A stretch of 64,000 nt of DNA, taken from the NCBI RefSeq assembly GCF_000196175.1, contig NC_005363.1, forward strand, positions 3,534,001 to 3,598,000, given 5' to 3'. Source of the stretch: Bdellovibrio bacteriovorus HD100 (lineage in GTDB: Bacteria; Bdellovibrionota; Bdellovibrionia; Bdellovibrionales; Bdellovibrionaceae). The translations under genes were made by a program, and so were the position numbers. Shown in pieces: positions 1 through 64,000 of the stretch (its first letter is position 1; each line of letters begins with the position of its first letter). The notes under the pieces were generated by a model. That model had not been told where the DNA came from, did no database searches, and worked only from the letters and a program-made list of their open reading frames with translations.

Positions 1-644
1 TCCACCATCAGCTCAAAGACCTCCAGCAGGTTGTCATGCGGGCGCGGCTTCAGGTCCAGCCCCAAATCACCACCCAACAATTCAATCGTCTGATGAACAG
101 CCTCAATCGTGGAATAACAAAATTCTTTGGGCTGCTTGCGCACCCGAAAGCCTGAAGGCTTTTCCGGGGAAAAACAAATCTTCGGAAGCGCGTGCAGATT
201 GCGGCTTTCACGCATCATTTTCTTGGCGGTGGCCCAGGTGCCATCAATCACAAACACCGTGAGCCTCTTTCCGTCTGGCACCAAACTGCGGCGGGCCAGG
301 GGGTTCATCAAAGACAAGTCACTGGAATCCGGGCCCGGATAAAGAATCACACAGTGATTGCCGGGATCCTTAATCAGGGCATTGACCTGTGGATTTTCAC
401 TGAAGTTCTGACCCGAGATCAAATGGGAACTTTCCAGACACAGCGACGTCATGCGCCCGGTGGCAATGCGCCGGCGCACCTCGATGGGATGAATCAGGAT
501 CACAAAACTGATCTGAGGATCAAACTTTTCAATGGCGTGGCAATAACAGGCTTTTCCCGGCTGCAGGCAGGAAGGACACAAGGGCCGCCCCAAGTGATTG
601 CTCTGCTGTTGTGCTTTTCGCTCTTGATACTGTTTTAGATCCAA
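1..644 (-). CDS. DTW domain tRNA-uridine aminocarboxypropyltransferase (3' end outside window)
   Basis: The reverse strand reads from a TTG start at 644, with a GGGAG ribosome site seven bases upstream, and stays open to the window edge, so the C-terminus is missing. Near the N-terminus are CPSC and CYC (a likely zinc site), then IHPIEVRRRIATGRM and the family signature IDGTWATAKKM. DTW-domain enzymes (TapT/YfiP family) transfer an aminocarboxypropyl group from S-adenosylmethionine to uridine in tRNA. The family call is firm. The exact tRNA position modified cannot be read from sequence. The start is inferred from the ribosome site; no ATG fits as well. Confidence 0.85.
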   Translation of the reverse strand, partial: MDLKQYQERKAQQQSNHLGRPLCPSCLQPGKACYCHAIEKFDPQISFVILIHPIEVRRRIATGRMTSLCLESSHLISGQNFSENPQVNALIKDPGNHCVILYPGPDSSDLSLMNPLARRSLVPDGKRLTVFVIDGTWATAKKMMRESRNLHALPKICFSPEKPSGFRVRKQPKEFCYSTIEAVHQTIELLGGDLGLDLKPRPHDNLLEVFELMV

Positions 645-881
645 TTCCGCGCTCCCAATCCAGGTGATGAGTCTAACCGTTGTTTAACATTCTGTCCCCA
701 TCTTTCACACCAGACTTCTGTGTCGTTCCCTTTCCTAGCTTACATGAAGGTTCCCTTCGTCCGTCTGTCACTCTGAAAACTTCCCTGTCATCCGTCCAAG
801 CTTGTACGGAAATTACCAATTTTTTGCCCCCACAAAGTACAATGAGGACAAATCCCAACTCTCTAACCAATGAGGTGTGGC

Positions 882-1529
882 ATGAGAACTCTACAACAAA
901 TAACAGGAGCAATAGTCGCTCTGCTGTTTTTGACAGTGAATACTGCCCAGGCAGAGCCCACCGAAACAATGCAAAAACGCAGTCCCCATGTGATTGAAGA
1001 AATCAACCCCTTTGACCCGAACATCGAGCAAGTGCTGGAACAATTCGATAAAATTTACGAAGAAGAAACCGGTCAACCGGCCCATCTTCCCGAAACTTAT
1101 CTGGATGAATTGGTAAACATCTTCGGCGGCTGTTATCGCAACAGCTGTGCGGTGTGGGCTCAGGTCGTGAAGTCTTCTCAACGCATGTATCTGTATGTGA
1201 ACGGATCTTTGCGTGGATCATGGCTGGTCTCTACCGGCATGGCGGGATATGGCACTCCTAACTTTGACAAACATCCCAACGGCCGTATCTATGACCGCTA
1301 CAGCTCCAAAAAATTCCCCGGTGGGGATTACAACGGACTAGGCAACATGCCTTATGCTGTCTTTATCAGTGGAGGATTTGCCCTGCATGGCACACCTCAA
1401 GGCAACTGGTCCAAACTGGGCACGCGTGCATCCCATGGTTGCATTCGCATGCACCCTGACAACGGATATGTTTTCAACCGGCTGGTGCGAAGCTACGGAA
1501 AATCAAATGTGTGGATTACAGTTCAATAG
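882..1529 (+). CDS. Secreted L,D-transpeptidase (YkuD family)
   Basis: About 215 residues. The ATG at 882 is preferred over the in-frame ATG at 870 because GAGGT lies just before it. The N-terminus is a signal peptide (hydrophobic run, then AQA). The C-terminal half carries the YkuD catalytic signature: HGTPQGNW, then SHGCIRMH with the nucleophilic cysteine. YkuD enzymes make or edit 3-3 peptidoglycan cross-links, or attach proteins to peptidoglycan, in the periplasm. In a predatory bacterium such enzymes may act on self or prey wall; the sequence does not say which. It is a single gene with no obvious operon partners. Confidence 0.9.
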   Translation: MRTLQQITGAIVALLFLTVNTAQAEPTETMQKRSPHVIEEINPFDPNIEQVLEQFDKIYEEETGQPAHLPETYLDELVNIFGGCYRNSCAVWAQVVKSSQRMYLYVNGSLRGSWLVSTGMAGYGTPNFDKHPNGRIYDRYSSKKFPGGDYNGLGNMPYAVFISGGFALHGTPQGNWSKLGTRASHGCIRMHPDNGYVFNRLVRSYGKSNVWITVQ

Positions 1530-1594
1530 AGCACGTTGTGAAGGAGCGTTCCTGGCACAAGGGCCCCGTTCATAGGACGGGGCCGTGCATTCAC

Positions 1595-2074
1595 CTAGCG
1601 GCGAGACGTATAGTTGGTGGGAATGGCGGTGCCACTCCAAAGATGGGTCTGATAAGCCCCGTTACGGACTTTCTTAGAGGTGATTTCCACATCGATGATC
1701 GCATTGAATTTCGCCTGCACCGCAAAAAATGCCAAACGCAACAGCGTCTCTTCACGATCTTCGCAATCCACTACCTTAAAAGCTTTTTCCGTACGTTTGA
1801 AGTTGCGAGTTTCTTTGCTTTGATCCTTGAAAAAGACCGCGATATTGCGGGCGGCCTCCAGATCCGCATCATAGGCTTCCACTTCAGGCATGACCTTGAA
1901 ATCAAAACACGGCGTACAATAGGCACCGAAAGACAACAGTTCCGGAACCTTGGTCATAAAGGAAAAGCGGCCCTCTTCCAGAAACTGCGCACAGTTCTTA
2001 CAGACCGCTTCTTTGCAACAGCCACACTGAAGCGTGGCTTTGGGCTTTTGGCATACACAACAAGTTGAACTCAT
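1595..2074 (-). CDS. Cysteine-rich zinc-ribbon protein with YbjQ-like C-terminus
   Basis: 159 residues, predicted cytoplasmic. The first 60 residues hold paired cysteines (CCVCQ, CGCC, CKNC, later CTPC), suggesting one or two zinc sites. Residues 115-150 (LLRLAFFAVQAKFNAIIDV, then VEITSK) resemble the repeat unit of YbjQ-like proteins, which usually read A-x-x-x-GANAI-x-x-V; the resemblance is weak. No enzymatic motif is seen. Function unknown. The stop faces the YkuD gene in a convergent arrangement. Confidence 0.7.
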   Translation of the reverse strand: MSSTCCVCQKPKATLQCGCCKEAVCKNCAQFLEEGRFSFMTKVPELLSFGAYCTPCFDFKVMPEVEAYDADLEAARNIAVFFKDQSKETRNFKRTEKAFKVVDCEDREETLLRLAFFAVQAKFNAIIDVEITSKKVRNGAYQTHLWSGTAIPTNYTSRR

Positions 2075-2115
2075 GCCCCCAAGCTATCACAGCTTCAGGG
2101 CAGATTCGACTGGAA

Positions 2116-2550
2116 CTATCGCAAACAATAACTTTCCACAGGGAATTTGAACTCGGCCGCTTCTTTTTTACATTGCGGCTGGATCTCGCCCAGAATCCCT
2201 GCCGGAGTCTGCTTGGAAAGACGGTTAAAATCATCGGCATCCGTTTCACGAATCAAAACCACGATGCTTTTGCCGTCTTGGGAAAGCTTGGCTGACTGGG
2301 GTTTCACATCACAGACGGACTCTTGATCCAGCACCGGAAGTTCGTGCCACGCCATGCGCCCCCCCTGGCAATTCACGCGTAGCTCCATGGTGTAGGGACG
2401 CCCCAGTTTGTCGCCCCCTTTGCGGGTGGTGATCAAAGCCTGGCCTCCGCCTTTTAAGTCCACGGTCTTTTCACCCACCACGTCGGTGGCTGCCGTCGCC
2501 GTCAAAGAAGTCCCCATCAAAATCATCCAAGTAAAAATAATTCTTTTCAT
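2116..2550 (-). CDS. Secreted hypothetical protein
   Basis: 144 residues with a classic signal peptide (MKRIIFTW, hydrophobic core, TATAA). The mature part has three cysteines and no family I recognise. Its start lies three bases after the stop of the upstream peptidase lipoprotein gene on the same strand, so the two are probably co-transcribed. A periplasmic partner role for the peptidase is possible but is only inferred from the spacing. Confidence 0.7.
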   Translation of the reverse strand: MKRIIFTWMILMGTSLTATAATDVVGEKTVDLKGGGQALITTRKGGDKLGRPYTMELRVNCQGGRMAWHELPVLDQESVCDVKPQSAKLSQDGKSIVVLIRETDADDFNRLSKQTPAGILGEIQPQCKKEAAEFKFPVESYCLR

Positions 2551-2553
2551 AAG

Positions 2554-3369
2554 TTACCCCGCACAGAATGGAAATGAGAGATGAATATGGTCGTTGTGCA
2601 AACTGTTTCCGCCAAGCTCTGAACCCGGAATACCAATCGAGCCGCTGTATTCCCGCTGACCCGGACGGCATTTCGATGGCATCGTATCCTTCCAGCACTG
2701 GCGGAAGGCATTATAGAACTTGGCCGTCGTGCCCTTAAAGTCCCGCACATGGGTGCTGACCGAAGTCGCCTTGCCGGTCCGGTCATAAATAATGAACTTC
2801 ACAATATCAATGGCCCGGGCGTAGGCATGCATGCTCAAGCTGGAGGAATTTCTTGCGTTACGGTTGACGTAAGTGCCCCAGTGACGGATGAACACCCGCT
2901 CGGGTTGCGAATACCCCGCCGCCAAGGATCCCTTTTCCACGCAGCCAAAAAAGTGCTTGTTCAAATGCTCTGCATACGCTGGCAGCACCGTACCATTACC
3001 GCACTTGGTGTCGCTGTCATAGCCCCCACGCACGATGGCCTCTTTGTCACAGCCATCCCAGGTTTTACCCAAGCCATAGGCCAGCGTCTGTGTTCCCGGT
3101 TTAAAAGAGAAAAACAGACCCGCCAAAGGTGGCGTTGTGGATTCCACTTCTTCCTCTTCCGGGACACTCGGCGTGTTGGGAACTTCAGGATCAGGCGTTA
3201 CATCGCCTTGAGCGCTGTCAGGATTGCCGGAGGCCCACTCGCCATCTCCACTGGCACCAGCACATCCTACCACGAGGGACAGACCTGCCAAGACCAGCAA
3301 AAACCGAACTGAAAGTTTATTTTTATTCGAGGACTCGAAGACACTTTTTAAGTTTGTGTGATTTGCCAT
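2554..3369 (-). CDS. Lipoprotein with M15/extensin-like peptidase domain
   Basis: 271 residues. The N-terminus has a lipoprotein signal ending LVVGC, followed by a low-complexity Pro/Glu/Ser linker. The C-terminal 130 residues hold SMHAYARAIDI and HNDHIHLS, the zinc-ligand pattern (H-x6-D and H-x-H) of the D-Ala-D-Ala carboxypeptidase (M15)/extensin-like fold. It is probably an outer-membrane-anchored peptidoglycan peptidase. The linker would let the domain reach the wall. First gene of a likely two-gene unit with the small secreted protein downstream. Confidence 0.8.
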   Translation of the reverse strand: MANHTNLKSVFESSNKNKLSVRFLLVLAGLSLVVGCAGASGDGEWASGNPDSAQGDVTPDPEVPNTPSVPEEEEVESTTPPLAGLFFSFKPGTQTLAYGLGKTWDGCDKEAIVRGGYDSDTKCGNGTVLPAYAEHLNKHFFGCVEKGSLAAGYSQPERVFIRHWGTYVNRNARNSSSLSMHAYARAIDIVKFIIYDRTGKATSVSTHVRDFKGTTAKFYNAFRQCWKDTMPSKCRPGQREYSGSIGIPGSELGGNSLHNDHIHLSFPFCAG

Positions 3370-3462
3370 TGCCTGAGTCTTAGTTAACAGCGCTGTAACT
3401 GAAAAGACCCTTGGCCCAGTTTCCGGACCTAATTAAGACCAAAGAAGCGCAAATAAACAAAC

Positions 3463-3491
3463 GTAAAACCCGCTACTGCTGCGGGTTTTAC
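3463..3491 (-). terminator. Hairpin terminator after the alkyltransferase-like gene
   Basis: Perfect 11-base arms GTAAAACCCGC and GCGGGTTTTAC with a 7-base loop. On the minus strand the hairpin is followed by a T-rich stretch (GTTTGTTTATTT). It lies just beyond the stop of the alkyltransferase-like gene. Confidence 0.75.
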
Positions 3492-3511
3492 GAGGATACT
3501 CAGATCCCTTC

Positions 3512-3871
3512 TTAAGAAAACATGCGCGGCTTCTGCGAGGCGCGCTTTACCGGCATCACTTTTTTCTTCCATTGAAAAACGGACATATCAATCATGTCGC
3601 CGTCGCCGAACTCCACACCTTCAGACACCAAAAGCTTCTTCTGCTGACGGTACAGTTTCGTCCCCGCGGGAAAAGAGATCTTTCCCTTCGAATTCAGAAC
3701 ACGCTGCCAGGGAAGTTTGTGACTTTCAGAACAGGAATGCAGCAGCCACGCCACGGCACGGGACCCTTGCGGCTTTCCCGCCAAAGCGGCGATCTGACCA
3801 TAGGTGGCCACTTTCCCTTCCGGGATCTTTTTGATCAGCTTAAGAACCTTCTCTGAAAAGACTTCGCTCAT
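3512..3871 (-). CDS. Alkyltransferase-like (ATL) DNA repair protein
   Basis: 119 residues matching the MGMT DNA-binding domain: IPEGKVATYGQIAALAG (helix-turn-helix with the arginine-finger region) and SRAVAWLL. Where alkyltransferases have the PCHR active-site cysteine, this protein has LPWQRV: tryptophan replaces cysteine. This is the hallmark of ATL proteins, which bind O6-alkylguanine without transferring the alkyl group and channel the lesion to nucleotide excision repair. The length fits ATL proteins. A basic C-terminal tail follows residue 95. Divergent from the AbgT transporter gene. Confidence 0.9.
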   Translation of the reverse strand: MSEVFSEKVLKLIKKIPEGKVATYGQIAALAGKPQGSRAVAWLLHSCSESHKLPWQRVLNSKGKISFPAGTKLYRQQKKLLVSEGVEFGDGDMIDMSVFQWKKKVMPVKRASQKPRMFS

Positions 3872-3950
3872 AACTCATCTTACTTTGTCTTTAATATGTG
3901 ACAAGTACTTACAAATATTAAAAGATATTCTCTTGAGGGGGAATTTCCAC

Positions 3951-5495
3951 ATGTCGAGCACTGATAATTCTATAGAGTCCGGACCGTTGTATCGCTTTCT
4001 GCTAAAGGTGGAACGCGCGGGGAATGCCCTGCCGCAACCGGCTCTGATGTTTTTGTTGTTAACAGTTCTGGTGGTTTTGCTGTCTGCGGTCATCAGTGGT
4101 TTGGGTGTTGAAGCCGTTCATCCGGTCAAAAAAGAAACCATCACGGCAGTGAATCTGATGTCAGTGACGGGTCTGCACATGGTTTTGACCGACATGCTGA
4201 AAAACTTCACTGGCTTTGCTCCTCTGGGAACTGTGCTTGTAGCGATGCTGGGCTTCAGCCTGACGGAAAAAAGCGGACTGCTGGGCGCCCTGCTGCGATT
4301 GCTGGTGATTAAATCCCCGCGTCAGCTTCTGGTTCCTGCCGTGTTGTTGGCGGGAATCATGTCCCACACCGCGGGTGATATCGGCTATGTGCTGCTGATT
4401 CCGCTTTCGGCGATGGCCTTTCATAGTGCGGGGTTAAATCCACTGGCCGGCCTGGCCATCTGTTTTGCCGGTGTGTCCGGAGGTTTTGCCGCGAACTTCA
4501 TGCTGAGTGTGGCCGATCCTGTGTTGTCCGGCCTCTCCCAAGAGGCGGCTCGCATTATCGATCCGGCATACACAGTCACTCCGGTGGTGAACTGGTATTT
4601 CATGTCGGTTTCATCCATTCTGATCATTGCCATCGGAACTTTGGTGGCAAAAAAGATCACTTTGCCTTTTTTGGGTGAATACAAAGGCGCCGCCGAGCGC
4701 ACGGCCCCGGAGCCTTTGAATGCTTACGAAAGAAAAGGCCTGCTATGGGCGGGCGTTGTCTTTGCGATCTTCGTGCTGCTGGTTCTGTGGGGCACGGTTC
4801 CTGAAACCGGCTTCCTCAGAAATCCAGCCAATGGTTCCTTGCTGGATTCCCCGTTCTTGAAGGGCATCATCCCGATGGTGTTCTTCCTGGCAGCCTTCAC
4901 AGGCGTGGCTTACGGCTTTGCCGCGAAGACCTTTAAATCCCAAAGCGACGTGACCAATGCCATGCAAGACGCGATGGTCACAATGGCCCCCTACCTGGTC
5001 ATGGTCTTCTTTGCAGCTCAGTTTATTTCTTTGTTTAATTCCTCCAACGTCGGATTGATTCTGGCGGTGAAAGGATCTGAGCTTCTGAAAGACATGAATC
5101 TAAGCGCCATCCCACTGATGATTGGTTTCATCATTCTGACTTGTGTGGTGGATCTGTTCCTGGGAAGCGCTTCTGCAAAGTGGGCGCTGATGGCTCCGGT
5201 GTTTGTGCCGATGTTCATGCTGTTGGGAATTGCCCCGGAACTGACGCAAGCCTCTTACCGTGTGGCTGATTCCGTGGTGAATATTATTTCCCCGCTGATG
5301 CCGTACTTCCCGCTGATTCTGGCATTTGCAAACAAGTATGATCCAAAAGCGCGTCTGGGAACTTTGATCGCATTGATGCTGCCATACTCGATTGCCTTCA
5401 CGATCTTCTGGTCGCTGTTGCTGTTTGCCTGGATCTGGCTGGGACTGCCTCTGGGCCCGGGAGCAAACTTGCTCTATGTGATGCCAGGACAATAA
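3951..5495 (+). CDS. AbgT-family transporter
   Basis: 514 residues from the ATG at 3951, which follows TTGAGGGGG. An open frame extends upstream but overlaps the divergent ATL gene, so the later start is chosen. It is a polytopic inner-membrane protein with a dozen or so hydrophobic segments. The family pattern includes the repeated ISPLMPYFPLILAFANKYDP stretch near the C-terminus and SHTAGDIGYVLLIPL in the middle. AbgT proteins move p-aminobenzoyl-glutamate or act as antimetabolite efflux pumps; which applies here is not decidable. Followed by a strong terminator. Confidence 0.92.
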   Translation: MSSTDNSIESGPLYRFLLKVERAGNALPQPALMFLLLTVLVVLLSAVISGLGVEAVHPVKKETITAVNLMSVTGLHMVLTDMLKNFTGFAPLGTVLVAMLGFSLTEKSGLLGALLRLLVIKSPRQLLVPAVLLAGIMSHTAGDIGYVLLIPLSAMAFHSAGLNPLAGLAICFAGVSGGFAANFMLSVADPVLSGLSQEAARIIDPAYTVTPVVNWYFMSVSSILIIAIGTLVAKKITLPFLGEYKGAAERTAPEPLNAYERKGLLWAGVVFAIFVLLVLWGTVPETGFLRNPANGSLLDSPFLKGIIPMVFFLAAFTGVAYGFAAKTFKSQSDVTNAMQDAMVTMAPYLVMVFFAAQFISLFNSSNVGLILAVKGSELLKDMNLSAIPLMIGFIILTCVVDLFLGSASAKWALMAPVFVPMFMLLGIAPELTQASYRVADSVVNIISPLMPYFPLILAFANKYDPKARLGTLIALMLPYSIAFTIFWSLLLFAWIWLGLPLGPGANLLYVMPGQ

Positions 5496-5500
5496 AGAAA

Positions 5501-5530
5501 AAGCCGGGTCTTAAAACCCGGCTTTTTTAT
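5501..5530. terminator. Bidirectional intrinsic terminator
   Basis: AAGCCGGGT and ACCCGGCTT form a 9-base stem followed by a T-run on the plus strand and preceded by an A-run. It serves the AbgT gene and can also serve the converging lectin gene. Confidence 0.9.
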
Positions 5531-5532
5531 TT

Positions 5533-6456
5533 CTACTGTTTCCAAGAGCGATACCAGATCGCATTGTCCGTGCCCTTCACAAACACCAGCGTTCGATTTC
5601 GCGCTGACGATGTGGCATCTGGGCCAGAGCTCAAGACCCCGCCCAAAGATTCCCACGCGGACCAACCGCCACTGTACCATTTGTGCCAAAGAGCATTGTC
5701 CGTGCCCCGCACATACACATCAAGACGGCCGTTCCCCCACGAGGACACTCCCGGAGACGAAGTCAAAACTCCTCCCAATGATTCCCAACCGGACCAGCCT
5801 CCCCAATACCAGATGTGCCAGAGGGCATTATCTGTGCCTCGCACAAACACATCAAGACGGCCGCTGGCCCAGGACACCGCTGCAGGATCGGAAGTCAGAA
5901 CTCCGCCAAGGGATTCCCAGCCGGACCACGCGCCACCGGTGAACCACTTGTGCCAAAGAGCATTGTCGCCGCCACGAACAAACACATCAAGACGGCCGCC
6001 CGACCACGTGGCTGCAGCAGGGCCTGACGTCAGAAAGCCCCCGAGCGAAACCCAAGGCTGCCAGGAGCCGTTTCGGAACGTGCGCTGCCAAAGGGCGTTG
6101 TCCCCGCCACGCACGAAGACATCAATGCGGTTCGGCCCCCAACAAGCGGCTGCGGGTGATGAAGTAAGGAAGCCACCCAACGAAGTCCAAGAGCCCCAGC
6201 TGGTTCCGTTCCACTGACGATACCAAAGAGCATTGTCAGTTCCGCGCACGAAAAGAGACGTGCGGAAATTACTGCGGGAACAAGTCGCCGGATCCGAAGT
6301 GCCTACGCCACCAAGGCTTGACCAGGCGGACCAACCGGGCGGTTGTGGATCATCGTGCTCGGGACTGTACGGCGCGTCGGTCATCACGAAGCCTTTTGCT
6401 GTCAGTGATGTGACTGTGGCTAAAAACAAAGTCACTGCTAGTTTTGTAAAACGCAT
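5533..6456 (-). CDS. PLL-like secreted lectin with six tandem repeats
   Basis: 307 residues: signal peptide (MRFTKLAVTLFLATVTSLTA), a short linker, then six repeats of about 44-46 residues from residue 42 to the end. Each reads roughly W-x-x-W-x-SLGG-x-x-TS-x-PA, then LDVFVRG-T/G-DNALWH-x-W. This is the repeat of the Photorhabdus luminescens lectin (PLL) family, sugar-binding beta-propellers that bind fucosylated or O-methylated glycans. Described PLL proteins are seven-bladed; only six units are visible here. The protein is probably exported and could bind prey or surface glycans, which is inference. Confidence 0.85.
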   Translation of the reverse strand: MRFTKLAVTLFLATVTSLTAKGFVMTDAPYSPEHDDPQPPGWSAWSSLGGVGTSDPATCSRSNFRTSLFVRGTDNALWYRQWNGTSWGSWTSLGGFLTSSPAAACWGPNRIDVFVRGGDNALWQRTFRNGSWQPWVSLGGFLTSGPAAATWSGGRLDVFVRGGDNALWHKWFTGGAWSGWESLGGVLTSDPAAVSWASGRLDVFVRGTDNALWHIWYWGGWSGWESLGGVLTSSPGVSSWGNGRLDVYVRGTDNALWHKWYSGGWSAWESLGGVLSSGPDATSSARNRTLVFVKGTDNAIWYRSWKQ

Positions 6457-6675
6457 ATCATCCTCCTTGAATCCTGCGTTGGTGAAAATTCTTTCACAGC
6501 CAGAAGGTAGCGAAATTATTTAAAAGAGAAAGTTGATTCGTTTGCTTTGCTAAAATGAACTATTAAGCGGTGCTAAAGAAAAACCGACTGTGAAAGCGCA
6601 TCTGTGATCAAACATATTGCGCCGGCAAATTTGCGTAAACAAACTAAAATTGTGCTTAGGAATAAAGGGGGATTT

Positions 6676-7809
6676 GTGGAAACTGTGGCCTTCGAGCATG
6701 AGAACCGGTTCAAAACCATCATCGAGTCTTTGCCTACGGGAATCGTCATGGTGAACAAATCCGGCTTCGTGGTCCTGTGCAATGGCGAGATGGAAAAAAT
6801 GTTTGGTTACAGTCCCGGCGAGCTGAAAGGATCTCCCATCGAAAGACTGGTGCCGATGGGAGCCCGGCAACACCATCCCCAACACCGGGAAGGCTTCATG
6901 CAAAGCCCGACAAAACGTCAGATGGGCGCAGGCCGCGACCTTTCCGGTCTGTGCAAAGACGGAAAAGAGATCCCGGTTGAAATCGGACTGAATCATATAG
7001 TTATCGACAACAACAGCTATGCCATCGCCTCCATCGTTGACATCACCGAAAGAAAAATCATCGAGACCCGCCTGAAGCATGCCTATGATGAGCTTCAGCA
7101 GAAAAATCAGGAAATGGAGCAGTTCGTTTACACAGTGTCGCACGACCTGAAATCCCCTCTGGTCACCAGCTCTTCATTTATTGAATTCATCAAGGAAGAT
7201 ATCAAAAGCGGCAACATGGAGGATGTTCATGATTCCATAGACCGCCTGGAAAAAGCACACAAACGCATGCAGGAGTTGATCAACGACCTTTTGCAGCTCA
7301 GCCGCGCGGGCCGCATGGAACTGAATCTCAGTGATGTCAGCATGAACGACATTATCAACGAAATCCTGGAAAACTTTTCCGATCGCCTGAAGGATCGCAA
7401 TATCGAGGTTCAACTCCCGACGGACCTTCCCAAGGTCATCGGAGACCGGCGTCGGCTCTATCAGGTTCTGGAAAATCTGGTCACCAACGCCCTGAAGTAC
7501 GGAACCAGCAGTCCTCACCCGCAGATCCAGATTCTGACGAAGGATGCCCCCACTGAAATGCTGGTGGGAGTGAAAGACAACGGCCCGGGGATCGCTCCGG
7601 CCTATCACCGCAAAATATTTGGGCTGTTCCAGCGCCTTGACAACTCTCAGGAAGGGACTGGCGTGGGCCTGGCCATTGTACAAAGAATCATGCAGCTTCA
7701 CGGAGGTCGCACCTGGGTGGAATCCCGGGAAAACGAGGGCGCGACGTTCTGGCTGGCCTTCCCAAAATTCTTCACCGAACAAGGAGCCTTCGATGCCGCC
7801 AAATTATAA
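6676..7809 (+). CDS. PAS-domain sensor histidine kinase
   Basis: About 377 residues from a GTG at 6676 preceded by AAAGGGGG; an in-frame GTG at 6604 would add 24 residues but lacks a ribosome site. No transmembrane segment. Order: PAS domain (FKTIIESLPTGIVMVNKSG onward), short coiled coil, HisKA with SHDLKSP as phospho-acceptor box, then HATPase with N box (ENLVTNALKYG), DNGPGIAP and GTGVGLAIV. It resembles the soluble kinases paired with Rcp1-type regulators. Its last 17 bases overlap the downstream response regulator gene, pointing to coupled expression. Confidence 0.92.
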   Translation: METVAFEHENRFKTIIESLPTGIVMVNKSGFVVLCNGEMEKMFGYSPGELKGSPIERLVPMGARQHHPQHREGFMQSPTKRQMGAGRDLSGLCKDGKEIPVEIGLNHIVIDNNSYAIASIVDITERKIIETRLKHAYDELQQKNQEMEQFVYTVSHDLKSPLVTSSSFIEFIKEDIKSGNMEDVHDSIDRLEKAHKRMQELINDLLQLSRAGRMELNLSDVSMNDIINEILENFSDRLKDRNIEVQLPTDLPKVIGDRRRLYQVLENLVTNALKYGTSSPHPQIQILTKDAPTEMLVGVKDNGPGIAPAYHRKIFGLFQRLDNSQEGTGVGLAIVQRIMQLHGGRTWVESRENEGATFWLAFPKFFTEQGAFDAAKL

Positions 7810-8257
7810 TGGAGAGCATCCGCTCAAAATTCTTCTGGTTGAAGACAATGACGATCACGCTTTGATCGTTATGAGAAACCTCAAGAAAGAGTCCTTCGTT
7901 TCTAAGGTCGAGCGGGTCACCGACGGCGTGCAGGCCCTGCAGTATCTGCGCGGAATCGCACCCTATGAAAGCCGGGAAGAACCGGACATCATTCTGCTGG
8001 ACCTGAAGCTCCCCCGGCTTGACGGCCACGAAGTCCTCTCTGAAGTGAAGGATGACGCCAAACTTCGCAAGATCCCCATCATCGTACTGACCACTTCTGA
8101 CGCAGAAACCGACAAACTCAAAGCCTATGACCTGCACGCCAACAGCTATCTGGTAAAGCCGCTGCAGGCGGATGAATTAAAGAAAATGGTCGAAAGCATG
8201 GCCACCTACTGGGGCATCTGGAATCGCAACATCAAAAAACCGGATGTCGCCCCCTGA
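7793..8257 (+). CDS. CheY-like response regulator (Rcp1 type)
   Basis: 154 residues, a single receiver domain with no output domain. The acidic pair is in VEDNDDH, the phospho-acceptor aspartate in IILLDLKLPRLDG, and the switch residues in VLTTSD and VKPL. AAGGAG precedes the ATG at 7793, which lies inside the kinase gene's end. Single-domain regulators of this type pass phosphate between kinases or act by protein binding. The neighbours on both sides are kinases, so a phosphorelay is likely. Confidence 0.93.
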   Translation: MPPNYNGEHPLKILLVEDNDDHALIVMRNLKKESFVSKVERVTDGVQALQYLRGIAPYESREEPDIILLDLKLPRLDGHEVLSEVKDDAKLRKIPIIVLTTSDAETDKLKAYDLHANSYLVKPLQADELKKMVESMATYWGIWNRNIKKPDVAP

Positions 8258-8269
8258 AAAGGAGCACCC

Positions 8270-10336
8270 ATGTCACCGTTAAAGCCACTGAACATCCTGC
8301 TGGTGGAGGACAACGACGAGCATGCCTTTATTATTTCGCGCTATCTTCGCCGCGTGAAGGATGTTCCCGAGATCACCCTGGATCGGGCTGCCATGCTGAA
8401 GACAGCCCTGCAGCAGATTGATGGCAAAATATATGATCTGGTATTGCTGGATCTGCGCCTGCCGGACAGCGATCTTGATGAAACCCTGCCACGCATGCAG
8501 TCCATCCTGCCCGACGCCCCCATTATCATTCTTTCAGCCCTGGAGGACCGCGAGTTCGCCTTAAGGAAAGTCCACGAAGGGGCGCAGGACTATCTGTGCA
8601 AGTCCGAACTGTCCTCTGAAAATCTGGTCCGGGGAATTTATGCCGCCATCGAAAGAAAGTCTGCCGAAGTTCTGATGCGAAAGCAGTTTGAACAGATGCA
8701 GACGCTTTTTGACTTCTCCAATTTCGTCATGACCGAAGCCTATCCCGAGCAGATGATCGAGCATCTGCGACAAAGCGCTTTAAAGTGCCTGAAACTTTCC
8801 GCAGTGGAGCTGCTCCGCCGGGATTCTGTGAAAGTATCTGATGAATTCGCCCGCTCAGGTCTGTGGAACCTGCGCTCGCCGAAACTGCTGCTGGACGGCG
8901 ACTTGGCGATGAAGCTTACCTCTTTTCGCGATCTGCGCGAAGAAGGCTTTAACACCTGCCTGATTGTGCCGGTAAAGGGGCTGGAAAAAAACCAGCTGTT
9001 TGGACTTTTACTATTGATGAACAAGGCCCTCCGTCACTTCTCTGCAGAAGAAGTCCGATTTGTTCAGTCTTTGGTGAACACCCTTTCTATCGCCATGAGC
9101 CGCAATGCCCTTCACAAAGAACTTGAAGAGCGCATCCAGCAACTTCACACTGCCCATCGCAAGAAAAACGACTTCCTGGCGACCTTGTCCCATGAACTGC
9201 GTACGCCATTGAACATCATCAAAGGAGGCCTGGATCTTCTAAAGGGCTCTGACCCCAAGTCCCGCGAATATCATGATGCTCTGGATGCCATTGAACGCAA
9301 TTTGAACCATGAAATTCAACTGGTGTCCGACACCCTGGAGATCTCCCGCATCACAACGGGAAAAACCAAACTGAATCTTAAAAAGGTCGTCGTGCAGGAG
9401 CTGATTCAGTCGGTGATGGAGTCCCTGGAAAGTGCCGCACACGCCAAGAATATCTCCGCCCAGTTGACCTGCAGTGAAGCCGCCACCCAGGCCGTGGTGG
9501 ATCCCGACCGCTTCCGTCAGATACTTTGGAATCTTCTGTCAAACTCCATCAAATTCACGCCTCCGGGCGGCCGCCTTCACGTCACTTGCGAAACGCACGA
9601 GTCTCAGTTCAGCGTTTCAGTTCAGGATACGGGCCAGGGCATTGAAAGCGAAAATCTTCCCTATGTCTTTGAGAAGTTCTGGCAAGAGGATTCCGGCATG
9701 AACCGCAAGCGCATGGGTTTGGGCCTGGGACTTTCCATCGCCAAACACATGACCGAACTTCACGGAGGCAGTATCGAGGTCCAAAGCCCCGGCAAAGATC
9801 AAGGCACCACCTTCAGGATTCAGCTGCCGCTGGTGTCGGTTGAAACCAGTCAGGGGCCCGCCATGACCTTAACCGGACAAACTGAACATCTTCAGTTTGT
9901 GGAAAACGAACCCAAAGGTTCTTTGTCCGGTTTGCATATATTCTTAGTGGATGATTCCGAAGACACCCTCGTGCTGATCAAACGCCTGCTGCAGAGGGAA
10001 GGGGCCTTGGTGACTGACACATCCCAGCCCAAAAAGGCGTTGGCCCTTTTGAAAGAGGGTCACTTTGATATTCTGATCTCAGACATCGGTATGCCCGAGA
10101 TGGACGGCTATGAACTGATCCGCTCTTTGCGAGACTGGGAAGGCCCCCGAAACCGTCATCTGCCGGCAATGGCCCTTTCAGCCTATACCAGCACCGAAGA
10201 TATCAGAAAAGCGCTGGAATCCGGATTCCAGCAACATCTGAGCAAACCCAGTCCAATTAAAAACATCGTCAAAGAGGTGCTGCGCCTGACGGGGAAGGCC
10301 CCGTCACGGCCTCAGCCTCTTTTGAACAACGGATGA
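8270..10336 (+). CDS. Hybrid histidine kinase (REC-GAF-HisKA-HATPase-REC)
   Basis: 688 residues, soluble. N-terminal receiver (LLVEDNDEHA, LVLLDLRLPDSD) to about residue 120; a GAF-like region about 150-285; HisKA with SHELRTPLN near 305; HATPase with NLLSNSIKF, DTGQGI and GLGLGLSIAKH to about 530; C-terminal receiver (IFLVDDSEDT, ILISDIGMPEMDGYE) to about 675. Carrying receivers at both ends suggests it accepts phosphate from the upstream kinase and passes it on. Twelve bases separate it from the regulator gene, with GGAG before the ATG. No DNA-binding gene is nearby. Confidence 0.92.
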   Translation: MSPLKPLNILLVEDNDEHAFIISRYLRRVKDVPEITLDRAAMLKTALQQIDGKIYDLVLLDLRLPDSDLDETLPRMQSILPDAPIIILSALEDREFALRKVHEGAQDYLCKSELSSENLVRGIYAAIERKSAEVLMRKQFEQMQTLFDFSNFVMTEAYPEQMIEHLRQSALKCLKLSAVELLRRDSVKVSDEFARSGLWNLRSPKLLLDGDLAMKLTSFRDLREEGFNTCLIVPVKGLEKNQLFGLLLLMNKALRHFSAEEVRFVQSLVNTLSIAMSRNALHKELEERIQQLHTAHRKKNDFLATLSHELRTPLNIIKGGLDLLKGSDPKSREYHDALDAIERNLNHEIQLVSDTLEISRITTGKTKLNLKKVVVQELIQSVMESLESAAHAKNISAQLTCSEAATQAVVDPDRFRQILWNLLSNSIKFTPPGGRLHVTCETHESQFSVSVQDTGQGIESENLPYVFEKFWQEDSGMNRKRMGLGLGLSIAKHMTELHGGSIEVQSPGKDQGTTFRIQLPLVSVETSQGPAMTLTGQTEHLQFVENEPKGSLSGLHIFLVDDSEDTLVLIKRLLQREGALVTDTSQPKKALALLKEGHFDILISDIGMPEMDGYELIRSLRDWEGPRNRHLPAMALSAYTSTEDIRKALESGFQQHLSKPSPIKNIVKEVLRLTGKAPSRPQPLLNNG

Positions 10337-10701
10337 TACAACTTCCAGTAAGCGGTCGCTGCCAGCACATGCAGAGCAATCATCACCACCGGCATGATCA
10401 CATTTTCCAGACCCGGGGTCATAAAGGAATGGAACAGGAAGATCTGCAAGGTGATCGGCGCCAAAATCACCAACGCCAGAGGCACCGCAAAACCGCTAAG
10501 CAACAAAGCCCCACAGATGACTTCCGTGCCTTTAAGCACCGGGAAGAAATAAGGCGCAGCCATCATTCCACCCATAAAAGCCATGGCCCCCTCGGGCATT
10601 GTTGGTGGGGCCGGGATGAACTGCAAAAAGCCATTCAAACCAAAAACAAAGTAAATCAAACCCAGTAAATAACGGGAACCTGTTGCCAATTTAGATCGCA
10701 T
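10312..10701 (-). CDS. DoxX-like membrane protein
   Basis: 129 residues from the ATG at 10701 (AAGGAGAGAGTT before it; an upstream ATG at 10725 lacks this). Four hydrophobic segments and the opening LLGLIYFVFGLNGFLQF are typical of the DoxX-like four-helix family of small inner-membrane proteins, often linked to redox or quinone stress. Last gene of a minus-strand unit after the SRPBCC and DUF1428 genes. Its 3' end overlaps the hybrid kinase gene's 3' end by 25 bases. Confidence 0.8.
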   Translation of the reverse strand: MRSKLATGSRYLLGLIYFVFGLNGFLQFIPAPPTMPEGAMAFMGGMMAAPYFFPVLKGTEVICGALLLSGFAVPLALVILAPITLQIFLFHSFMTPGLENVIMPVVMIALHVLAATAYWKLYHPLFKRG

Positions 10702-10711
10702 AACTCTCTCC

Positions 10712-11257
10712 TTATTTCTGCTCAAGCTGTGTTTTCAAATTTATCAGGCTCTGATCCATATCCCGGATGATGTGGTCTTCGCCGCCAAAAATCTTATTAA
10801 ACAGGAAACTCATCACGTTCATCGGGATGGCCAGTTCATCATGCATGCCCATTGTCACCCTGGTCTGAGCAGGATCCACAGATTCCGTGATCACATAGGA
10901 ATCAAAGCTGGCTTCCATCGGGATCTTAAATCGGATCTCGGTGTCCACACGATTGTTGTCGACAAGATTTTTGATTTCCTGCTCGCCAACGCCCACTTCT
11001 TTGAGGCTGCTTTCCCAAGTCACAATAAACCCCACGGTCCCGTCTTCACCCTTGTAGTCCATTTTGACTTTGGGATCTTTCAAGAACCAGGAATTCCAAA
11101 GACTCTGGTGCTTCAACTGCTTCACATAAGCATAAACATCGGCCTGGGGTCTGTCGATGATGATGTCACGACGGACCTTAAAGTCCTTCGGTGCGATAAG
11201 CCCCAATACCAGAATCAAGGCGACCAGAGAACCAACTATAATTCCAAATGTTTTCAT
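10712..11257 (-). CDS. SRPBCC (polyketide cyclase-like) membrane-anchored protein
   Basis: 181 residues. A single N-terminal hydrophobic helix (IIVGSLVALILVLGLIA) is followed by the SRPBCC opening FKVRRDIIIDRPQADVYAYVKQL. The C-terminus reads IRDMDQSLINLKTQLE. SRPBCC domains bind hydrophobic small molecules in a helix-grip fold; no substrate can be assigned. It starts 15 bases after the DUF1428 gene and ends close to the DoxX gene start, so the three form a unit. Confidence 0.8.
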   Translation of the reverse strand: MKTFGIIVGSLVALILVLGLIAPKDFKVRRDIIIDRPQADVYAYVKQLKHQSLWNSWFLKDPKVKMDYKGEDGTVGFIVTWESSLKEVGVGEQEIKNLVDNNRVDTEIRFKIPMEASFDSYVITESVDPAQTRVTMGMHDELAIPMNVMSFLFNKIFGGEDHIIRDMDQSLINLKTQLEQK

Positions 11258-11272
11258 AGACCTTCCTGAGCT

Positions 11273-11632
11273 CTACTTGTCCACGATCGTTTTGAATCCA
11301 CCGTAGGCCATGCGCTTCATATTGAATGGCATCTTGTCCGGACTCATTTCTTTCATTTTCGGATCGTTCATCATCGCTTTGTTGGCGCGATCCCGGGCAG
11401 CACGGGATTTGTAAGTGATCCAGGAAAACACAATCACTTCATCGGATTTCGCCTTGGTCAGCTTTGGAAACGGCAGCGCCCAATCGATATTCATGTCATC
11501 CCCGACACATTCCTTGTATTCCAGGGCTCCGTGCTTCAAAAATATTTTTGAGGCCTGCATCGCCATCTTGCGATACTGCGCCATGTTTTTTTTGGGAACA
11601 GTCAGTACAAATCCATCAACGTATTTTGCCAT
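11273..11632 (-). CDS. DUF1428 family protein
   Basis: 119 residues, cytoplasmic. It opens AKYVDGFVLTVPKKNMAQYRKMA and has ECVGDD and the IVFSWITYKSRAARD stretch characteristic of DUF1428, a ferredoxin-like alpha/beta-barrel family related to dimeric monooxygenase folds. Biochemical role unknown. First gene of the DUF1428-SRPBCC-DoxX unit, divergent from the VOC gene. Confidence 0.85.
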   Translation of the reverse strand: MAKYVDGFVLTVPKKNMAQYRKMAMQASKIFLKHGALEYKECVGDDMNIDWALPFPKLTKAKSDEVIVFSWITYKSRAARDRANKAMMNDPKMKEMSPDKMPFNMKRMAYGGFKTIVDK

Positions 11633-11740
11633 GGGATTCCTCCGTTCGGTGTTTCTATGTATTCCTTCATCGTCCCTTGAGACTTATTGCCACGTTATTA
11701 ACAATATATGGAACAAGGCCTCTTCTGGAAGGAGAAATGC

Positions 11741-12145
11741 ATGGTAAATCAAATCTACGTGAATCTTCCTGTCAAGAATCTGAAAAGATCCATGGAGTTC
11801 TTCAGCAAGCTGGGTTTTGAATACAACATGAAATTCACCAACGACAGCGCCGCCTGCATGGTGATGGGCAAAGATATCTTTGCCATGCTTCTGGATGAAA
11901 ACTTCTTCCAGACTTTCACCGACAAAACCATCATCGATGCCCGCAAGAACATTGAGGTCATCACCTGTTTTTCAGTTGATTCAAAAGAGCAGGTCGAAAC
12001 GCTGATCGACAAAGCCAAAAAGGCCGGAGGCCTGTCCCCACGCCCGCCCACGGACTATGGTTTTATGTACAGCCGCAGTTTTGAGGATCTGGACGGACAT
12101 GTCTGGGAAGTTGTCAGCTATTCTGGTGAAGAGCAGCCCAAATAG
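11741..12145 (+). CDS. VOC/glyoxalase-fold protein
   Basis: 134 residues from the ATG at 11741, preceded by GGAAGGAG; an upstream in-frame ATG at 11708 is rejected. It opens QIYVNLPVKNLKRSMEFFSKLGFEYN and ends with DLDGHVWEVV, the paired beta-alpha-beta-beta-beta pattern of lactoylglutathione-lyase-like proteins. Metal ligands are not obvious at all positions, so catalytic activity is uncertain. Eight bases separate it from the AHSA1 gene. Confidence 0.85.
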   Translation: MVNQIYVNLPVKNLKRSMEFFSKLGFEYNMKFTNDSAACMVMGKDIFAMLLDENFFQTFTDKTIIDARKNIEVITCFSVDSKEQVETLIDKAKKAGGLSPRPPTDYGFMYSRSFEDLDGHVWEVVSYSGEEQPK

Positions 12146-12153
12146 GAGGACCC

Positions 12154-12630
12154 ATGAGCAACGATTTGAAAGTCGTACCCGCGGGCGATCGCAATATTGT
12201 TGTCACCCGCACCTTCAAAGCTCCCAAAGAAAAAATCTTTGATGCCTATACCAAGCCAGAGCATTTAAAGCGCTGGCTGTTAGGCCCCCAGGGCTGGACA
12301 CTGCCCGTCTGCACACTGGATCCAAAACCGGGTGGTGAATATCACTACCTGTGGCGCCACGAAGATGGGCGCGAAATGGGCATGCACGGAGTGGTGAAAG
12401 AGATCCATCGCCCCGATCATCTTTTAACCACCGAACTTTTTGATGAGCCCTGGTATCCGGGCGAGGGATTGAATGATCTGTCGCTGACCGAAGACGGCAA
12501 AACCACCCTGCACACGTTGGTGATGCGCTATGAATCCAAAGCCGCGCGTGACATGGTCTTACAGTCCGGGATGCAAAGAGGACTTAGTGAGAGCTACGAC
12601 CGCTTAGAGGATCTTCTGCGGATAATGTAA
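12154..12630 (+). CDS. AHSA1-type SRPBCC protein
   Basis: 158 residues. FKAPKEKIFDAYTKPEHLKRW near the N-terminus and the RLEDLLRIM end match the AHSA1 (Aha1 C-terminal-like) SRPBCC family. The body contains the usual PGGEYHY stretch. Ligand unknown. Preceded by AGGAGG and co-directional with the VOC gene eight bases upstream. A hairpin follows the stop. Confidence 0.85.
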   Translation: MSNDLKVVPAGDRNIVVTRTFKAPKEKIFDAYTKPEHLKRWLLGPQGWTLPVCTLDPKPGGEYHYLWRHEDGREMGMHGVVKEIHRPDHLLTTELFDEPWYPGEGLNDLSLTEDGKTTLHTLVMRYESKAARDMVLQSGMQRGLSESYDRLEDLLRIM

Positions 12631-12644
12631 AAGATATTCAGAAT

Positions 12645-12664
12645 GCCGAGCACAACTCGGCTTT
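12645..12664 (+). terminator. Short hairpin, probable terminator
   Basis: GCCGAG and CTCGGC with a five-base loop, followed by CTTTC. The stem is short and the T-run weak. It lies within a possible upstream extension of the MFS gene, which argues for the later MFS start. Confidence 0.5.
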
Positions 12665-12711
12665 CATCACTTCACTTGCGCAAAGACATTGGCAGGCGTA
12701 GCTTCGGGAAT

Positions 12712-13902
12712 ATGAAAACGGACACTGCTCACCCGACTTTAACTCGCGGGTTGGTCCTGCTTCTGATGGCTGCCGTCGGAATCATCGTTGCCAACTTATA
12801 TTATGCTCAACCTATCACCGCCATGATCAGTCAGGCATTGGGACTGGATCCCAGCGCTGCAGGTCTTGTCGTGACACTGACTCAGATCGGATATGGACTG
12901 GGAGTTTTGCTGATTGTTCCTTTGGGTGACATCATCGAAAATCGCCGTCTGGTTCTGACCATGATTGGTATCGCGGTCCTGGGTGTCCTGGGCCTGGCCT
13001 TTGCCTCCCAATTGACACCGTACTTTATCGCCGCCTTCGCCACCGGCCTGGGCGCTTCGACCGTGCAAATTCTTGTGCCCTACACGGCGCACTTTGCTCC
13101 GGAAGTAAAACGAGGCCAGGTCGTGGGCAGCCTGATGAGCGGATTGATGATCGGGATTATGCTGTCCCGTCCGGTCTCAAGCCTGTTGACGGATCTGTTT
13201 TCGTGGCATGCCGTGTTTGTTCTTTCGGCTGTGCTGATGGCGGTTCTTGCGGTGGTCCTTTATAAAGTCATGCCGGAACGTCATCCGGAAAACAAGAATC
13301 GGCACTATTTTGATTTACTGAAATCCATGGGCCGTCTGTTTATTGAAACACCGGTGGTGCGTCGTCGGGGCGCTTATCAGGCCTTCATGTTCGGGGCGTT
13401 CTGTCTGTTCTGGACGGCAAGTCCGTTGTTGCTGGCAGGTCCGAAATTCAACCTGTCACAATCCGCGATCGCCATCTTTGCCCTGGTCGGAGTTTCTGGC
13501 GCTGTGATTGCGCCGATTGCCGGGAAAGCCGCTGACAAAGGTCACAGCCGTATTGCGACGATGATGGCCATGATCATCTCGGCCTTTTCATTTTTGCTAA
13601 GTCATTTCTTTGAAGGCGGCTCCACAGCCGCTTTGGCGGCGCTGGTGATTTCAGCCATCTTGCTGGATGCAGGCATCACCGCGAATCTGGTGATGGGTCA
13701 ACGTGCGATCTTTTCGCTGAAGGCGGAATACCGCAGTCGATTGAATGGACTCTTTATTGCGACGATCTTTGTGGGAGGAGCGATCGGTTCAACTTTGGGT
13801 GCGTGGGCTTACGCCCGTGGCGGCTGGGAGCTGACATCATGGGTGGGGTTTCTGATGCCAGCCCTCGCCTTTGCTTATTTCCTGACGGAAAAGAAGTCCT
13901 AG
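12712..13902 (+). CDS. MFS transporter
   Basis: 396 residues from the ATG at 12712; an earlier in-frame ATG at 12643 runs through a hairpin and is less likely. Twelve hydrophobic segments are visible. The first reads LVLLLMAAVGIIVANLYYAQP, as in the AraJ/YgaY-like drug-efflux subgroup, and QIGYGLGVLLIVPLGDIIENRR is the loop 2-3 signature. Probable proton-driven efflux of an unknown small molecule. Its stop overlaps the converging zinc-finger gene by four bases. Confidence 0.85.
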   Translation: MKTDTAHPTLTRGLVLLLMAAVGIIVANLYYAQPITAMISQALGLDPSAAGLVVTLTQIGYGLGVLLIVPLGDIIENRRLVLTMIGIAVLGVLGLAFASQLTPYFIAAFATGLGASTVQILVPYTAHFAPEVKRGQVVGSLMSGLMIGIMLSRPVSSLLTDLFSWHAVFVLSAVLMAVLAVVLYKVMPERHPENKNRHYFDLLKSMGRLFIETPVVRRRGAYQAFMFGAFCLFWTASPLLLAGPKFNLSQSAIAIFALVGVSGAVIAPIAGKAADKGHSRIATMMAMIISAFSFLLSHFFEGGSTAALAALVISAILLDAGITANLVMGQRAIFSLKAEYRSRLNGLFIATIFVGGAIGSTLGAWAYARGGWELTSWVGFLMPALAFAYFLTEKKS

Positions 13903-14171
13903 TCGAACAACTCTTCCAGGAATGTTTTTTTACGTTTGTACGGTTTCTGGTAAGGATAAGGATGCTGCTGCTGCTGATAATGAGGGGGCTGTTGAGTTTG
14001 AACAACCTCTTCGCGTTTCGGAGCAGCTTCATATTCTGCGGATCTTTCAATGATCTTATCCAGCTCGCCCCGATCCAGCCAGATGCCACGGCATTCAGGG
14101 CAATAGTCAATTTCGATACCTTTGCGTTCTGAGATCACCAGATTTGGTTCTTTGCAGTTTGGACATTTCAT
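13899..14171 (-). CDS. TFIIB-type zinc-ribbon protein
   Basis: 90 residues from the ATG at 14171, preceded by AGGAGG. It opens MKCPNC and then has YCPECRGIWLDRGELDKI, the zf-TFIIB domain seen in many small bacterial proteins. The second half is Gln/Pro/Tyr-rich and ends with a basic patch and FLEELFD. Role unknown; it binds zinc by family. Confidence 0.85.
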   Translation of the reverse strand: MKCPNCKEPNLVISERKGIEIDYCPECRGIWLDRGELDKIIERSAEYEAAPKREEVVQTQQPPHYQQQQHPYPYQKPYKRKKTFLEELFD

Positions 14172-14362
14172 ATTTTCTGCCTCCTGATAGATCCAATTTA
14201 GCTCAAGGAAGTTCATTTTAAAAATCGATAAACTTAATGAAGATGTTTGTTTAAAACAAACCTCTTCCGGGGAATCACAATGTCATTGCCCGAAATCCCC
14301 CCTGAAAGCTTGAACTTCAGCCTGGACTCGTTAAACATAGAAGAACAAACCGAGGTGCCCTT

Positions 14363-14773
14363 ATGAATGTCAAAGACAGCGAGTTCAAAGCCCTGCTGGA
14401 AAAGTACAAAAAATTCTCCGTCTATGGTCTTAGTCCCGATGCCACCAAACCCAGTCACTATGTTCCCGCGTATATGCGTGACCACGGATGGGACATGGTG
14501 GGCCTCTATCCAAAAACACATGAATCCGGTGGATTCAAAATTTATAACACTCTGGCAGAAGTGCCTGCGGAATACCGAAAATTTGTGGATGTGTTTCGCA
14601 GTTCGGACCGTATAGATGAAGTCGTGGATGAGGCCTTGGCTGCCGGCGGAGTGGAAGTGTTGTGGCTGCAACTGGGAATTACCAACCCCGAGGCCGAAGC
14701 CCGCGCTGAAAAGGCCGGCATCAAAGTCGTCTCCAATCGCTGCCTGATCATCGAACACAAAAAGAATTTTTAG
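14363..14773 (+). CDS. CoA-binding domain protein (YccU-like)
   Basis: 136 residues with a Rossmann-like CoA-binding fold: YGLSPDATKPSHYVPAYMRDHGWDMVGLYPK, then VDVFRSSDRIDEVVDEAL, LWLQLGITNPEA and VVSNRCLIIEH. The pattern follows the YccU family (CoA_binding_2). It is a standalone domain of unknown physiological role. GAGGTG lies just before the start. Confidence 0.88.
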   Translation: MNVKDSEFKALLEKYKKFSVYGLSPDATKPSHYVPAYMRDHGWDMVGLYPKTHESGGFKIYNTLAEVPAEYRKFVDVFRSSDRIDEVVDEALAAGGVEVLWLQLGITNPEAEARAEKAGIKVVSNRCLIIEHKKNF

Positions 14774-14775
14774 AA

Positions 14776-15666
14776 TCAGCCCGCCTGTTTCATCGGGGCT
14801 GGCTGGCGAAGATGACTCTTCAGATCTTTCTTTAAAGCGATAAAGAGTCTTTCTTCCAGATTATCCACAAGAGAATGAAGCTTCTTATCGTGCATTCCAA
14901 ACCGCTTGCGTGCCGGATCGATCATCACACTGACGAACAAACTGCACACGGTCAGCAGAGCCCCGACCGCCAAGGTTGCCATCACGATCTGCGTATTTGT
15001 CGGGGCTGGAGGAAACACCCCGTAAAAGACCGAACCCACCTTTTCACCCAGGAAAAAGTTCGAAGACGCCTTTTCCCGGGCCATCTTGCGGGCAAATCGG
15101 CTGCCCAACCCCATGACTCCCAGGGATTTGTCCCCGAAATAGATCCAACCGGCTGCCAAGGTCAATAGCGAGCTGCACACATCACTGATCATGGCCTGAC
15201 TGGATGTGTACTTTTCAATCTCCTTAAGTACCTCTGTTCGGATTTTGCGCTGATCCAACTCAATAGCACCCGAGACCACCATTGGCCCCAGAACAGGGTC
15301 TTTCCGAATGTAGTCCATCAGGACATCTTCACTAACCAGCTCTGTGGCGATCAGCTTTTCGATGTCTTTCTGATAACCCGTTTTAAAACTTGCCGGAAGA
15401 ACGTCCATGAGCGGATTCAAAACGGGCCAACCGATTTTGTCAGACGTTTCCACGGCCTTCTTGATCATCAAATAGGGTATCGACCAAAGGGCATTGACCG
15501 GACTCAGGATTAAATCCAGGGGCAGGTGTCTTTTCTGTATCTGAATGGTTTCCGAGACCGAGAAATGCCTTTCAATGAAAGGGGAAATGGTCTGCTTTCG
15601 GTCCGCGGTGAATTTTTCAATGCAGTCGTCAATAGCACACAGAACTGGTGCCGCTCTTTGATCCAT
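14776..15666 (-). CDS. Membrane protein of unknown function
   Basis: 296 residues, not recognised. The N-terminal half is mostly soluble and helical, with a hydrophobic stretch near 50-65 (LILSPVNALWSIPYLMI). A stronger hydrophobic pair is seen around 163-180 and 228-250 (VMATLAVGALLTVCSLFVSVMI). The C-terminal 50 residues are charged (LEERLFIALKKDLKSHL). It may be a small inner-membrane regulator; no catalytic motif is visible. Confidence 0.6.
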   Translation of the reverse strand: MDQRAAPVLCAIDDCIEKFTADRKQTISPFIERHFSVSETIQIQKRHLPLDLILSPVNALWSIPYLMIKKAVETSDKIGWPVLNPLMDVLPASFKTGYQKDIEKLIATELVSEDVLMDYIRKDPVLGPMVVSGAIELDQRKIRTEVLKEIEKYTSSQAMISDVCSSLLTLAAGWIYFGDKSLGVMGLGSRFARKMAREKASSNFFLGEKVGSVFYGVFPPAPTNTQIVMATLAVGALLTVCSLFVSVMIDPARKRFGMHDKKLHSLVDNLEERLFIALKKDLKSHLRQPAPMKQAG

Positions 15667-15816
15667 GAGGAATCTCCTGCATCCATTCTGACAAATATTC
15701 CGCAGGAAGGGGATTAAATCTCCGGGTGTAAGCGGGCCCTTGCTTGATTCTCACTATAGAACAAACGAACTTACCGGCAAAGATCAGAATTGTGTCGAGC
15801 TTTCAGTCAGACGCTC

Positions 15817-16353
15817 TTAAAACAAGTACTGAAGTGAAAACCCCGAGGACATATAGTATTGCAGATTGCGGTTGGAGTTATTGAAGTTCGCAATCACCCC
15901 GTTATCAAAAATTCGGAGTCTGTAAGCCAGTCCGATCCGACTGGGCATAAAGGTGTAGGTCGTTCCGAACTCAAGGCCATAACGAAGGGCCGTCCAGTCA
16001 TAGTACTCTGGATAAGGATACTTATCCGGGGATTTCATAAAGTACCTGTCGTTATCCAACGAATAGGCCATGAAGAAACCAAACTGCAAGGGCCGCCACA
16101 TATCATCACCGACCGGACTGTTCCAGCGGGAATAGCGATAGACGAAGTTGGTCTGATAGAAAGTTTTGCTGTCGACCGGATAAGCTCCAAGGGAAAAATC
16201 CACCGCGTGTTCCGGTTGCCATTCGTAGCTAACCCCGGCCGCCACGGTTCCCATAAATCCGGCTCGTTCGACGACCGCACGCCAGTCCGCGGCCTGAGTA
16301 GATGCCGCCATCATCAGAATAAAGGTGAAGAGACCTATTTGATGTTTTCGCAC
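15817..16353 (-). CDS. Predicted outer-membrane beta-barrel protein (small)
   Basis: 178 residues from a GTG at 16353, with CAGGAG seven bases before it, inside the end of the upstream phosphoesterase gene. Signal peptide (LFTFILMMAASTQAA). The mature part alternates aromatic and polar residues (TNFVYRYSRW, GFFMAYSL, FGTTYTF) and ends in Phe (FSLQYLF), the usual barrel-closing signature. Third gene of an overlapping trio. Role unknown; an envelope-linked function with the phosphoesterase is inferred. Confidence 0.7.
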   Translation of the reverse strand: MRKHQIGLFTFILMMAASTQAADWRAVVERAGFMGTVAAGVSYEWQPEHAVDFSLGAYPVDSKTFYQTNFVYRYSRWNSPVGDDMWRPLQFGFFMAYSLDNDRYFMKSPDKYPYPEYYDWTALRYGLEFGTTYTFMPSRIGLAYRLRIFDNGVIANFNNSNRNLQYYMSSGFSLQYLF

Positions 16354-17147
16354 GTGGTCGCTCCTGTATCCATACGCTTCACACAGAACTGCCCGCCTTG
16401 GACGGTGATCGTGAGCCAATGAGTTCCATCCTCCCCCGCGACCCGTCCACATTGCATCATGATCGTGTCGTTATCCTTGGACAAGTCATACACGTGATTG
16501 TGGCCATTGAAGATCACCTTCACCCGTGGGTGTTCGATCACATAGCCAAGAATCGTCGCATCGTCATTGAAGTAGCGCTCGTTATCACGCAGCTGTACAT
16601 GGGAAAAAATCATGACGTTTTTACCGGTTTCATCCACGCGGTCTTTCAGCCACTGGGGATCAAATTCGGTGGGATTTTCCAGGTTGTTGGAATTGAAGAA
16701 AATAAAACGATAACTTGCCGACTCGAAATAGAAATTCGACTTCCCAAAAGCCTTGCGATAAAGCTGCGGACCGGCCCCGATAGAATCATGATTGCCAACC
16801 GCATTGATATTGATTTGATCCAGCCGACCGATGGCTTCGATGAACTCATCGTATTCAAGATTGTAGGATGAATTGGTGAAATCCCCCAGCCCGGCCACAA
16901 AATCAAGATCGGTGGCCTGATTCATTTGATAGGCCATCTTGTCGGTGGCCTTGTAATTCTGATGAGGATCTGAAAACACCCCGATACGGATGACCCCGTC
17001 AGCCTCGATATCGCCAAGGCGGTTGATGGCAAGCTCATTTAAGTTGCGCTCTGGCCGCAGCAAATTGTCCGAAAACGGTGAATCCACGAAGGGGGCGCAC
17101 GAACTGGTCAAAGCAAAAACGGAAAGATAAAGAACCCACTTCGTCAT
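16335..17147 (-). CDS. Metallophosphoesterase lipoprotein
   Basis: 270 residues. Lipoprotein signal ending LTSSC. The calcineurin-like motifs appear in order: FSDPHQN, GLGDF, GNHDS, FSHVQL and FNGHNHVY, giving a full dinuclear metal site, so it is probably active. The substrate may be a phospholipid head group, a nucleotide or a phosphosugar. Its start overlaps the upstream barrel gene's stop by four bases (ATGA), and its end overlaps the next gene by 19. Confidence 0.9.
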   Translation of the reverse strand: MTKWVLYLSVFALTSSCAPFVDSPFSDNLLRPERNLNELAINRLGDIEADGVIRIGVFSDPHQNYKATDKMAYQMNQATDLDFVAGLGDFTNSSYNLEYDEFIEAIGRLDQININAVGNHDSIGAGPQLYRKAFGKSNFYFESASYRFIFFNSNNLENPTEFDPQWLKDRVDETGKNVMIFSHVQLRDNERYFNDDATILGYVIEHPRVKVIFNGHNHVYDLSKDNDTIMMQCGRVAGEDGTHWLTITVQGGQFCVKRMDTGATTCENIK

Positions 17148-18112
17148 AGTCTGAACTCCACGCCCAGACGGCCATAAAAGTCATTCTTGATCGTCGTCAC
17201 TTTGGAGTTCGGCACGTAAATACGTTCGGACTCGTACAAACGGCGATCCACGGCGGCCCCCAGCGCAAAGGACACGCCCGTTTCTGGAGTGACGAACTTC
17301 TTCAGTGCCCCTTCGGCGAAGATCTCCTGATAATACAATCGATCCGCATCATCCTTGCGGGTGTCAAACATGTAAGAGCGCACTGTCAATGCGGTCTTCG
17401 CCTGGAAGACAAAGCCGTGATCCATCACTTTGCTGGTTCCCAAACGGACACCAAACGGAGTCAGGCTGAAGTTAGTCACCCATTCTTCAGCAGCCCCCCA
17501 TTCCAGCATCAGGAAGGGCAGACCTACGCTGAAGCGAAAACCAGGCCAGATATCCTGAACCACACCGATAAACGGATAGGGCATTCCATTGTAGATCCCG
17601 CGATTGTCTGACTGGTTCACCGCAAAGATCCAATGAAAGTCACGGCCCGTGACCATGCGGTAGGATATGGTCCCATCGAAGTAGTCATTGCGTGGCGCCC
17701 CCCAAGGCACATCACTGGCGGTGGCGTAAGAGGCAAAAACACTCATCATGCTGCCACTGGCAAAGACCTTGCGCACCCCCAACCCCAGCCCCTGATTCTG
17801 CAGGGCGGTTCCGACGAAGACATGCTGCTCCCCCAGATGAAACTGGGCCCTGCCCAACTGAAGACTTTCATCAAAGATGCGCGCAGACGCGCTCCAGGTT
17901 TCACTCTTGTACAGTGGAACCAGAACATCGGTGCTCATGATCCGGACCGGAGAATCCTTATACGTATAAGGCGAGGTCCAAAGATCCGAACGGAAATCAA
18001 AGAGCAATCGCAGATTGTCTTCTTCAATCTTTGGAATGGTTCCCAAAGGCCCGCCCCAACATGGTTGCAGCGCCAGCATAAAAATAGAAAAGGTTATAAG
18101 AATTTTAAGCAC
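17144..18112 (-). CDS. Predicted outer-membrane beta-barrel protein
   Basis: 322 residues with a signal peptide (ILITFSIFMLALQPCWGG). Amphipathic strands alternate throughout (ISYRMVTGRDFHWIFAVN, FVFQAKTALTVRSYMF) and the C-terminus reads GRLGVEFRL. No close family is recognised. First gene of the barrel-phosphoesterase-barrel trio. A transport or surface role is suggested only by topology. Confidence 0.7.
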   Translation of the reverse strand: MLKILITFSIFMLALQPCWGGPLGTIPKIEEDNLRLLFDFRSDLWTSPYTYKDSPVRIMSTDVLVPLYKSETWSASARIFDESLQLGRAQFHLGEQHVFVGTALQNQGLGLGVRKVFASGSMMSVFASYATASDVPWGAPRNDYFDGTISYRMVTGRDFHWIFAVNQSDNRGIYNGMPYPFIGVVQDIWPGFRFSVGLPFLMLEWGAAEEWVTNFSLTPFGVRLGTSKVMDHGFVFQAKTALTVRSYMFDTRKDDADRLYYQEIFAEGALKKFVTPETGVSFALGAAVDRRLYESERIYVPNSKVTTIKNDFYGRLGVEFRL

Positions 18113-18160
18113 ATCTCAGTTTTAGAATTGCTGCAAACTTCAGTCAATGGATAGAACAGG

Positions 18161-19516
18161 TTAAAGCACTGCTCTCTGACAGCCTGTCAGGCGACGAAGC
18201 TGCGCCAGCTGGTAAGCCCCGAAGACTCCGTTGAACAGACAGCGAATCAGAGGATCTTCAACCACATCGACTTCGGACACGGCAAAACTTAGTTCGGCTA
18301 CAAAATCAAAATCATTAATCCGCATGTACATGGAGGTTAACGTCTCCCCCGCCTGCAAGGCCGCATGCAGCTTGTACAGGGGCACCTCCGTGGTCCACGC
18401 GATATCGTCAACGGCCACAGTCAGTTTTTGAATAGCCGCCCCTTGCACCTGATAAAAGAACCTTTGCTCTTGGCCTTCATGATCAAAAACGGAAAGCCGC
18501 CACACACGGGGACTTTCAAAATAAACATCTTCAGGCGCCGGCATAGATCGGTATTTTTCTAAAAGCCCCGCCTGACAGTATTCAAACACGCTGCGGGATT
18601 GCTCCAGAGTCAGAGCCGGAAAGTGTTTAGCCACCTCCGAGGTTTTAGGCGGAACCAAATCAGGCTGATAGTCATAGTCGACATCCTGCGGTCCCACAGG
18701 AATCACCCAGGGTAAGGGCTCCGCGAATTTAATATCACCGTGATCCAGGACAATGCTGCAGGACGGATTCAAGCGCACCACCCGTGTTTGCGGTAACAGT
18801 GCTTTGATCTGATTTGTAAAGCCCGCATAGGACACCGGGAAAAAGGCGTGGTTGTACCAAGACCAGCTTTCCATCGAAAACTGGCAGGAACTTGGAATTA
18901 CATAGCGCGGATTCAGGGCCTTCAACTGCTCGGCCCATTCTTCCGGGATCAAACCATCGGAAGGGACGGCACTTCTGGGCGCGATCACTTCAATTTCCCG
19001 CATTGTCTGGAACGGCCACAGCACCAGGTCCCACGGCGCTTGGTCACACAATAAATCCAAAGTGTCATAGTCGATCCAAGAATCGACAACGTTCAGGAGG
19101 TTGAACCCCTTGGCCTTGATCTGAAACAGCGAATCCACATCCGCATCCAGAGCCCGGCGCGTGGTGATTTCAAATTCACCCACTTTAACGGGCGTATTCA
19201 GCGCCAAAGAATTCACATTGGTGAATCCCAGCTGACGAATCCAATCAAAGATCTCGTCAAAAACACAGTACATATAAATCGGCGTACTTCGATCCAGCAG
19301 GTTCAAGCTGTCCAAGGAACAATGATCGTCATGGTAGTGGGAAATAAAGACGGCGGAAAATTTCTGATCGCGGATCTGTTCTTGGTCAAATTCCACGGTG
19401 GGAAAAGCATGGCAGTTACGACTGAAGGGATTTTCAAAGATCGTATCAAAGGCCACACGAGTGCCCTCGCACTCAAAGACATAGCCAGCATGAAGGATTC
19501 GGGAAACTTTCACCAT
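18161..19516 (-). CDS. Metallo-beta-lactamase-fold hydrolase
   Basis: 451 residues, no signal peptide. The N-terminal 250 residues form an MBL fold: the metal motif HYHDDHCSLD follows FSAVFISHY, with further candidate ligands in the PSSCQFSME region, similar to the UlaG / CMP-NeuAc-hydroxylase-like branch. The C-terminal 200 residues hold no motif I recognise. Substrate unknown. It is upstream of the envelope trio, 48 bases away on the same strand, so co-transcription is possible. Confidence 0.8.
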   Translation of the reverse strand: MVKVSRILHAGYVFECEGTRVAFDTIFENPFSRNCHAFPTVEFDQEQIRDQKFSAVFISHYHDDHCSLDSLNLLDRSTPIYMYCVFDEIFDWIRQLGFTNVNSLALNTPVKVGEFEITTRRALDADVDSLFQIKAKGFNLLNVVDSWIDYDTLDLLCDQAPWDLVLWPFQTMREIEVIAPRSAVPSDGLIPEEWAEQLKALNPRYVIPSSCQFSMESWSWYNHAFFPVSYAGFTNQIKALLPQTRVVRLNPSCSIVLDHGDIKFAEPLPWVIPVGPQDVDYDYQPDLVPPKTSEVAKHFPALTLEQSRSVFEYCQAGLLEKYRSMPAPEDVYFESPRVWRLSVFDHEGQEQRFFYQVQGAAIQKLTVAVDDIAWTTEVPLYKLHAALQAGETLTSMYMRINDFDFVAELSFAVSEVDVVEDPLIRCLFNGVFGAYQLAQLRRLTGCQRAVL

Positions 19517-19632
19517 TTCAGTGTTCTATTACAGACCCCGGCCTTTGCCACGCGTTTTTGTGATAATTATAACTTATTGAAATTGCTTAATTAAATCGCA
19601 AATTTGACAGGCTCTTCCAATGGGTCTATATT

Positions 19633-19652
19633 TAACTAGTTAGTTAATTAAC
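19633..19652. promoter_or_regulatory. Two adjacent palindromes, probable ArsR operator
   Basis: TAACTAGTTA and GTTAATTAAC are perfect 10-base palindromes lying back to back, 13 bases before the ArsR gene start. The position is right for autoregulation. AT-rich composition lowers certainty. Confidence 0.45.
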
Positions 19653-19665
19653 CGATAGGTGTATT

Positions 19666-20031
19666 ATGCAAGACCCTCTTAGCCTGACCTTTGCCGCCCT
19701 TGCCGACCCGACCCGCCGGGCGATGCTGGCACAGCTTTCAAAAGGCGAAGCCAATGTGTCGGATTTGGCTAAGCCGTTTCTAAAAGAAATGAGCCTGCCT
19801 GCTGTCACCAAACATCTGAAGGTGTTGGAAAAAGCGGGTCTGATTACGAAATCCAAAGAGGCCCAGTGGCGCCCGTGCAAACTGAACGGCGATGGTTTGA
19901 AAGATGTCGCCGACTGGATGGAGCAATACCGCGTCTTTTGGGAAGAAAGTCTTGATCGCTTAGATGCTTACTTAAAAACCGTCACTGTGAAAGAGAAACC
20001 GAAAGGGAAAAAACATGGCCGCAAAAAGTAA
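19666..20031 (+). CDS. ArsR-family transcriptional regulator
   Basis: 121 residues. The winged helix reads FAALADPTRRAMLAQLSKGEANVSDLAKPF, then LPAVTKHLKVLEKAGLI as recognition helix and wing. No metal-binding cysteines are present, so it is not a classical metal sensor. It matches the ArsR subgroup encoded beside AHSA1-type SRPBCC genes. Its last 17 bases overlap such a gene, which it probably regulates. Confidence 0.92.
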   Translation: MQDPLSLTFAALADPTRRAMLAQLSKGEANVSDLAKPFLKEMSLPAVTKHLKVLEKAGLITKSKEAQWRPCKLNGDGLKDVADWMEQYRVFWEESLDRLDAYLKTVTVKEKPKGKKHGRKK

Positions 20032-20968
20032 ATCCAACGAAATTAAAATTACCAGAATTTACAATGCTCCGGTGAAGGCCGTGTGGGATGCCTGGACGGA
20101 CCCAGATCAAGTCGCCAAGTGGTGGGGTCCGCGAGGATTCACCATCACCACTCACAGCAAGGACCTGCGCCCCGGCGGCCACTGGGCTTACACCATGCAT
20201 GGACCTGATGGAACCAACTGGGAAAACAAAACCATTTATCATGAAGTCGTAGAACGCTGCCGACTGGTGTACGATCACGGAGGCAATGATGACCGACCTC
20301 CTCTGTTCCGGGTGACGGCGACATTCCAGGACGTCAAAGGCAAAACCAAACTTGAAATGACGATGGCCCTGCCAACCCCGGAAGCCGCGCAAGAAACCAA
20401 GAAATTCATCAAGGCAGCGGGTGGCAATTCCACTTGGGATCGCCTTGCCGAATATCTTGAAAAAGAATCCACGGGCCATGAAACCTTTGTTATCAATCGT
20501 TCGTTTGAAGCCCCTGTCGATGTGGTTTTTGAAATGTGGACGAACCCGGAGCATTTTTCAAAATGGATACCGCCGACAGGATTCACCATGAAGTTCCTGC
20601 GTGCGGATATCAAACCCGGTGGCAGCACGCTTTGCATGATGACCGACGGAAAAGGTGTCGAATTTTACAGTCGCGCCAACTATCTGGAAATTCACCGCCC
20701 GGATCGCATCGTGTACACGCAACAGTTCTGCGACAAGGATGAAAAGCCCTCCCGTCACCCGCTGGCGCCAACATGGCCAGAATCCATGAAAACCACGGTC
20801 CTTCTGACCGAGGAAGCTCCGGATGAAACCCGTGTCACAATCACGTGGGAAGCTCACGGCACTTGGACGAAAGAGGAGCTGGCAACCTTTGTTGAAGGCC
20901 GCGCCGGAATGACACAAGGATGGACTGGATCCTTCGACAAACTGGAAGACTTGCTGGCGAAAAAGTAA
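20015..20968 (+). CDS. Double SRPBCC (AHSA1-type) protein
   Basis: 317 residues made of two tandem AHSA1-like domains. The first runs from about residue 8 (ITRIYNAPVKAVWDAWTDPDQVAKWW) to 150. The second starts near residue 158 (FVINRSFEAPVDVVFEMWTNPEHFSKW) and ends with GSFDKLEDLLAKK. Each has the PGG turn. Members are usually single-domain, so this is a fusion or internal duplication. It overlaps the ArsR gene and is followed by a strong terminator. Ligand unknown. Confidence 0.9.
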   Translation: MAAKSKSNEIKITRIYNAPVKAVWDAWTDPDQVAKWWGPRGFTITTHSKDLRPGGHWAYTMHGPDGTNWENKTIYHEVVERCRLVYDHGGNDDRPPLFRVTATFQDVKGKTKLEMTMALPTPEAAQETKKFIKAAGGNSTWDRLAEYLEKESTGHETFVINRSFEAPVDVVFEMWTNPEHFSKWIPPTGFTMKFLRADIKPGGSTLCMMTDGKGVEFYSRANYLEIHRPDRIVYTQQFCDKDEKPSRHPLAPTWPESMKTTVLLTEEAPDETRVTITWEAHGTWTKEELATFVEGRAGMTQGWTGSFDKLEDLLAKK

Positions 20969-20976
20969 GAATGAAA

Positions 20977-21006
20977 AAGGCCGTGACACCCACGGCCTTC
21001 TTTATT
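20977..21006. terminator. Bidirectional terminator
   Basis: AAGGCCGTG and CACGGCCTT with a five-base loop, A-run before and T-rich run after. It separates the converging SRPBCC and YecM-DUF4269 genes. Confidence 0.88.
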
Positions 21007-22000
21007 TCAGAAGCTGCCGAAGCTCAGACTCGCAGAGCTTTTGTAATCGCAGAAGCTCAGCATAAGGATTTCCGGACAGCCCCAGAGCCTTGGCAAAAGC
21101 TGGCTCGGTCTTATCCCCGGCTTTACGCAAAGCCAGAATCTTTTCACCCAAAGATGATCCCCCCACATGCAACAGACGCTCTTCTGCCAGGAAGTGCAGA
21201 TTGCCATTTTGTTTGGCCGAATCTTTGACCTGAGCAAAAACCTCGAAGGGCACACCTTGGAAGTCAAAAGAAGCCGTCACCGAAGCAGACTGCATGTGGC
21301 TTTCGATCGTGAAGTTCTCGAAGGTGGAAAAAAGCTTTTGCAGCAAATCCTCGGCCGTCATCAGATCTGGAACGTTGATCAGAACATCCACATCCGATCC
21401 TGAAACATTCATACCCAGCGGGTAGGTTCCCACCAACAGGGGCTGATGCTCCTTCAGGGATTTAAGAACCCCTGATTTTTTCACCGCCGCATAAACGGCT
21501 TCGTTCTTTTCAAGTCGGATGACGGACTCCAAAGACAGGGGATGAAACTTGATCGCCAATTCATCCAAAGAAATCTCAAGTTCGGGATTAAAATCCTTTT
21601 TTAAACCCGATTCGCTGAAGGCAGCTTGGGGATAGCGGTCCTTGATTTCGTCAAAGCCGACATCAGCCACCACTTCAAAATGCTCAAAACCTTCGATGGT
21701 GGTTTTCCCCGGCTTCGGCGCTGGAAGTTCAACCACTTGAATGGACCAATCTCTAAAACGAATCGGCTCTGCGAATTTGTAAGTGGCAATAGGACGCCCA
21801 TTCACATCGCTTTCGATCAGAAGCTCGGCAAAGTCTGCAAACTGTGCCTTAAGGGTGTGATAACTCTCCAAAGAAGAGACGCGATAACAAAGATGATCAA
21901 TGAACCAGTGCTTATCCAATTGGATATTCTGAGCATCCAGCTTGTTGAATACTCTCTGCAAAAAGTCCTGAGCTGCGATGTTAAATTCGTTCATATTCAT
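21002..22000 (-). CDS. YecM-like / DUF4269 fusion protein
   Basis: 332 residues in two parts. Residues 1-165 resemble YecM, a VOC-like fold protein: WFIDHLCYRV near 32, then VQVVELPAPKPGKTT-like text and FEHFEVVAD. Residues 170-332 match DUF4269, a nucleotidyltransferase-like family: LVGTYPLGMNVSGSDVDVLINV with the G-x-D-x-D pair, then VPFEVFAQ and HVGGSSLGEKILALRK. I know these as separate proteins elsewhere. No function can be assigned, though the nucleotidyltransferase-like acidic pair is intact. Confidence 0.8.
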   Translation of the reverse strand: MNMNEFNIAAQDFLQRVFNKLDAQNIQLDKHWFIDHLCYRVSSLESYHTLKAQFADFAELLIESDVNGRPIATYKFAEPIRFRDWSIQVVELPAPKPGKTTIEGFEHFEVVADVGFDEIKDRYPQAAFSESGLKKDFNPELEISLDELAIKFHPLSLESVIRLEKNEAVYAAVKKSGVLKSLKEHQPLLVGTYPLGMNVSGSDVDVLINVPDLMTAEDLLQKLFSTFENFTIESHMQSASVTASFDFQGVPFEVFAQVKDSAKQNGNLHFLAEERLLHVGGSSLGEKILALRKAGDKTEPAFAKALGLSGNPYAELLRLQKLCESELRQLLK

Positions 22001-22107
22001 CTTAAAACGCCCTCGATAGCTGAGCCTTTTATAGTATTAAATCCCGGGCGGCGGCAACCCTCGACCGGCCTTGACCTCCATCGGCAAAACCCCCTATTGT
22101 AGGGCTT

Positions 22108-22881
22108 ATGAAAATGATCTCTTGGAATGTTAATGGGTTGCGTTCGGTCCACCGCAAGAATTTCCGCGAATGGTTCGAAAAAGAAAAGGCCGACATCGTC
22201 TGCCTGCAGGAAATTAAGATCACCGACGAAGCCATCAAAAAGGATGAAGAATTCTATCATCCGGCGAAATACCATTCTTCGTGGGCTTTTGCCGAAAAAG
22301 CCGGTTATTCCGGCCTGGCGCTTTATTCCAAGAAAGAGCCCGACGATGTGCGCATTGGCCTGGGCATTCCGAAGTTTGATATCGAAGGCCGCTGGCTGGA
22401 AGCAGATTTTGGCCCCATCACGGTTGTGAACAGCTACTGGCCCAACAGTCAGCGTGAACACACCCGTTTGCCATTCAAGCTTGAGTTCTGTGCCGCCGCC
22501 GAAAAGCGCCTTCAGGCACTGAGAAAGAAAGGCCGCGAGGTCATCATTTGTGGCGACTTCAACATTGCCCACAAAGAAATCGATCTGCGCAATCCCAAGA
22601 CCAATATGAAAAACGCCGGTTTCCTTCCCGAAGAGCGCGCGTGGATGACACGATTCCTGGACAAACTTGAATGGGTCGACAGTTTCAGAAAGTTTGAACA
22701 GGGACCTGAACACTATACCTGGTGGAGCTACCGTCCCGGAGTTCGCGAAAAGAACATCGGATGGCGCTTGGACTATTTTCTGGTGAACAAAGAAGCGTCG
22801 GATCGCCTCAAAGCGGCGTCCCACTGCCCGGATGTGATGGGTTCTGATCACTGCCCGGTGCGCCTGACCTTAAAGAAATAA
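22108..22881 (+). CDS. xth: Exodeoxyribonuclease III
   Basis: 257 residues, the usual length. Motifs: MISWNVNGLRS, CLQEIKI with the metal-binding glutamate, NSYWPNSQ, CGDFNIAHKEIDL, and GWRLDYFLV then GSDHCPV with the catalytic histidine. It cleaves DNA 5' of abasic sites and has 3'-5' exonuclease activity in base excision repair. It ends at a strong terminator shared with the converging SRPBCC gene. Confidence 0.95.
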   Translation: MKMISWNVNGLRSVHRKNFREWFEKEKADIVCLQEIKITDEAIKKDEEFYHPAKYHSSWAFAEKAGYSGLALYSKKEPDDVRIGLGIPKFDIEGRWLEADFGPITVVNSYWPNSQREHTRLPFKLEFCAAAEKRLQALRKKGREVIICGDFNIAHKEIDLRNPKTNMKNAGFLPEERAWMTRFLDKLEWVDSFRKFEQGPEHYTWWSYRPGVREKNIGWRLDYFLVNKEASDRLKAASHCPDVMGSDHCPVRLTLKK

Positions 22882-22884
22882 AAA

Positions 22885-22919
22885 AAAGCGGCTTTGTTAC
22901 AAGCCGCTTTTTCTTTTTA
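22885..22919. terminator. Bidirectional terminator after exonuclease III
   Basis: AAAGCGGCTT and AAGCCGCTTT with a six-base loop, A-run before and TTTCTTTTT after. Confidence 0.9.
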
Positions 22920-23399
22920 AAGACTCTTCATCACTTTCACAAGCTGATCAGCACAGATGCCCCAGCCGTCATGGAAGCCCATGGCTTCATGTTTCTTAAG
23001 GTCCTCTTCACTGCGATGGCGAGCCACGGCCGTGTACTTGGTTTTCCCCTGATGCTCTTCCAGCAGAATGAAAGCAGTCATCGGGAAGCCTGCGCCAGAC
23101 TCTACGGCCGGAACCGGACGGAATCCCGGAGCCAAAACATCAGTCCAGACAAGCTTTTTGTTTTTTTCAACTTCCAGGAAGCAGCCGACATTCGGGTACT
23201 TGTCACCTTCCGGAGATTGCATCACCGTACGGAACATCCCACCTGGTTTCAGATCCACTTCGGCTTCAATGGTTTTCCAAGGTTCCGGGCAGAACCACTT
23301 GGTCAGAATCTCTGGAGTCGTCCAGCCCTTCCATACCTGTTCAGGGGTCAAATCAAGAACTCTCTCAAGCACTAGATCAAGCTTTGGATCAATATTCAT
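22917..23399 (-). CDS. AHSA1-type SRPBCC protein
   Basis: 160 residues. LDLTPEQVWKGWTTPEILTKWFCPEPW is the AHSA1-family opening, followed by DLKPGGMF and ending HDGWGICADQLVKVM. Members bind small hydrophobic ligands; none can be assigned. Third gene of a minus-strand unit SRPBCC-VOC-AHSA1 divergent from a TetR gene. Confidence 0.87.
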   Translation of the reverse strand: MNIDPKLDLVLERVLDLTPEQVWKGWTTPEILTKWFCPEPWKTIEAEVDLKPGGMFRTVMQSPEGDKYPNVGCFLEVEKNKKLVWTDVLAPGFRPVPAVESGAGFPMTAFILLEEHQGKTKYTAVARHRSEEDLKKHEAMGFHDGWGICADQLVKVMKSL

Positions 23400-23408
23400 A
23401 ACGGCCTC

Positions 23409-23822
23409 CTATTTCGGCATCTTGCTCATGTTCATAAATAAAATATTCCAGCGGTGGCCATCGGGATCGGCAAAACCACATCCGTACATCCAAGCGTCTT
23501 TGTCTCCGGGATCACCAAAGGATCTGGCCCCGGCTTTTTCGGCGCGACTGGCCCAATCGTCCACCTCTTCCACCGAGTCCGCACCCAATGAAAACAGCAC
23601 TTCTCCGGATTCATGGCTTTCTGTCACGGCTGCGCCACCGATAAATTCTTTAAACATCACATCAGGGAAGATGTTCAGTACAACCTTCTTGCTTCCCAGG
23701 AACATTCCCACCATGTGGGGTGCCGCGTGGGCGGTATTCATCTCAAAACCCAGCTCAGTATAAAACTTGCGGGTCTTTTCAATGTCCTTGGAAGGAAGAT
23801 TGATCCAAAATTCGCCTTTCAT
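23409..23822 (-). CDS. VOC-fold protein
   Basis: 137 residues. It opens EFWINLPSKDIEKTRKFYTELGFEMN and ends GFADPDGHRWNILFM, the two halves of a vicinal-oxygen-chelate fold. It resembles the VOC protein at 11.7-12.1 kb, so the window carries two similar VOC/AHSA1 pairings. Ten bases separate it from each neighbour in the unit. Confidence 0.87.
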   Translation of the reverse strand: MKGEFWINLPSKDIEKTRKFYTELGFEMNTAHAAPHMVGMFLGSKKVVLNIFPDVMFKEFIGGAAVTESHESGEVLFSLGADSVEEVDDWASRAEKAGARSFGDPGDKDAWMYGCGFADPDGHRWNILFMNMSKMPK

Positions 23823-23832
23823 CCGCTGCTCC

Positions 23833-24363
23833 TTATTTTACTTCCACGATGGATTTAAGATTTTCAAAACCCTTGCGGAATTGATCCGTGATCATTTTTT
23901 CGCAATCGATAAAGAATGTAACAAGTTTTCCAACATAGCCACCGTCACCGGACATGGACCAGCTGAAACGAGTCCCTTGTCCTTCGGGTGTCAGGCGATA
24001 TTCCACAATATTGTCAGCGGCCAAAGGTTCAGTCATCACCAGACGAAGCTGCACAAGTTCATTGGGAACAATCTTAAGAATTTCAATCGAGCCGGCACCC
24101 GCGTCTTTATTGCCGGCAAAGATCATTTTGCTGCCCACCTGATTGGGTTCGCCGATAAATTCTTTTTTCATATTTGGATCCACTTTTTCAAACGGAGACC
24201 ACTCCCCACCCCGCTTCAGATCACTAATATAGGGGAAGATCTTTTCCGGGGGAGCCGCAATCACTTCGCTGACTTCATAACGGAACTCACCCTTGCGAGT
24301 GGCAATAAAGGCCAGGAACAATACCACGACAATCAGAATGCCAATGACTACTTTGATCAACAC
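23833..24363 (-). CDS. SRPBCC protein with N-terminal membrane anchor
   Basis: 176 residues. N-terminal helix IKVVIGILIVVVLFLAFIA, then the SRPBCC opening FRYEVSEVIAAPPEKIFPYISDLKRGGEW. The layout matches the protein at 10.7-11.3 kb. First gene of the unit, next to a palindromic operator, so its expression is probably controlled by the divergent TetR regulator. Confidence 0.82.
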   Translation of the reverse strand: MLIKVVIGILIVVVLFLAFIATRKGEFRYEVSEVIAAPPEKIFPYISDLKRGGEWSPFEKVDPNMKKEFIGEPNQVGSKMIFAGNKDAGAGSIEILKIVPNELVQLRLVMTEPLAADNIVEYRLTPEGQGTRFSWSMSGDGGYVGKLVTFFIDCEKMITDQFRKGFENLKSIVEVK

Positions 24364-24388
24364 AACGACCTCCTATGTGAGAAACATT

Positions 24389-24408
24389 AACATACTATTT
24401 AGTATGTT
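24389..24408. promoter_or_regulatory. Palindromic operator between SRPBCC and TetR genes
   Basis: AACATACTATTTAGTATGTT: perfect 9-base arms around TT, centred between the divergent SRPBCC and TetR starts. The length and position fit a TetR-family operator that represses both directions. Confidence 0.7.
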
Positions 24409-24441
24409 GTAAAGATCGGTCTTTTTTGCTAGACTCTTTAT

Positions 24442-25077
24442 ATGGAAAAAGGAAAAAAAGCGGCAAAAGCCACTCCTAAAAAGACCCGAAACCTGGAAAA
24501 GTCCCGCAAAGAGATTTTGGATGCGGCTTTTTGGGAGGTCTTTACCCGCGGATTTCAAGGGGTTAGCATCGATGACATTGTCAAAAAGACGTCGATGACC
24601 AAAGGGGCCTTTTACCATCAATTCCCGACAAAGCTGGATCTGGGCTATGCCCTGGTGGATGAAGTCATCAAACCCATGACCTATGCCCGCTGGATTGATC
24701 CGCTGAAAACCTATGAAAACCCCCTTGAAGGGATTTTACTGCAGCTTAAAAACCTGATCGGCAAAGCGGACCCGCAAGAACTTCGCTATGGTTGTCCTTT
24801 GAACAATCTGGTGCAGGAAATGGCTCCAGTGGATGCTGGCTTTAAAGAGCGTCTGCAAGATGCCCTGAACTATTGGATCGATGGGATGGATCAGGAGTTA
24901 AAACGCGCGAAGAAAGCCGGCTATCTGCGTGAGGATATCAACACCCGCCAGGTGGCGCATTTCGTGGTGATGGCCCATGAGGGTTTTTACGGGATGTTAA
25001 AAGGCCTGGAAGATCCCAAGGCCTTTAATGCCCTTTACGATTCCTTGAAAAGATATTTTGAAATTCTAAAAGCTTAA
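24442..25077 (+). CDS. TetR-family transcriptional regulator
   Basis: 211 residues. A lysine-rich N-terminus (MEKGKKAAKATPKKTRN) precedes the TetR helix-turn-helix ILDAAFWEVFTRGFQGVSIDDIVKKTSMTKGAFYHQFPTK. The ligand domain contains PLNNLVQEMAP, as in the subgroup with a TetR_C_6-like domain. It probably represses the divergent SRPBCC-VOC-AHSA1 unit and itself. Its stop overlaps the converging FBP-domain gene by four bases. Confidence 0.92.
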   Translation: MEKGKKAAKATPKKTRNLEKSRKEILDAAFWEVFTRGFQGVSIDDIVKKTSMTKGAFYHQFPTKLDLGYALVDEVIKPMTYARWIDPLKTYENPLEGILLQLKNLIGKADPQELRYGCPLNNLVQEMAPVDAGFKERLQDALNYWIDGMDQELKRAKKAGYLREDINTRQVAHFVVMAHEGFYGMLKGLEDPKAFNALYDSLKRYFEILKA

Positions 25078-25574
25078 TCCGGGCGATAGTTGCTGATATT
25101 TTCAAAGAGCTTCGACATCTTATAGTAAAGCTCCGTGATGTTTTTCTCTGGATCTTTTCCCGCCAACATGGCCGCTTCTTCGATCTTTTCAATACAGCGC
25201 AGATCCTGACAAAGGAAGTACGAGTTACTTACATTGGCACTCATCGCCACTGACAGCAGGCCGATTTCTTCGGAGGACCCATAAGCATGGCACCAATTGC
25301 AAAGCCCGCCTGTCGGCTCGCCACTGGAGGCGGTTCTCTTAAAAGCCACACCTTTGGGAAGATCCCAGTTGGGCATTTTCATCACCAGATAAGTGTAAAC
25401 GCCAGATGGCTCTTTCCAGGTGAAGTAGGATCGGATGTTCATTGGAAACTTCAGATTCCCGGGCACAACCAGCTTCTTCTGATCACGCAAGCGAAATGCC
25501 TGAACCAGTTCATCTTCAGAACTGATCGAAAAAGAATGTTCGGACTGAAAGTTATTGCTGTGAGACTTAATCAT
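25074..25574 (-). CDS. FBP-domain (EF-G-binding zinc finger) protein
   Basis: 166 residues. The core holds NWCHAYGSS and FLCQDLRCIEKIEE, the four-cysteine treble-clef pattern (C-x2-C variants) of the FBP C-terminal domain, found in proteins that bind EF-G and rescue fusidic-acid-stalled ribosomes (FusB type). Only one cysteine is seen in the first pair (W-C-H), so zinc may use the histidine. Overlaps the PaiB gene by eight bases. Confidence 0.72.
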   Translation of the reverse strand: MIKSHSNNFQSEHSFSISSEDELVQAFRLRDQKKLVVPGNLKFPMNIRSYFTWKEPSGVYTYLVMKMPNWDLPKGVAFKRTASSGEPTGGLCNWCHAYGSSEEIGLLSVAMSANVSNSYFLCQDLRCIEKIEEAAMLAGKDPEKNITELYYKMSKLFENISNYRPD

Positions 25575-26214
25575 GACTCCCCTTCAGTTTTCCGTCAGCA
25601 GAATACATCTTTTCCATGGCGCCCAGCACCTGCTGACTGGCTTCATCCGGACGACCTGCCAGTCCTTTCAGAACCCCTGCACGGTCTTCGGGCCTGCGAT
25701 TCTGACTGAGCTTCTTTTTATAACTGATATCAGTGATTTGTATCTTGAATCCAACGATGTGTCTTTCTAGGCTTTCACCCTGAAGGTCCTCGGGGATTGA
25801 AAACTGCCAACCACTGGGCCAATGGCGCTCGGACTGCGCGGAAAGATCTTTTAAACATTCGATCAGATCTTCACCGTATAGAAGTTCCACTTTGCCTTTT
25901 ACATGAACCACAGAATAGTTCCAGGTCGGCACATCATCCTTCGCATACCAAACCGGAGTGATATAAGTGTGTGGCCCGTGAAAGATCGCGGTGACATCAC
26001 AGTCAGTAAACTGCCTCCACTGAGGATTGGCCTTGGCCATATGGCCGATCAGCTCAATCCGGCCGTCGACTTTCTTTGGCGTCAAGGGAAGATGGGAAAC
26101 AAAGGGCGCTCCATCAGCAACCGAAATGACGGTCGCAAACGGAAAATAGTCCATCAGCTCATAGGCTTCAATAAGATCAGCGGATTTGTACTTCTGTGGA
26201 TTGTACAATTGCAT
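25567..26214 (-). CDS. PaiB-like FMN-binding transcriptional regulator
   Basis: 215 residues. It opens MQLYNPQKYKSADLIEAYELMDYFPFATVI and contains SHLPLTP, GHMAKANPQW, PTWNYSVVHVKG and IVGFKIQITDISYKKKLSQNR, all typical of the PaiB family (split-barrel FMN-binding fold). PaiB is described as a negative regulator of sporulation and degradative enzymes in Bacillus; its role here is unknown. Co-directional with the FBP-domain gene and overlapping it. Confidence 0.93.
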   Translation of the reverse strand: MQLYNPQKYKSADLIEAYELMDYFPFATVISVADGAPFVSHLPLTPKKVDGRIELIGHMAKANPQWRQFTDCDVTAIFHGPHTYITPVWYAKDDVPTWNYSVVHVKGKVELLYGEDLIECLKDLSAQSERHWPSGWQFSIPEDLQGESLERHIVGFKIQITDISYKKKLSQNRRPEDRAGVLKGLAGRPDEASQQVLGAMEKMYSADGKLKGSHD

Positions 26215-26222
26215 CCTCAGGG

Positions 26223-26825
26223 CTACGACCAGAACTCTGCCGGTGGCGGAGTTCCGTGTTTGAACAGGTTATACCAGTGTTGACGCTTTTCTTCGGTGTA
26301 AACATCCAAAGCGCGCAAAAGCTCCAGAGTGAAATCCACCGGACCGGCACCAGAAGCCGTGATCAGATTTCCATCCGTGACGGCAAGCTGGTTCTGATAA
26401 TTGGCGTCTTCAGTATAGGTTGGCACGAAGGCCTTTAGCATGTTCAGATCATTGCTGGTGTGTTTGCGGTCTTTCAGTAAACCTTCTTGCGCCAGCGCAA
26501 AGGTCGCCCCACAGATCGCCGCCAACACAGAGTTTTGCTTCAAAACCTGTGCTGCCAGTGCGCGCACGTCTTTATTGCGATCCATATTCGGCCAGTTTTC
26601 CCCGCCGATCAGAATCAAAGCTGACACCTGATCTGCGGTATAGTCTGAGACAGCCGCCTGAGGCTGCACTTTCAGGCTTCCGATGGAGGTGATGGTGTTC
26701 TTCGTTTCGGACACAACGGTAAAAGGAATCTTGTTCTGGGAAAGTTCGCTCATCAGGTAAGCGCCTTCCCAGTCCGCGTATTCATCCGGCAGATAGATCA
26801 AAATGTTTTTGTCGTTAGCAGCCAT
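26223..26825 (-). CDS. DJ-1/PfpI-family protein
   Basis: 200 residues. Class I amidotransferase-like fold: YLPDEYADWEGAYLMSEL with the conserved glutamate, LILIGGENW, and the nucleophile elbow AAICGATFALAQEGLL, with cysteine in A-I-C-G-A-T. The family includes chaperones, deglycase candidates and peptidase-like proteins. Adjacent PaiB lies nine bases downstream, so they may be co-expressed. Confidence 0.9.
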   Translation of the reverse strand: MAANDKNILIYLPDEYADWEGAYLMSELSQNKIPFTVVSETKNTITSIGSLKVQPQAAVSDYTADQVSALILIGGENWPNMDRNKDVRALAAQVLKQNSVLAAICGATFALAQEGLLKDRKHTSNDLNMLKAFVPTYTEDANYQNQLAVTDGNLITASGAGPVDFTLELLRALDVYTEEKRQHWYNLFKHGTPPPAEFWS

Positions 26826-26844
26826 GGAAGCCTCCTTGCGGGAA

Positions 26845-27825
26845 TTATAGAACCTTCACCGAAACTTTGCCTATGGAAATAATTTTTCCCGTCTGATCCA
26901 GAATAGGGAAAACAGTGGAAAGATACTTTTCTTCGGCGCCCTTGCTGGCAAAAACTTCATCAAAAGTCACCGGGATCCTGGATCTTAAAACTTCCTGCTC
27001 TTTTTCAGGCGGCGCAGAGTGAAGAGGTGAAGTCAAAAGTCTTACGTTCTTCCCCAGCAGGGATTCCCTTGTAAAACCAACCAATCCTGCAAAAGCGTCG
27101 TTGCAGTTGGTGATGACTCCTTCAGTGTCTTTCACAATCAGCAAAAAAGGAGCCGAGTCCAGGATCTGCTGCATGCGGGTTCTGAAATTGCGTTCATCCG
27201 TCACATCGCGAGCCGAGGCAAAGCGAACACCCAGCTCATCATCAGCAACGGCGCTCCAGCTAAGAGTGCGGTAAGAACCCTGCGCTGTCTGATACCGGTT
27301 CACAAAGTCAACTGAACGCAGCCCCAGACTGAGGGCCTTGATGTTTTCACGGGTGGAGGCGCGGTCCTCGGGATGGATAAAGTCAAAAAACGGGGTGCTA
27401 AGCAGGACTTCTTCACTGTAGCCCAGGGTGTTCACCAGGGACTTGCTGACCTTCTTAAGACGTCCGTCTTTTCCCGCAACGGCCATCAGGTCATTGGAAA
27501 TGGAGAAGAACCGATCCAGAGTGATCTGGGAGTCCTCGGTTTCAGACAGGCGTTGGGCCATTTTATCGTAATCACGACGGGCTTTCTCCAACTCCAAGCT
27601 GGAGGAATGGCACGTGGCAATCCCGAAGCAAGCCAATGCGGGAATCAAAATAATAAATGCAATAATCTGAGCTGTAGAAATAGCCGGAAGGATGATAGCC
27701 GCCGCCACAAAAAGAGCTGACAGCAGCAAAATGGCAATAAGGGAAATCAGAGTGATCTTGTTCTGGACCTGCCAGGAACTAAAGTACTCAACTGTTTTTT
27801 TCTTGTCGTTCAGCGCCAAAACCAC
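26845..27825 (-). CDS. Membrane receptor with two PAS domains and no output
   Basis: 326 residues. Two transmembrane helices near residues 25-70 (ITLISLIAILLLSALFVAAAIIL, then IIAFIILIPALACFGIA), a short coiled coil, a first PAS/PAC about 100-215 (FFSISNDLMAVAGKDGRLKKVS to ARDVTDERNFR), and a second PAS about 220-326. It stops after the second PAS without a kinase, GGDEF or methyl-accepting domain. The stop is at the domain end, so this is probably complete and not truncated. It may signal through an unlinked partner. Confidence 0.82.
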   Translation of the reverse strand: MVLALNDKKKTVEYFSSWQVQNKITLISLIAILLLSALFVAAAIILPAISTAQIIAFIILIPALACFGIATCHSSSLELEKARRDYDKMAQRLSETEDSQITLDRFFSISNDLMAVAGKDGRLKKVSKSLVNTLGYSEEVLLSTPFFDFIHPEDRASTRENIKALSLGLRSVDFVNRYQTAQGSYRTLSWSAVADDELGVRFASARDVTDERNFRTRMQQILDSAPFLLIVKDTEGVITNCNDAFAGLVGFTRESLLGKNVRLLTSPLHSAPPEKEQEVLRSRIPVTFDEVFASKGAEEKYLSTVFPILDQTGKIISIGKVSVKVL

Positions 27826-27898
27826 GTCCCTCTAGCAGTGCATGGGATCATATCCAACCGGATTGGATCATTCAAGTAATCTCCGAACGGGGCCAATT

Positions 27899-28093
27899 TT
27901 AGTGTTCGCCGTCCGCCGCACGCATTTTTCTTAAAACCATCATAATGGTCTCGCCGTCCACCCCGGCGCGTCTCATCAGGGCTCGGGCCCGGTCAAAGTC
28001 GTCGGAATCCAGGGCCTCAAAGAACTCGTCAATCTTATTGATCTCTGCAATTTTCTCAAGAACCAAGGTCCCCTCAAAATCACTTTCATCCAT
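27899..28093 (-). CDS. Small acidic hypothetical protein
   Basis: 64 residues from the ATG at 28093, preceded by CAGGGGGT; a start at 28123 is possible. Helical and acidic (EKIAEINKIDEFFEALDSDDFDRARALMRRAGVD). Not recognised. Divergent from the RadD helicase gene. Confidence 0.6.
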   Translation of the reverse strand: MDESDFEGTLVLEKIAEINKIDEFFEALDSDDFDRARALMRRAGVDGETIMMVLRKMRAADGEH

Positions 28094-28204
28094 ATAGACC
28101 CCCTGCAAAAATAGTTTAGTCACGGCGCTCTCAGCTGTAAATAAGCTTGTGTCCAGAGAAACTTAAGAAGTGAGATTTTCAGCCTAATCCTGTAAGGTGG
28201 GCCC

Positions 28205-29947
28205 ATGTACAGGTTACGTGACTATCAACAGCAGGCGGTTACAAATACGATCCGGTATTTCCAGAAGAAACGGGAACCGGCTGTCATTGTGCTGCCAACA
28301 GGTGCGGGAAAAAGTTTGGTTATCGCCGAATTGGCCCGCATCGCCCGTGGCCGCATCCTGGTACTGGCACACGTCAAAGAACTGGTTGAACAAAACCATG
28401 ACAAGTACAGAAGCTATGGCCTGGAAGCCGGCATCTTTTCTGCCAGCCTGGGAAAGAAAGACCACGATCAGAAGGCCATCTTTGGAAGCGTACAGTCCGT
28501 GGCCCGCGCCCCGGATGAATTCTTCAACAACTTCTCTTTACTGATCATCGATGAATGCCATCGTGTCGCCGAAGAGGGCGCAACACAATATCAAGAAGTC
28601 GTTAAAAAGCTGCAGGATCGCAACCCCACTTTGTGTGTCTTGGGCCTGACGGCCACGCCTTACCGCATGGGCTTAGGCTGGATTTATGAATACAATCAAG
28701 GTGGCGAGCTTAAAACCGAACAAAGCCGATTCTTCAAGCAGTGCGTGTACGAACTGCCACTGTCCTACATGATCCGCCACGGCTATCTGACCATCCCGGT
28801 AAAGGTGGATATTCCCGTCACATGTTACGACTTTTCAGACCTGCTGGGAAAAGACCGCGCCTTCACCACCGCCGAGGTTGAAGAAGTTCTTAAGAATCAA
28901 AAGCGCCTGACCCCTTTGATTATCAATAACATCATCGACATCACGGAAAAGTACGACCGTCAGGGTGTGATGATTTTTGCCAGCACCATTAAACATGCTG
29001 AAGAAATCATGACCTATCTGCCCACGGATCAGGCCCGCGTCGTCTTTGGTGACACGGATATCAAGGAGCGTGCGCAGATCATCCACGACTTTAAACAGAA
29101 GAAATTCAAGTACCTGGTGAACGTGTCCGTCCTGACCACCGGATTTGATGCGCCTCACGTCGATGTTATTGCGATCTTGCGCCCCACGGAATCCAACAGC
29201 TTGTATCAGCAGATTGTGGGTCGCGGACTTCGTTTATCTGAAGACAAAAAAGACTGTTACGTGCTGGATTACACCGGGGTCGGTCACGACATCTATGCCC
29301 CGGAGATCAGCGACAAGCGCCCGGCCAAGGACACCGTCCCGGTCAAAGTGGCCTGCCCCAAGTGTGCCTTTGAAAATGATTTCTGGGGTTATGCCGATGA
29401 TGACGGCGTGGTCTTTGAACATTTCGGCAGAAAATGCAAAGGGGCCTCTCAAGACCCGAACACATTGGAAATCAAGCCCTGCGGATTCCGATTCAGATTT
29501 AAACTTTGCCACAACTGTTCCTGTGAAAACGACATCACGGCCAAGGCTTGTGAAAAGTGCGATGCCGTCTTAATTGATGCCGAAGCCAAACTGAAACAGG
29601 CGAAGCTTTCCAAAAACGCCCACGTGATGACTCCGGACCGGATTTCATTTGAAGAGCGTAAGGACAAGAACTCAAATCCTTACCTTGAAATCCGTTATTA
29701 CGATCTGGAATCCAATTACCTCAGCGAAGTCCACTTCTTCAACAACACAACAGCTGTGAAGAAGTTCAATATCAACTTCTTAAGGTCCCACCTCAGACTG
29801 CCGGAACTGGCCGTGGATCTGACAAGTCCTCAGGAAGTCATCCGATTCCAGAAGCTTTTCCGCTCCCCGATCTTTGTCATCGCCAGAAAACAGGACAAGT
29901 TCTGGCGCGTGACTGAAAAAGTCTTTGCTGAAGAGCTGGCACCTTAA
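28205..29947 (+). CDS. radD: RadD-like superfamily 2 helicase
   Basis: 580 residues, matching the RadD (YejH) length. Motif I LPTGAGKS, motif II IIDECHR (DECH), motif III GLTATP, motif IV-V LVNVSVLTTGFDAPHVD, motif VI QQIVGRGLR. The C-terminal part carries paired cysteines (CPKC, CHNC, CEKC) of a zinc domain. RadD helps RecA-dependent repair of double-strand breaks and stalled forks. The symbol rests on length, motif layout and the zinc tail. Confidence 0.85.
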   Translation: MYRLRDYQQQAVTNTIRYFQKKREPAVIVLPTGAGKSLVIAELARIARGRILVLAHVKELVEQNHDKYRSYGLEAGIFSASLGKKDHDQKAIFGSVQSVARAPDEFFNNFSLLIIDECHRVAEEGATQYQEVVKKLQDRNPTLCVLGLTATPYRMGLGWIYEYNQGGELKTEQSRFFKQCVYELPLSYMIRHGYLTIPVKVDIPVTCYDFSDLLGKDRAFTTAEVEEVLKNQKRLTPLIINNIIDITEKYDRQGVMIFASTIKHAEEIMTYLPTDQARVVFGDTDIKERAQIIHDFKQKKFKYLVNVSVLTTGFDAPHVDVIAILRPTESNSLYQQIVGRGLRLSEDKKDCYVLDYTGVGHDIYAPEISDKRPAKDTVPVKVACPKCAFENDFWGYADDDGVVFEHFGRKCKGASQDPNTLEIKPCGFRFRFKLCHNCSCENDITAKACEKCDAVLIDAEAKLKQAKLSKNAHVMTPDRISFEERKDKNSNPYLEIRYYDLESNYLSEVHFFNNTTAVKKFNINFLRSHLRLPELAVDLTSPQEVIRFQKLFRSPIFVIARKQDKFWRVTEKVFAEELAP

Positions 29948-29990
29948 AGAATAGATAGCGCAGAGTGGATTCTCGGGGTTAAATCAAGAC

Positions 29991-30917
29991 ATGAAAAAAC
30001 TTGGTCTTGCTGAGCTATTGGCTCCCGTCACGCTTCCTGAATTCTTTAACTCCCACTGGCCCGTGGAACCTTTGTTTATTCCGGCGACCCCGGGGAAACT
30101 GCAGGACATATTTGCCTTAGAGCAAATGCAAGATCTTAAAAATCTGATCTCTGCCCGCCAGCGCAAGGTTCGTGCCTGTCTGCCTGATTTTGACGACGAA
30201 TACAGCTCGATCCATCTTGAACCTGGTGATGCACTTAAAGCCTATCGCAACAACATGACCCTGGTTTTTGATTCCATGCAAAGTCAGGATTCAACAATTG
30301 CCGACATGCTGGGGAACGTCCGCGCGGACTTGGGGTTGGTAACTGGTGGAGCTGAAAACGATCTGTGCAAAGCGCGCTCGATTGCCTATGCCACACCGGC
30401 TGGTTGCGGCACCCGTCTGCACTTTGATGCCAATGCAAACTTCATCATTCAGATCAAAGGCACCAAGACATGGAGACTTGCACCGAATGAGTCCGTGGAG
30501 TTCCCTACGGAACGCTTTACCACTGGCTCGGAAGAAATGCCGGCAGCTCTGGAAAAACAATGTCATGCTCACCTGATCGATGCTCTTGATGAAGACAGCA
30601 TGAAAGTCGTGATGAAGCCGGGCTGTGTTTTGTTTGTTCCCCGCGGTTATTGGCATGAAACAACCACGGAGGAAGAATCCCTTTCACTGAACTTTACATT
30701 CAGCCAACCGACGTGGGCGGATGTGTTCACCAAGTCATTGCAAGAGGTCCTTTTAAGGTCACCGGAATGGCGTGAACTGGCCGACGGCCTTGAAGGCACT
30801 GATCAAGAACGAAAAGAAGCCGCGATCGCACGTTTTGAATTCTTGCTAAAAAGCCTGGCCACAGAGCTGCCAGAGATTTCCGGCCGACTGCTGCTTCAGG
30901 AAGGTGGCTTGATCTAA
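29991..30917 (+). CDS. JmjC/cupin 2-oxoglutarate-Fe(II) oxygenase (RoxA-like)
   Basis: 308 residues. The iron motif H-x-D lies in GTRLHFDANANFI and the distal histidine in PRGYWHETT. KGTKTWRLAP follows the typical JmjC layout of the ribosomal oxygenase family (YcfD/RoxA), which hydroxylates ribosomal protein residues. The protein is shorter than E. coli YcfD, so substrate assignment is uncertain. It converges with the HxlR gene, overlapping by four bases. Confidence 0.8.
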   Translation: MKKLGLAELLAPVTLPEFFNSHWPVEPLFIPATPGKLQDIFALEQMQDLKNLISARQRKVRACLPDFDDEYSSIHLEPGDALKAYRNNMTLVFDSMQSQDSTIADMLGNVRADLGLVTGGAENDLCKARSIAYATPAGCGTRLHFDANANFIIQIKGTKTWRLAPNESVEFPTERFTTGSEEMPAALEKQCHAHLIDALDEDSMKVVMKPGCVLFVPRGYWHETTTEEESLSLNFTFSQPTWADVFTKSLQEVLLRSPEWRELADGLEGTDQERKEAAIARFEFLLKSLATELPEISGRLLLQEGGLI

Positions 30918-31234
30918 CGAAGCCACTTGTCTCCGAATTTTGCCATGGAATCAAAAACCGCAGAAAGGCCTTTGCCTTTTTCAGTCAAAGAGTATTCCAC
31001 CCGTGGCGGGACTTCGGCGTAGACTTTTCTTGAAACCAACCCCTGATCTTCAAGCTCCGTCAGGCGCTCGGTCAGGGTTTTGGGGCTGATGGAACCCAAC
31101 GACCGACGAAGCTCATTGAATCGGACGACTTTATTAGCCAGTAAGTCTCTAAAGATGAGAATCGTCCACTTTCCGTCCAGAATCATCGCCGTCTTATAAA
31201 CCGGGCAGGCTTCCAATGATTTACTTTTTGCCAT
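30914..31234 (-). CDS. HxlR-family transcriptional regulator
   Basis: 106 residues. The opening CPVYKTAMILDGKWTILIFRDLL and RSLGSISPKTLTERLTELEDQGLVSRKVY are diagnostic of HxlR winged-helix proteins. The cysteine near residue 9 is the usual redox-sensing position. It lies divergent from a pirin gene with a perfect palindrome between them, so it probably represses that gene and itself. Confidence 0.95.
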   Translation of the reverse strand: MAKSKSLEACPVYKTAMILDGKWTILIFRDLLANKVVRFNELRRSLGSISPKTLTERLTELEDQGLVSRKVYAEVPPRVEYSLTEKGKGLSAVFDSMAKFGDKWLR

Positions 31235-31246
31235 TAGTTCACTCCA

Positions 31247-31260
31247 GGAAACTAGTTTCC
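31247..31260. promoter_or_regulatory. Palindromic HxlR operator
   Basis: GGAAACTAGTTTCC is a perfect 14-base palindrome 13 bases upstream of the HxlR start and facing the pirin gene. It matches the size of known HxlR-type sites. Confidence 0.7.
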
Positions 31261-31320
31261 AAAATACCCCTACTTTACTAAAGATACCACCTGCCTCAGA
31301 ATACCATAAGGAGCGATTCT

Positions 31321-32010
31321 ATGAATTCAAAACTATCCGAAATTCAAGTTAGGCCCTATTCCCAGTTGCCGGAAATGAACCTGGGCTGGCTGTCTTTGAA
31401 AGATCACTTTATCGCCACTGTCGGCCCGTATTCCGGTCGTGGCGAACAACTGAAAAATCTGCTGGTTTTGGCGGATGCGAAAATCCAACCCAAATCCCGC
31501 TTTCCCGATCATCCCCACAATGACATGGAAATCCTGACCTGGGTGGTTCATGGCAAGCTTCAACATTTGGATGACAAAGGAACGAATCAGGAAGTTCCGG
31601 CAGAGCATCTGCAACTGATGAGTGCGCGAGACGGGATCTTTCATGCGGAAGGGAATCTTAGCGACCAACCTTTGCGTCTGCTGCAGATCTGGATCCATCC
31701 GAATGCTAAATCAGGAACTCCCGTGGTGCAGCAAGCAGGCCTTACCCAAAAAGGCTTCAACCTGTTGGCGGGACCTAGTGCTGCTCCACTGAATATCCGA
31801 CAGGATGTGTGGTTGTACGCTGCAAAGATTGAAGGGGAAGAACAGGTCTTTGAAATTCCTGAAGACAAGTTTGCCTATGCGGTTTCCATTGGAAATCTTA
31901 GCTGGAACGGCAGCGAGCTCCAAGATGGTGACGGCCTTCTTGCCCAAAGCGGAAAGCTAACCATCAAAGGCAAAGGACAAGCCATCGTCATTTTGCAGAA
32001 CAGACAATGA
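31321..32010 (+). CDS. Pirin-family protein (YhhW-like)
   Basis: 229 residues, a bicupin. DHPHNDMEILTWVVHGKLQHLDD carries the metal ligands, with further histidine and glutamate positions in SARDGIFHAEGNL. It matches the short YhhW type, some of which are quercetin 2,3-dioxygenases. GGAG lies before the ATG. Divergent from HxlR and probably under its control. Confidence 0.93.
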   Translation: MNSKLSEIQVRPYSQLPEMNLGWLSLKDHFIATVGPYSGRGEQLKNLLVLADAKIQPKSRFPDHPHNDMEILTWVVHGKLQHLDDKGTNQEVPAEHLQLMSARDGIFHAEGNLSDQPLRLLQIWIHPNAKSGTPVVQQAGLTQKGFNLLAGPSAAPLNIRQDVWLYAAKIEGEEQVFEIPEDKFAYAVSIGNLSWNGSELQDGDGLLAQSGKLTIKGKGQAIVILQNRQ

Positions 32011-32052
32011 AGATGCAGTGTCAGCTGACGACGGTATTTGGACTTAAAAAAG

Positions 32053-32253
32053 CTATTTCTGCTTTTTCTTCCATTCATCCGTCGGCAGACCTTCAAAACC
32101 CCAATCCTCGTCCGCAATTTCCTGGATAACGATATGAGTGTGTTCTGGCTTCTTACCCAGTACTTTTACAAGAGACTGAGTAATATCAGCGATAATTTGC
32201 GCTTTCTGCTCTTTTGTTGCGCCCTTTGTAATCTGAACGTTAACGTAAGGCAT
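32053..32253 (-). CDS. 4-oxalocrotonate tautomerase-family protein
   Basis: 66 residues. It opens MPYVNVQITKGATKEQKAQIIADITQ with the catalytic Pro-1 exposed after Met removal, then HIVIQEI and DDWG-like text (DEDWGFEG). The length fits the 4-OT family of small oligomeric tautomerases. Substrate unknown. Confidence 0.92.
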   Translation of the reverse strand: MPYVNVQITKGATKEQKAQIIADITQSLVKVLGKKPEHTHIVIQEIADEDWGFEGLPTDEWKKKQK

Positions 32254-32367
32254 AGATCCCCCGTGGCCGATATCTGAATTTTTGTATCTAGAAAACTCTA
32301 TTGCGCTTTGCTCAAAAACACCAGTTCAAATCTTGACGCTCCAGTTGCCAGGTCGTGTGATTTTGCT

Positions 32368-32910
32368 ATGAAGAAAATGGATCTTCGCAAAGCATTCACT
32401 CTTATCGAGCCCGGCCCGGTGACGCTCGTGACCACAAGTGCCGGAGGCACCAATAATGTCATGACCATTTCATGGACGATGGCGGTAGATTTCACACCTA
32501 AACTTGCTATCACCACAGGTCCGTGGAACTTTTCCTATAAAGCGCTCACAAAGAGCCGCGAGTGTGTCATTGCCATACCGACTGTTGATTTGCTGGATAA
32601 AGTGGTTGGCGTGGGCACTTGTTCTGGAAAAGACACTGACAAGTTTGATACATTTCGACTCACGCCCATCAAAGGAAAGTATGTTGAAGCTCCCCTGATC
32701 AAAGAATGTGTTGCCAACATTGAATGCAAAGTCGTCGACATCATCAAGAAGCACGACATCGTCGTGCTTGAGGGAGTTGCCGCTTACTTCGACACCTCCC
32801 GAAAGGAAAAGCGCACCCTGCATGCCGTGGGTGACGGCACCTTTGTCGTCGATGGCAGGACACTTGATCGAAAGAAACAGATGCGCTCAAAGCTTCTTGG
32901 CATTTTCTGA
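32368..32910 (+). CDS. Flavin reductase-like FMN-binding protein
   Basis: 180 residues from the ATG at 32368; an upstream in-frame ATG at 32308 would add 20 residues without a ribosome site. It contains PGPVTLVTTSAGGTNNVMTISWTMAVDFTPKLAIT, then ECVIAIPTVDLLDKVVGVGTCSGKDTDKF, the flavin reductase-like split-barrel signature. Probably supplies reduced flavin or is a standalone flavoprotein. Confidence 0.9.
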   Translation: MKKMDLRKAFTLIEPGPVTLVTTSAGGTNNVMTISWTMAVDFTPKLAITTGPWNFSYKALTKSRECVIAIPTVDLLDKVVGVGTCSGKDTDKFDTFRLTPIKGKYVEAPLIKECVANIECKVVDIIKKHDIVVLEGVAAYFDTSRKEKRTLHAVGDGTFVVDGRTLDRKKQMRSKLLGIF

Positions 32911-32939
32911 AAATGACCATCGAGGCCTTAGAAAAAGGC

Positions 32940-33554
32940 TCACTTCTTTCTTACGAATTTAAGCCTACGGAAAAGAAGCATGCGATTGTTCGCTGGCATT
33001 TCGAAATCTTTCACGAACTCAAAACCATTCTTAAACATCGCCGCCAGCACATCTTCAAAATTGCGGATGCCACTTTGCGGATCTCGTTCACGCAGGGACT
33101 TGTCGAACTCTTCATTGCTAGGGGTCGTGAACTTGCCGTTATAGTTGAACGGCCCGTAGATCAAAACCTTCCCGCCTTCTTCCAAGCGGCCTGCGATCAA
33201 TTTGATAAAAGTCTTACACTCTTTCCAGGACATGATGTGGAATGTATTGATCGTCAGAATCACGTCGAAAGTGCGAATCGGGAAATCATCCTCCCCGACA
33301 ACCATACGGAAGGGGGTTTTGATATTCGGAATCCCGCTTTGTTGGATGCGCTCACGAAGCATCGGCAGGTTCTCTGCCACTTCGGTCGGAGTCCACTCCA
33401 TCCTTGGGAAGAAGGGCGCCAGGTAAACAGCGTGTTGTCCCGTACCGGCACCAACCTCGAGCAGGTTGCGGTCTTCGGGACGAATCACTTTCTTAAGAAC
33501 TTCCAGAATGGGTTCTTTATTACGATCGGCAGCAGCGGAGAATGGTAGTTCCAT
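32940..33554 (-). CDS. DUF938 SAM-dependent methyltransferase
   Basis: 204 residues. SAM-binding motif LLEVGAGTGQHAVYLAPFF near residue 36, then EWTPTEVAENLPML and ILTINTFHIMSWKEC. This follows the DUF938 family closely, including the start PFSAAADRNKEPILEVL. Substrate unknown. Confidence 0.92.
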   Translation of the reverse strand: MELPFSAAADRNKEPILEVLKKVIRPEDRNLLEVGAGTGQHAVYLAPFFPRMEWTPTEVAENLPMLRERIQQSGIPNIKTPFRMVVGEDDFPIRTFDVILTINTFHIMSWKECKTFIKLIAGRLEEGGKVLIYGPFNYNGKFTTPSNEEFDKSLRERDPQSGIRNFEDVLAAMFKNGFEFVKDFEMPANNRMLLFRRLKFVRKK

Positions 33555-33610
33555 GGGATTTCCTTAGAAGAGATAAAGGATTATTGCAAGTACTATCCGG
33601 CAAAATGTTC

Positions 33611-34513
33611 CTAACGAACATTCAAGTGCTCTTTGATATGACCAATAAAAGCCCTGAGCTTTGGCTGAACTTGGGAGCGCTTCGGATAATATAGAAAGTA
33701 CCCCGCACTAGACGGAGCAAACTGATTTAAGACCACCTCTAGCTTTCCGGACTTCAGATAGTCCTTGACGGTATCTTCAAGGACGTAGGTCAGCCCCATT
33801 CCCCCTACGGCCGCATCAACCAATAGCAATGGATCATTCATAATCACCGAACCTTTTACATGTACCTGAAAATCCCGGCCGTTGTGCTCGAATTCCCATC
33901 GGTCATAAACACTAGAGCTTCCGAAACGAAACTTTAAGCAGTTGTGTAACAGTAGATCCTTTGGTGTTTTGGGACGACCCATCTTATCCAGATACTTCTT
34001 TGAACCTACCACCACAAAACGAATGGGCCCGGATATCCTCACGGCCACCATATCCTGCGCCAGGATGTCGGAATGCCTGATCCCAGCATCAAAACCACTT
34101 TGCACAACGTCTTCGGTCTGATCAGAAAAATAGAGATCCACGGTAATATCCGGATACTTTTTCGCGAAGCTCGCCAGAAGAGGTTCGATATACGGTTGAT
34201 ATGTGGCCCTTGGAAGATTAATCCTCAGAACACCCGAGGGTTTATCCGCATATGATCCAACACTGGTAATTGCAGAAAGAATCTGCTCAAGACCCGGACC
34301 TGCTTGACCTAAAAACCTGATTCCGGCCTCGGTTAAACTGGTGCTTCTTGTTGTGCGGGTTAGCAATGCTACTCCCAAACGTTTCTCCAACTGTTTGATC
34401 ATTTTACTGATCGCAGGTGGAGAAATTCCCAACTCTTCCGCGGCAGCTGTGAAGTTGCGCTTCTCTGCCACCAGTTTCAAGGCCAACAGTCCATCTAATT
34501 GATTCTTATCCAT
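33611..34513 (-). CDS. LysR-family transcriptional regulator
   Basis: 300 residues. The winged helix reads LVAEKRNFTAAAEELGISPPAISKMIKQLEKRLGVALLTRTTRSTSLTEAG. The effector domain follows, with SGVLRINLPRATYQPYIEPLL as in the CrgA/YafC subgroup. Divergent from an alpha/beta hydrolase gene, with inverted repeats between them. Probably controls the hydrolase-MFS-cyclophilin-like operon. Confidence 0.95.
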   Translation of the reverse strand: MDKNQLDGLLALKLVAEKRNFTAAAEELGISPPAISKMIKQLEKRLGVALLTRTTRSTSLTEAGIRFLGQAGPGLEQILSAITSVGSYADKPSGVLRINLPRATYQPYIEPLLASFAKKYPDITVDLYFSDQTEDVVQSGFDAGIRHSDILAQDMVAVRISGPIRFVVVGSKKYLDKMGRPKTPKDLLLHNCLKFRFGSSSVYDRWEFEHNGRDFQVHVKGSVIMNDPLLLVDAAVGGMGLTYVLEDTVKDYLKSGKLEVVLNQFAPSSAGYFLYYPKRSQVQPKLRAFIGHIKEHLNVR

Positions 34514-34515
34514 TA

Positions 34516-34563
34516 TTAACCTCTAGTTAATACCACATAAACCATTATGCCATTTTTCATAAT
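34516..34563. promoter_or_regulatory. Inverted repeats between LysR and hydrolase genes
   Basis: Two inverted repeats lie in the divergent gap: TTAAC-n5-GTTAA at 34516-34530, directly upstream of the LysR start, and ATTATG-n8-CATAAT at 34544-34563. The spacing resembles LysR recognition and activation sites. Confidence 0.5.
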
Positions 34564-34619
34564 ATTAAACCACCGTATCATGATGGAGTACAAAGAGCGC
34601 AAATTTAAAGGAGTCACTT

Positions 34620-35669
34620 ATGAAAAATCTAAAAATGATCAGCTTGGTAACAGCCATTGCAGGGGCATTAACTGTGCATACCAATCTTTCCCATGCGCAG
34701 GACATGTCTAATGGTGCTGCCAATTTCTATAAGAGCGATAAAGTGACTGTTAAAAAAGTAACTTTTAACAGTCAGTACAACATCAAAGTTGCAGGAAACC
34801 TCTTTATCCCTAAGGAAGTCAGCAAAGACAGCAAGATCCCAGCAATCATCGTCGGGCACCCGATGGGAGCTGTTAAAGAACAAAGTTCAAACCTGTACGC
34901 GACAAAGCTGGCCGAACAAGGTTTTGTAACTCTTGCTATTGATTTGCCATTTTGGGGAGAAAGTGAAGGTAAGCCTCGCAACACGGTCGGACCGGACATT
35001 TATGCCGAAGCTTTCAGTGCCGCCGTGGATTATCTTGGAAGCCAAAACTTCGTAGATAAAAATCGAATCGGCGTCCTCGGCATTTGTGGTAGTGGCAGTT
35101 TTGCCATCAGTGCAGCAAAGATCGATCCACGAATGAAGGCAATTGCCACAGTGAGCATGTATGACATGGGCGCCGCAAGCCGAAACGGTCTGAAGAAAGG
35201 CTTGTCCTTGGAACAACGAAAGGAACTCATCAAAGCAGCTGTCGAACAACGGGAAATCGAATTTGCTGGCGGAAAAACAAAATACACCGGTGGAACTGTT
35301 CATAAAGTCTCAGAAAGCTCCACCGCCATTGAGCGTGAATTCTACGACTTCTATCGCACTCCTCGTGGCGAGTTTACACCGAAAAATTCCTCTCGAGATC
35401 TGACGACCCATCCAACACTCTCCAGCAACACGAAGTTCATGAACTTCTATCCTTTCAATGACATCGAAACCATTTCTCCTCGTCCCATGATGTTCGTCAC
35501 TGGCAAAAACGCCCACTCCAGAGAGTTTAGCGAGGATGCTTACAAGCGTGCCGCAGAACCAAAGGAACTGGTGATTATCCCTGGGGCCGGACACGTGGAT
35601 CTATACGACAGAGTCGGATTGATTCCGTTTGAAAAAATCGCACTGTTTTTCAAAACGAATCTAAAGTAA
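34620..35669 (+). CDS. Secreted alpha/beta hydrolase (YcjY-like)
   Basis: 349 residues with a signal peptide (MKNLKMISLVTAIAGALTVHTNLSHAQ). Alpha/beta hydrolase features: IIVGHPMGAVKEQ (oxyanion region), GVLGICGSGSFAISAA (nucleophile elbow; Cys or Ser), a late aspartate and the histidine in IIPGAGHVDLYD. It resembles YcjY/dienelactone-hydrolase-type proteins. First gene of an operon with MFS and cyclophilin-like genes, divergent from LysR. Confidence 0.85.
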   Translation: MKNLKMISLVTAIAGALTVHTNLSHAQDMSNGAANFYKSDKVTVKKVTFNSQYNIKVAGNLFIPKEVSKDSKIPAIIVGHPMGAVKEQSSNLYATKLAEQGFVTLAIDLPFWGESEGKPRNTVGPDIYAEAFSAAVDYLGSQNFVDKNRIGVLGICGSGSFAISAAKIDPRMKAIATVSMYDMGAASRNGLKKGLSLEQRKELIKAAVEQREIEFAGGKTKYTGGTVHKVSESSTAIEREFYDFYRTPRGEFTPKNSSRDLTTHPTLSSNTKFMNFYPFNDIETISPRPMMFVTGKNAHSREFSEDAYKRAAEPKELVIIPGAGHVDLYDRVGLIPFEKIALFFKTNLK

Positions 35670-35678
35670 GAGGTAAAA

Positions 35679-36872
35679 ATGAAAGCCGCTTCTTCATGGA
35701 GCGGCATCTGGGCCCTGACGCTTGGAGTGTCAGGGCTTATGATCGCCGAATTCCTTCCAGCAGGTCTTTTGACATCTTTGGCAAGCGACTTAAGAATTTC
35801 TGAAGGGGCCGCCGGACAAGCTGTCACCGCAACGTCGATCTTTGCCGTTATCGCAAGTTTATTGGTTGCCTACTTGACCCGCAAATACAATCGCCGAACC
35901 GTTCTGCTATGGCTATCGAGCTGCATGGCTATTTCCAGTCTGGTCGTGGCCGCCGCACCAAATCTGCCGGTACTTCTTGCCGGGAGAGCCTTTTTGGGAA
36001 TCGCTCTAGGAGGATTCTGGTCTATGTCCACCGCCATCGCTATTCGACTTGTCCCTGCTGAGTCCGTTCCCAAAGCCCTTTCCATTATATTTGGCGGAGC
36101 CTCTTTTGCCGCCCTGCTTGCCGCGCCCCTAGGAAGCTTTCTTGGAGATTTCATCGGCTGGAGGAACGTTTTTACTTTAGCCGCCCTTATGGGGGCTGTC
36201 GCATTTATTTGGCAATACGTGGCTTTGCCATCCCTATCACCGACAGGCGAAGTCAAACTGCGCACCACTTGGGATGTTTTAAAAATCCCCAATATGCTTG
36301 TGGGTCTAGTTGCTATCAATCTTGCCTTCGGTGGCCGCTTTGCTTCACTGACTTACATGAAACCCTTCCTGGAACAAATCACCATGCTAAAGTCATCAGG
36401 GGTTTCTTTGTCGTTTCTGATCTTTGATTTGGCTTTCTTTTTAGGAACCCTTATCGCCGGTCGGCTTATTACAAGAAGCCTTCGCTATGGTCTGACTTTC
36501 GCGCCACTCGTTCTTGCAGCTTCATCGTTGGGGCTTATTGCATTCGGGTCCCAAGTCGTACCGACCGTTCTGCTTCTTATCATTTTCGGTGCCGCCTTCG
36601 CACCCATTCCTGTAGCATGGTCCACATGGACTGCTAACACCGCACCAGAAAGCACAGAAACTGCCGGTGGTCTTTATGTCGCATCTGTTCAGCTGTCAGC
36701 CGCGGTTGGCGCCATGCTTGGCGGTGTCGCATTTGACAGTATCGGATCCAAAGGAGTTTTTTGGATGAGCGGTCTTTCTTGGGGGCTATCTGCCTTGGTG
36801 GTTTTTCTTTTTATTGGTAGCGCCCTGGAGCAAATAAGAGGCGCAAAGGGGGAGCAATGGCAAGGTCATTGA
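35679..36872 (+). CDS. MFS transporter (AraJ/YdhP-like)
   Basis: 397 residues, twelve hydrophobic segments. The start WALTLGVSGLMIAEFLPAGLLTSLASDLRISEGAAGQAVTA and LTRKYNRRTVLLW after segment 2 are typical of the drug-efflux DHA1/AraJ branch. Nine bases follow the hydrolase stop, and the 3' end overlaps the next gene by 16. Possibly exports a product or inhibitor linked to the hydrolase. Confidence 0.9.
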   Translation: MKAASSWSGIWALTLGVSGLMIAEFLPAGLLTSLASDLRISEGAAGQAVTATSIFAVIASLLVAYLTRKYNRRTVLLWLSSCMAISSLVVAAAPNLPVLLAGRAFLGIALGGFWSMSTAIAIRLVPAESVPKALSIIFGGASFAALLAAPLGSFLGDFIGWRNVFTLAALMGAVAFIWQYVALPSLSPTGEVKLRTTWDVLKIPNMLVGLVAINLAFGGRFASLTYMKPFLEQITMLKSSGVSLSFLIFDLAFFLGTLIAGRLITRSLRYGLTFAPLVLAASSLGLIAFGSQVVPTVLLLIIFGAAFAPIPVAWSTWTANTAPESTETAGGLYVASVQLSAAVGAMLGGVAFDSIGSKGVFWMSGLSWGLSALVVFLFIGSALEQIRGAKGEQWQGH

Positions 36873-37267
36873 TTTTCGTTATCGTCGTTATTCTTACCGG
36901 AAGCATAGCAAAGGCAGAAAGTATGAAAAGAATCCGATTCACTATTGGAAAGAACAGTGCCATCGCAGTTCTTTATAACACTCAGGCTGCGAGGGAATTC
37001 GCAGCGCAGTTACCACTGACTTTGACATTTAAGGATTTCGCATCAAAAGAAAAGATCGCATATCCGCCGCGAAAGCTATCCGGCAAGAGCAAGCAGAACT
37101 CGGAAGGTGACTTTGCCTACTACGCCCCTTGGGGAAATATTGCCGTTTTCTATAAAGAAGAAGCTTCCGCAACTGCCGACTTGCTTATTCTAGGACAGTT
37201 TGAATCCGGAAAACAGTTCTTCCATGTGGGTGGATCTTTTGAAGTGAAGATAGAGGCTTTAGAATAA
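36857..37267 (+). CDS. Secreted cyclophilin-like fold protein
   Basis: 136 residues. Signal peptide (ARSLIFVIVVILTGSIAKAE). The mature part reads IRFTIGKNSAIAVLYNTQAAREFAAQLPLTLTFKDFASKEKIAYPPRKL, then GDFAYYAPWGNIAVFYKE and LLILGQF, the cyclophilin-like beta-barrel family often encoded near oxidoreductases and flavodoxins. GGGGGAG precedes the start, which lies inside the MFS gene end. Last gene of the operon. Confidence 0.85.
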   Translation: MARSLIFVIVVILTGSIAKAESMKRIRFTIGKNSAIAVLYNTQAAREFAAQLPLTLTFKDFASKEKIAYPPRKLSGKSKQNSEGDFAYYAPWGNIAVFYKEEASATADLLILGQFESGKQFFHVGGSFEVKIEALE

Positions 37268-37412
37268 GAGGTTTCCAAAACCCACAATGTTGCTTCCAAG
37301 GTATAGGCGGGGATTTCCCGTTATTGTGGTCGGCGAGGCGTTGTTTTGGATCTGCGGTGATGCCGATATAGAACTTTGGATGATTTATGCTTTTAATTGA
37401 ATAGACGTACAT
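37268..37412 (-). pseudogene. Truncated GIY-YIG nuclease-domain gene
   Basis: The minus-strand frame opens MYVYSIKSINHPKFYIGITADPKQRLADHNNGKSP, a good GIY-YIG start with GI (usually GY) and the catalytic arginine in KQR. After about 40 residues the similarity ends. The frame then runs antisense into the cyclophilin-like gene, so the family's C-terminal part, including the metal-binding glutamate region, is missing. Probably the remnant of a URI-like small nuclease. It sits beside the inverted-repeat element and the island edge. Confidence 0.7.
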
Positions 37413-37473
37413 GCTCGCTGTCGCTTGCATGTTTTGTGCTTACGTCAGGTCCATTAAAATTTGGAGAGACGGT

Positions 37474-37594
37474 CCGCCTACGCTAAAGCTTCGGCGTGAC
37501 ATCCTTCGCGTGCGTTCCACGATTCTACACTGCTAACTTAAAAGCCATAGGCCCGCCAAGCCGTAGCCCGGAGGGCGAAGGATGGTGGAGGCGG
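37474..37594. repeat. Nested inverted-repeat element next to the GIY-YIG remnant
   Basis: CCGCCT at 37474-37479 pairs with AGGCGG at 37589-37594; inside it CATCCTTCGC (37500-37509) pairs with GCGAAGGATG (37575-37584). A further imperfect hairpin is centred on TAAAGC. The structure is noncoding. It overlaps the 12-base repeat shared with the tmRNA 3' end. Repeats of this kind next to small GIY-YIG genes are likely mobile or structural elements; this is inference. Confidence 0.65.
37583..37594. repeat. 12-base direct repeat, possible far attachment site
   Basis: TGGTGGAGGCGG is identical, in the same orientation, to the 3' terminus of ssrA including CCA (47278-47289, read on the minus strand). 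Bases to its right are AT-rich like the island; bases to its left are like the host. Confidence 0.5.
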
Positions 37595-37790
37595 TGAAGC
37601 TCATCTAACTTATTGATTTTACTTACACCGTCTCCGTGATTAACTACAAAGTACTACATTGTTCATTAAAAGGTAATCCTAAGTTAAGATGTTTTATGTG
37701 GTAATAAAATTCTTAACCGAGAGAGTCCTTGACTCAATTCTTCCACAGGAATGGTCTAGTCCTGTAAACGCTTTTCTAAACTAGTCCAGC

Positions 37791-38780
37791 TTAGCTCTCT
37801 TCATATATTTTCTTTTTAAAAATACCATTAAGTAATTGAAAGTATTTTTTGGCCTCCTTACCGAATTGCGAAGGCATTGACTGAAAATAATGATCGTAAA
37901 GTTCAAAGTCAGCTTTTGATAGCTTTTGGCCAGCCATCACTCTCAAAAAAACGTCTCGTCTCTGATCAAATGAAATGGCTTTGAAATCAATTGCTAGAGT
38001 TATTTTTTGAATTGATTTATCTAGATGCTCCCAGACATCTTGGAGTAATTCAGAGTTAGTTCCCTCGATAAACCAACCAAAAATATCCTGTGACTCTTTT
38101 TCGGTTTCATCCATACCTTCACTTAAATTTTGCATTTTTCTTTGTGGATTAAACAGGTTCATTACAATCACATTGCCTTTGTGGCTTTTTTTGATCTTGG
38201 GAGAGCAGTTATTCATCAATATTCGAAGTTGATCAAAATTACCGTGTACCAGTGCACTTCGAATTTCGGCAGTCACACCTAAATTTAAGTTGAAACACCT
38301 TTTTGTTTTCATTTGAAAATCATCAATTATTGGACCTAAATCTCGGTATACAGTCATTTTTGATCGCTTCTGCTTGCTGTTCCTACGACCAATTGGCTCC
38401 TTAATCTCGACATCATACCTTGCTGCCAAGAGCTTCACTTTAAGCTCCCAGACAGCTGCTAAACCAGCAATTACAGTATACGCCCACATTCTATCGCCAA
38501 AGATTGGCTCGATAACTTCACTTATTGTTCTTTCTTTTGGAATTTTTCCGAAAGCACGACATGCCACCTTATCAACAGCTGAACTTAGAAAAACTTCATC
38601 TTCTTTGCTTTTCACTCTTAAAATCTTTTTCAGCTCATCGGATAGGATAATCCGAAATTCATCTTCAGGGCTCAAAACAGCTGAGAGATCAATACTTTCA
38701 TGATCTAGAATCAGGCGTATAGCTTTTAACTTACGCTTTGCAAGTTCAATTTTACTATTCAAATAAAACAGTATTTTCAT
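37791..38780 (-). CDS. HEPN-motif protein of the restriction-modification operon
   Basis: 329 residues, not recognised as a named family. A predicted mostly helical protein. Residues 171-185 read AEIRSALVHGNFDQL, matching the R-x4-H active-site motif (R174, H179) of HEPN-domain RNases, which often cut RNA in toxin-antitoxin and anti-phage systems. A basic patch (GRRNSKQKRSK) lies at 131-141. Its start lies 26 bases inside the peptidase gene, so translation is probably coupled. Last gene of the operon. The HEPN call rests on one motif and helical context. Confidence 0.6.
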   Translation of the reverse strand: MKILFYLNSKIELAKRKLKAIRLILDHESIDLSAVLSPEDEFRIILSDELKKILRVKSKEDEVFLSSAVDKVACRAFGKIPKERTISEVIEPIFGDRMWAYTVIAGLAAVWELKVKLLAARYDVEIKEPIGRRNSKQKRSKMTVYRDLGPIIDDFQMKTKRCFNLNLGVTAEIRSALVHGNFDQLRILMNNCSPKIKKSHKGNVIVMNLFNPQRKMQNLSEGMDETEKESQDIFGWFIEGTNSELLQDVWEHLDKSIQKITLAIDFKAISFDQRRDVFLRVMAGQKLSKADFELYDHYFQSMPSQFGKEAKKYFQLLNGIFKKKIYEES

Positions 38781-39462
38781 CTAATTTCTTTTTAAGGAGC
38801 TTATAATTGGGACATAAGGCCTTTAATGTGTCCTGGAAATCTTCATTGTGATCGAAGTGGACAAGGTGTGTTAGCTCGTGAAGAATCACATACTCAATAC
38901 ATTCTATATTTGCGCTTATTAGTTTAGAATTTAGGGTGATCAATCCACTTGCGGTGCATGATCCCCATCTGTTCTTCATTGGGTGTATTCTATATTTTGG
39001 TTTAACTGTTGTGTCAGTTATAGCCACAAATCTCTCTAGACACTTAGTCCAAATACTTTGAATTGCCTTCTCTAGCTGCTGATCTAACCATTCAGCCATA
39101 AATTGTGCGGCATATTGCTCGTCTTTCACGGTCAAGACCACCCTATTGTGCGCGAGCACAATGCCTTCAGGATCTCCAAACTCTACTTTAAGAAAATATT
39201 GTCGACCAAAAATATATACAGACTCACCAGACACAAACTTTCGAGATGGCTGTATTAGAAAATTTGCTTTCTTTTCTGCGATCTTTTCTAATATCCATGT
39301 TTTCTTTCCTCGAATAACATCTTCGATCTTAGAAATGGGAATGTATTCTGGCGCTGTCACTATGAGTGAACCTGAATGGTCAATTTCCAGACCAAGTGTC
39401 TTTCGTTTGGAATTTTTCAATTGATAGATAATTTCCTTATTATCCAACTCAATTCTATTCAT
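38755..39462 (-). CDS. YgjP-like (DUF45) zinc metallopeptidase
   Basis: 235 residues. The zinc motif HELTHLVHFDH lies in VILHELTHLVHFDHNEDF, preceded by RIHPMKNRWGSC, the marker pair of the YgjP/DUF45 branch related to SprT and M48 peptidases. Genes of this family often accompany Type I restriction systems. Its start shares one base with the hsdR stop and its end overlaps the next gene by 26 bases. Divergent in sequence from the other YgjP copy at 52.5 kb. Confidence 0.9.
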   Translation of the reverse strand: MNRIELDNKEIIYQLKNSKRKTLGLEIDHSGSLIVTAPEYIPISKIEDVIRGKKTWILEKIAEKKANFLIQPSRKFVSGESVYIFGRQYFLKVEFGDPEGIVLAHNRVVLTVKDEQYAAQFMAEWLDQQLEKAIQSIWTKCLERFVAITDTTVKPKYRIHPMKNRWGSCTASGLITLNSKLISANIECIEYVILHELTHLVHFDHNEDFQDTLKALCPNYKLLKKKLDENTVLFE

Positions 39463-42400
39463 TATCTATAGTCCAATCTCTTAGCGATCAATAATACGTT
39501 ATCCGTAACTTCTCGCATTTCTTCATCCGAAAATCGGACTGCAAAATTATCTTCTAGGTAGTAAAACACCTCTACCTCGATAGAGCCAATTATTTTCTTT
39601 TCAATATCTGTTCCAAGATGCCAGTCTTTAACTGCATGTTTCTTTACTATCTCATCTATCTTGAGAGCTAAATTCGTAATCTGGTCTGGCTCGAGCTTGG
39701 GAATCTTATTTTTTATTGTCTCTACAACTCGGTAATATGCCTTGGTAGTTTGTTGCCCAGACACTTCTGCAGGAACGTCTGAATCTAGATCTATTGTTAA
39801 TCTTGAAGCAACGTCTTCCATCATTGACAAATAATCAGCCTCTGAAATTCTACGGTCGATATACTTGAGATAGGTCTCTTCAATTACTTGAGAAAGATTT
39901 TTATAAAAAATTGGATCTTCATCAAACCTTTCAGAAATGTGACTAGAAGCCATACCTTTAATGATATCAGCCCTTGCTCCTTTTGATTTAGCTTTGGTTT
40001 CTTCCTCAAATTTCTCTTTATTGAAAATATCAAATCTTTCGACGATAAGCTTCGGTGGATCAGCCTTCAAGTTAACATCAACCAGCCGTCTTATATCGGC
40101 AATGTAATCCTCATAATTAATGCCGTCTGGGTATCTCTCTTTTATGACTGTTCTAAGATTTGCATAGAATTTATATTTTCGAGCATACTCATTCTTCTTC
40201 TGTTCAGGGGTTTCGTAAGTCCACTTTGCATATCCAAGAGCAAGCTTATAAACATTATGGAAATGACGAAACTTTTCGTAGAAGTCTTTGCGACGATTTT
40301 CATCTGCTAAATATCGTCCTATCTCCTCGTCATCTGTCATATTAGAAATTGAAGAAAAATGCTCATTTAAAGATTTGATTGCGGGATCAAGCTTTTTAAC
40401 TTCTTCAGATTTATCAAATAGAGTGTCCTTGATATCCTCTAGGTCAATGTCATTGCCTTCCATTTTTCTATAGAAATCTATGGCCTGGGTCATGTCGTCA
40501 AAGATGCCCCGATAATCAATTACTAGGCCTTCGGACTTTCTTGGATATAGTCGATTAACCCTTGCAATAGCCTGCAGTACATTGTGCTCTTTTAGTTTTT
40601 TATCGATATAAAGGACAGCATTTCTCGGGGCATCAAAGCCTGTAAGTAGTTTATCGACAACAATCAAAATTTCAGGCACATCGTCTTTCTTAAAATTATC
40701 GATAATGGTGTCTTGGTACTTCTTGGCACTACCATATCTTTTCATGCACTCATCCCAGAACTTTACAACCTCGGGCCTATCGTCATCTTCGATTGACTTA
40801 GAACCCTCCCTCATTTCAGGCGGTGAAATTACCAATGATGTTCTGATTCCAAATTCATCGAGATATCTCTTATAGGCTAGGGCTTCGCCTTTAGTATTGG
40901 TTGCAAGCTGACCTTTCATGAAGTCTTTCGTTGGCTCCCCCTCCTGACGAAAGTTCTCTCGGTAATGATTTTTAATATCAAGAGCAATCGCCCGTATTCG
41001 ATCGTCGGCCTTTAGAATTTCCTCTTCCATGCTAAAGCGCTTCTTTAAAGCTGCTTTTTGCTCCTCATTTAGGTCCTTAGTCACTCTATCGAACCATCGG
41101 TCCAACTGATCTTTGTTACCATTAAGTTCCCCCATCCGCCCTTCATAAACAATTGGGCAAACCGCACCATCCTCGAGCGCATTCTCCATGGTGTATTTGT
41201 GTATAAACTCACCAAATTGTACCTCGGTAGACTTAGCTACTGCCTCGTCCTTTTTTACTTTCCGAATGGGGGTGCCAGTGAAGGCAATAAATGCTGCTTT
41301 TTTAAATGTATTTTTCATCAGAGCATGAGTCTCTCCAAATTGAGATCGATGCCCCTCATCAACAAGTACAAATACATTTTCTGATTCATCAGTAACTTTA
41401 TGAGATTTTGCTACTGATTCAAACTTATCAATGATTGTAGTTAAAACACTATATCCTCTCGACTGGATTAACTCTGATAGATGTTCGCCAGACTTCGCCT
41501 GAACAGGAGCCTTTCCGCATTTCTCAAAAGTCTCTGTAATTTGTTCGTCAAGATCAACTCGATCTGTTACCACAATAATCTTTGCGTTCTTGCTTTTAAA
41601 TTCAACTGCATCCGCCAAAGACTTCGCCAGCATTACCATGGTATACGACTTGCCCGAGCCCGTTGTATGCCATATTACACCACCATCTCTTGCCCCATCT
41701 TCTTTAATGGTCTGGACTCTTTTTAAACTCTCTTTAACTGCAAAATATTGCTGGTGTCTTGGAGCAATTTTTGTGTCGTTTTCAAAAATAATAAAGTTTT
41801 GAATAATGTCAAGAAGGCGATCAGGCCGAAAGACGAAGTGAATACATTGATCCTGTATTGTTACTTCGCGAGACCCGCTATCCCAAATGACCTCCATTGC
41901 CCTTCTATCTGAGTATGCTCTAAATTCAAAAATCTTATCTTTAACTTTACTATCAATCTCCTGATTCACTAATTTTTTTAAAAGACTTTCTTTTGAGTCG
42001 TATTTGGATTCTTTCCAAATGGCCCAGAACTCTTCAGACGTTCCAATAGTGCCATATTTGGCACCCGTGCTCCCAGCGACTGAGCCGAGAATTTGCTGAA
42101 ACAAATAGAACTTTGTGATTCCAGTTCTGTTTTGATTTCTTAGTTGTTGTTCGATTCCTTTTTTTACCGCATCTGGCAACCCTGGCTTCTTACATTCGAT
42201 TGCAGCCAGAGGTAGTCCATTTATGAGGATCACAATGTCGGGAATATAATGTTGTTTTCGTCCATTTCTTTGAACAGAAAACTCTTCGGTGACTTGTAAA
42301 ATATTATTTTCGATATTTATGAAGTCAAAGAAATGCAAATGAGCACTCTTTTTGATCCCATTAAATAGAAAGCTCAAACCCTTTCCATTTAGAAGATGGT

Positions 42401-42689
42401 AGAAAAGATTTTTGTTATCAGTTCGCAGGTTAGTATTTGACCAATCAGTGAGTTCTTTAATTGCCTCATCGACTAGATTTTCAGGGATCGGAAGACGCTT
42501 ACCCTCATGCTCGAATGAGTTAATCCGCAAAAGCGCTTTCTTTAGCGTCGTCTTTAATAGTACAGTATCAGTATCACCACGCTCTAAAATGCAATCATTA
42601 GGAGTAAGATATTCATACCCTGAGTTGATCAGTAGTTTTACAGCTGGTATTTGTGAAGCTATTCGTTCCTTGAATAGTACTGAATCCAT
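39462..42689 (-). CDS. hsdR: Type I restriction enzyme HsdR subunit
   Basis: 1075 residues, the normal length. N-terminal PD-(D/E)xK nuclease: IPDIVILINGLPLAAIECKKPG. Motor: HTTGSGKSYTMVMLAKSL (Walker A), VLVDEGHRSQFG (DEGH box), FIAFTGTP, then LLTGFDAPRNAVLYID and ARVNRLYPRK. The C-terminal 250 residues are helical, for contact with the methylase core. Translocates DNA and cuts unmodified sites at a distance. Starts 14 bases after hsdS. Confidence 0.97.
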   Translation of the reverse strand: MDSVLFKERIASQIPAVKLLINSGYEYLTPNDCILERGDTDTVLLKTTLKKALLRINSFEHEGKRLPIPENLVDEAIKELTDWSNTNLRTDNKNLFYHLLNGKGLSFLFNGIKKSAHLHFFDFINIENNILQVTEEFSVQRNGRKQHYIPDIVILINGLPLAAIECKKPGLPDAVKKGIEQQLRNQNRTGITKFYLFQQILGSVAGSTGAKYGTIGTSEEFWAIWKESKYDSKESLLKKLVNQEIDSKVKDKIFEFRAYSDRRAMEVIWDSGSREVTIQDQCIHFVFRPDRLLDIIQNFIIFENDTKIAPRHQQYFAVKESLKRVQTIKEDGARDGGVIWHTTGSGKSYTMVMLAKSLADAVEFKSKNAKIIVVTDRVDLDEQITETFEKCGKAPVQAKSGEHLSELIQSRGYSVLTTIIDKFESVAKSHKVTDESENVFVLVDEGHRSQFGETHALMKNTFKKAAFIAFTGTPIRKVKKDEAVAKSTEVQFGEFIHKYTMENALEDGAVCPIVYEGRMGELNGNKDQLDRWFDRVTKDLNEEQKAALKKRFSMEEEILKADDRIRAIALDIKNHYRENFRQEGEPTKDFMKGQLATNTKGEALAYKRYLDEFGIRTSLVISPPEMREGSKSIEDDDRPEVVKFWDECMKRYGSAKKYQDTIIDNFKKDDVPEILIVVDKLLTGFDAPRNAVLYIDKKLKEHNVLQAIARVNRLYPRKSEGLVIDYRGIFDDMTQAIDFYRKMEGNDIDLEDIKDTLFDKSEEVKKLDPAIKSLNEHFSSISNMTDDEEIGRYLADENRRKDFYEKFRHFHNVYKLALGYAKWTYETPEQKKNEYARKYKFYANLRTVIKERYPDGINYEDYIADIRRLVDVNLKADPPKLIVERFDIFNKEKFEEETKAKSKGARADIIKGMASSHISERFDEDPIFYKNLSQVIEETYLKYIDRRISEADYLSMMEDVASRLTIDLDSDVPAEVSGQQTTKAYYRVVETIKNKIPKLEPDQITNLALKIDEIVKKHAVKDWHLGTDIEKKIIGSIEVEVFYYLEDNFAVRFSDEEMREVTDNVLLIAKRLDYR

Positions 42690-42703
42690 TTCTTACTCCA
42701 TGT

Positions 42704-43957
42704 TTATACTTTTACTCGAACTCTTCCAGTGAGAAGGTCTTGCATGAGGGCTTTTTTTAGACTCTGATATTTCGCCAATAAGACCTTTGTATTTTCTACT
42801 TTCAATTCCACTGAATCTAAAGCTTTAACTATAGACGACTGTTCAGCTAATGGTGGCACCTTGATAAGAAATTTTTCAACGTCATTCAAATTAAGCCCAG
42901 GCTGTGCAGAACCTTTGATATACTTTTGGATTTGCTTTAGGCCTGTGCCCTCTTGTAGGTAATAGTACAAGTACTTACCCAAAATCTTTTTTTCATCACA
43001 AGAAACCCTTGCAGTTGTCTGGGTAATATTTGCGCCGTTAAATCGCATTGGTACTACGTTCACTGCCCCAACTCCCGCACCTGCTATACAAATAACAACA
43101 TCACCAACATTCAATCTTGCCCGTTCAAATTTTTTTTCAATTTCAACAGAAACCTTAAAAACTTCGCCTGCTTCTGCCCAACCGCTTATATAGTCCTGAC
43201 CTCTGACAAGCAAAACACCTCTTTCATCGTATGAGCCTGGTTGTACAATTCCATAAGTAATTTTTCGACCCTTTAGAACTAAATCTGATAATACTTCGAT
43301 CGACCACGATTTTGGAACTGGACCCACTGCGCTTTCAATAGTTGTTGAATGACCAATCCCTTTTGATAAAAGATCTTGCATCATCCCTTTTTTAAGATTT
43401 TGGAGTTTTTCGATTTCAATTTCGGTCAGCTCAATGACTTTATCTACTGATGTGAGAAATTCTGCAATTTTCTTTTGCTCATCAATCTTTGGTGTATAGA
43501 CTTGAACCAGCTTCAAATCTTTCAAGTTTATAACTTGCTGAGCAGAACCTAAACTTCCACGCAAAATTTCTCCCTGCCCGAAATCAGACTCTAAAAAATA
43601 TTTCACATATGTATTTAAATATTTTGGAGCAAGGCGGATCAGAGCGGTTTGTCTTGCAATGTTCGCTCCTCTTAATGACCTCGGAACGACTGCAACTGTC
43701 CCAGGGTAACCAACTAAAGCGACTAATAGCTCACCACCATTCAAAACTGTTCTCTTATAGGACTCGGAGATATCTTTAGATATGGTCCTTAATTTATTTT
43801 CTTCGATTTTTCCTTTTGGAAAATCTCCCCCTCTAATAAATTTAACGCCATTTGGTGCTTCATCCCCAGGTTGAACCACTCCATAGGTAATATTAAAATT
43901 ATCTTCTAACAACTCATCTAAGATGTGTTTATCCCAATCAGCAGGAAAACTACTCAT
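42704..43957 (-). CDS. hsdS: Type I restriction specificity subunit HsdS
   Basis: 417 residues with two target recognition domains separated by conserved helical spacers. The first half ends PKIDEQKKIAEFLTSVDKVIELTEIEIEKLQNLKKGMMQDLL; the second repeats the layout (VPPLAEQSSIVKALDSVELKV to SLKKALMQDLL). Each domain opens with the related ITYGVVQPG / ITYGIVQPG text, so the two halves may be related in target. Recognises a bipartite DNA site. Overlaps hsdM by eight bases. Confidence 0.96.
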   Translation of the reverse strand: MSSFPADWDKHILDELLEDNFNITYGVVQPGDEAPNGVKFIRGGDFPKGKIEENKLRTISKDISESYKRTVLNGGELLVALVGYPGTVAVVPRSLRGANIARQTALIRLAPKYLNTYVKYFLESDFGQGEILRGSLGSAQQVINLKDLKLVQVYTPKIDEQKKIAEFLTSVDKVIELTEIEIEKLQNLKKGMMQDLLSKGIGHSTTIESAVGPVPKSWSIEVLSDLVLKGRKITYGIVQPGSYDERGVLLVRGQDYISGWAEAGEVFKVSVEIEKKFERARLNVGDVVICIAGAGVGAVNVVPMRFNGANITQTTARVSCDEKKILGKYLYYYLQEGTGLKQIQKYIKGSAQPGLNLNDVEKFLIKVPPLAEQSSIVKALDSVELKVENTKVLLAKYQSLKKALMQDLLTGRVRVKV

Positions 43958-45707
43958 AATTCAATACCTTAAGAATGGAGTTTATTTCCTTCTCTGCTTC
44001 AGTGATTTGAGATTCAATACCTCGTAAAGTCGTTGAATACTTGTCCCACCACCTCTCAAATTGAAGGATAATGGACTGGTCGACATCTCCCATTAATTCT
44101 CGAATCTTCTCTTTTGAATCTATTTCCTTTTTAAATACGTAATAATCTCTATCTCTTTCATCAAATATAATTGAAATATCAAACCCATCGATGATGTCTT
44201 GGATATAACCATCTTCGATTTCACGCCTGGGTATTCCACCATGAAGTATTGCCTTCACATCAAATATTTCAGGCGGTGGAGATGTATCAGCATATCGACG
44301 GATATTGAGATTAAACTCATTGTCCTCAATATCCCGAACGTCAACTACACGGGAAAAATGCTTCTCTTCGTGTCGATATAAATTCTCTGTCTTAAATTCT
44401 TTGAAATTTTTAACTATGTGATCAATGTCACTAACTCTAAGCTTATTTTGATTCTTACCCTCTTGGAATTCAAGATCTGCATTTATAAATAGAACTTTTC
44501 CTTTCCGCTCTACGGGTTTGTTCTTATTTAAAACCATAATCGCAGCAGGAATACCTGTTCCAAAAAATAGGTTAGTAGGTAAACCAATTACAGCCTCCAA
44601 AAGATCACCCTTTAGTACATCAGTGCCTTTAATTATACCTTCTCTAATTTTTTGCTCAGATGAACCTCTGAAGAGTACGCCGTGTGGCAATACAACTGCG
44701 GCCTTACCATTTTCATTTAATGAAGCGATCATGTGTTGAACGAATGCAAGTTCACCGTAGCTTTGCGGTGGTATGCCATAAGAAAATCTATCATAAGGAT
44801 CATTTTTAGCTTCTTCAATACCCCATTTTTCAAGACTAAATGGAGGATTTGCGACAACGATATCGAACTTCATTATTGTATCATCTTCAAGATGAAGCGG
44901 ACTTCTAATAGTGTCGCCGTTTTCTATCACTGATCGGTCAAATCCATGGAGAAACATATTCATTTTTGCTAAGGCCCAGGTAGCTCCAGTAATTTCCTGG
45001 CCATAGATTTGAAAATCATTTTCACCTTTTTTGGTCAACTGCTCTGCGCATCTAATTAATAGTGAACCTGAGCCACAGGTCGGATCATAGATTCTATTTC
45101 CCTTCTGTGGCGCAACGAGCTTTGCTAAAAGCTGAGATACTTCTGATGGAGTATAGAATTCGCCAGCTTTTTTCCCAGCACCTGCCGCAAAGTTAGCAAT
45201 CAAATACTCATAGGCATTACCAATCACATCAAGATCGCCAATATTTGACTTCCTCATGTTCAGCTTTTGATTGTTAAAGTCATCCAATAGATGCTTTAAT
45301 CTTGCGTTTCTGTCTTTAGTTTTCCCAAGATTCGCTTCTGAATTAAAACTTACATTTCTAAATACATTCTCAAGTTTTTCTTTATTCGCTTTTTCTATCT
45401 TCTCTAATGCAATATCGATTATCTCACCAATGTTCTTTTCTTCCTTTTGCGCATAGATATCTTTGAAGTGACATCCAACTGGCAATACGAAGTTTTCTTT
45501 TTCCAAAGCTCGCTTTATTCGGGACTCATTTCCGCCAAATTGTTTCTCATACTCTTCATATTTTTCTTCATAAGTATCTGAGAGGTATTTAATGAAAAGC
45601 ATTGTTAAGATATAGTTCTTATATTCACCCGCATCGACAACGCCTCTAAAAGTGTCACAGGCATCCCATAGGATTTTATTTATTTCGTCTTGTGTAACTT
45701 TGCTCAT
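43950..45707 (-). CDS. hsdM: Type I restriction modification subunit HsdM
   Basis: 585 residues. N-terminal HsdM domain to about 150, then N6-adenine methylase: FYTPSEVSQLLAKLV, YDPTCGSGSLLIRCAE (SAM site), and the catalytic NPPF in VVANPPFSLEKWG. Followed by AVVLPHGVLFRG. A C-terminal helical region mediates HsdS contact. Methylates adenine in the HsdS target. ATG overlaps the SIR2-like gene's stop by four bases. Confidence 0.97.
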   Translation of the reverse strand: MSKVTQDEINKILWDACDTFRGVVDAGEYKNYILTMLFIKYLSDTYEEKYEEYEKQFGGNESRIKRALEKENFVLPVGCHFKDIYAQKEEKNIGEIIDIALEKIEKANKEKLENVFRNVSFNSEANLGKTKDRNARLKHLLDDFNNQKLNMRKSNIGDLDVIGNAYEYLIANFAAGAGKKAGEFYTPSEVSQLLAKLVAPQKGNRIYDPTCGSGSLLIRCAEQLTKKGENDFQIYGQEITGATWALAKMNMFLHGFDRSVIENGDTIRSPLHLEDDTIMKFDIVVANPPFSLEKWGIEEAKNDPYDRFSYGIPPQSYGELAFVQHMIASLNENGKAAVVLPHGVLFRGSSEQKIREGIIKGTDVLKGDLLEAVIGLPTNLFFGTGIPAAIMVLNKNKPVERKGKVLFINADLEFQEGKNQNKLRVSDIDHIVKNFKEFKTENLYRHEEKHFSRVVDVRDIEDNEFNLNIRRYADTSPPPEIFDVKAILHGGIPRREIEDGYIQDIIDGFDISIIFDERDRDYYVFKKEIDSKEKIRELMGDVDQSIILQFERWWDKYSTTLRGIESQITEAEKEINSILKVLNYE

Positions 45708-46798
45708 AAAATTCCTTCAAATTTCAATTTTATATAATTTAAAATTAGTTCAACTTGTTCGTATCTTTCAGCTTCAAACCAAATGGGGAAAATATTGGCC
45801 TCGACAAGCTCTTTTTCGCGTTGATTTCTTTTTGCTCTATCTTCTGGCTTCTGAAGAATAGCAAAATGTGTCGTAGTCATACCAAAATCTGAATTAATTT
45901 TTTTTAGTGTTTGAAAAGTACGGTCAGAAGTTAGGCTGCATCCCACAAACATCAAACTAAATGACTCAGTACAGGCTCTCAAAAATTTTGGCAAAACTCT
46001 TTCAAGATTTACAGAACCATTTTCGCCATATTTTGAGTCGTACTCATTCTTTGTGAGAACTCGATTAGCAGTCCCTTCAATTGTGCCATGGATCTTATAG
46101 ATAAAATTGTTGCCTTTTTTAACATGAGTCATCCAGTCGTCAGTTATTGCATCCAACGGCCTTGATTTTAATGCGTAAGTTTTTTCCAACACTTCATCAA
46201 AATTTGTCGTTATTACTCCATTAGTGAATATTGTTGGTAAATATTTAATTGGACCAACCACAGACTGTCTCAGTGTGAAAGAATGTTTGTATCGTTCGTT
46301 AAAACGAGGTCCAGTCATCTGTTCTAGTAGCAAATCTGCACAGTTCTCATAGTGCCCTTTACTTATAAGACTTTTGAACATTTCTAGATCTAATTCATTT
46401 TCTGTTGCTTGATCATTTAGAAATGAAGTCCATGTCGGCATTCCACAACTAACAGTCAAACCAGCTCCGACGAAGGGGACAACTCGTTTATTTTTTACTA
46501 ATTGTATTAGGTCGTTTATTCGATCTTCGTTAGTTTCCAATGATAGTATTTCATTGAACCTTTCTTCTAACGACATCTTCATCTGTTGTTTGTATTCGTC
46601 ATTATAGAAGTAGAAAAGGATCTGACTCGGCTTAACTTTATTCCCAGCAATGTTAATTTCGCCATATTCAGTAATATAAGTTTCATCAAACTGCGAATTA
46701 AAATCTGCGTGGCGATCATACAGATGTGATTTAAGTTGAGTTGCTAAATGCTCAAATTTTTCTAGTGCTATCTGTTCATTAAATTCATCGCTACTCAC
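45704..46798 (-). CDS. SIR2-like domain protein in the RM operon
   Basis: About 364 residues from a GTG at 46798 (GGAGG before it), overlapping the HTH gene stop; ATG at 46810 or 46891 are alternatives. Residues about 1-95 form an unrecognised N-terminal region. The rest is SIR2-like: VVPFVGAGLTVSCGMPTW (NAD site), GVITTNFDEVLE and YKIHGTIEG with the catalytic histidine, then FVGCSLTSDRTF. SIR2 domains in anti-phage systems deplete NAD. Placement between HTH and hsdM, with a four-base overlap, suggests a built-in effector. Confidence 0.85.
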   Translation of the reverse strand: MSSDEFNEQIALEKFEHLATQLKSHLYDRHADFNSQFDETYITEYGEINIAGNKVKPSQILFYFYNDEYKQQMKMSLEERFNEILSLETNEDRINDLIQLVKNKRVVPFVGAGLTVSCGMPTWTSFLNDQATENELDLEMFKSLISKGHYENCADLLLEQMTGPRFNERYKHSFTLRQSVVGPIKYLPTIFTNGVITTNFDEVLEKTYALKSRPLDAITDDWMTHVKKGNNFIYKIHGTIEGTANRVLTKNEYDSKYGENGSVNLERVLPKFLRACTESFSLMFVGCSLTSDRTFQTLKKINSDFGMTTTHFAILQKPEDRAKRNQREKELVEANIFPIWFEAERYEQVELILNYIKLKFEGIL

Positions 46799-46973
46799 TA
46801 GCCCCTCCATTTTTGACCCAGGCATCCACTTCGCTAACTTTAAACTTCCACTGCTTCCCAACTTTATGAGCAGGGATTTTTCCTCTCTCAAGCCAGCGAT
46901 AAACTGTCTCTTTTGAAATACCTAAATGGGCAGCAATTTCGACCACTGAAAGCCATTTTTCAGGTTGTTCCAC
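46791..46973 (-). CDS. Excisionase-family helix-turn-helix protein
   Basis: 60 residues. WLSVVEIAAHLGISKETVYRWLERGKIPAHKVGKQWKFKVSEVDAWVKN is the MerR/excisionase-like HTH_17 fold. Proteins of this type often head Type I restriction operons and are likely regulators, though related ones help excise integrated elements. First gene of the operon; its stop overlaps the SIR2-like gene's start. The 304-base gap upstream to ssrA is AT-rich and holds the promoter and an ssrA terminator. Confidence 0.88.
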   Translation of the reverse strand: MEQPEKWLSVVEIAAHLGISKETVYRWLERGKIPAHKVGKQWKFKVSEVDAWVKNGGASE

Positions 46974-47241
46974 TAAACCTCTCCAAATTTAAATTGTGTT
47001 TAATTATGACCTTAAGTTGTAGCCCATGACAAACAATGACTATAAAATACCAAGACTTATATCGGTAAGTTTAAATCTAATTTAGAATCAAAATAGAAAT
47101 GTAGTTACTGAGAAACTTGTAGTTCATATAAAACTACAAATGCATGCAATTCGAGAAATTTCGGGTAATTTCCGCTAATGTCTATCAAATACCTAGATCA
47201 AGCTTCTTCTTCGTATGTATCTGTTTATATTAAAAAAATAG

Positions 47242-47259
47242 AAAAAGCCCACAAGGGGC
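47242..47259 (-). terminator. Probable ssrA terminator
   Basis: On the minus strand GCCC-CTTGT-GGGC is followed by TTTTTC, about 20 bases beyond the tmRNA 3' end. The stem is short. It sits on the island side of the 12-base repeat. Confidence 0.6.
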
Positions 47260-47277
47260 AGTTCTATATTCGAAATT

Positions 47278-47623
47278 TGGTGGAGGCGGGGGGAATTGAA
47301 CCCCCGTCCGCAAATGATCCACGATAAGGCGCTACATACTTAGTCAGTGTTTTAGATTGGTCCTCGGGCTTCCACAGACAAAATCCCTAAGACCTCTCCC
47401 CCAGTAAATTTAAGCATGTCTGCTGGAGAAAACCCAACACGCCGAGGTCCCTAAATGACGATCAATCCAAGTGCGGAACCACCACAAGGTTGATCGTGCT
47501 GCTTAATTAAGCTGCAAGTGCGTAATCGTTGCCAATTACAAAGTGGACGTTTTTAACGAGGTCCTCATCCGCCCCGGTATGCTCCTTATGCTTCAGCACC
47601 CACGTCGAAGCCAGTACGCCCCC
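47278..47623 (-). ncRNA. ssrA: tmRNA (one-piece)
   Basis: 346 bases including CCA. The 5' end GGGGGCGTACTGGCTTCGACG and the 3' end GGGGTTCAATTCCCCCCGCC then TCCACCA pair as a seven-base acceptor stem (GGGGGCG with CGCCTCC). The tag reading frame ends GNDYALAA before TAATTAA; the resume codon lies upstream in the stretch encoding VHFVIGNDYALAA and is not certain. It rescues stalled ribosomes. Its 3' terminus is the repeat at the island edge. Confidence 0.95.
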
Positions 47624-47956
47624 ATAGTGTGTGAACACATCGTCTTCATTGTCCCTTAGTTTCGGGCAAATGAAAACCGGTTATCCTTCCCATTTGCACC
47701 CCTGTTTTCAACGATTAAATTTTTCGTGACGCAGGACTTTTGTCTTGCTTGGGTGGTGTCATCCTAACCAGATCCTAACGTTAGCAAGGGACAATTTACG
47801 CCAAACGGTTGAGATATCCACCATTTATGGGGCTATTCCACAGAGTTATCCACATTGTTGGCTGAAAAATGGGGCAAAACTGACACCAAAATTTAAGAAT
47901 CTTAAATTTATCCGAGGGGCTGTCACGTTCAATGACAGCCCTTAGATTGTGCAGAA
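47624..47956. other. Gap upstream of ssrA with DnaA-box-like sites and palindromes
   Basis: No gene seen. TTATCCACA at 47846-47854 is a perfect DnaA-box match, next to TATTCCACA. At 47889-47909 lies a 21-base perfect palindrome (10-base arms around A), and at 47917-47941 a hairpin GGGCTGTCA / TGACAGCCC that may end the TIGR02147 gene. The ssrA promoter should lie near 47630-47680, but no clear -35/-10 pair stands out. Confidence 0.45.
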
Positions 47957-49099
47957 TTAACGGAAAAGGTCGGCAGCGGACGCTGCAGTTGCGGCAAGAG
48001 AGCTCACATTGGAGCGTTCATTCTTCTGTTCTTTAGCGCTGACAGGGGCAGCCGGAGCCGCTGCTTGAGGAACCACCGGGGCTGCCTCAGCCATCATCAC
48101 CGGAGCCTCCACAGGGGTCGTCTCCACGATCGGAGTTTCAACCTGGATGTCCAAAGCCGACTTCATCGCTGGTGCTTTCACTGCAGATTCCACCGCGTTG
48201 GTCACCGGGAACAGTTGGATGTTCAACTGGTAAACTCTTTCGCCCTTGTCCTTCATGCGTGCGATTGAGTTGTCCTTGTGCAGGGCTTTTCTCATCTGGC
48301 GCAGTTTGAATTTGATCTCTTCAAATTCGGACTTGGTCAAAGAAAGAGTCAACGTACCGAACTCACGCTCGGTCGGCTGATCCTGGTACAGGGATTCAAG
48401 GCCCAGGTACATCAGTTGGGATTGCAGCTTGCGAACCAAAGCCACCGGGATTTCTTCCGGGGATTCAGTCAGGCTGCGGGCTTTTTTCAGTTCACCGGTC
48501 ACTTCGTCACGACGAAGATCGCCGGAAGTGATCAAAGTGGTCAGCGCATTGTCGATTTCATCTTCAGAAGCCTTGCCACGCAGAAGCTTTTTCAGCGTCG
48601 CTGTATCGAAAGACACACCGTCTTGATCGATCATGGCGTAAATGATCCACGCCACCCAGTTCGGAACTTTTTCCCAGGTCTTGCGATCGATTTCGCCGGA
48701 TTTCAGTTTCCCCGCCACACGGTGTTCGCTCAATTTCTTGAGGTACATGTTGCGTTCAGCCGGATCCATCGCTTGCGTGAATTGAACCAACAAACGGAAT
48801 TCTTCCGTCTGATCTTTCATAAAGCCCAGGGCTTTACCGAACTTGCCGATCATGTCGTCGGAAAGATTTCTTTTTCCTTCGATGATCATTTTCAAGTAAT
48901 TCGGGGATTTGATATTCGCAGCGGCAGAAAACACGGCATACGTGTATGCACGCAAAGAGCCTTTGGAAGCCTTACGTTTAAACAGATAGAAGTCCGCCAA
49001 GAACTGGCGATAGTTCATGTAATCAGATAATACGGGCGGAACTAGCGAACCCATTGAAATTTCTTTGCCTTTGCTAAACTCTGGCTGGCGGTTTTGCAT
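47957..49099 (-). CDS. TIGR02147-family protein with Ala/Pro tail
   Basis: 380 residues from the ATG at 49099 (AAAGGAGAACC before it). The core (residues about 25-310) matches the TIGR02147 family, which is abundant in Bdellovibrio: DYMNYRQFLADFYLFKRK, SPNYLKMIIEGKRNLSDD and LVQFTQAMDPAERN, then LTLSLTKSEFEEIKFKLRQMRKALH and VYQLNIQLFPVT. The last 70 residues are Ala/Pro/Val-rich and low complexity. A regulatory role is presumed by the helix-turn-helix-like N-terminus; no target is known. Confidence 0.85.
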   Translation of the reverse strand: MQNRQPEFSKGKEISMGSLVPPVLSDYMNYRQFLADFYLFKRKASKGSLRAYTYAVFSAAANIKSPNYLKMIIEGKRNLSDDMIGKFGKALGFMKDQTEEFRLLVQFTQAMDPAERNMYLKKLSEHRVAGKLKSGEIDRKTWEKVPNWVAWIIYAMIDQDGVSFDTATLKKLLRGKASEDEIDNALTTLITSGDLRRDEVTGELKKARSLTESPEEIPVALVRKLQSQLMYLGLESLYQDQPTEREFGTLTLSLTKSEFEEIKFKLRQMRKALHKDNSIARMKDKGERVYQLNIQLFPVTNAVESAVKAPAMKSALDIQVETPIVETTPVEAPVMMAEAAPVVPQAAAPAAPVSAKEQKNERSNVSSLAATAASAADLFR

Positions 49100-49197
49100 A
49101 GAAATGGTTCTCCTTTGCACTCAAACTAGTTCACCTGATTTGAATCCTCAAAACAAGCGGATTTGGCGCAAAGATCCTTAACTTATTGCAAGGCATA

Positions 49198-49223
49198 AAA
49201 AAAGGGACCCCTGATGGAGCCCC
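49198..49223 (-). terminator. Terminator after the secreted 298-residue protein
   Basis: GGGACCCC and GGAGCCCC pair through G-U wobbles on the minus strand and are followed by a T-run (A-run 49198-49203). Confidence 0.7.
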
Positions 49224-49257
49224 AATGCTAGAGTCTAAGTTTTAAAACGTTCAGTGA

Positions 49258-50154
49258 TTAGCGACGGGACAACTTCAAAGTCACCCCGCGAACATCCAAG
49301 TCCCCGCGAGTGTAAAGCACGATGCTGGAAGCGCTCTGACCGATCACAGCATTTTGCGGGTACACAGTCTGGCGACGACCGTAACGATCCACTTGGATGG
49401 TTTGACCCTGGTTGAAGCCGTTGATCAAAAGATCCATCAGCGCCACATTATAGACAGCATTCGCATCGATTTCGATCGCCTGGATTCTGTAACCACGGTA
49501 GCGGTTCATATCCAGGTACATGCCCAGATCCAAACGGTCATTCCCGTACAAACGACGGTTCACATACAACGGCACGTCGATTGTGCGCTCAGGACGACCT
49601 GGAGGATTGTATGAATCCTGCTCACGCAAGTTTACAGTGACGGATTCAAGCTGGGCATTGCCACGGATTTCTAGTTGTAAAGTGCGGATGTCTTCACCCA
49701 AAACCGCACGATACTGCGGGCGAAGCAAAACAGAACCTTGAGGAGAATAAACACTTTCCTCGCGACGGCCATCGGTCAGCAAAATGACTTCCGTGTTGTA
49801 ACCGCTGCTGCGGAATTCCGCTTCCACGGACTCAACAACATAACCACGATAGTTTTCACCGATCCCCGCCAACTGGCGAAGGTGCAAGGTTTCGTTGTTC
49901 ACACGACGGTTCAAATAGATGACTTTACGTTCCTGACGGCCATAACCACCGCCATTACCGAAGTCATCCCCCGGATAACCCGGAGCTGGTCCAAAATCAC
50001 CGCCCGGTCCGAAATCACCTGGGAAGCCAGGGCCGACATCTGGAATGGGAGCTGGGCCCGGACGAGAACCACCCGGCACGATATAGGCTTCAGCAGCAGC
50101 GGCGAATAAAGTAATAGCGGCAAACGAAATTAAAAGGCTGTTTTTTAGAGTCAT
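49258..50154 (-). CDS. Secreted protein with Gly/Pro-rich linker and beta-rich repeats
   Basis: 298 residues from the ATG at 50154 (GGGGGA before it). Signal peptide ends AAAEA. A Gly/Pro/Asp-rich stretch (about 25-75) follows. The rest is beta-rich and contains two related halves: VIYLNRRVNNETLHLRQLAGIGENYRGYVVESVE and VPLYVNRRLYGNDRLDLGMYLDMNRYRGYRIQAIE. This internal duplication suggests two similar domains. Function unknown; probably envelope-associated. Confidence 0.75.
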   Translation of the reverse strand: MTLKNSLLISFAAITLFAAAAEAYIVPGGSRPGPAPIPDVGPGFPGDFGPGGDFGPAPGYPGDDFGNGGGYGRQERKVIYLNRRVNNETLHLRQLAGIGENYRGYVVESVEAEFRSSGYNTEVILLTDGRREESVYSPQGSVLLRPQYRAVLGEDIRTLQLEIRGNAQLESVTVNLREQDSYNPPGRPERTIDVPLYVNRRLYGNDRLDLGMYLDMNRYRGYRIQAIEIDANAVYNVALMDLLINGFNQGQTIQVDRYGRRQTVYPQNAVIGQSASSIVLYTRGDLDVRGVTLKLSRR

Positions 50155-50246
50155 TATGTCCCCCAAGTGGTTAGAAAGTTCCCCCACCGACCCTTAAAGC
50201 AACCTGCGTACCAACCCTTTGGAGGCCAAAATGACCCTGAAAAACG

Positions 50247-50282
50247 AAAAAAGGGCCACTGACCTTGGAGTATCAGTGACCC
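50247..50282 (-). terminator. Terminator after the proline-rich lipoprotein
   Basis: GGGCCACTGA and TCAGTGACCC (one G-U pair on the minus strand) with a T-rich run (A-run at 50245-50252). Confidence 0.85.
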
Positions 50283-50321
50283 TCAACACATTAACCACCC
50301 TCGAAAGGGTTCTTTTAGGGA

Positions 50322-51680
50322 CTATTTCAAGTTGTCATCAGTAAGATCAACGATAGGTTTGATCTTACGCATGAACGTGATCGCGAACTGATCTTGAGCA
50401 TAAGTGGCGCGTTTTCTCATTTTCAAAGCCAAACGAACCTGACCCAAACCGTTGTTGGCGACAAGGCGAGCCTCACCGATCCAGTTAGCATAAGTCAGTT
50501 TGGTGTTGTTCAAAGAGATCAAATCCAAAGTGTCTTCCTGATCTTTCGCGATACGGGAAAGAGGAATGTTCACACCCGTACCCGCCTCAGGAGCCAGCAA
50601 CGGACCGGCGAAAGCCAACAACTCGCTGTTGCCACCTTTCATCATAACTGTGAAACCGGAACGGCCGTTTACAACTTCGAAAGAGGACATTTTCACAGAC
50701 TTCACTTTATCTTGAGTGTTTTCATTCAAGTAAGTGTTTCTCATGAACTCACGCAGAACCAGATACTCTGGGTTGTCAGAGTAGTTGCCTGGAAGTTTGA
50801 AGAACAAGTCAGCAGAAGAATTTCTGAACACGATATTGATGATCGCAGAAGTGGGGCTGGAGCCGATTTTCAAGCGAGCAAAAGTCGTTTCGCAACCGCC
50901 ATCCAGGTCCACACATTTCACAGTGCCTTCCAAAGCGCGAGCGCCTGTGGAACGTTCGCCGTTACCAGCGCGCACCGATCTTACAGGTGTTGCTGCACCT
51001 TCGCCGGAAGAACCTGCGACGTTGTATACCTTAACGTCATTGCCCTCTTTGATTTTCAAAGTGATGATCACATCACCAGACAAACCATCCACAGACATTT
51101 TCGCAGACTGAACAGAAGCCGCCGCTTCGTTGTTCAAACGACGAGTTTCATAGCCCACTTTTTCGTTACGAGCTCTTAGATAGTTCAAAAGCTCATCGGT
51201 GGAAGAAGAAGTATAAACCAGACCGTCCTCAGTCACGCCACCAGTCATACGTTTTGTCAGGTTGTCACGATTAAGACTGTTGGGATCTTTCTCGTTATAG
51301 TCACCAGGAATCACATTCGTGCCTGGAGCCGGAGCGGGACGAGTGCCCACCACTGGCGGCGGAGTCGTTGGAACCGGAGCCGGCGGAGGTGTCGGATTGG
51401 AAGTCTGAGGCGCCTCGGGAGTTTTTGGTGGAGGAGGAGGCGTCGGAGTTGTCGGCTGTTTACCAGGAAGTGGTTGAGGTTTGCCGGCATTAGGATCTGC
51501 AGGATCAGGAAGACCGCCACCCAATTTATCGTTGGTGTCGCTTGTCTTATTAGAGTCAGTTTGAGTCGCCTCTTTTTTAGGCTCACTGAATACGTCTTTT
51601 TTCTTACCACACGCAGTAAGAGACAAAGAAGCCAGCAAAGCGGCCGTAATGATTGTATGCTTGTGAAGCATTGGTAACAT
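50322..51680 (-). CDS. Proline-rich lipoprotein
   Basis: 452 residues from the ATG at 51680 (GGAGG before it). Lipoprotein signal ends LTACG. Residues about 25-130 are Pro/Thr/Lys-rich, a likely wall-spanning linker. The C-terminal 300 residues are beta-rich with no known domain; one disulfide may join the cysteines in VKCVDLDGGCETTF. An outer-membrane lipoprotein of unknown role. A terminator lies 40 bases beyond. Confidence 0.75.
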   Translation of the reverse strand: MLPMLHKHTIITAALLASLSLTACGKKKDVFSEPKKEATQTDSNKTSDTNDKLGGGLPDPADPNAGKPQPLPGKQPTTPTPPPPPKTPEAPQTSNPTPPPAPVPTTPPPVVGTRPAPAPGTNVIPGDYNEKDPNSLNRDNLTKRMTGGVTEDGLVYTSSSTDELLNYLRARNEKVGYETRRLNNEAAASVQSAKMSVDGLSGDVIITLKIKEGNDVKVYNVAGSSGEGAATPVRSVRAGNGERSTGARALEGTVKCVDLDGGCETTFARLKIGSSPTSAIINIVFRNSSADLFFKLPGNYSDNPEYLVLREFMRNTYLNENTQDKVKSVKMSSFEVVNGRSGFTVMMKGGNSELLAFAGPLLAPEAGTGVNIPLSRIAKDQEDTLDLISLNNTKLTYANWIGEARLVANNGLGQVRLALKMRKRATYAQDQFAITFMRKIKPIVDLTDDNLK

Positions 51681-51818
51681 GAGAAACCTCCAAGTATTCT
51701 TTCTATAAACCAATTCAGAAAGGACCTTTAGCAAGGCTCGGGCCAGATTTCGTCACCCCTCATCAGGCCTTGTATTTCAATACAGATAGGTTTTAGACTG
51801 GCTTTTAGAAGGAATTAC

Positions 51819-52511
51819 ATGCCTGTACAACAATTCGGCGAGCTTCTGAGCGACCCTAAAAAACTGATTCGACATATTCTTAAAGTCACCTTGATCGCCC
51901 TGGCCCTGGCTGGTTTGGCCTTGGTCTTCGTGGATCAACAAGCTTCTTTGTATTTTGCTGAACAAGAAGTCAAAGGCCTGATCCGCGCCCCGGCCCGCAT
52001 CCTGACGGACATCGCTTTGTCCGAGTACTATTTCGTGGGTTCTTTGCTGGTGTGGATCTTCTGCAAATGGATCGGCCCGCGTCTCAGCTTCCTGCAAACA
52101 CATCTGGACCGCGTGGACTACTATCGCCGCTGGGCTCTGAATTTCTTTGTGGCTTTGCTCGTGGCTGGCGTGATCACGCACATTATTAAGTTCACAGTGG
52201 GCCGTCAGCGTCCACACAAGACACCGGATTTCGATCCCTACGTCTTTGATCATTTTACGACTCACTGGCACTGGCATTCGTTTTCTTCCGGCCATTCGCA
52301 GGTGATCTTCACGGTGGCAACCATGCTGAGTGTGGCGTTTCCGCGCTTTAAATGGTTCTGGATTCCGTTTGCGATGCTGATTTGTCTGACCCGTGTGGTG
52401 GTGCATGACCACTTTGTCAGCGATATTATCTTTGGTGCCTGTGTGGGTTATGTCGGCACTTTGCTGGCCCTGCAACTGATGCGCAAAAAAACCAGCAACG
52501 GCATTTACTAG
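51819..52511 (+). CDS. PAP2-family membrane phosphatase
   Basis: 230 residues, about six hydrophobic segments. The three phosphatase motifs are present: KFTVGRQRP (K-x6-RP), SSGHSQ (S-G-H) and TRVVVHDHFVSD (R-x5-H-x3-D). PAP2 enzymes dephosphorylate lipids such as phosphatidylglycerophosphate, undecaprenyl pyrophosphate or lipid A. AAGGA precedes the start. The stop abuts the converging YgjP gene with no gap. Confidence 0.92.
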   Translation: MPVQQFGELLSDPKKLIRHILKVTLIALALAGLALVFVDQQASLYFAEQEVKGLIRAPARILTDIALSEYYFVGSLLVWIFCKWIGPRLSFLQTHLDRVDYYRRWALNFFVALLVAGVITHIIKFTVGRQRPHKTPDFDPYVFDHFTTHWHWHSFSSGHSQVIFTVATMLSVAFPRFKWFWIPFAMLICLTRVVVHDHFVSDIIFGACVGYVGTLLALQLMRKKTSNGIY

Positions 52512-53264
52512 CTAAGTCTCGGAAAGGAATTCCACCAGATACTGGGATTCCTTCATCGTTTTGACGATGTCCTTATAGTTTTCAACGTACTTTTCGACCA
52601 AGCCCCAGAAGTGACTGGAATGGTTCATGTGCTGCAAATGGGCCAGCTCATGCACGATCACATAGTCGATGATTTCCTGGGTAAACACAATCAGACGCCA
52701 ATTCAAGTTGATCACCTTACGCGAAGAGCAACTGCCCCAGCGGGTCTTTTGTTCGCGGAATTTGACTTGTGACGGATGCAGGTTCATTTCTCCGGCCCAG
52801 AACTTCACGCGTTCACTTAAGAAATCCACGGCTTCGCGTTTATAGAAGTGGCGGATTTCTTTGAGGGCGGTCGGATGCTCTTCAATCAGGGAACTGGCAC
52901 TCCAGTCGTTTCTTGGAATGTGAAGCAGCAGGTGTTCGTCCGTCACCGACACAAAGGTCTTTTTGTGAAGGGTGATGACCACTTTCAGTTTTCGTTCTTT
53001 GCCTTTGAAAGGGAAGTTTTCATAGGCTTTGATCTTTTTATCCGGAAACTTTTCGGCGATTTCCTGGAACTTTTCAAAGTTCTTTTCAATCCAGTCTTTT
53101 TTCGTCATCAGAAAATCAACGATGACCTTCTGAGGCGTGCTTTTCGCCGCAACCACTTTGATGGGTTTATTAGGATAAAGATAAATGGAAACCGAGCGAC
53201 GAAAGTTCCGTCGATGCACCTCTACAGGCCATTTTGCGAAGAGAAAAGTTTCTTTGCCGCTCAT
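52512..53264 (-). CDS. YgjP-like (DUF45) zinc metallopeptidase, chromosomal copy
   Basis: 250 residues. Zinc motif HELAHLQHMNHSSHFW in VIVHELAHLQHMNHS, with REQKTRWGSCSSRKVINLNWRL before it. This is the canonical YgjP form (HExxH then NHSxxFW). The N-terminal half (FAKWPVEVHRRNFRRSVSIYL) follows the family. A second family member sits in the restriction island at 38.8-39.5 kb. Function in the cell is not established. Confidence 0.92.
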   Translation of the reverse strand: MSGKETFLFAKWPVEVHRRNFRRSVSIYLYPNKPIKVVAAKSTPQKVIVDFLMTKKDWIEKNFEKFQEIAEKFPDKKIKAYENFPFKGKERKLKVVITLHKKTFVSVTDEHLLLHIPRNDWSASSLIEEHPTALKEIRHFYKREAVDFLSERVKFWAGEMNLHPSQVKFREQKTRWGSCSSRKVINLNWRLIVFTQEIIDYVIVHELAHLQHMNHSSHFWGLVEKYVENYKDIVKTMKESQYLVEFLSET

Positions 53265-53309
53265 CAGTCAGAGAATGACTTAAGCCTTAAAAACTGGCAA
53301 GATCTGATA

Positions 53310-54284
53310 ATGGATAAAAGCTCTTCTTTTTACAGTCTGGACCCCGAAAAAGTGCTGCTGGCAGCCGAACACGCGGGCTTTTATCCTACCGGCGAATTCA
53401 CGCAGCTGAATTCCTATGAAAACCGCGTTTTTGATATCAAGCTGGAACAGCCTTGTACGCCGGACGCTCAAAGCAACAACGTCATCGCCAAGTTCTATCG
53501 CCCCCAGCGCTGGAGCAAAGAAGCCATCCTGGAAGAGCATGAATTTCTTCTTTCATTGAAAGCTGAAGGCATCCCCGCAGTAGCGCCCCTTTTACAAGGT
53601 CATGATTCGACTTTGCAGGAAGTCGACGGCATGTACGTCGCCTTTTTCCCGAAAGTTCTGGGCCGTATGCCGCAAGAATTTTTATCCGGAGAACTGCATA
53701 AGGTCGGCCGCCTGATGGCGCAGGTTCATAACGTCGGCGCCAGAAAGCCTGCTCCGCACCGTCCGGTGCTGGATACAAGCTACTATGGCGGCTGGGAAAC
53801 TTTGGACCATTTGCAGGACTGGATCACCCCGGAACTGCGCGATCGCTACAACATCGCGGCGGAAGATATTCTGTATGCGATCGATGACAGCTTCGACACG
53901 TCTGAATTTATTCGCATCCACGGCGACTGCCACAAGGGGAATCTGCTGAACAACGGCAAAGAGTTCTTCCTGGTGGATTTCGATGATTTCGTCAACGGCC
54001 CGGTCATTCAGGATTTCTGGATGCTGCTATCCGGGGACGAAGACAGTCTGGATGACGAGCGCATGCAGATCATTCAAGGCTATGAAGAACTGCGCGAATT
54101 CCCGGATCATCAGTGGTCATGGATTCCGATGCTGCGAGGGCTTCGCATCATCATGTACGCTGGCTGGATCGCCAAACGCTGGACCGATCCAAGCTTCCCA
54201 AGACTGTTCCCCGAGTACAATAAATACACTTATTGGGCCGAGGAAGTTGAAGCCTTGGAAAAGATCGCCTGGAAAATCGGATAA
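53310..54284 (+). CDS. srkA: SrkA/YihE-like stress-response kinase
   Basis: 324 residues from the ATG at 53310; a longer open frame upstream lies antisense to the peptidase gene and is rejected. Motifs: GEFTQLNSYENRVFDI and IAKFYRPQRWSKEAILEEH (nucleotide-binding lysine), RIHGDCHKGNLL (catalytic aspartate), LVDFDDF (metal aspartate). The layout and length match E. coli SrkA, a kinase of the aminoglycoside-phosphotransferase fold that protects against stress-induced death. Confidence 0.92.
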   Translation: MDKSSSFYSLDPEKVLLAAEHAGFYPTGEFTQLNSYENRVFDIKLEQPCTPDAQSNNVIAKFYRPQRWSKEAILEEHEFLLSLKAEGIPAVAPLLQGHDSTLQEVDGMYVAFFPKVLGRMPQEFLSGELHKVGRLMAQVHNVGARKPAPHRPVLDTSYYGGWETLDHLQDWITPELRDRYNIAAEDILYAIDDSFDTSEFIRIHGDCHKGNLLNNGKEFFLVDFDDFVNGPVIQDFWMLLSGDEDSLDDERMQIIQGYEELREFPDHQWSWIPMLRGLRIIMYAGWIAKRWTDPSFPRLFPEYNKYTYWAEEVEALEKIAWKIG

Positions 54285-54307
54285 GCTACTGCCTCAGCGT
54301 CGACTTC

Positions 54308-54640
54308 CTAATCGCCAACGTTGAAGTTCATATTCATTTGCGGGCCGGAATTTTGTGATTTCGAATTGTCGGCCTTGCTATTATTTAAGGATTTTAACTT
54401 CACATCACTCAGACAGGTTTCATATCCGGCTTCACCTTCCTTGATGGTGCGCCCGGTGATGTCTATACAACTGGAAGAAAAAGTAACCTTGGATTTGGCT
54501 TTTTTTGATAGCTCAGCAGGCATCCCTTCCATTTCCATGGTTCCAAAACCTTCGGGCACGGGAACCTTGGTGGTCGTTTCTTCAGAATAGCCTGAACAAC
54601 TAAACGCCAACATAAAGATAATGACCATGAAATTCCTCAT
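54308..54640 (-). CDS. Small predicted lipoprotein
   Basis: 110 residues from the ATG at 54640 (GGGGG before it). Signal ends LAFSC, a lipobox. The mature part holds two cysteines and ends with an Asn/Gly/Met-rich tail (NSGPQMNMNFNVGD). Not recognised. Confidence 0.65.
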   Translation of the reverse strand: MRNFMVIIFMLAFSCSGYSEETTTKVPVPEGFGTMEMEGMPAELSKKAKSKVTFSSSCIDITGRTIKEGEAGYETCLSDVKLKSLNNSKADNSKSQNSGPQMNMNFNVGD

Positions 54641-54710
54641 AACTAACCCCCACTTTGCGGGTATTCCAACCAAGAATTCCTCTGAAATCAATAGGAATTC
54701 CATCTCATAA

Positions 54711-54739
54711 AAAAAGCCCTATCTTATTCAGGATAGGGC
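54711..54739 (-). terminator. Terminator after the H1-like gene
   Basis: GCCCTATC and GATAGGGC pair; on the minus strand a T-run follows. Confidence 0.9.
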
Positions 54740-54767
54740 CTCTTTCATTTGCTCATTGCGCCGACAA

Positions 54768-55556
54768 TCAACGACGGCGCAAAGCTGGATTGATGGAATT
54801 TGAAGGCAGGATTTCGCTGGCCTGACGACCATGCAGGGCCTGACCGCCTTTTTTCAGGCTCTTTCTTGGCAGACGCATTTTCGGCTGCTGAGTCATGGCT
54901 CTTGAGAACTGCTCCTCTGATTTGGGTGCAAAGCTCAACTCATCTATAGTGGCCTCGCGACGTTGTTTGCCGTTTGTTGATGCCGGTCTTTTTCTAACGC
55001 CACTGGCTTTGATGATTTTGGATGTTCCCGCTTTTTTCATGCGGATTGATGGTTTGGACTTCATCTTCGCACTCATCGTGCGTTTGGCTTTCGCTGAACG
55101 AGTTAGTGAAGAAGACTTGGCTTTTTTGGCTGAAGCCGATTTAGGGGCACTGATTCGTTTACTTGCCGTCTTTCTGGTTGGTTTAGCGGAAACAGCTTTT
55201 CTGACGGGTTTTGCAGAAATGGCGGCTTTAGCTGACTTGCCACGACCTGCGGCGGATTTTTTGGATCTTTTCAGTTGCGAGCGGAATTTTCTAAGACAGG
55301 CATTCAGCTCATTCATGCGATAACGAATCAATCGCGCACTGCCGATCTTTTCGTCCGGTCCTCTCCACGCGTGCTGAAGGCTTTCTTTATCGCTCAGGCG
55401 CACGCGATAGCTTTGAATCAGCTTTTGGCAGCGTTCGATGTGTTCATTTAATCTTGTCGGCGAAAGATGATGAAGGGTTTCCGGGAAACTGTCTTTCACA
55501 AGTTGGTATTCTGCCCGTGGAAAATTGCGGCGAGCAGTCTGTAGTTCGTCTCTCAT
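54768..55556 (-). CDS. Histone-H1-like basic protein
   Basis: 262 residues. Residues 1-95 are mixed and helical (RRNFPRAEYQLVKDSFPETLHH, DEKIGSARLIRYRMNELNACLRKFRS). From about 95 to 200 the protein is dominated by Lys, Ala, Ser and Arg with PVRKAV / PTRKTA / RSAKAKRTMSAKMKS text, resembling the tails of H1-like and Hc1 nucleoid proteins. The last 60 residues are less basic. Probably binds nucleic acid; the helical N-terminus may fix its place. No partner genes nearby. Confidence 0.7.
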   Translation of the reverse strand: MRDELQTARRNFPRAEYQLVKDSFPETLHHLSPTRLNEHIERCQKLIQSYRVRLSDKESLQHAWRGPDEKIGSARLIRYRMNELNACLRKFRSQLKRSKKSAAGRGKSAKAAISAKPVRKAVSAKPTRKTASKRISAPKSASAKKAKSSSLTRSAKAKRTMSAKMKSKPSIRMKKAGTSKIIKASGVRKRPASTNGKQRREATIDELSFAPKSEEQFSRAMTQQPKMRLPRKSLKKGGQALHGRQASEILPSNSINPALRRR

Positions 55557-55649
55557 AACTGGCTCCTCGGTTAGAGTGATGTTGCTGACTCTAGTTTAGA
55601 GAACTCTTCCCGGGTGGCCTTTAAAATCATGTCCTTGCTGTTATAAAAC

Positions 55650-55672
55650 AAGAGCCGCACAAAGCGGCTCTT
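55650..55672 (-). terminator. Terminator after the 172-residue secreted protein
   Basis: AAGAGCCGC and GCGGCTCTT with a five-base loop. The minus strand continues TTGTTTTA. Confidence 0.85.
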
Positions 55673-55691
55673 GAAATTGAAAGTCAGGCTC

Positions 55692-56210
55692 TTACTGGCC
55701 CAAAGTAACGGTATTCAACTCGATCGTTTTTGTTCCTTTGTCCCCTGTGTGCATGACTTTCACCACGCCAAATGGAACATCCCCCATCCACATTGTCATG
55801 GTTCCATCATCGTCATCATCATGCTTGCCAAGGCCTACAAAGTCCTCGTCAGACTTCGTAAACTTACAAGTGCTGAAGGTGCCCGCTGGAACGGTCACGT
55901 CCTCAAGCATTCCTCCCCTTGCCACGCAATTTGTCTGGACAGTGGTCCACTTTTCCGGAGTCCACATTTTTTTAGCGTACTTCGTTTCCATTTTTTCCCA
56001 CTTGCCCATTTTGTACCAGGATTTCACCAGCCACTTCATTGTGGTTGGATCCTGCTCAAGAACTTCTTTAGAACCCAACACCTCTGTAGAAGTGCCATCA
56101 GTACCAACTACCGTGCCCTTCCATTCCACTTTATCCCCCACCATCGGATACGCCACCGCGTAGTTCGCCGCCAGGAATACTAAGCCCGCAATAATATTTT
56201 TTACTTTCAT
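55692..56210 (-). CDS. Secreted hypothetical protein
   Basis: 172 residues. Signal peptide (IIAGLVFLAANYAVA). The mature region has two cysteines (QTNCVARGG and FSTCKF), and an acidic run GKHDDDDDGTM near residue 130. A start with GGAGG at good spacing. No family recognised. Confidence 0.7.
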   Translation of the reverse strand: MKVKNIIAGLVFLAANYAVAYPMVGDKVEWKGTVVGTDGTSTEVLGSKEVLEQDPTTMKWLVKSWYKMGKWEKMETKYAKKMWTPEKWTTVQTNCVARGGMLEDVTVPAGTFSTCKFTKSDEDFVGLGKHDDDDDGTMTMWMGDVPFGVVKVMHTGDKGTKTIELNTVTLGQ

Positions 56211-56373
56211 AAAGACCTCCTCGTCTTGGTTTGGTTTGAATTTGGAAGCCTAGGTTGAACTGAAGAAAAAGTTCGGTCGTCCTTTTTCTGGGATAGCTGC
56301 AACCTTACACCCACCAAGACCCACAAGGCACAAGATGAAGACAATCTGCTTGTGATTGATCAGTAAAAAAACG

Positions 56374-56405
56374 ACAAAAGCCAGGTTGTGACGCCTGGCT
56401 TTTGT
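56374..56405 (-). terminator. Terminator after the esterase gene
   Basis: Perfect 12-base arms ACAAAAGCCAGG and CCTGGCTTTTGT with an 8-base loop. The T-run lies within the stem. Confidence 0.85.
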
Positions 56406-56428
56406 TAATTGAATGATATCTATTTCAA

Positions 56429-57244
56429 CTATTTATGGTTGATGAACCAGTTGGTGATCAGCTCGGGAGCTTCTTCCAGCCATTCGTGACGAGCCCAAGG
56501 GCTGACGAACATTTCGGTTTCAACACCCTGATTTTTCAGAGTCTCGTGATACGGATACATCGTGCGCACTGGAACCACCGGATCCAATCGGCCGTGCAGG
56601 AAGATTGTTGGTGGATGATTTTCCGGCACCTGCGCCGGAACAAAACACATCGGTCCACCGCAATCAGCATAAGATGCCGAGTGAACGGCCAAGGCTTTAA
56701 ACACCCCCGGGAAGGCCACCGCCATACGGCTGGAATGATATCCACCGCTGGAGATCCCTGTGGCATACAGACGATCCATGTTCAACTTCCCGAATTCCCC
56801 ATTCCCCATGGCTACTAATAGCTCTTCCACGAAATAGAAGTCTTCAGAAGTGTCATAATCAATGCCCACGATATTCGTCATCCATGCCACACCTTCAATC
56901 GCCGGCGGAGCAATCACCGCAAAGCCGGAATCAAGCAGTGTCTGGATCAGACGGATTTCGTTATAACCCCCAGCAATCATCAGACTGCTGCGGGAAAACT
57001 CCACCGGGAAAAGACTGCCCTGATACAGAATGACCGTGGGCCATCCCGCTTTCGGCGTTTTTCCCTTGGGCAGGGAGTATTTCACATGACGAGTCAGGTG
57101 CGGACCGGACACCAGCTTTTCCAAGTAAGGGCAGGTCATACGATCCACAAGTCCCGTGACTTCACAGTTCGACGCCTTCTTAGCCGCTTGAGCCGACAGA
57201 CTCATCGCCACAACACCAAAGACACCTGCTAAAAGTTTTTTCAT
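56429..57244 (-). CDS. Secreted esterase/depolymerase-like alpha/beta hydrolase
   Basis: 271 residues. Signal peptide (LLAGVFGVVAMSLSAQA). The nucleophile elbow is ATGISSGGYHSSRMA (G-x-S-x-G), acid in HGRLDPVVP, histidine in WARHEWLEEAP. It resembles the PHB-depolymerase/LpqC type of secreted esterases. Four cysteines in the mature region suggest disulfides. Substrate unknown; secretion is consistent with degrading external polymers. Confidence 0.85.
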   Translation of the reverse strand: MKKLLAGVFGVVAMSLSAQAAKKASNCEVTGLVDRMTCPYLEKLVSGPHLTRHVKYSLPKGKTPKAGWPTVILYQGSLFPVEFSRSSLMIAGGYNEIRLIQTLLDSGFAVIAPPAIEGVAWMTNIVGIDYDTSEDFYFVEELLVAMGNGEFGKLNMDRLYATGISSGGYHSSRMAVAFPGVFKALAVHSASYADCGGPMCFVPAQVPENHPPTIFLHGRLDPVVPVRTMYPYHETLKNQGVETEMFVSPWARHEWLEEAPELITNWFINHK

Positions 57245-57415
57245 CCGGGACTCCTTTGTCCAAACTAAAACCCGAGGCCACTATAAAGGCATCGGCCTTA
57301 GTTTGTCCCCTGAATCAGTTGACGGTTTTCCAAGTCTTTTGTCAAAAAGACCCTTTAAACCGCGACTCGGAAGCCCCGAAATACCACTTTGTCGTGGGAT
57401 AATCCGGTCAGCAAA

Positions 57416-57910
57416 CTAGTGGCACGACCACTTTGTGCCTTTTCCGGCCAGTTCTGCGCCTTGAACCTGCAAAGTCTTCAAAGTCATTGGGAAAAAGGAC
57501 TGCAAAGCCTGTGGCGTTTTTTGTTCCAAGATCATCAGGAACTCAAGGCCATTGCTGTTGGCAACATTCAAAACCAGCTGTTGATTGTTGTAGTTGTTCA
57601 CGCTGCCGGTCTTTCCTGGCTCGTCGCTGGAACCTTCCTTCGTGTATTGAACCTCGCTGCCACAATTACGGCTTGGGCATTTCCCGGCAATCCACGTTGA
57701 AAGATCGTAAGCCACTTTTCCTTGATCATCGAAAGTTACAAACAACTGCTGCAGGTTGCTGCCAGTGGCCGGGTCCGCTTCTTTCGTGCAGGTGATCTGC
57801 TTCGGGAAGTAACACTGATAGCTGCTGGCGCGATCCAGGAAACAATCTGCCTGCGCCGCTGTCGTGGAAAGAATCAAACCTGAAAGAACCATCAAAGACT
57901 TTAATTTCAT
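57416..57910 (-). CDS. Secreted cysteine-containing hypothetical protein
   Basis: 164 residues. Signal peptide ends AAQA. Six cysteines in the mature part (DCFLD, YQCYF, ITCTK, GKCPSRNCG, WSCH) suggest disulfide bonds. No family recognised. Divergent from a LysR gene, which may regulate it. Confidence 0.7.
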   Translation of the reverse strand: MKLKSLMVLSGLILSTTAAQADCFLDRASSYQCYFPKQITCTKEADPATGSNLQQLFVTFDDQGKVAYDLSTWIAGKCPSRNCGSEVQYTKEGSSDEPGKTGSVNNYNNQQLVLNVANSNGLEFLMILEQKTPQALQSFFPMTLKTLQVQGAELAGKGTKWSCH

Positions 57911-57996
57911 GACAACCTCCTACGTTGTTGGAGGCGAAATTATTTTCAAACAAAGTATTTGTATAATTCATATATTTCATTTTACTATGATTTTAA

Positions 57997-58869
57997 ATGA
58001 GTTTACTGAGCCCTTCCCTTGAAGCTTTCTGGGCCGTCGTCCAAAAGGGCACGGTCCTGGAAGCTGCTAAAATGGTAAATCTCACCCAGACAGGGGTGAC
58101 CCAACGAATCCGGAGCTTGGAAAAGCAACTGGGTGTGACGCTGTTCACCCGCTCCCGTAAAGGCATGCGTCTGACCCAGGAAGGGGAATCCCTTCTGCGC
58201 TATGTCCAGGTGGCCCGCGATCTCGAAGGGGACACCCTGTCTAAAATTTCCGGCAAAAAAGAATCCAGCTTCTTTGAAGTCTGTATCAGTGGAACTTCCA
58301 CGCTGATGCGTTCGCGGATCATCCCTAAAGCCAGCTTGGTGATGAAAAAGAATCCGAAGCTGCGTGTGCGCTTTGATATCACCGACACCGACAGTGTTTT
58401 AGGAAAACTAAAAACCGGCTTTGCCCAGATTGGGGCTTTGCCCGCAAATCAAGTGGGGCTGGAACTGGATTCCAAAACGCTCGCGCCGGAACGATATGTT
58501 CTGGTGGGAACTTCGGCGTGGAAGAAAAGAACGCTCGATGATATTTTAGCCAACGAGCCCATCATTGATTTTGATCCTCAAGATACGGTGACACTGGATC
58601 TGTTAAAGAAGTACAAACTTGCCGGAAAAGCGCAGAAATTGCGTAACTATGCCAACAACATCGATGCGCTGACCTACATGCTGCAACAGGGACTGGGGTA
58701 TTCCACTCTGACCGAAGAATTCGCGCGGCCTTATATAAAAGATGGCAGTCTTTGTCTTCTTGCGAGTGATTTGCATCTGGATTATTCCGTGGCGCTTGCA
58801 TGGTATCCACGCACAGAAATGCCGCCGTATTTCAAACAACTTGTCGAATCTCTGACAAAGAAAACGTAA
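57997..58869 (+). CDS. LysR-family transcriptional regulator
   Basis: 290 residues. Winged helix: AFWAVVQKGTVLEAAKMVNLTQTGVTQRIRSLEKQLGVTLFTRSRKGMRLTQEG. The effector domain follows to residue 290. In the divergent gap ACAAA-GTA-TTTGT at 57950-57962 is a small inverted repeat. Target could be the adjacent secreted protein gene. Confidence 0.94.
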   Translation: MSLLSPSLEAFWAVVQKGTVLEAAKMVNLTQTGVTQRIRSLEKQLGVTLFTRSRKGMRLTQEGESLLRYVQVARDLEGDTLSKISGKKESSFFEVCISGTSTLMRSRIIPKASLVMKKNPKLRVRFDITDTDSVLGKLKTGFAQIGALPANQVGLELDSKTLAPERYVLVGTSAWKKRTLDDILANEPIIDFDPQDTVTLDLLKKYKLAGKAQKLRNYANNIDALTYMLQQGLGYSTLTEEFARPYIKDGSLCLLASDLHLDYSVALAWYPRTEMPPYFKQLVESLTKKT

Positions 58870-58880
58870 TTCCGCATTTA

Positions 58881-58897
58881 AGTTCCAACTTGGAACT
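58881..58897. repeat. 17-base inverted repeat after LysR
   Basis: AGTTCCAA-C-TTGGAACT is a perfect palindrome just downstream of the LysR stop. The loop is too short for a terminator; it could be a binding site or part of the promoter region of the small gene at 58987. Confidence 0.5.
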
Positions 58898-58986
58898 GAC
58901 TCTGCTCAATGATTTCAAAAAATTTAGTTTACTTTTTCAGCATCTTCGCGGATATTTGAAATCACTCTATTGAAAGGAGGCCATCA

Positions 58987-59064
58987 ATGAAATTGATGAA
59001 CATTAATAAATCCAATCACCACGGATCCGCAGTCATCGGGATGGCCTCTGATATCCAATCATAG
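58987..59064 (+). CDS. 25-residue mini-ORF with perfect ribosome site
   Basis: AAAGGAGG lies six bases before ATG, the strongest ribosome site seen in the window. The product MKLMNINKSNHHGSAVIGMA then SDIQS has no known family. The small size and the strong signal suggest either a real small protein or a leader peptide. It lies 230 bases before the next gene. Confidence 0.5.
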   Translation: MKLMNINKSNHHGSAVIGMASDIQS

Positions 59065-59293
59065 GTACTCAGATTCAATCCCACGACAATTGAACTGCCA
59101 TTCTAAGAATTAAAACGCTTTGCTGCGTCTGATTCTCAGATCTTAACCCAAAACAATTTTTTTCAGTCCTACAGGCGCCTTCGCATGGGGCGATTCGTCT
59201 GATGGTCTGAAATTTCAACTCTTGCATCCGCACGGTCAAAACGGCCTTTTGCCACCGCGCTTTGCAAGCATCATTAATCCTGAGGAGGAAGCT

Positions 59294-59596
59294 ATGAACG
59301 CTCTAATGCGTAAAAAGAAAGAATGGGAATTCCAAAACGAACGATACTTTATGAGTCTCGTCGAAACCTCAGCTGATGTTTCTGTTGAAAGCGTGAAAAA
59401 GGCCGGTCAAGTAACAAGCTTCCTTCTGTACCTCGCGTACAAATCCACAAGGATGATGCTTGCATTGGCGTCTTGGACGATCAATGGACCGAAACTAGTG
59501 CGCTATTCAAATCCTGAAAAGTCTTTCGAGACTTTGGAGACAGAAATCATGCTGTTGGAAACCCGCTTACAAAACCCTTTCAGTCTGCAAAGGTAA
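59294..59596 (+). CDS. Small helical protein
   Basis: 100 residues from the ATG at 59294, preceded by GAGGAGG; an upstream start at 59222 is possible. It is helical with a weakly hydrophobic segment at about 43-65 (SFLLYLAYKSTRMMLALASW). Not recognised. Gap 59065-59293 holds no gene that I can see. Confidence 0.6.
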   Translation: MNALMRKKKEWEFQNERYFMSLVETSADVSVESVKKAGQVTSFLLYLAYKSTRMMLALASWTINGPKLVRYSNPEKSFETLETEIMLLETRLQNPFSLQR

Positions 59597-59611
59597 TCGG
59601 TGGAAGGGGGC

Positions 59612-60190
59612 TTAAATCCCCTTCTTTCCCAATTCGTAAGTTTTTTGCAGGAAGGCCTCAATCTGTGGGGCCTTTCTGTTTTTCACTTCATCAAACTGTG
59701 TGACCTTCACCGGTTTCACGCCACAGAATTCCAAAACAGTGGTTTTCATCATATGAATCGCCGGATTCCAGTTCACAAATTTGTTCCACCACCACGGTGC
59801 ATCCGTCGTGATGATCAGCCTGCCGGTGCGGCCTTTTAATAGACGATCCCAGAACGGATTGTTCTTGTGGTATTTAAAAGCAAAACCCGGCAGTAGCACC
59901 CGATCCAGAAAGCCTTTTAACAAAGCCGGCACTGTTCCCCACCAGATGGGATAAACGATCGCGATGTGCTCAGACCACAGGATGTCTTTTTGAATTTGCA
60001 CAAGATCTGGCTCTAGCTCCTGAATCTGCAAATAGCCCTTATGCAGGATCGGATCAAACTGCAAACGCGACAGATGCACAAGCTTCACGTCAAAGCCTGA
60101 TTCCTTTGCGCCATCAAAATATTTCTGTGCTAAAGATCCACAAAGGGCAGCCTCATTGGGGTGGCCATTCAGGATCAAAATCTTTTTCAT
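59612..60190 (-). CDS. Flavodoxin-fold NAD(P)H quinone reductase (MdaB/KefF-like)
   Basis: 192 residues. Opens ILNGHPNEAALCGSLAQKYFDGAKESGFDVKLVHL and has IVYPIWWGTVPALLKGFLDRVLLPGFAFKY, the flavodoxin_2 signature for FMN and quinone binding. Reduces quinones by two electrons. Its start overlaps the DoxX-like gene stop by four bases. The pair lies divergent from a TetR gene. Confidence 0.93.
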   Translation of the reverse strand: MKKILILNGHPNEAALCGSLAQKYFDGAKESGFDVKLVHLSRLQFDPILHKGYLQIQELEPDLVQIQKDILWSEHIAIVYPIWWGTVPALLKGFLDRVLLPGFAFKYHKNNPFWDRLLKGRTGRLIITTDAPWWWNKFVNWNPAIHMMKTTVLEFCGVKPVKVTQFDEVKNRKAPQIEAFLQKTYELGKKGI

Positions 60191-60633
60191 GCAACACCTC
60201 CGATATACAAAGCCACAATGAATGCGATCTGAACCAACCCTCGCTGCAAAACCGACAAAGGCTTGGCTCCCCGGAAACGGATGTCATGCTTGGCGGCGTA
60301 ATAGTTGGCCGGGAACACCAGAATCAGAAATACGATCAGAGCTTTGGCAGCAAAACGGCGTGTGACAGGATCTGCCAGATCAATAGCCCCCAGAATTTCC
60401 AGCGCTCCGGTCACATAGACCAAAAGCATTTTTGCCGGAAACACGGCCGGAATCATTTTCACAAACTCATGGCGAAGCGGCGTAAAGTGGCTAACCCCGG
60501 CAAAGAAAAAGACCTGAATCATGATCCACAATGGGACCTCATTCCAGGTGGCCAGCAGCCCGCCGGCTTTGGCCGCCAGTGCTAACAGGGAAAAAACGAC
60601 CAACATTCGATAAAAGGCATTGAGCTTCTTCAT
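60187..60633 (-). CDS. DoxX-like membrane protein
   Basis: 148 residues, four hydrophobic segments (MLVVFSLLALAAKAGGLLA; IMIQVFFFAGVSHFTPL; MLLVYVTGALEILGAIDLA; ALIVFLILVFPANYYAA). DoxX-like fold, often linked with quinone or redox genes. First gene of the pair with the quinone reductase. The inverted repeat of the presumed operator covers its start codon. Confidence 0.85.
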   Translation of the reverse strand: MKKLNAFYRMLVVFSLLALAAKAGGLLATWNEVPLWIMIQVFFFAGVSHFTPLRHEFVKMIPAVFPAKMLLVYVTGALEILGAIDLADPVTRRFAAKALIVFLILVFPANYYAAKHDIRFRGAKPLSVLQRGLVQIAFIVALYIGGVA

Positions 60634-60671
60634 GTTTACAATGTTAACATTAATGTGACCATTGTAAACAT
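60632..60671. promoter_or_regulatory. TetR operator with 12-base inverted arms
   Basis: ATGTTTACAATG at 60632-60643 and CATTGTAAACAT at 60660-60671 are perfect inverted arms, and TGTTAACA at 60642-60649 is a further palindrome. The site overlaps the DoxX-like start codon and lies between the divergent genes, so a repressor bound here would block both directions. Confidence 0.75.
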
Positions 60672-60697
60672 AGAAAGTGCGTGCTAGTCTTTATTTC

Positions 60698-61300
60698 ATG
60701 GCTAAGACATATCATCATGGTGACCTTAAAACGGCCGCCATTAAAAAGACCGTTGAAATCATTCAAAAAAAAGGCGAAGCCGATTTTACCTTGCGTGAGA
60801 TCGCCCAAAGCCTCAAAGTGAGCCACACCGCTGTTTACCGCCATTTTAAATCCAAGCAGGATCTGCTGTCCCATATCGCCGAAGAAGGTTTTCATAATCT
60901 GAATCAGGCCTTCAGCACTGAAATCGCCAAAGCGCGCAGTCCCCGTCAGAAGCTTTCCGCCTTGGGGCGCGCTTACATTGAGTTTGCCCTTTCCCATAGC
61001 GGCCACTATCGCAGCATGTTTCACCAGGAACTTCGCTGCGCCAAAGATCAGCGTCCCGAGCTGGAAGAAGTCGGCCTGCGTTCGTTCTCTATTTTGGTGG
61101 AATGCCTGCAAGAGGGAATGAAATCCCAGGTCTTCAGAAAGACCGACGCCCTGATCGCCGCTCGCTCCGTCTGGTCTGGCATTCATGGGTTTTCTGTATT
61201 GATGATCGATGGGCAGTTTCAAAGCCTGCAAAGCAGAACCTCGGTGGCCGAGGCGATCGAACAGCACCTGGCATTCCTGGAGCGTTCACTGCTAAAATAG
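60698..61300 (+). CDS. TetR-family transcriptional regulator
   Basis: 200 residues from the ATG at 60698; a start at 60677 is possible. Winged helix: YHHGDLKTAAIKKTVEIIQKKGEADFTLREIAQSLKVSHTAVYRHFKSKQDLL. The ligand domain contains RSMFHQELRC and ARSVWSGIHGFSVLMIDGQ, as in the TetR_C_13-like group. Probably represses the DoxX-like and quinone reductase genes through the palindromic site. Confidence 0.92.
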   Translation: MAKTYHHGDLKTAAIKKTVEIIQKKGEADFTLREIAQSLKVSHTAVYRHFKSKQDLLSHIAEEGFHNLNQAFSTEIAKARSPRQKLSALGRAYIEFALSHSGHYRSMFHQELRCAKDQRPELEEVGLRSFSILVECLQEGMKSQVFRKTDALIAARSVWSGIHGFSVLMIDGQFQSLQSRTSVAEAIEQHLAFLERSLLK

Positions 61301-61301
61301 A

Positions 61302-61323
61302 AAAAGGGTCTTTCGACCCTTTT
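61302..61323. terminator. Bidirectional terminator
   Basis: AAAAGGGTC and GACCCTTTT with a four-base loop. It serves the TetR gene and the converging lipoprotein gene. Confidence 0.85.
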
Positions 61324-61329
61324 ATCAGA

Positions 61330-62172
61330 CTATTTTACCGTGTCGTCACTGTCACCCAAGTCATCATCCCCGTCATCGTCCCGCCCCACATTGGACTCGG
61401 ACTCAAGACCCTTGGTAAAGCAGGTGTAAATATCCGAAGCTGAGGCATCAATCAGCGGGCATGGATTAACAGCAGCAAAACGATTCTGCTCATCAATCAC
61501 TGTGTCACTGGAAATGCCGGACAAATCGATTTTCTTAAACAGATTCGCAATCTGAATGCTCATCAGAATACTGGAGTTCTCGGACAACGAGACACCGTTG
61601 GAGCCACCCAGCTCATACTCATAACCCTCGCGACTGGAGATCGAGAAGGCATGTCCATTGACCGTACCATTCCAGTAGATACTTTTATTGAGCATCTGCG
61701 CCGGAGCCGCCGCTGGAAGCGTGTCCGTATTATGAAGCTGCATTTTTATCCGACGCAGAGTTGAGGTGCCAATTCGAGCCTGCCCAAAGGATTCTGGCTG
61801 CGAAGTCAAAAGATCGACAACGAAAGGTCCTTCGAAACTGATCTCGTCCCCGTCCACTTCATCCTGACCGGCGACCTCTGTGGCTTTAAATTCCACTTCC
61901 TTCACGGCAATCCACGCGTGGCTGAGTGTGACCACAAGCCCCCCGGAATCCTGAAGAGCCGGTGGAGGCAAGGCCATCGCCGGCTTCAGCAAAAACTCCA
62001 GCCAAGGTAGACGGAATCGTGACGACTGCGCTGTCAGCGTCGCTGGCGCGGAAGACGCCGTCAGCTTAAAGCTGACCAAAGGATTCCCCGTACTGGTGCC
62101 ACCCTTGCTGCTTTGCTGACAGGAGGTCAGCATAAGGGCGGCGCCTGTGATGGCAGTTAAAACTAATTTCAT
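61330..62172 (-). CDS. Acidic-tailed lipoprotein, paralogue A
   Basis: 280 residues from the ATG at 62172 (GGAG before it). Lipobox LTSCQ. Core contains WIAVKEVEFKATEV, FEGPFVVDLLTSQP, RRIKMQLHNT and NPCPLIDASASDIYTCF. It ends with an Asp-rich tail (GRDDDGDDDLGDSDD). Aligns along its whole length with the lipoprotein at 63061-63915. The core resembles DUF4382-type carbohydrate-binding-like folds; this is a loose match. Third gene of the cluster. Confidence 0.8.
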   Translation of the reverse strand: MKLVLTAITGAALMLTSCQQSSKGGTSTGNPLVSFKLTASSAPATLTAQSSRFRLPWLEFLLKPAMALPPPALQDSGGLVVTLSHAWIAVKEVEFKATEVAGQDEVDGDEISFEGPFVVDLLTSQPESFGQARIGTSTLRRIKMQLHNTDTLPAAAPAQMLNKSIYWNGTVNGHAFSISSREGYEYELGGSNGVSLSENSSILMSIQIANLFKKIDLSGISSDTVIDEQNRFAAVNPCPLIDASASDIYTCFTKGLESESNVGRDDDGDDDLGDSDDTVK

Positions 62173-62176
62173 ATCT

Positions 62177-63043
62177 TTATTCTCCCACACTTCCGTCTTT
62201 TACAGAGGAATTTTGCGTCAACGGGAAGGCCGTCAACTCAATGTGATATACTTCCATACCCTTTTGAACTGTGGAATTTTCCACACGCTCCAGGTCATTC
62301 AAGGCCTTTTTTAGAATTCCCTGCACCAGTTCGAACTGATCACGGGTGATCGCCGTCGTGTGCCCCAAAAGAAGTCGGTCCGCCCGGGGGACCTCTTCGA
62401 TAGACACCTTGGCCCAGTCGAGCATCTGGCGATGAAACTCCCCTAACGAGATCTTAAAGACCCCTTCGTGACAGTCCAGCTGCTTTTGCACGACGAGATA
62501 TTTTCCATCGGCATTCTTTTCAATAAATTTGAACTGGACCAGGAAAGCCAAGGCCTCCTCAATTTCCTTCTGGGAAATCCGGCCCCGCAGTCTGTCCTGA
62601 ATCCAGGCCGGGTCTTCTTTAAAATCCGCTGTGTTCACCAGCTCTCTGATCGCGACATAGTACCAGCGACTCAAATACTGATGCACTTCCAGTTCCAACT
62701 GATGTGATTCCCGATAGTCTTTCAGCCTTTGCAGCTCGGTCAGAGCCTTCACACGGTCCTTTGGATCTTCAGATTCTGCAATCACCTGAAGAAGCTCCAG
62801 GTATCTGGCCTCTTTGGGTGTCAACATCAGATGGGGCAGCAGCTTTACAAAGGATCTCTTGCTGAGCTTTCTCTTGCGGGAAAAACACATAGGCAGGTAG
62901 CCGGAGGCCATCCCGGCCTCCTTTGCCACCTGACGAAGACTGAATCCTTTTTCTCGAACCTTGAGATAGTCTATCCAGTCTATCAAAAATTCCAGGTAGT
63001 CATGATATTCCTGTATCAAAGGTTTCTTAACTACCGTCGCCAT
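62177..63043 (-). CDS. TIGR02147-family protein
   Basis: 288 residues. The N-terminal part reads HDYLEFLIDWIDYLKVREKGFSLRQVAKEAGMASGYLPMCFSRKRKLSKRSF, with an HTH-like arrangement, then the TIGR02147 C-terminal HTTAITRDQFELVQGILKKALNDLERV and VYHIELTAFPLT. It lies between the two lipoprotein genes on the same strand, with four and 17 bases of spacing, so all three are probably one operon and it may regulate the lipoproteins. Confidence 0.88.
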   Translation of the reverse strand: MATVVKKPLIQEYHDYLEFLIDWIDYLKVREKGFSLRQVAKEAGMASGYLPMCFSRKRKLSKRSFVKLLPHLMLTPKEARYLELLQVIAESEDPKDRVKALTELQRLKDYRESHQLELEVHQYLSRWYYVAIRELVNTADFKEDPAWIQDRLRGRISQKEIEEALAFLVQFKFIEKNADGKYLVVQKQLDCHEGVFKISLGEFHRQMLDWAKVSIEEVPRADRLLLGHTTAITRDQFELVQGILKKALNDLERVENSTVQKGMEVYHIELTAFPLTQNSSVKDGSVGE

Positions 63044-63060
63044 AACAATTCCTTGCTGAA

Positions 63061-63915
63061 TTAGTCTTCCACTTCATCTTCATGCTCTTCGATCTCGCAG
63101 TCACCATCATCGTCTTTTCCGAGCTTGCCGGCGGCTTCAAGACCTTTGCGGAAGCATGTGTACAAATCCTGCGCTGAAGAGTCGATGAGCGGACAAAGAT
63201 TCACACCCGCGACTCTGTTGCTCGAAGTGATATTCACGTTGGAGGTCACCCCCGACAGATCTATCATTTTGAACAAATCAGCCAGCTTGATCGCCATCAG
63301 AACATTCGACGATTCGCCAAGATTGATACCACCCGCACCGCTGATCTTAAATTCGGTGCCGTCATCCGCCGAATAAGTCAGCTGGTTGCCCGCCACAGTC
63401 GCTTCAAAATAGATGCTGTTTCCGGCCAGCCCCATGGGTGCCTCTGCCGGCAGAACGGCGTCTTTCTCTAACTTCATTTTGATGCGGCGATAGACTCCCG
63501 CCGGAACCTCTGCAACCCCAAACGATGTCGGTGCGGCAGAAAGAAGATCCACAACAAAAGGCCCGCTGAACTCGATGCTGTCTTCAGCCCCGTCGTCCTC
63601 AGCGGAACTGACTTGTTCTGTCATCTCGAGCTCCACCTCTTTCACCACCACCCAGGCCTTGGACAGGGTCACATTCGCTCCTGACGCATCCGTCATCGCT
63701 GGAGCTGGTAACGCCATGGCCGCTGGCATAAACAGATTAAGCCATGGATGCTCAATCTTGTACTTGGCAATGGTCGATGCCTGCGAAGACCCTGTCATGG
63801 TCAGAGCCGTGGAAACCGTCCCGGACGAAGCCGTCTGCTGGGAACAGCCCACCATACTCAATGCGGCAAATCCTGCTATCACTGTCTTTACTGTCTTTAC
63901 TGTCTTGCTATTCAT
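63061..63915 (-). CDS. Acidic-tailed lipoprotein, paralogue B
   Basis: 284 residues. Lipobox SMVGC. Same core as paralogue A: PWLNLFMPAAMALPAPAM, WVVVKEVELEMTEQ, FSGPFVVDLLSAAP, RRIKMKLEKD and NLCPLIDSSAQDLYTCFRKGLE. Acidic tail GKDDDGDCEIEEHEDEVED. First gene of the cluster, so its promoter lies in 63916-64000 and beyond. Confidence 0.8.
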   Translation of the reverse strand: MNSKTVKTVKTVIAGFAALSMVGCSQQTASSGTVSTALTMTGSSQASTIAKYKIEHPWLNLFMPAAMALPAPAMTDASGANVTLSKAWVVVKEVELEMTEQVSSAEDDGAEDSIEFSGPFVVDLLSAAPTSFGVAEVPAGVYRRIKMKLEKDAVLPAEAPMGLAGNSIYFEATVAGNQLTYSADDGTEFKISGAGGINLGESSNVLMAIKLADLFKMIDLSGVTSNVNITSSNRVAGVNLCPLIDSSAQDLYTCFRKGLEAAGKLGKDDDGDCEIEEHEDEVED

Positions 63916-64000
63916 AGTCCCTCCCTGTTAAAGAATCCGACATCCTGTCTGTGATGAATCTTCGGGTTGAATCGGTATCGAACTGCAATCTGAAATCAGG

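Follow-up and report, generated by a model that had tools for sequence, protein, structure and literature searches.

The Type I restriction operon of Bdellovibrio bacteriovorus HD100 examined here ends in a gene that a sequence-only reading had put forward as a candidate HEPN RNase effector of a kind not described with Type I systems. The locus thus raises the question of whether the protein is an RNase of this superfamily, and of how closely its role is tied to the restriction system and to the peptidase encoded directly upstream. The gene lies in a window of 64,000 nucleotides (contig NC_005363.1, positions 3,534,001 to 3,598,000), which is the whole stretch of DNA that was analysed and to which all coordinates refer.

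The gene, its operon and the tmRNA island

The operon runs from a SIR2-like gene through hsdM, hsdS and hsdR to a YgjP-like peptidase gene and the HEPN-signature gene as the last cistron (Table 1), with overlaps of 4 (SIR2/hsdM), 8, 1 and 26 bases and a single gap of 14. The 26-base overlap between the peptidase and HEPN-signature reading frames is exact, as the sequence-only reading had it, and both the overlap and the ATG start are credible because the N-termini of the homologues described below (MKILFYL.., MLLKKYF.., MRLLRNL.., MLLCRLI..) have a comparable hydrophobic-basic character to that of the window protein. The other features noted from the letters are likewise present: R174-SALV-H179 occurs in the 329-aa frame, the AlphaFold2 model is mostly helical, and the basic patch is real (RRNSKQKRSK, residues ~132-141) and lies in the loop preceding the motif-bearing helix. 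No terminator distinguishable from shuffled sequence was detected 3' of the gene. At the other end of the operon, approximately 120 N-terminal residues of the SIR2-like protein lie outside the matched domain, and a role for this protein as a second abortive effector is possible. In literature searches that paired YgjP peptidases with Type I systems, and Bdellovibrio with Type I restriction or with islands at tmRNA genes, no title or abstract concerned this locus.

The whole operon forms a 9.7-kb island that occupies the 3' end of the tmRNA gene, as indicated by the direct repeat at its two boundaries, its low GC content and an empty site in a relative of the same genus (G009), where the flank ending at 37594 is joined directly to the flank starting at 47278 with a single copy of the repeat. 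The island encodes no integrase, and the HEPN-signature gene is its outermost gene. In another relative (G002, L075:5565-8818), the tmRNA 3' end is followed by two genes in a Hachiman-like arrangement, one for a helicase resembling HamB (PADLOC E 1e-69) and one that matches HamA weakly, and a pair of similar appearance is found near the tmRNA gene of a third (G023, L076:2207-4538).

Table 1. Positions of the operon genes, signature codons and island boundaries within the window
Feature	Position	Strand	Evidence or remark
12-bp direct repeat TGGTGGAGGCGG, HEPN-side boundary	37583..37594	.	Repeat search; empty site in G009
Island SIR2-hsdM-hsdS-hsdR-YgjP-HEPN, 9.7 kb	37595..47277	-	GC ~0.35-0.41 vs 0.44-0.51 outside
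HEPN-signature protein gene	37791..38780	-	329 aa from ATG; E112-x3-K116, R174-S-x3-H179; core ~86-268
RSALVH codons (R174-SALV-H179)	38244..38261	-	R and H invariant in 8 homologues; computed from ORF start 38780
E112-LKV-K116 codons, acidic E-x3-[KR] motif of earlier helix	38433..38447	-	Kept in 8/8 homologues
YgjP-like zinc metallopeptidase, HELTH motif	38755..39462	-	PF01863, E 3e-49; overlaps HEPN-signature gene
HsdR, Type I restriction subunit, 1075 aa	39462..42689	-	Profile matches
HsdS, specificity subunit, 417 aa	42704..43957	-	Profile matches
HsdM, DNA methylase subunit, 585 aa	43950..45707	-	Profile matches
SIR2-like protein, 395 aa, first gene of operon	45704..46891	-	PF13289, E 3e-29; ThsA-like in PADLOC
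12-bp direct repeat TGGTGGAGGCGG, tmRNA-side boundary	47278..47289	.	tmRNA 3' end, reverse complement
tmRNA gene (ssrA), integration site of island	47278..47623	-	Rfam RF00023, 184.9 bits

Conservation of the signature and the HEPN assignment

The R-x4-6-H motif is stated to be the most conserved feature of the HEPN superfamily (PMC3710099), in keeping with the use that the sequence-only reading had made of it. The bare R174-x4-H179 is no evidence by itself, because 59% of shuffles of the protein contain at least one R-x4-6-H, and a second, unconserved copy is present at R22. Whole-genome searches of relatives identified seven homologues at 19-38% identity, each in a separate further genome of the phylum, such that the eight homologues referred to throughout are the window protein and these seven relatives, in eight genera, and the family count is 8 of the 389 genomes of the searched phylum with the genome of the window included. 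One homologue (L009) is broken by a frame change and another (L021) is reduced to the core. The positions invariant in the eight-sequence alignment are G106, E112, R174, H179 and W236, along with the start methionine. The core has only five invariant columns, two of which are the arginine and histidine of the motif, kept in all eight sequences. The residue after the arginine is polar in every member (S, S, S, D, D, D, H, D) and E-x3-K/R is present at 112-116 in all eight, as E112-x3-K116 in the window protein. When the columns of the core alignment were shuffled, 1.4% of trials produced an invariant R-x4-6-H, and 0.02% an invariant R-x4-6-H combined with an upstream invariant E-x3-[KR]. Searches of plasmids, phages and viral contigs with the window protein and a peptide-pattern search of 84,980 genomes recovered no relatives, nor did plasmid searches with three of the homologues as queries. 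Judged from these sequence comparisons, the protein belongs to a small uncatalogued family that is thinly spread in the searched phylum.

A polar residue after the arginine and a second acidic residue in helix 2, typically within E-x3-[KR], are also HEPN hallmarks, and the characteristic layout has helices 2 and 3 separated by an insert, with the R-x4-6-H at the end of helix 3 (PMC3710099). The AlphaFold2 model computed from the eight-sequence alignment has a mean pLDDT of 78.5 and a pTM of 0.65 (80.8 and 0.75 for the core alone). A predicted helix at 86-121 carries E112, with the blocks at 101-120 reaching a pLDDT of 94-96, and a confidently predicted helix at 167-178 carries R174 and has H179 at its very end; at the level of secondary structure an insert with the basic stretch (122-147) lies between the two, and a later helix is predicted at 245-268. 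The model thus resembles the published layout in having the motif at a helix end and an insert before the motif helix (PMC3710099).

Comparisons with known families and folds were less informative. For the window protein, Pfam, NCBIfam and PADLOC returned no meaningful family match and none as HEPN, and scans of all eight members against PHROGs and PADLOC gave nothing usable. Foldseek returned no match at E 0.001 against the PDB and viral models for either the full model or the core, and VIA-align returned helical arrangements only (Z <= 6.2), with HEPN structures not above the background of helical bundles for either query. Residues 667-765 of Cas13bt3 (7vti) aligned with a Z of 4.0 and an rmsd of 4.0 over 98 positions, tied with unrelated bundles; from general knowledge of Cas13 proteins, this end of the structure presumably holds a HEPN domain. 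Of the checks that the sequence-only reading had proposed, the profile search yielded weak, sub-threshold matches of two homologues to a single family, DUF3644, and the structure comparison stayed within the helical-bundle background. The candidacy of the protein as a HEPN RNase was strengthened by the invariant signature and its position in the predicted helices, but profile and fold comparisons did not close the case.

DUF3644 (PF12358; PADLOC candidate PDC-S19) is, by sequence, the nearest HEPN-type family to the window protein, below the cut-off. The window protein is without a match to it in Pfam, and the scores of two homologues, 16.0 and 18.5 bits, fall short of the cut-off of 27.6, as do the best E-values among homologues (0.0016 at full length and 0.00089 for the core). 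Five of the eight members align to a DUF3644 profile built here with both R-x4-H motifs in register and with low scores, and a profile-profile comparison assigns a probability of ~1% with the motifs nonetheless aligned. DUF3644 genes resemble the present family in being mobile and mostly solo, and sometimes occur in Type I operons (L058/L077); they differ in having their own R-x4-H signature, RHEIEH, which in the nine sequences compared is not preceded by an invariant E-x3-[KR]. Membership in DUF3644 was rejected on the missing Pfam match and the homologue scores under the gathering cut-off, and the protein is filed on its sequence signature as HEPN-type and not as a DUF3644 member.

Two alternatives bear on this assignment. 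The protein could be a helical protein of another fold that conserves its arginine and histidine for another reason, which would agree with the generic bundles returned by the fold searches and with the missing family model; the coincidence of three separate hallmarks at the shuffle frequency given above, the motif at a predicted helix end as expected and the in-register DUF3644 alignments, weak as they are, make this distinctly unlikely. The protein could instead have the HEPN fold and act as a non-catalytic RNA-binding or structural protein, as in some HEPN families that have lost catalysis and with it the R-x4-6-H (PMC3710099). Such a loss would be hard to reconcile with an arginine, a histidine and an acidic residue that are among the few invariant columns of eight remote homologues, and this alternative is considered very unlikely. 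The reading of the protein as a HEPN-type RNase is supported because the signature is conserved and the motif occupies the appropriate position in the predicted helices.

Neighbourhoods and the tie to restriction and peptidase

The view that such an effector was new to Type I systems proved wrong. Restriction-modification loci have links to at least 16 HEPN clades, the anticodon nuclease PrrC, a HEPN protein, is embedded with the type Ic system PrrI, and DUF3644 overlaps the published HEPN family EC042_2821, which is found in restriction-modification operons (PMC3710099). Within the same phylum, a Type I operon of genome G049 that also contains hsdS and an hsdR-like gene has a DUF3644 gene directly after hsdM and overlapping it. 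The window protein shares with the restriction-linked HEPN RNases the R-x4-H at a helix end, the polar residue after the arginine, the upstream E-x3-[KR], a similar predicted layout of the helical core and a gene inside a restriction-modification operon, but it matches no existing family profile, and its family has, beyond the motif, a conserved region around W236 and, at the N-terminus, a helical region of ~85 residues. Like PrrC with PrrI, it is a HEPN-type nuclease candidate encoded with hsdMSR, with the same likely role as a back-up to restriction. PrrC, however, has a controlling N-terminal ABC-type ATPase, for which the 329-aa window protein shows no Pfam match, and an identity as a PrrC-type anticodon nuclease was rejected on this ground. 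In the G049 operon, the DUF3644 gene is followed by a gene for a 243-aa protein without a Pfam match, apparently in the same operon (L077:4105-5823).

The neighbourhoods of the homologues are diverse, and the link of the family to restriction is not conserved. None of the seven loci has an hsd or YgjP gene near the homologue in the stretches seen (some on short contigs, one of 3.8 kb and others of 12-13 kb), and no conserved partner gene, whether antitoxin, peptidase or hsd, was found in these neighbourhoods. As judged from the translations of neighbouring genes and some profile matches, one homologue lies among transfer genes and an integrase (L007) and another among plasmid-type replication and partition genes (L020); others lie near a reverse transcriptase gene of the retron type, PADLOC class RT_VI (L019), and near a RES-domain gene (L008), and neighbour translations place the remainder among chromosomal genes. 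The candidate role as an obligatory component of Type I restriction was rejected on this lack of conserved co-occurrence in the stretches seen. Since none of the seven homologues adjoins hsd or peptidase genes, the HEPN-signature gene looks like independent, swappable and frequently mobile cargo that the operon acquired at its end. In the L019 locus (L019:6885-9838), the homologue shares its strand with an HTH-like gene and the class VI retron-type reverse transcriptase, which lie ~740 bases downstream of it.

The peptidase has associations of its own. YgjP-like metallopeptidase genes directly follow hsdR in four Type I operons of the phylum (38755-39462 in the window, L052:7330-8046, L054:1380-2132 and L056:6769-7485), and the YgjP-like metallopeptidase is a recurrent, unexplained partner of Type I restriction. 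The three other genomes differ in what lies beyond it: one has a gene for a small protein predicted to have a membrane segment, one has no further gene in the operon, and one has a gene for a 308-aa protein without a Pfam match. The link between peptidase and RNase suggested by the sequence-only reading finds no support in co-occurrence.

Proposed role and control

The explanation favoured here, which is considered probable with an appreciable share of doubt, is that the gene encodes a HEPN-type, metal-independent RNase that serves as an abortive-infection or second-line toxin, carried as exchangeable cargo in the last cistron of the Type I operon in the tmRNA island. This reading also draws on the context of a complete Type I operon with a SIR2 gene in first position, in an island at a site that holds other defence cargo in a close relative. 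By analogy with known HEPN families, the active site would consist of R174 and H179 at the helix end, assisted by E112 on the earlier helix, and would probably be completed by dimerisation. The gene would be co-transcribed and translated with the restriction operon at whose end it landed, and the protein would remain silent during normal growth until a phage defeats restriction or otherwise sets it off, whereupon cleavage of cellular or phage RNA would stop the cell before the phage matures.

How such a toxin might be controlled admits further possibilities. The restriction complex may hold the RNase inactive and free it when inhibited or damaged, as with PrrC and PrrI, a mode of action that has also been proposed for restriction-linked HEPN domains (PMC3710099) and that would suit co-transcription, the compact hsd operon with its 26-base overlap and the DUF3644 gene directly after hsdM in G049. 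The window protein is without a PrrC-like ATPase domain, however, and most members of the family must be controlled without hsd because none of the seven homologues adjoins hsd genes in the stretches seen, so that PrrC-like control is judged unlikely while retaining some weight. Control by the upstream YgjP peptidase, for example through an activating cleavage in a protease-plus-RNase module, would draw on the overlap of the adjacent genes in this genome and on the HELTH zinc motif kept in the peptidase; it is highly improbable given that no homologue has a YgjP neighbour and that the peptidase of the three other genomes is followed by a different gene each time. A fully coupled and layered device, in which restriction would be backed by a SIR2-like NAD-consuming killer and a HEPN RNase killer, encoded by the first and last genes of the operon, and the metallopeptidase would release the RNase once the restriction complex fails, receives very little credence here. 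For the favoured reading of an exchangeable HEPN-type toxin, PrrC-like release or peptidase control is possible, and the contexts of the family demand neither.

The uncatalogued HEPN-signature family can be added to the list of likely phage-defence RNases, and, since HEPN proteins are already well known from the vicinity of restriction systems, it represents a further instance of an established kind of defence. In this genus, the tmRNA site appears to be a defence hotspot and is a place to seek further defence genes; the island contents found there differ between close relatives.
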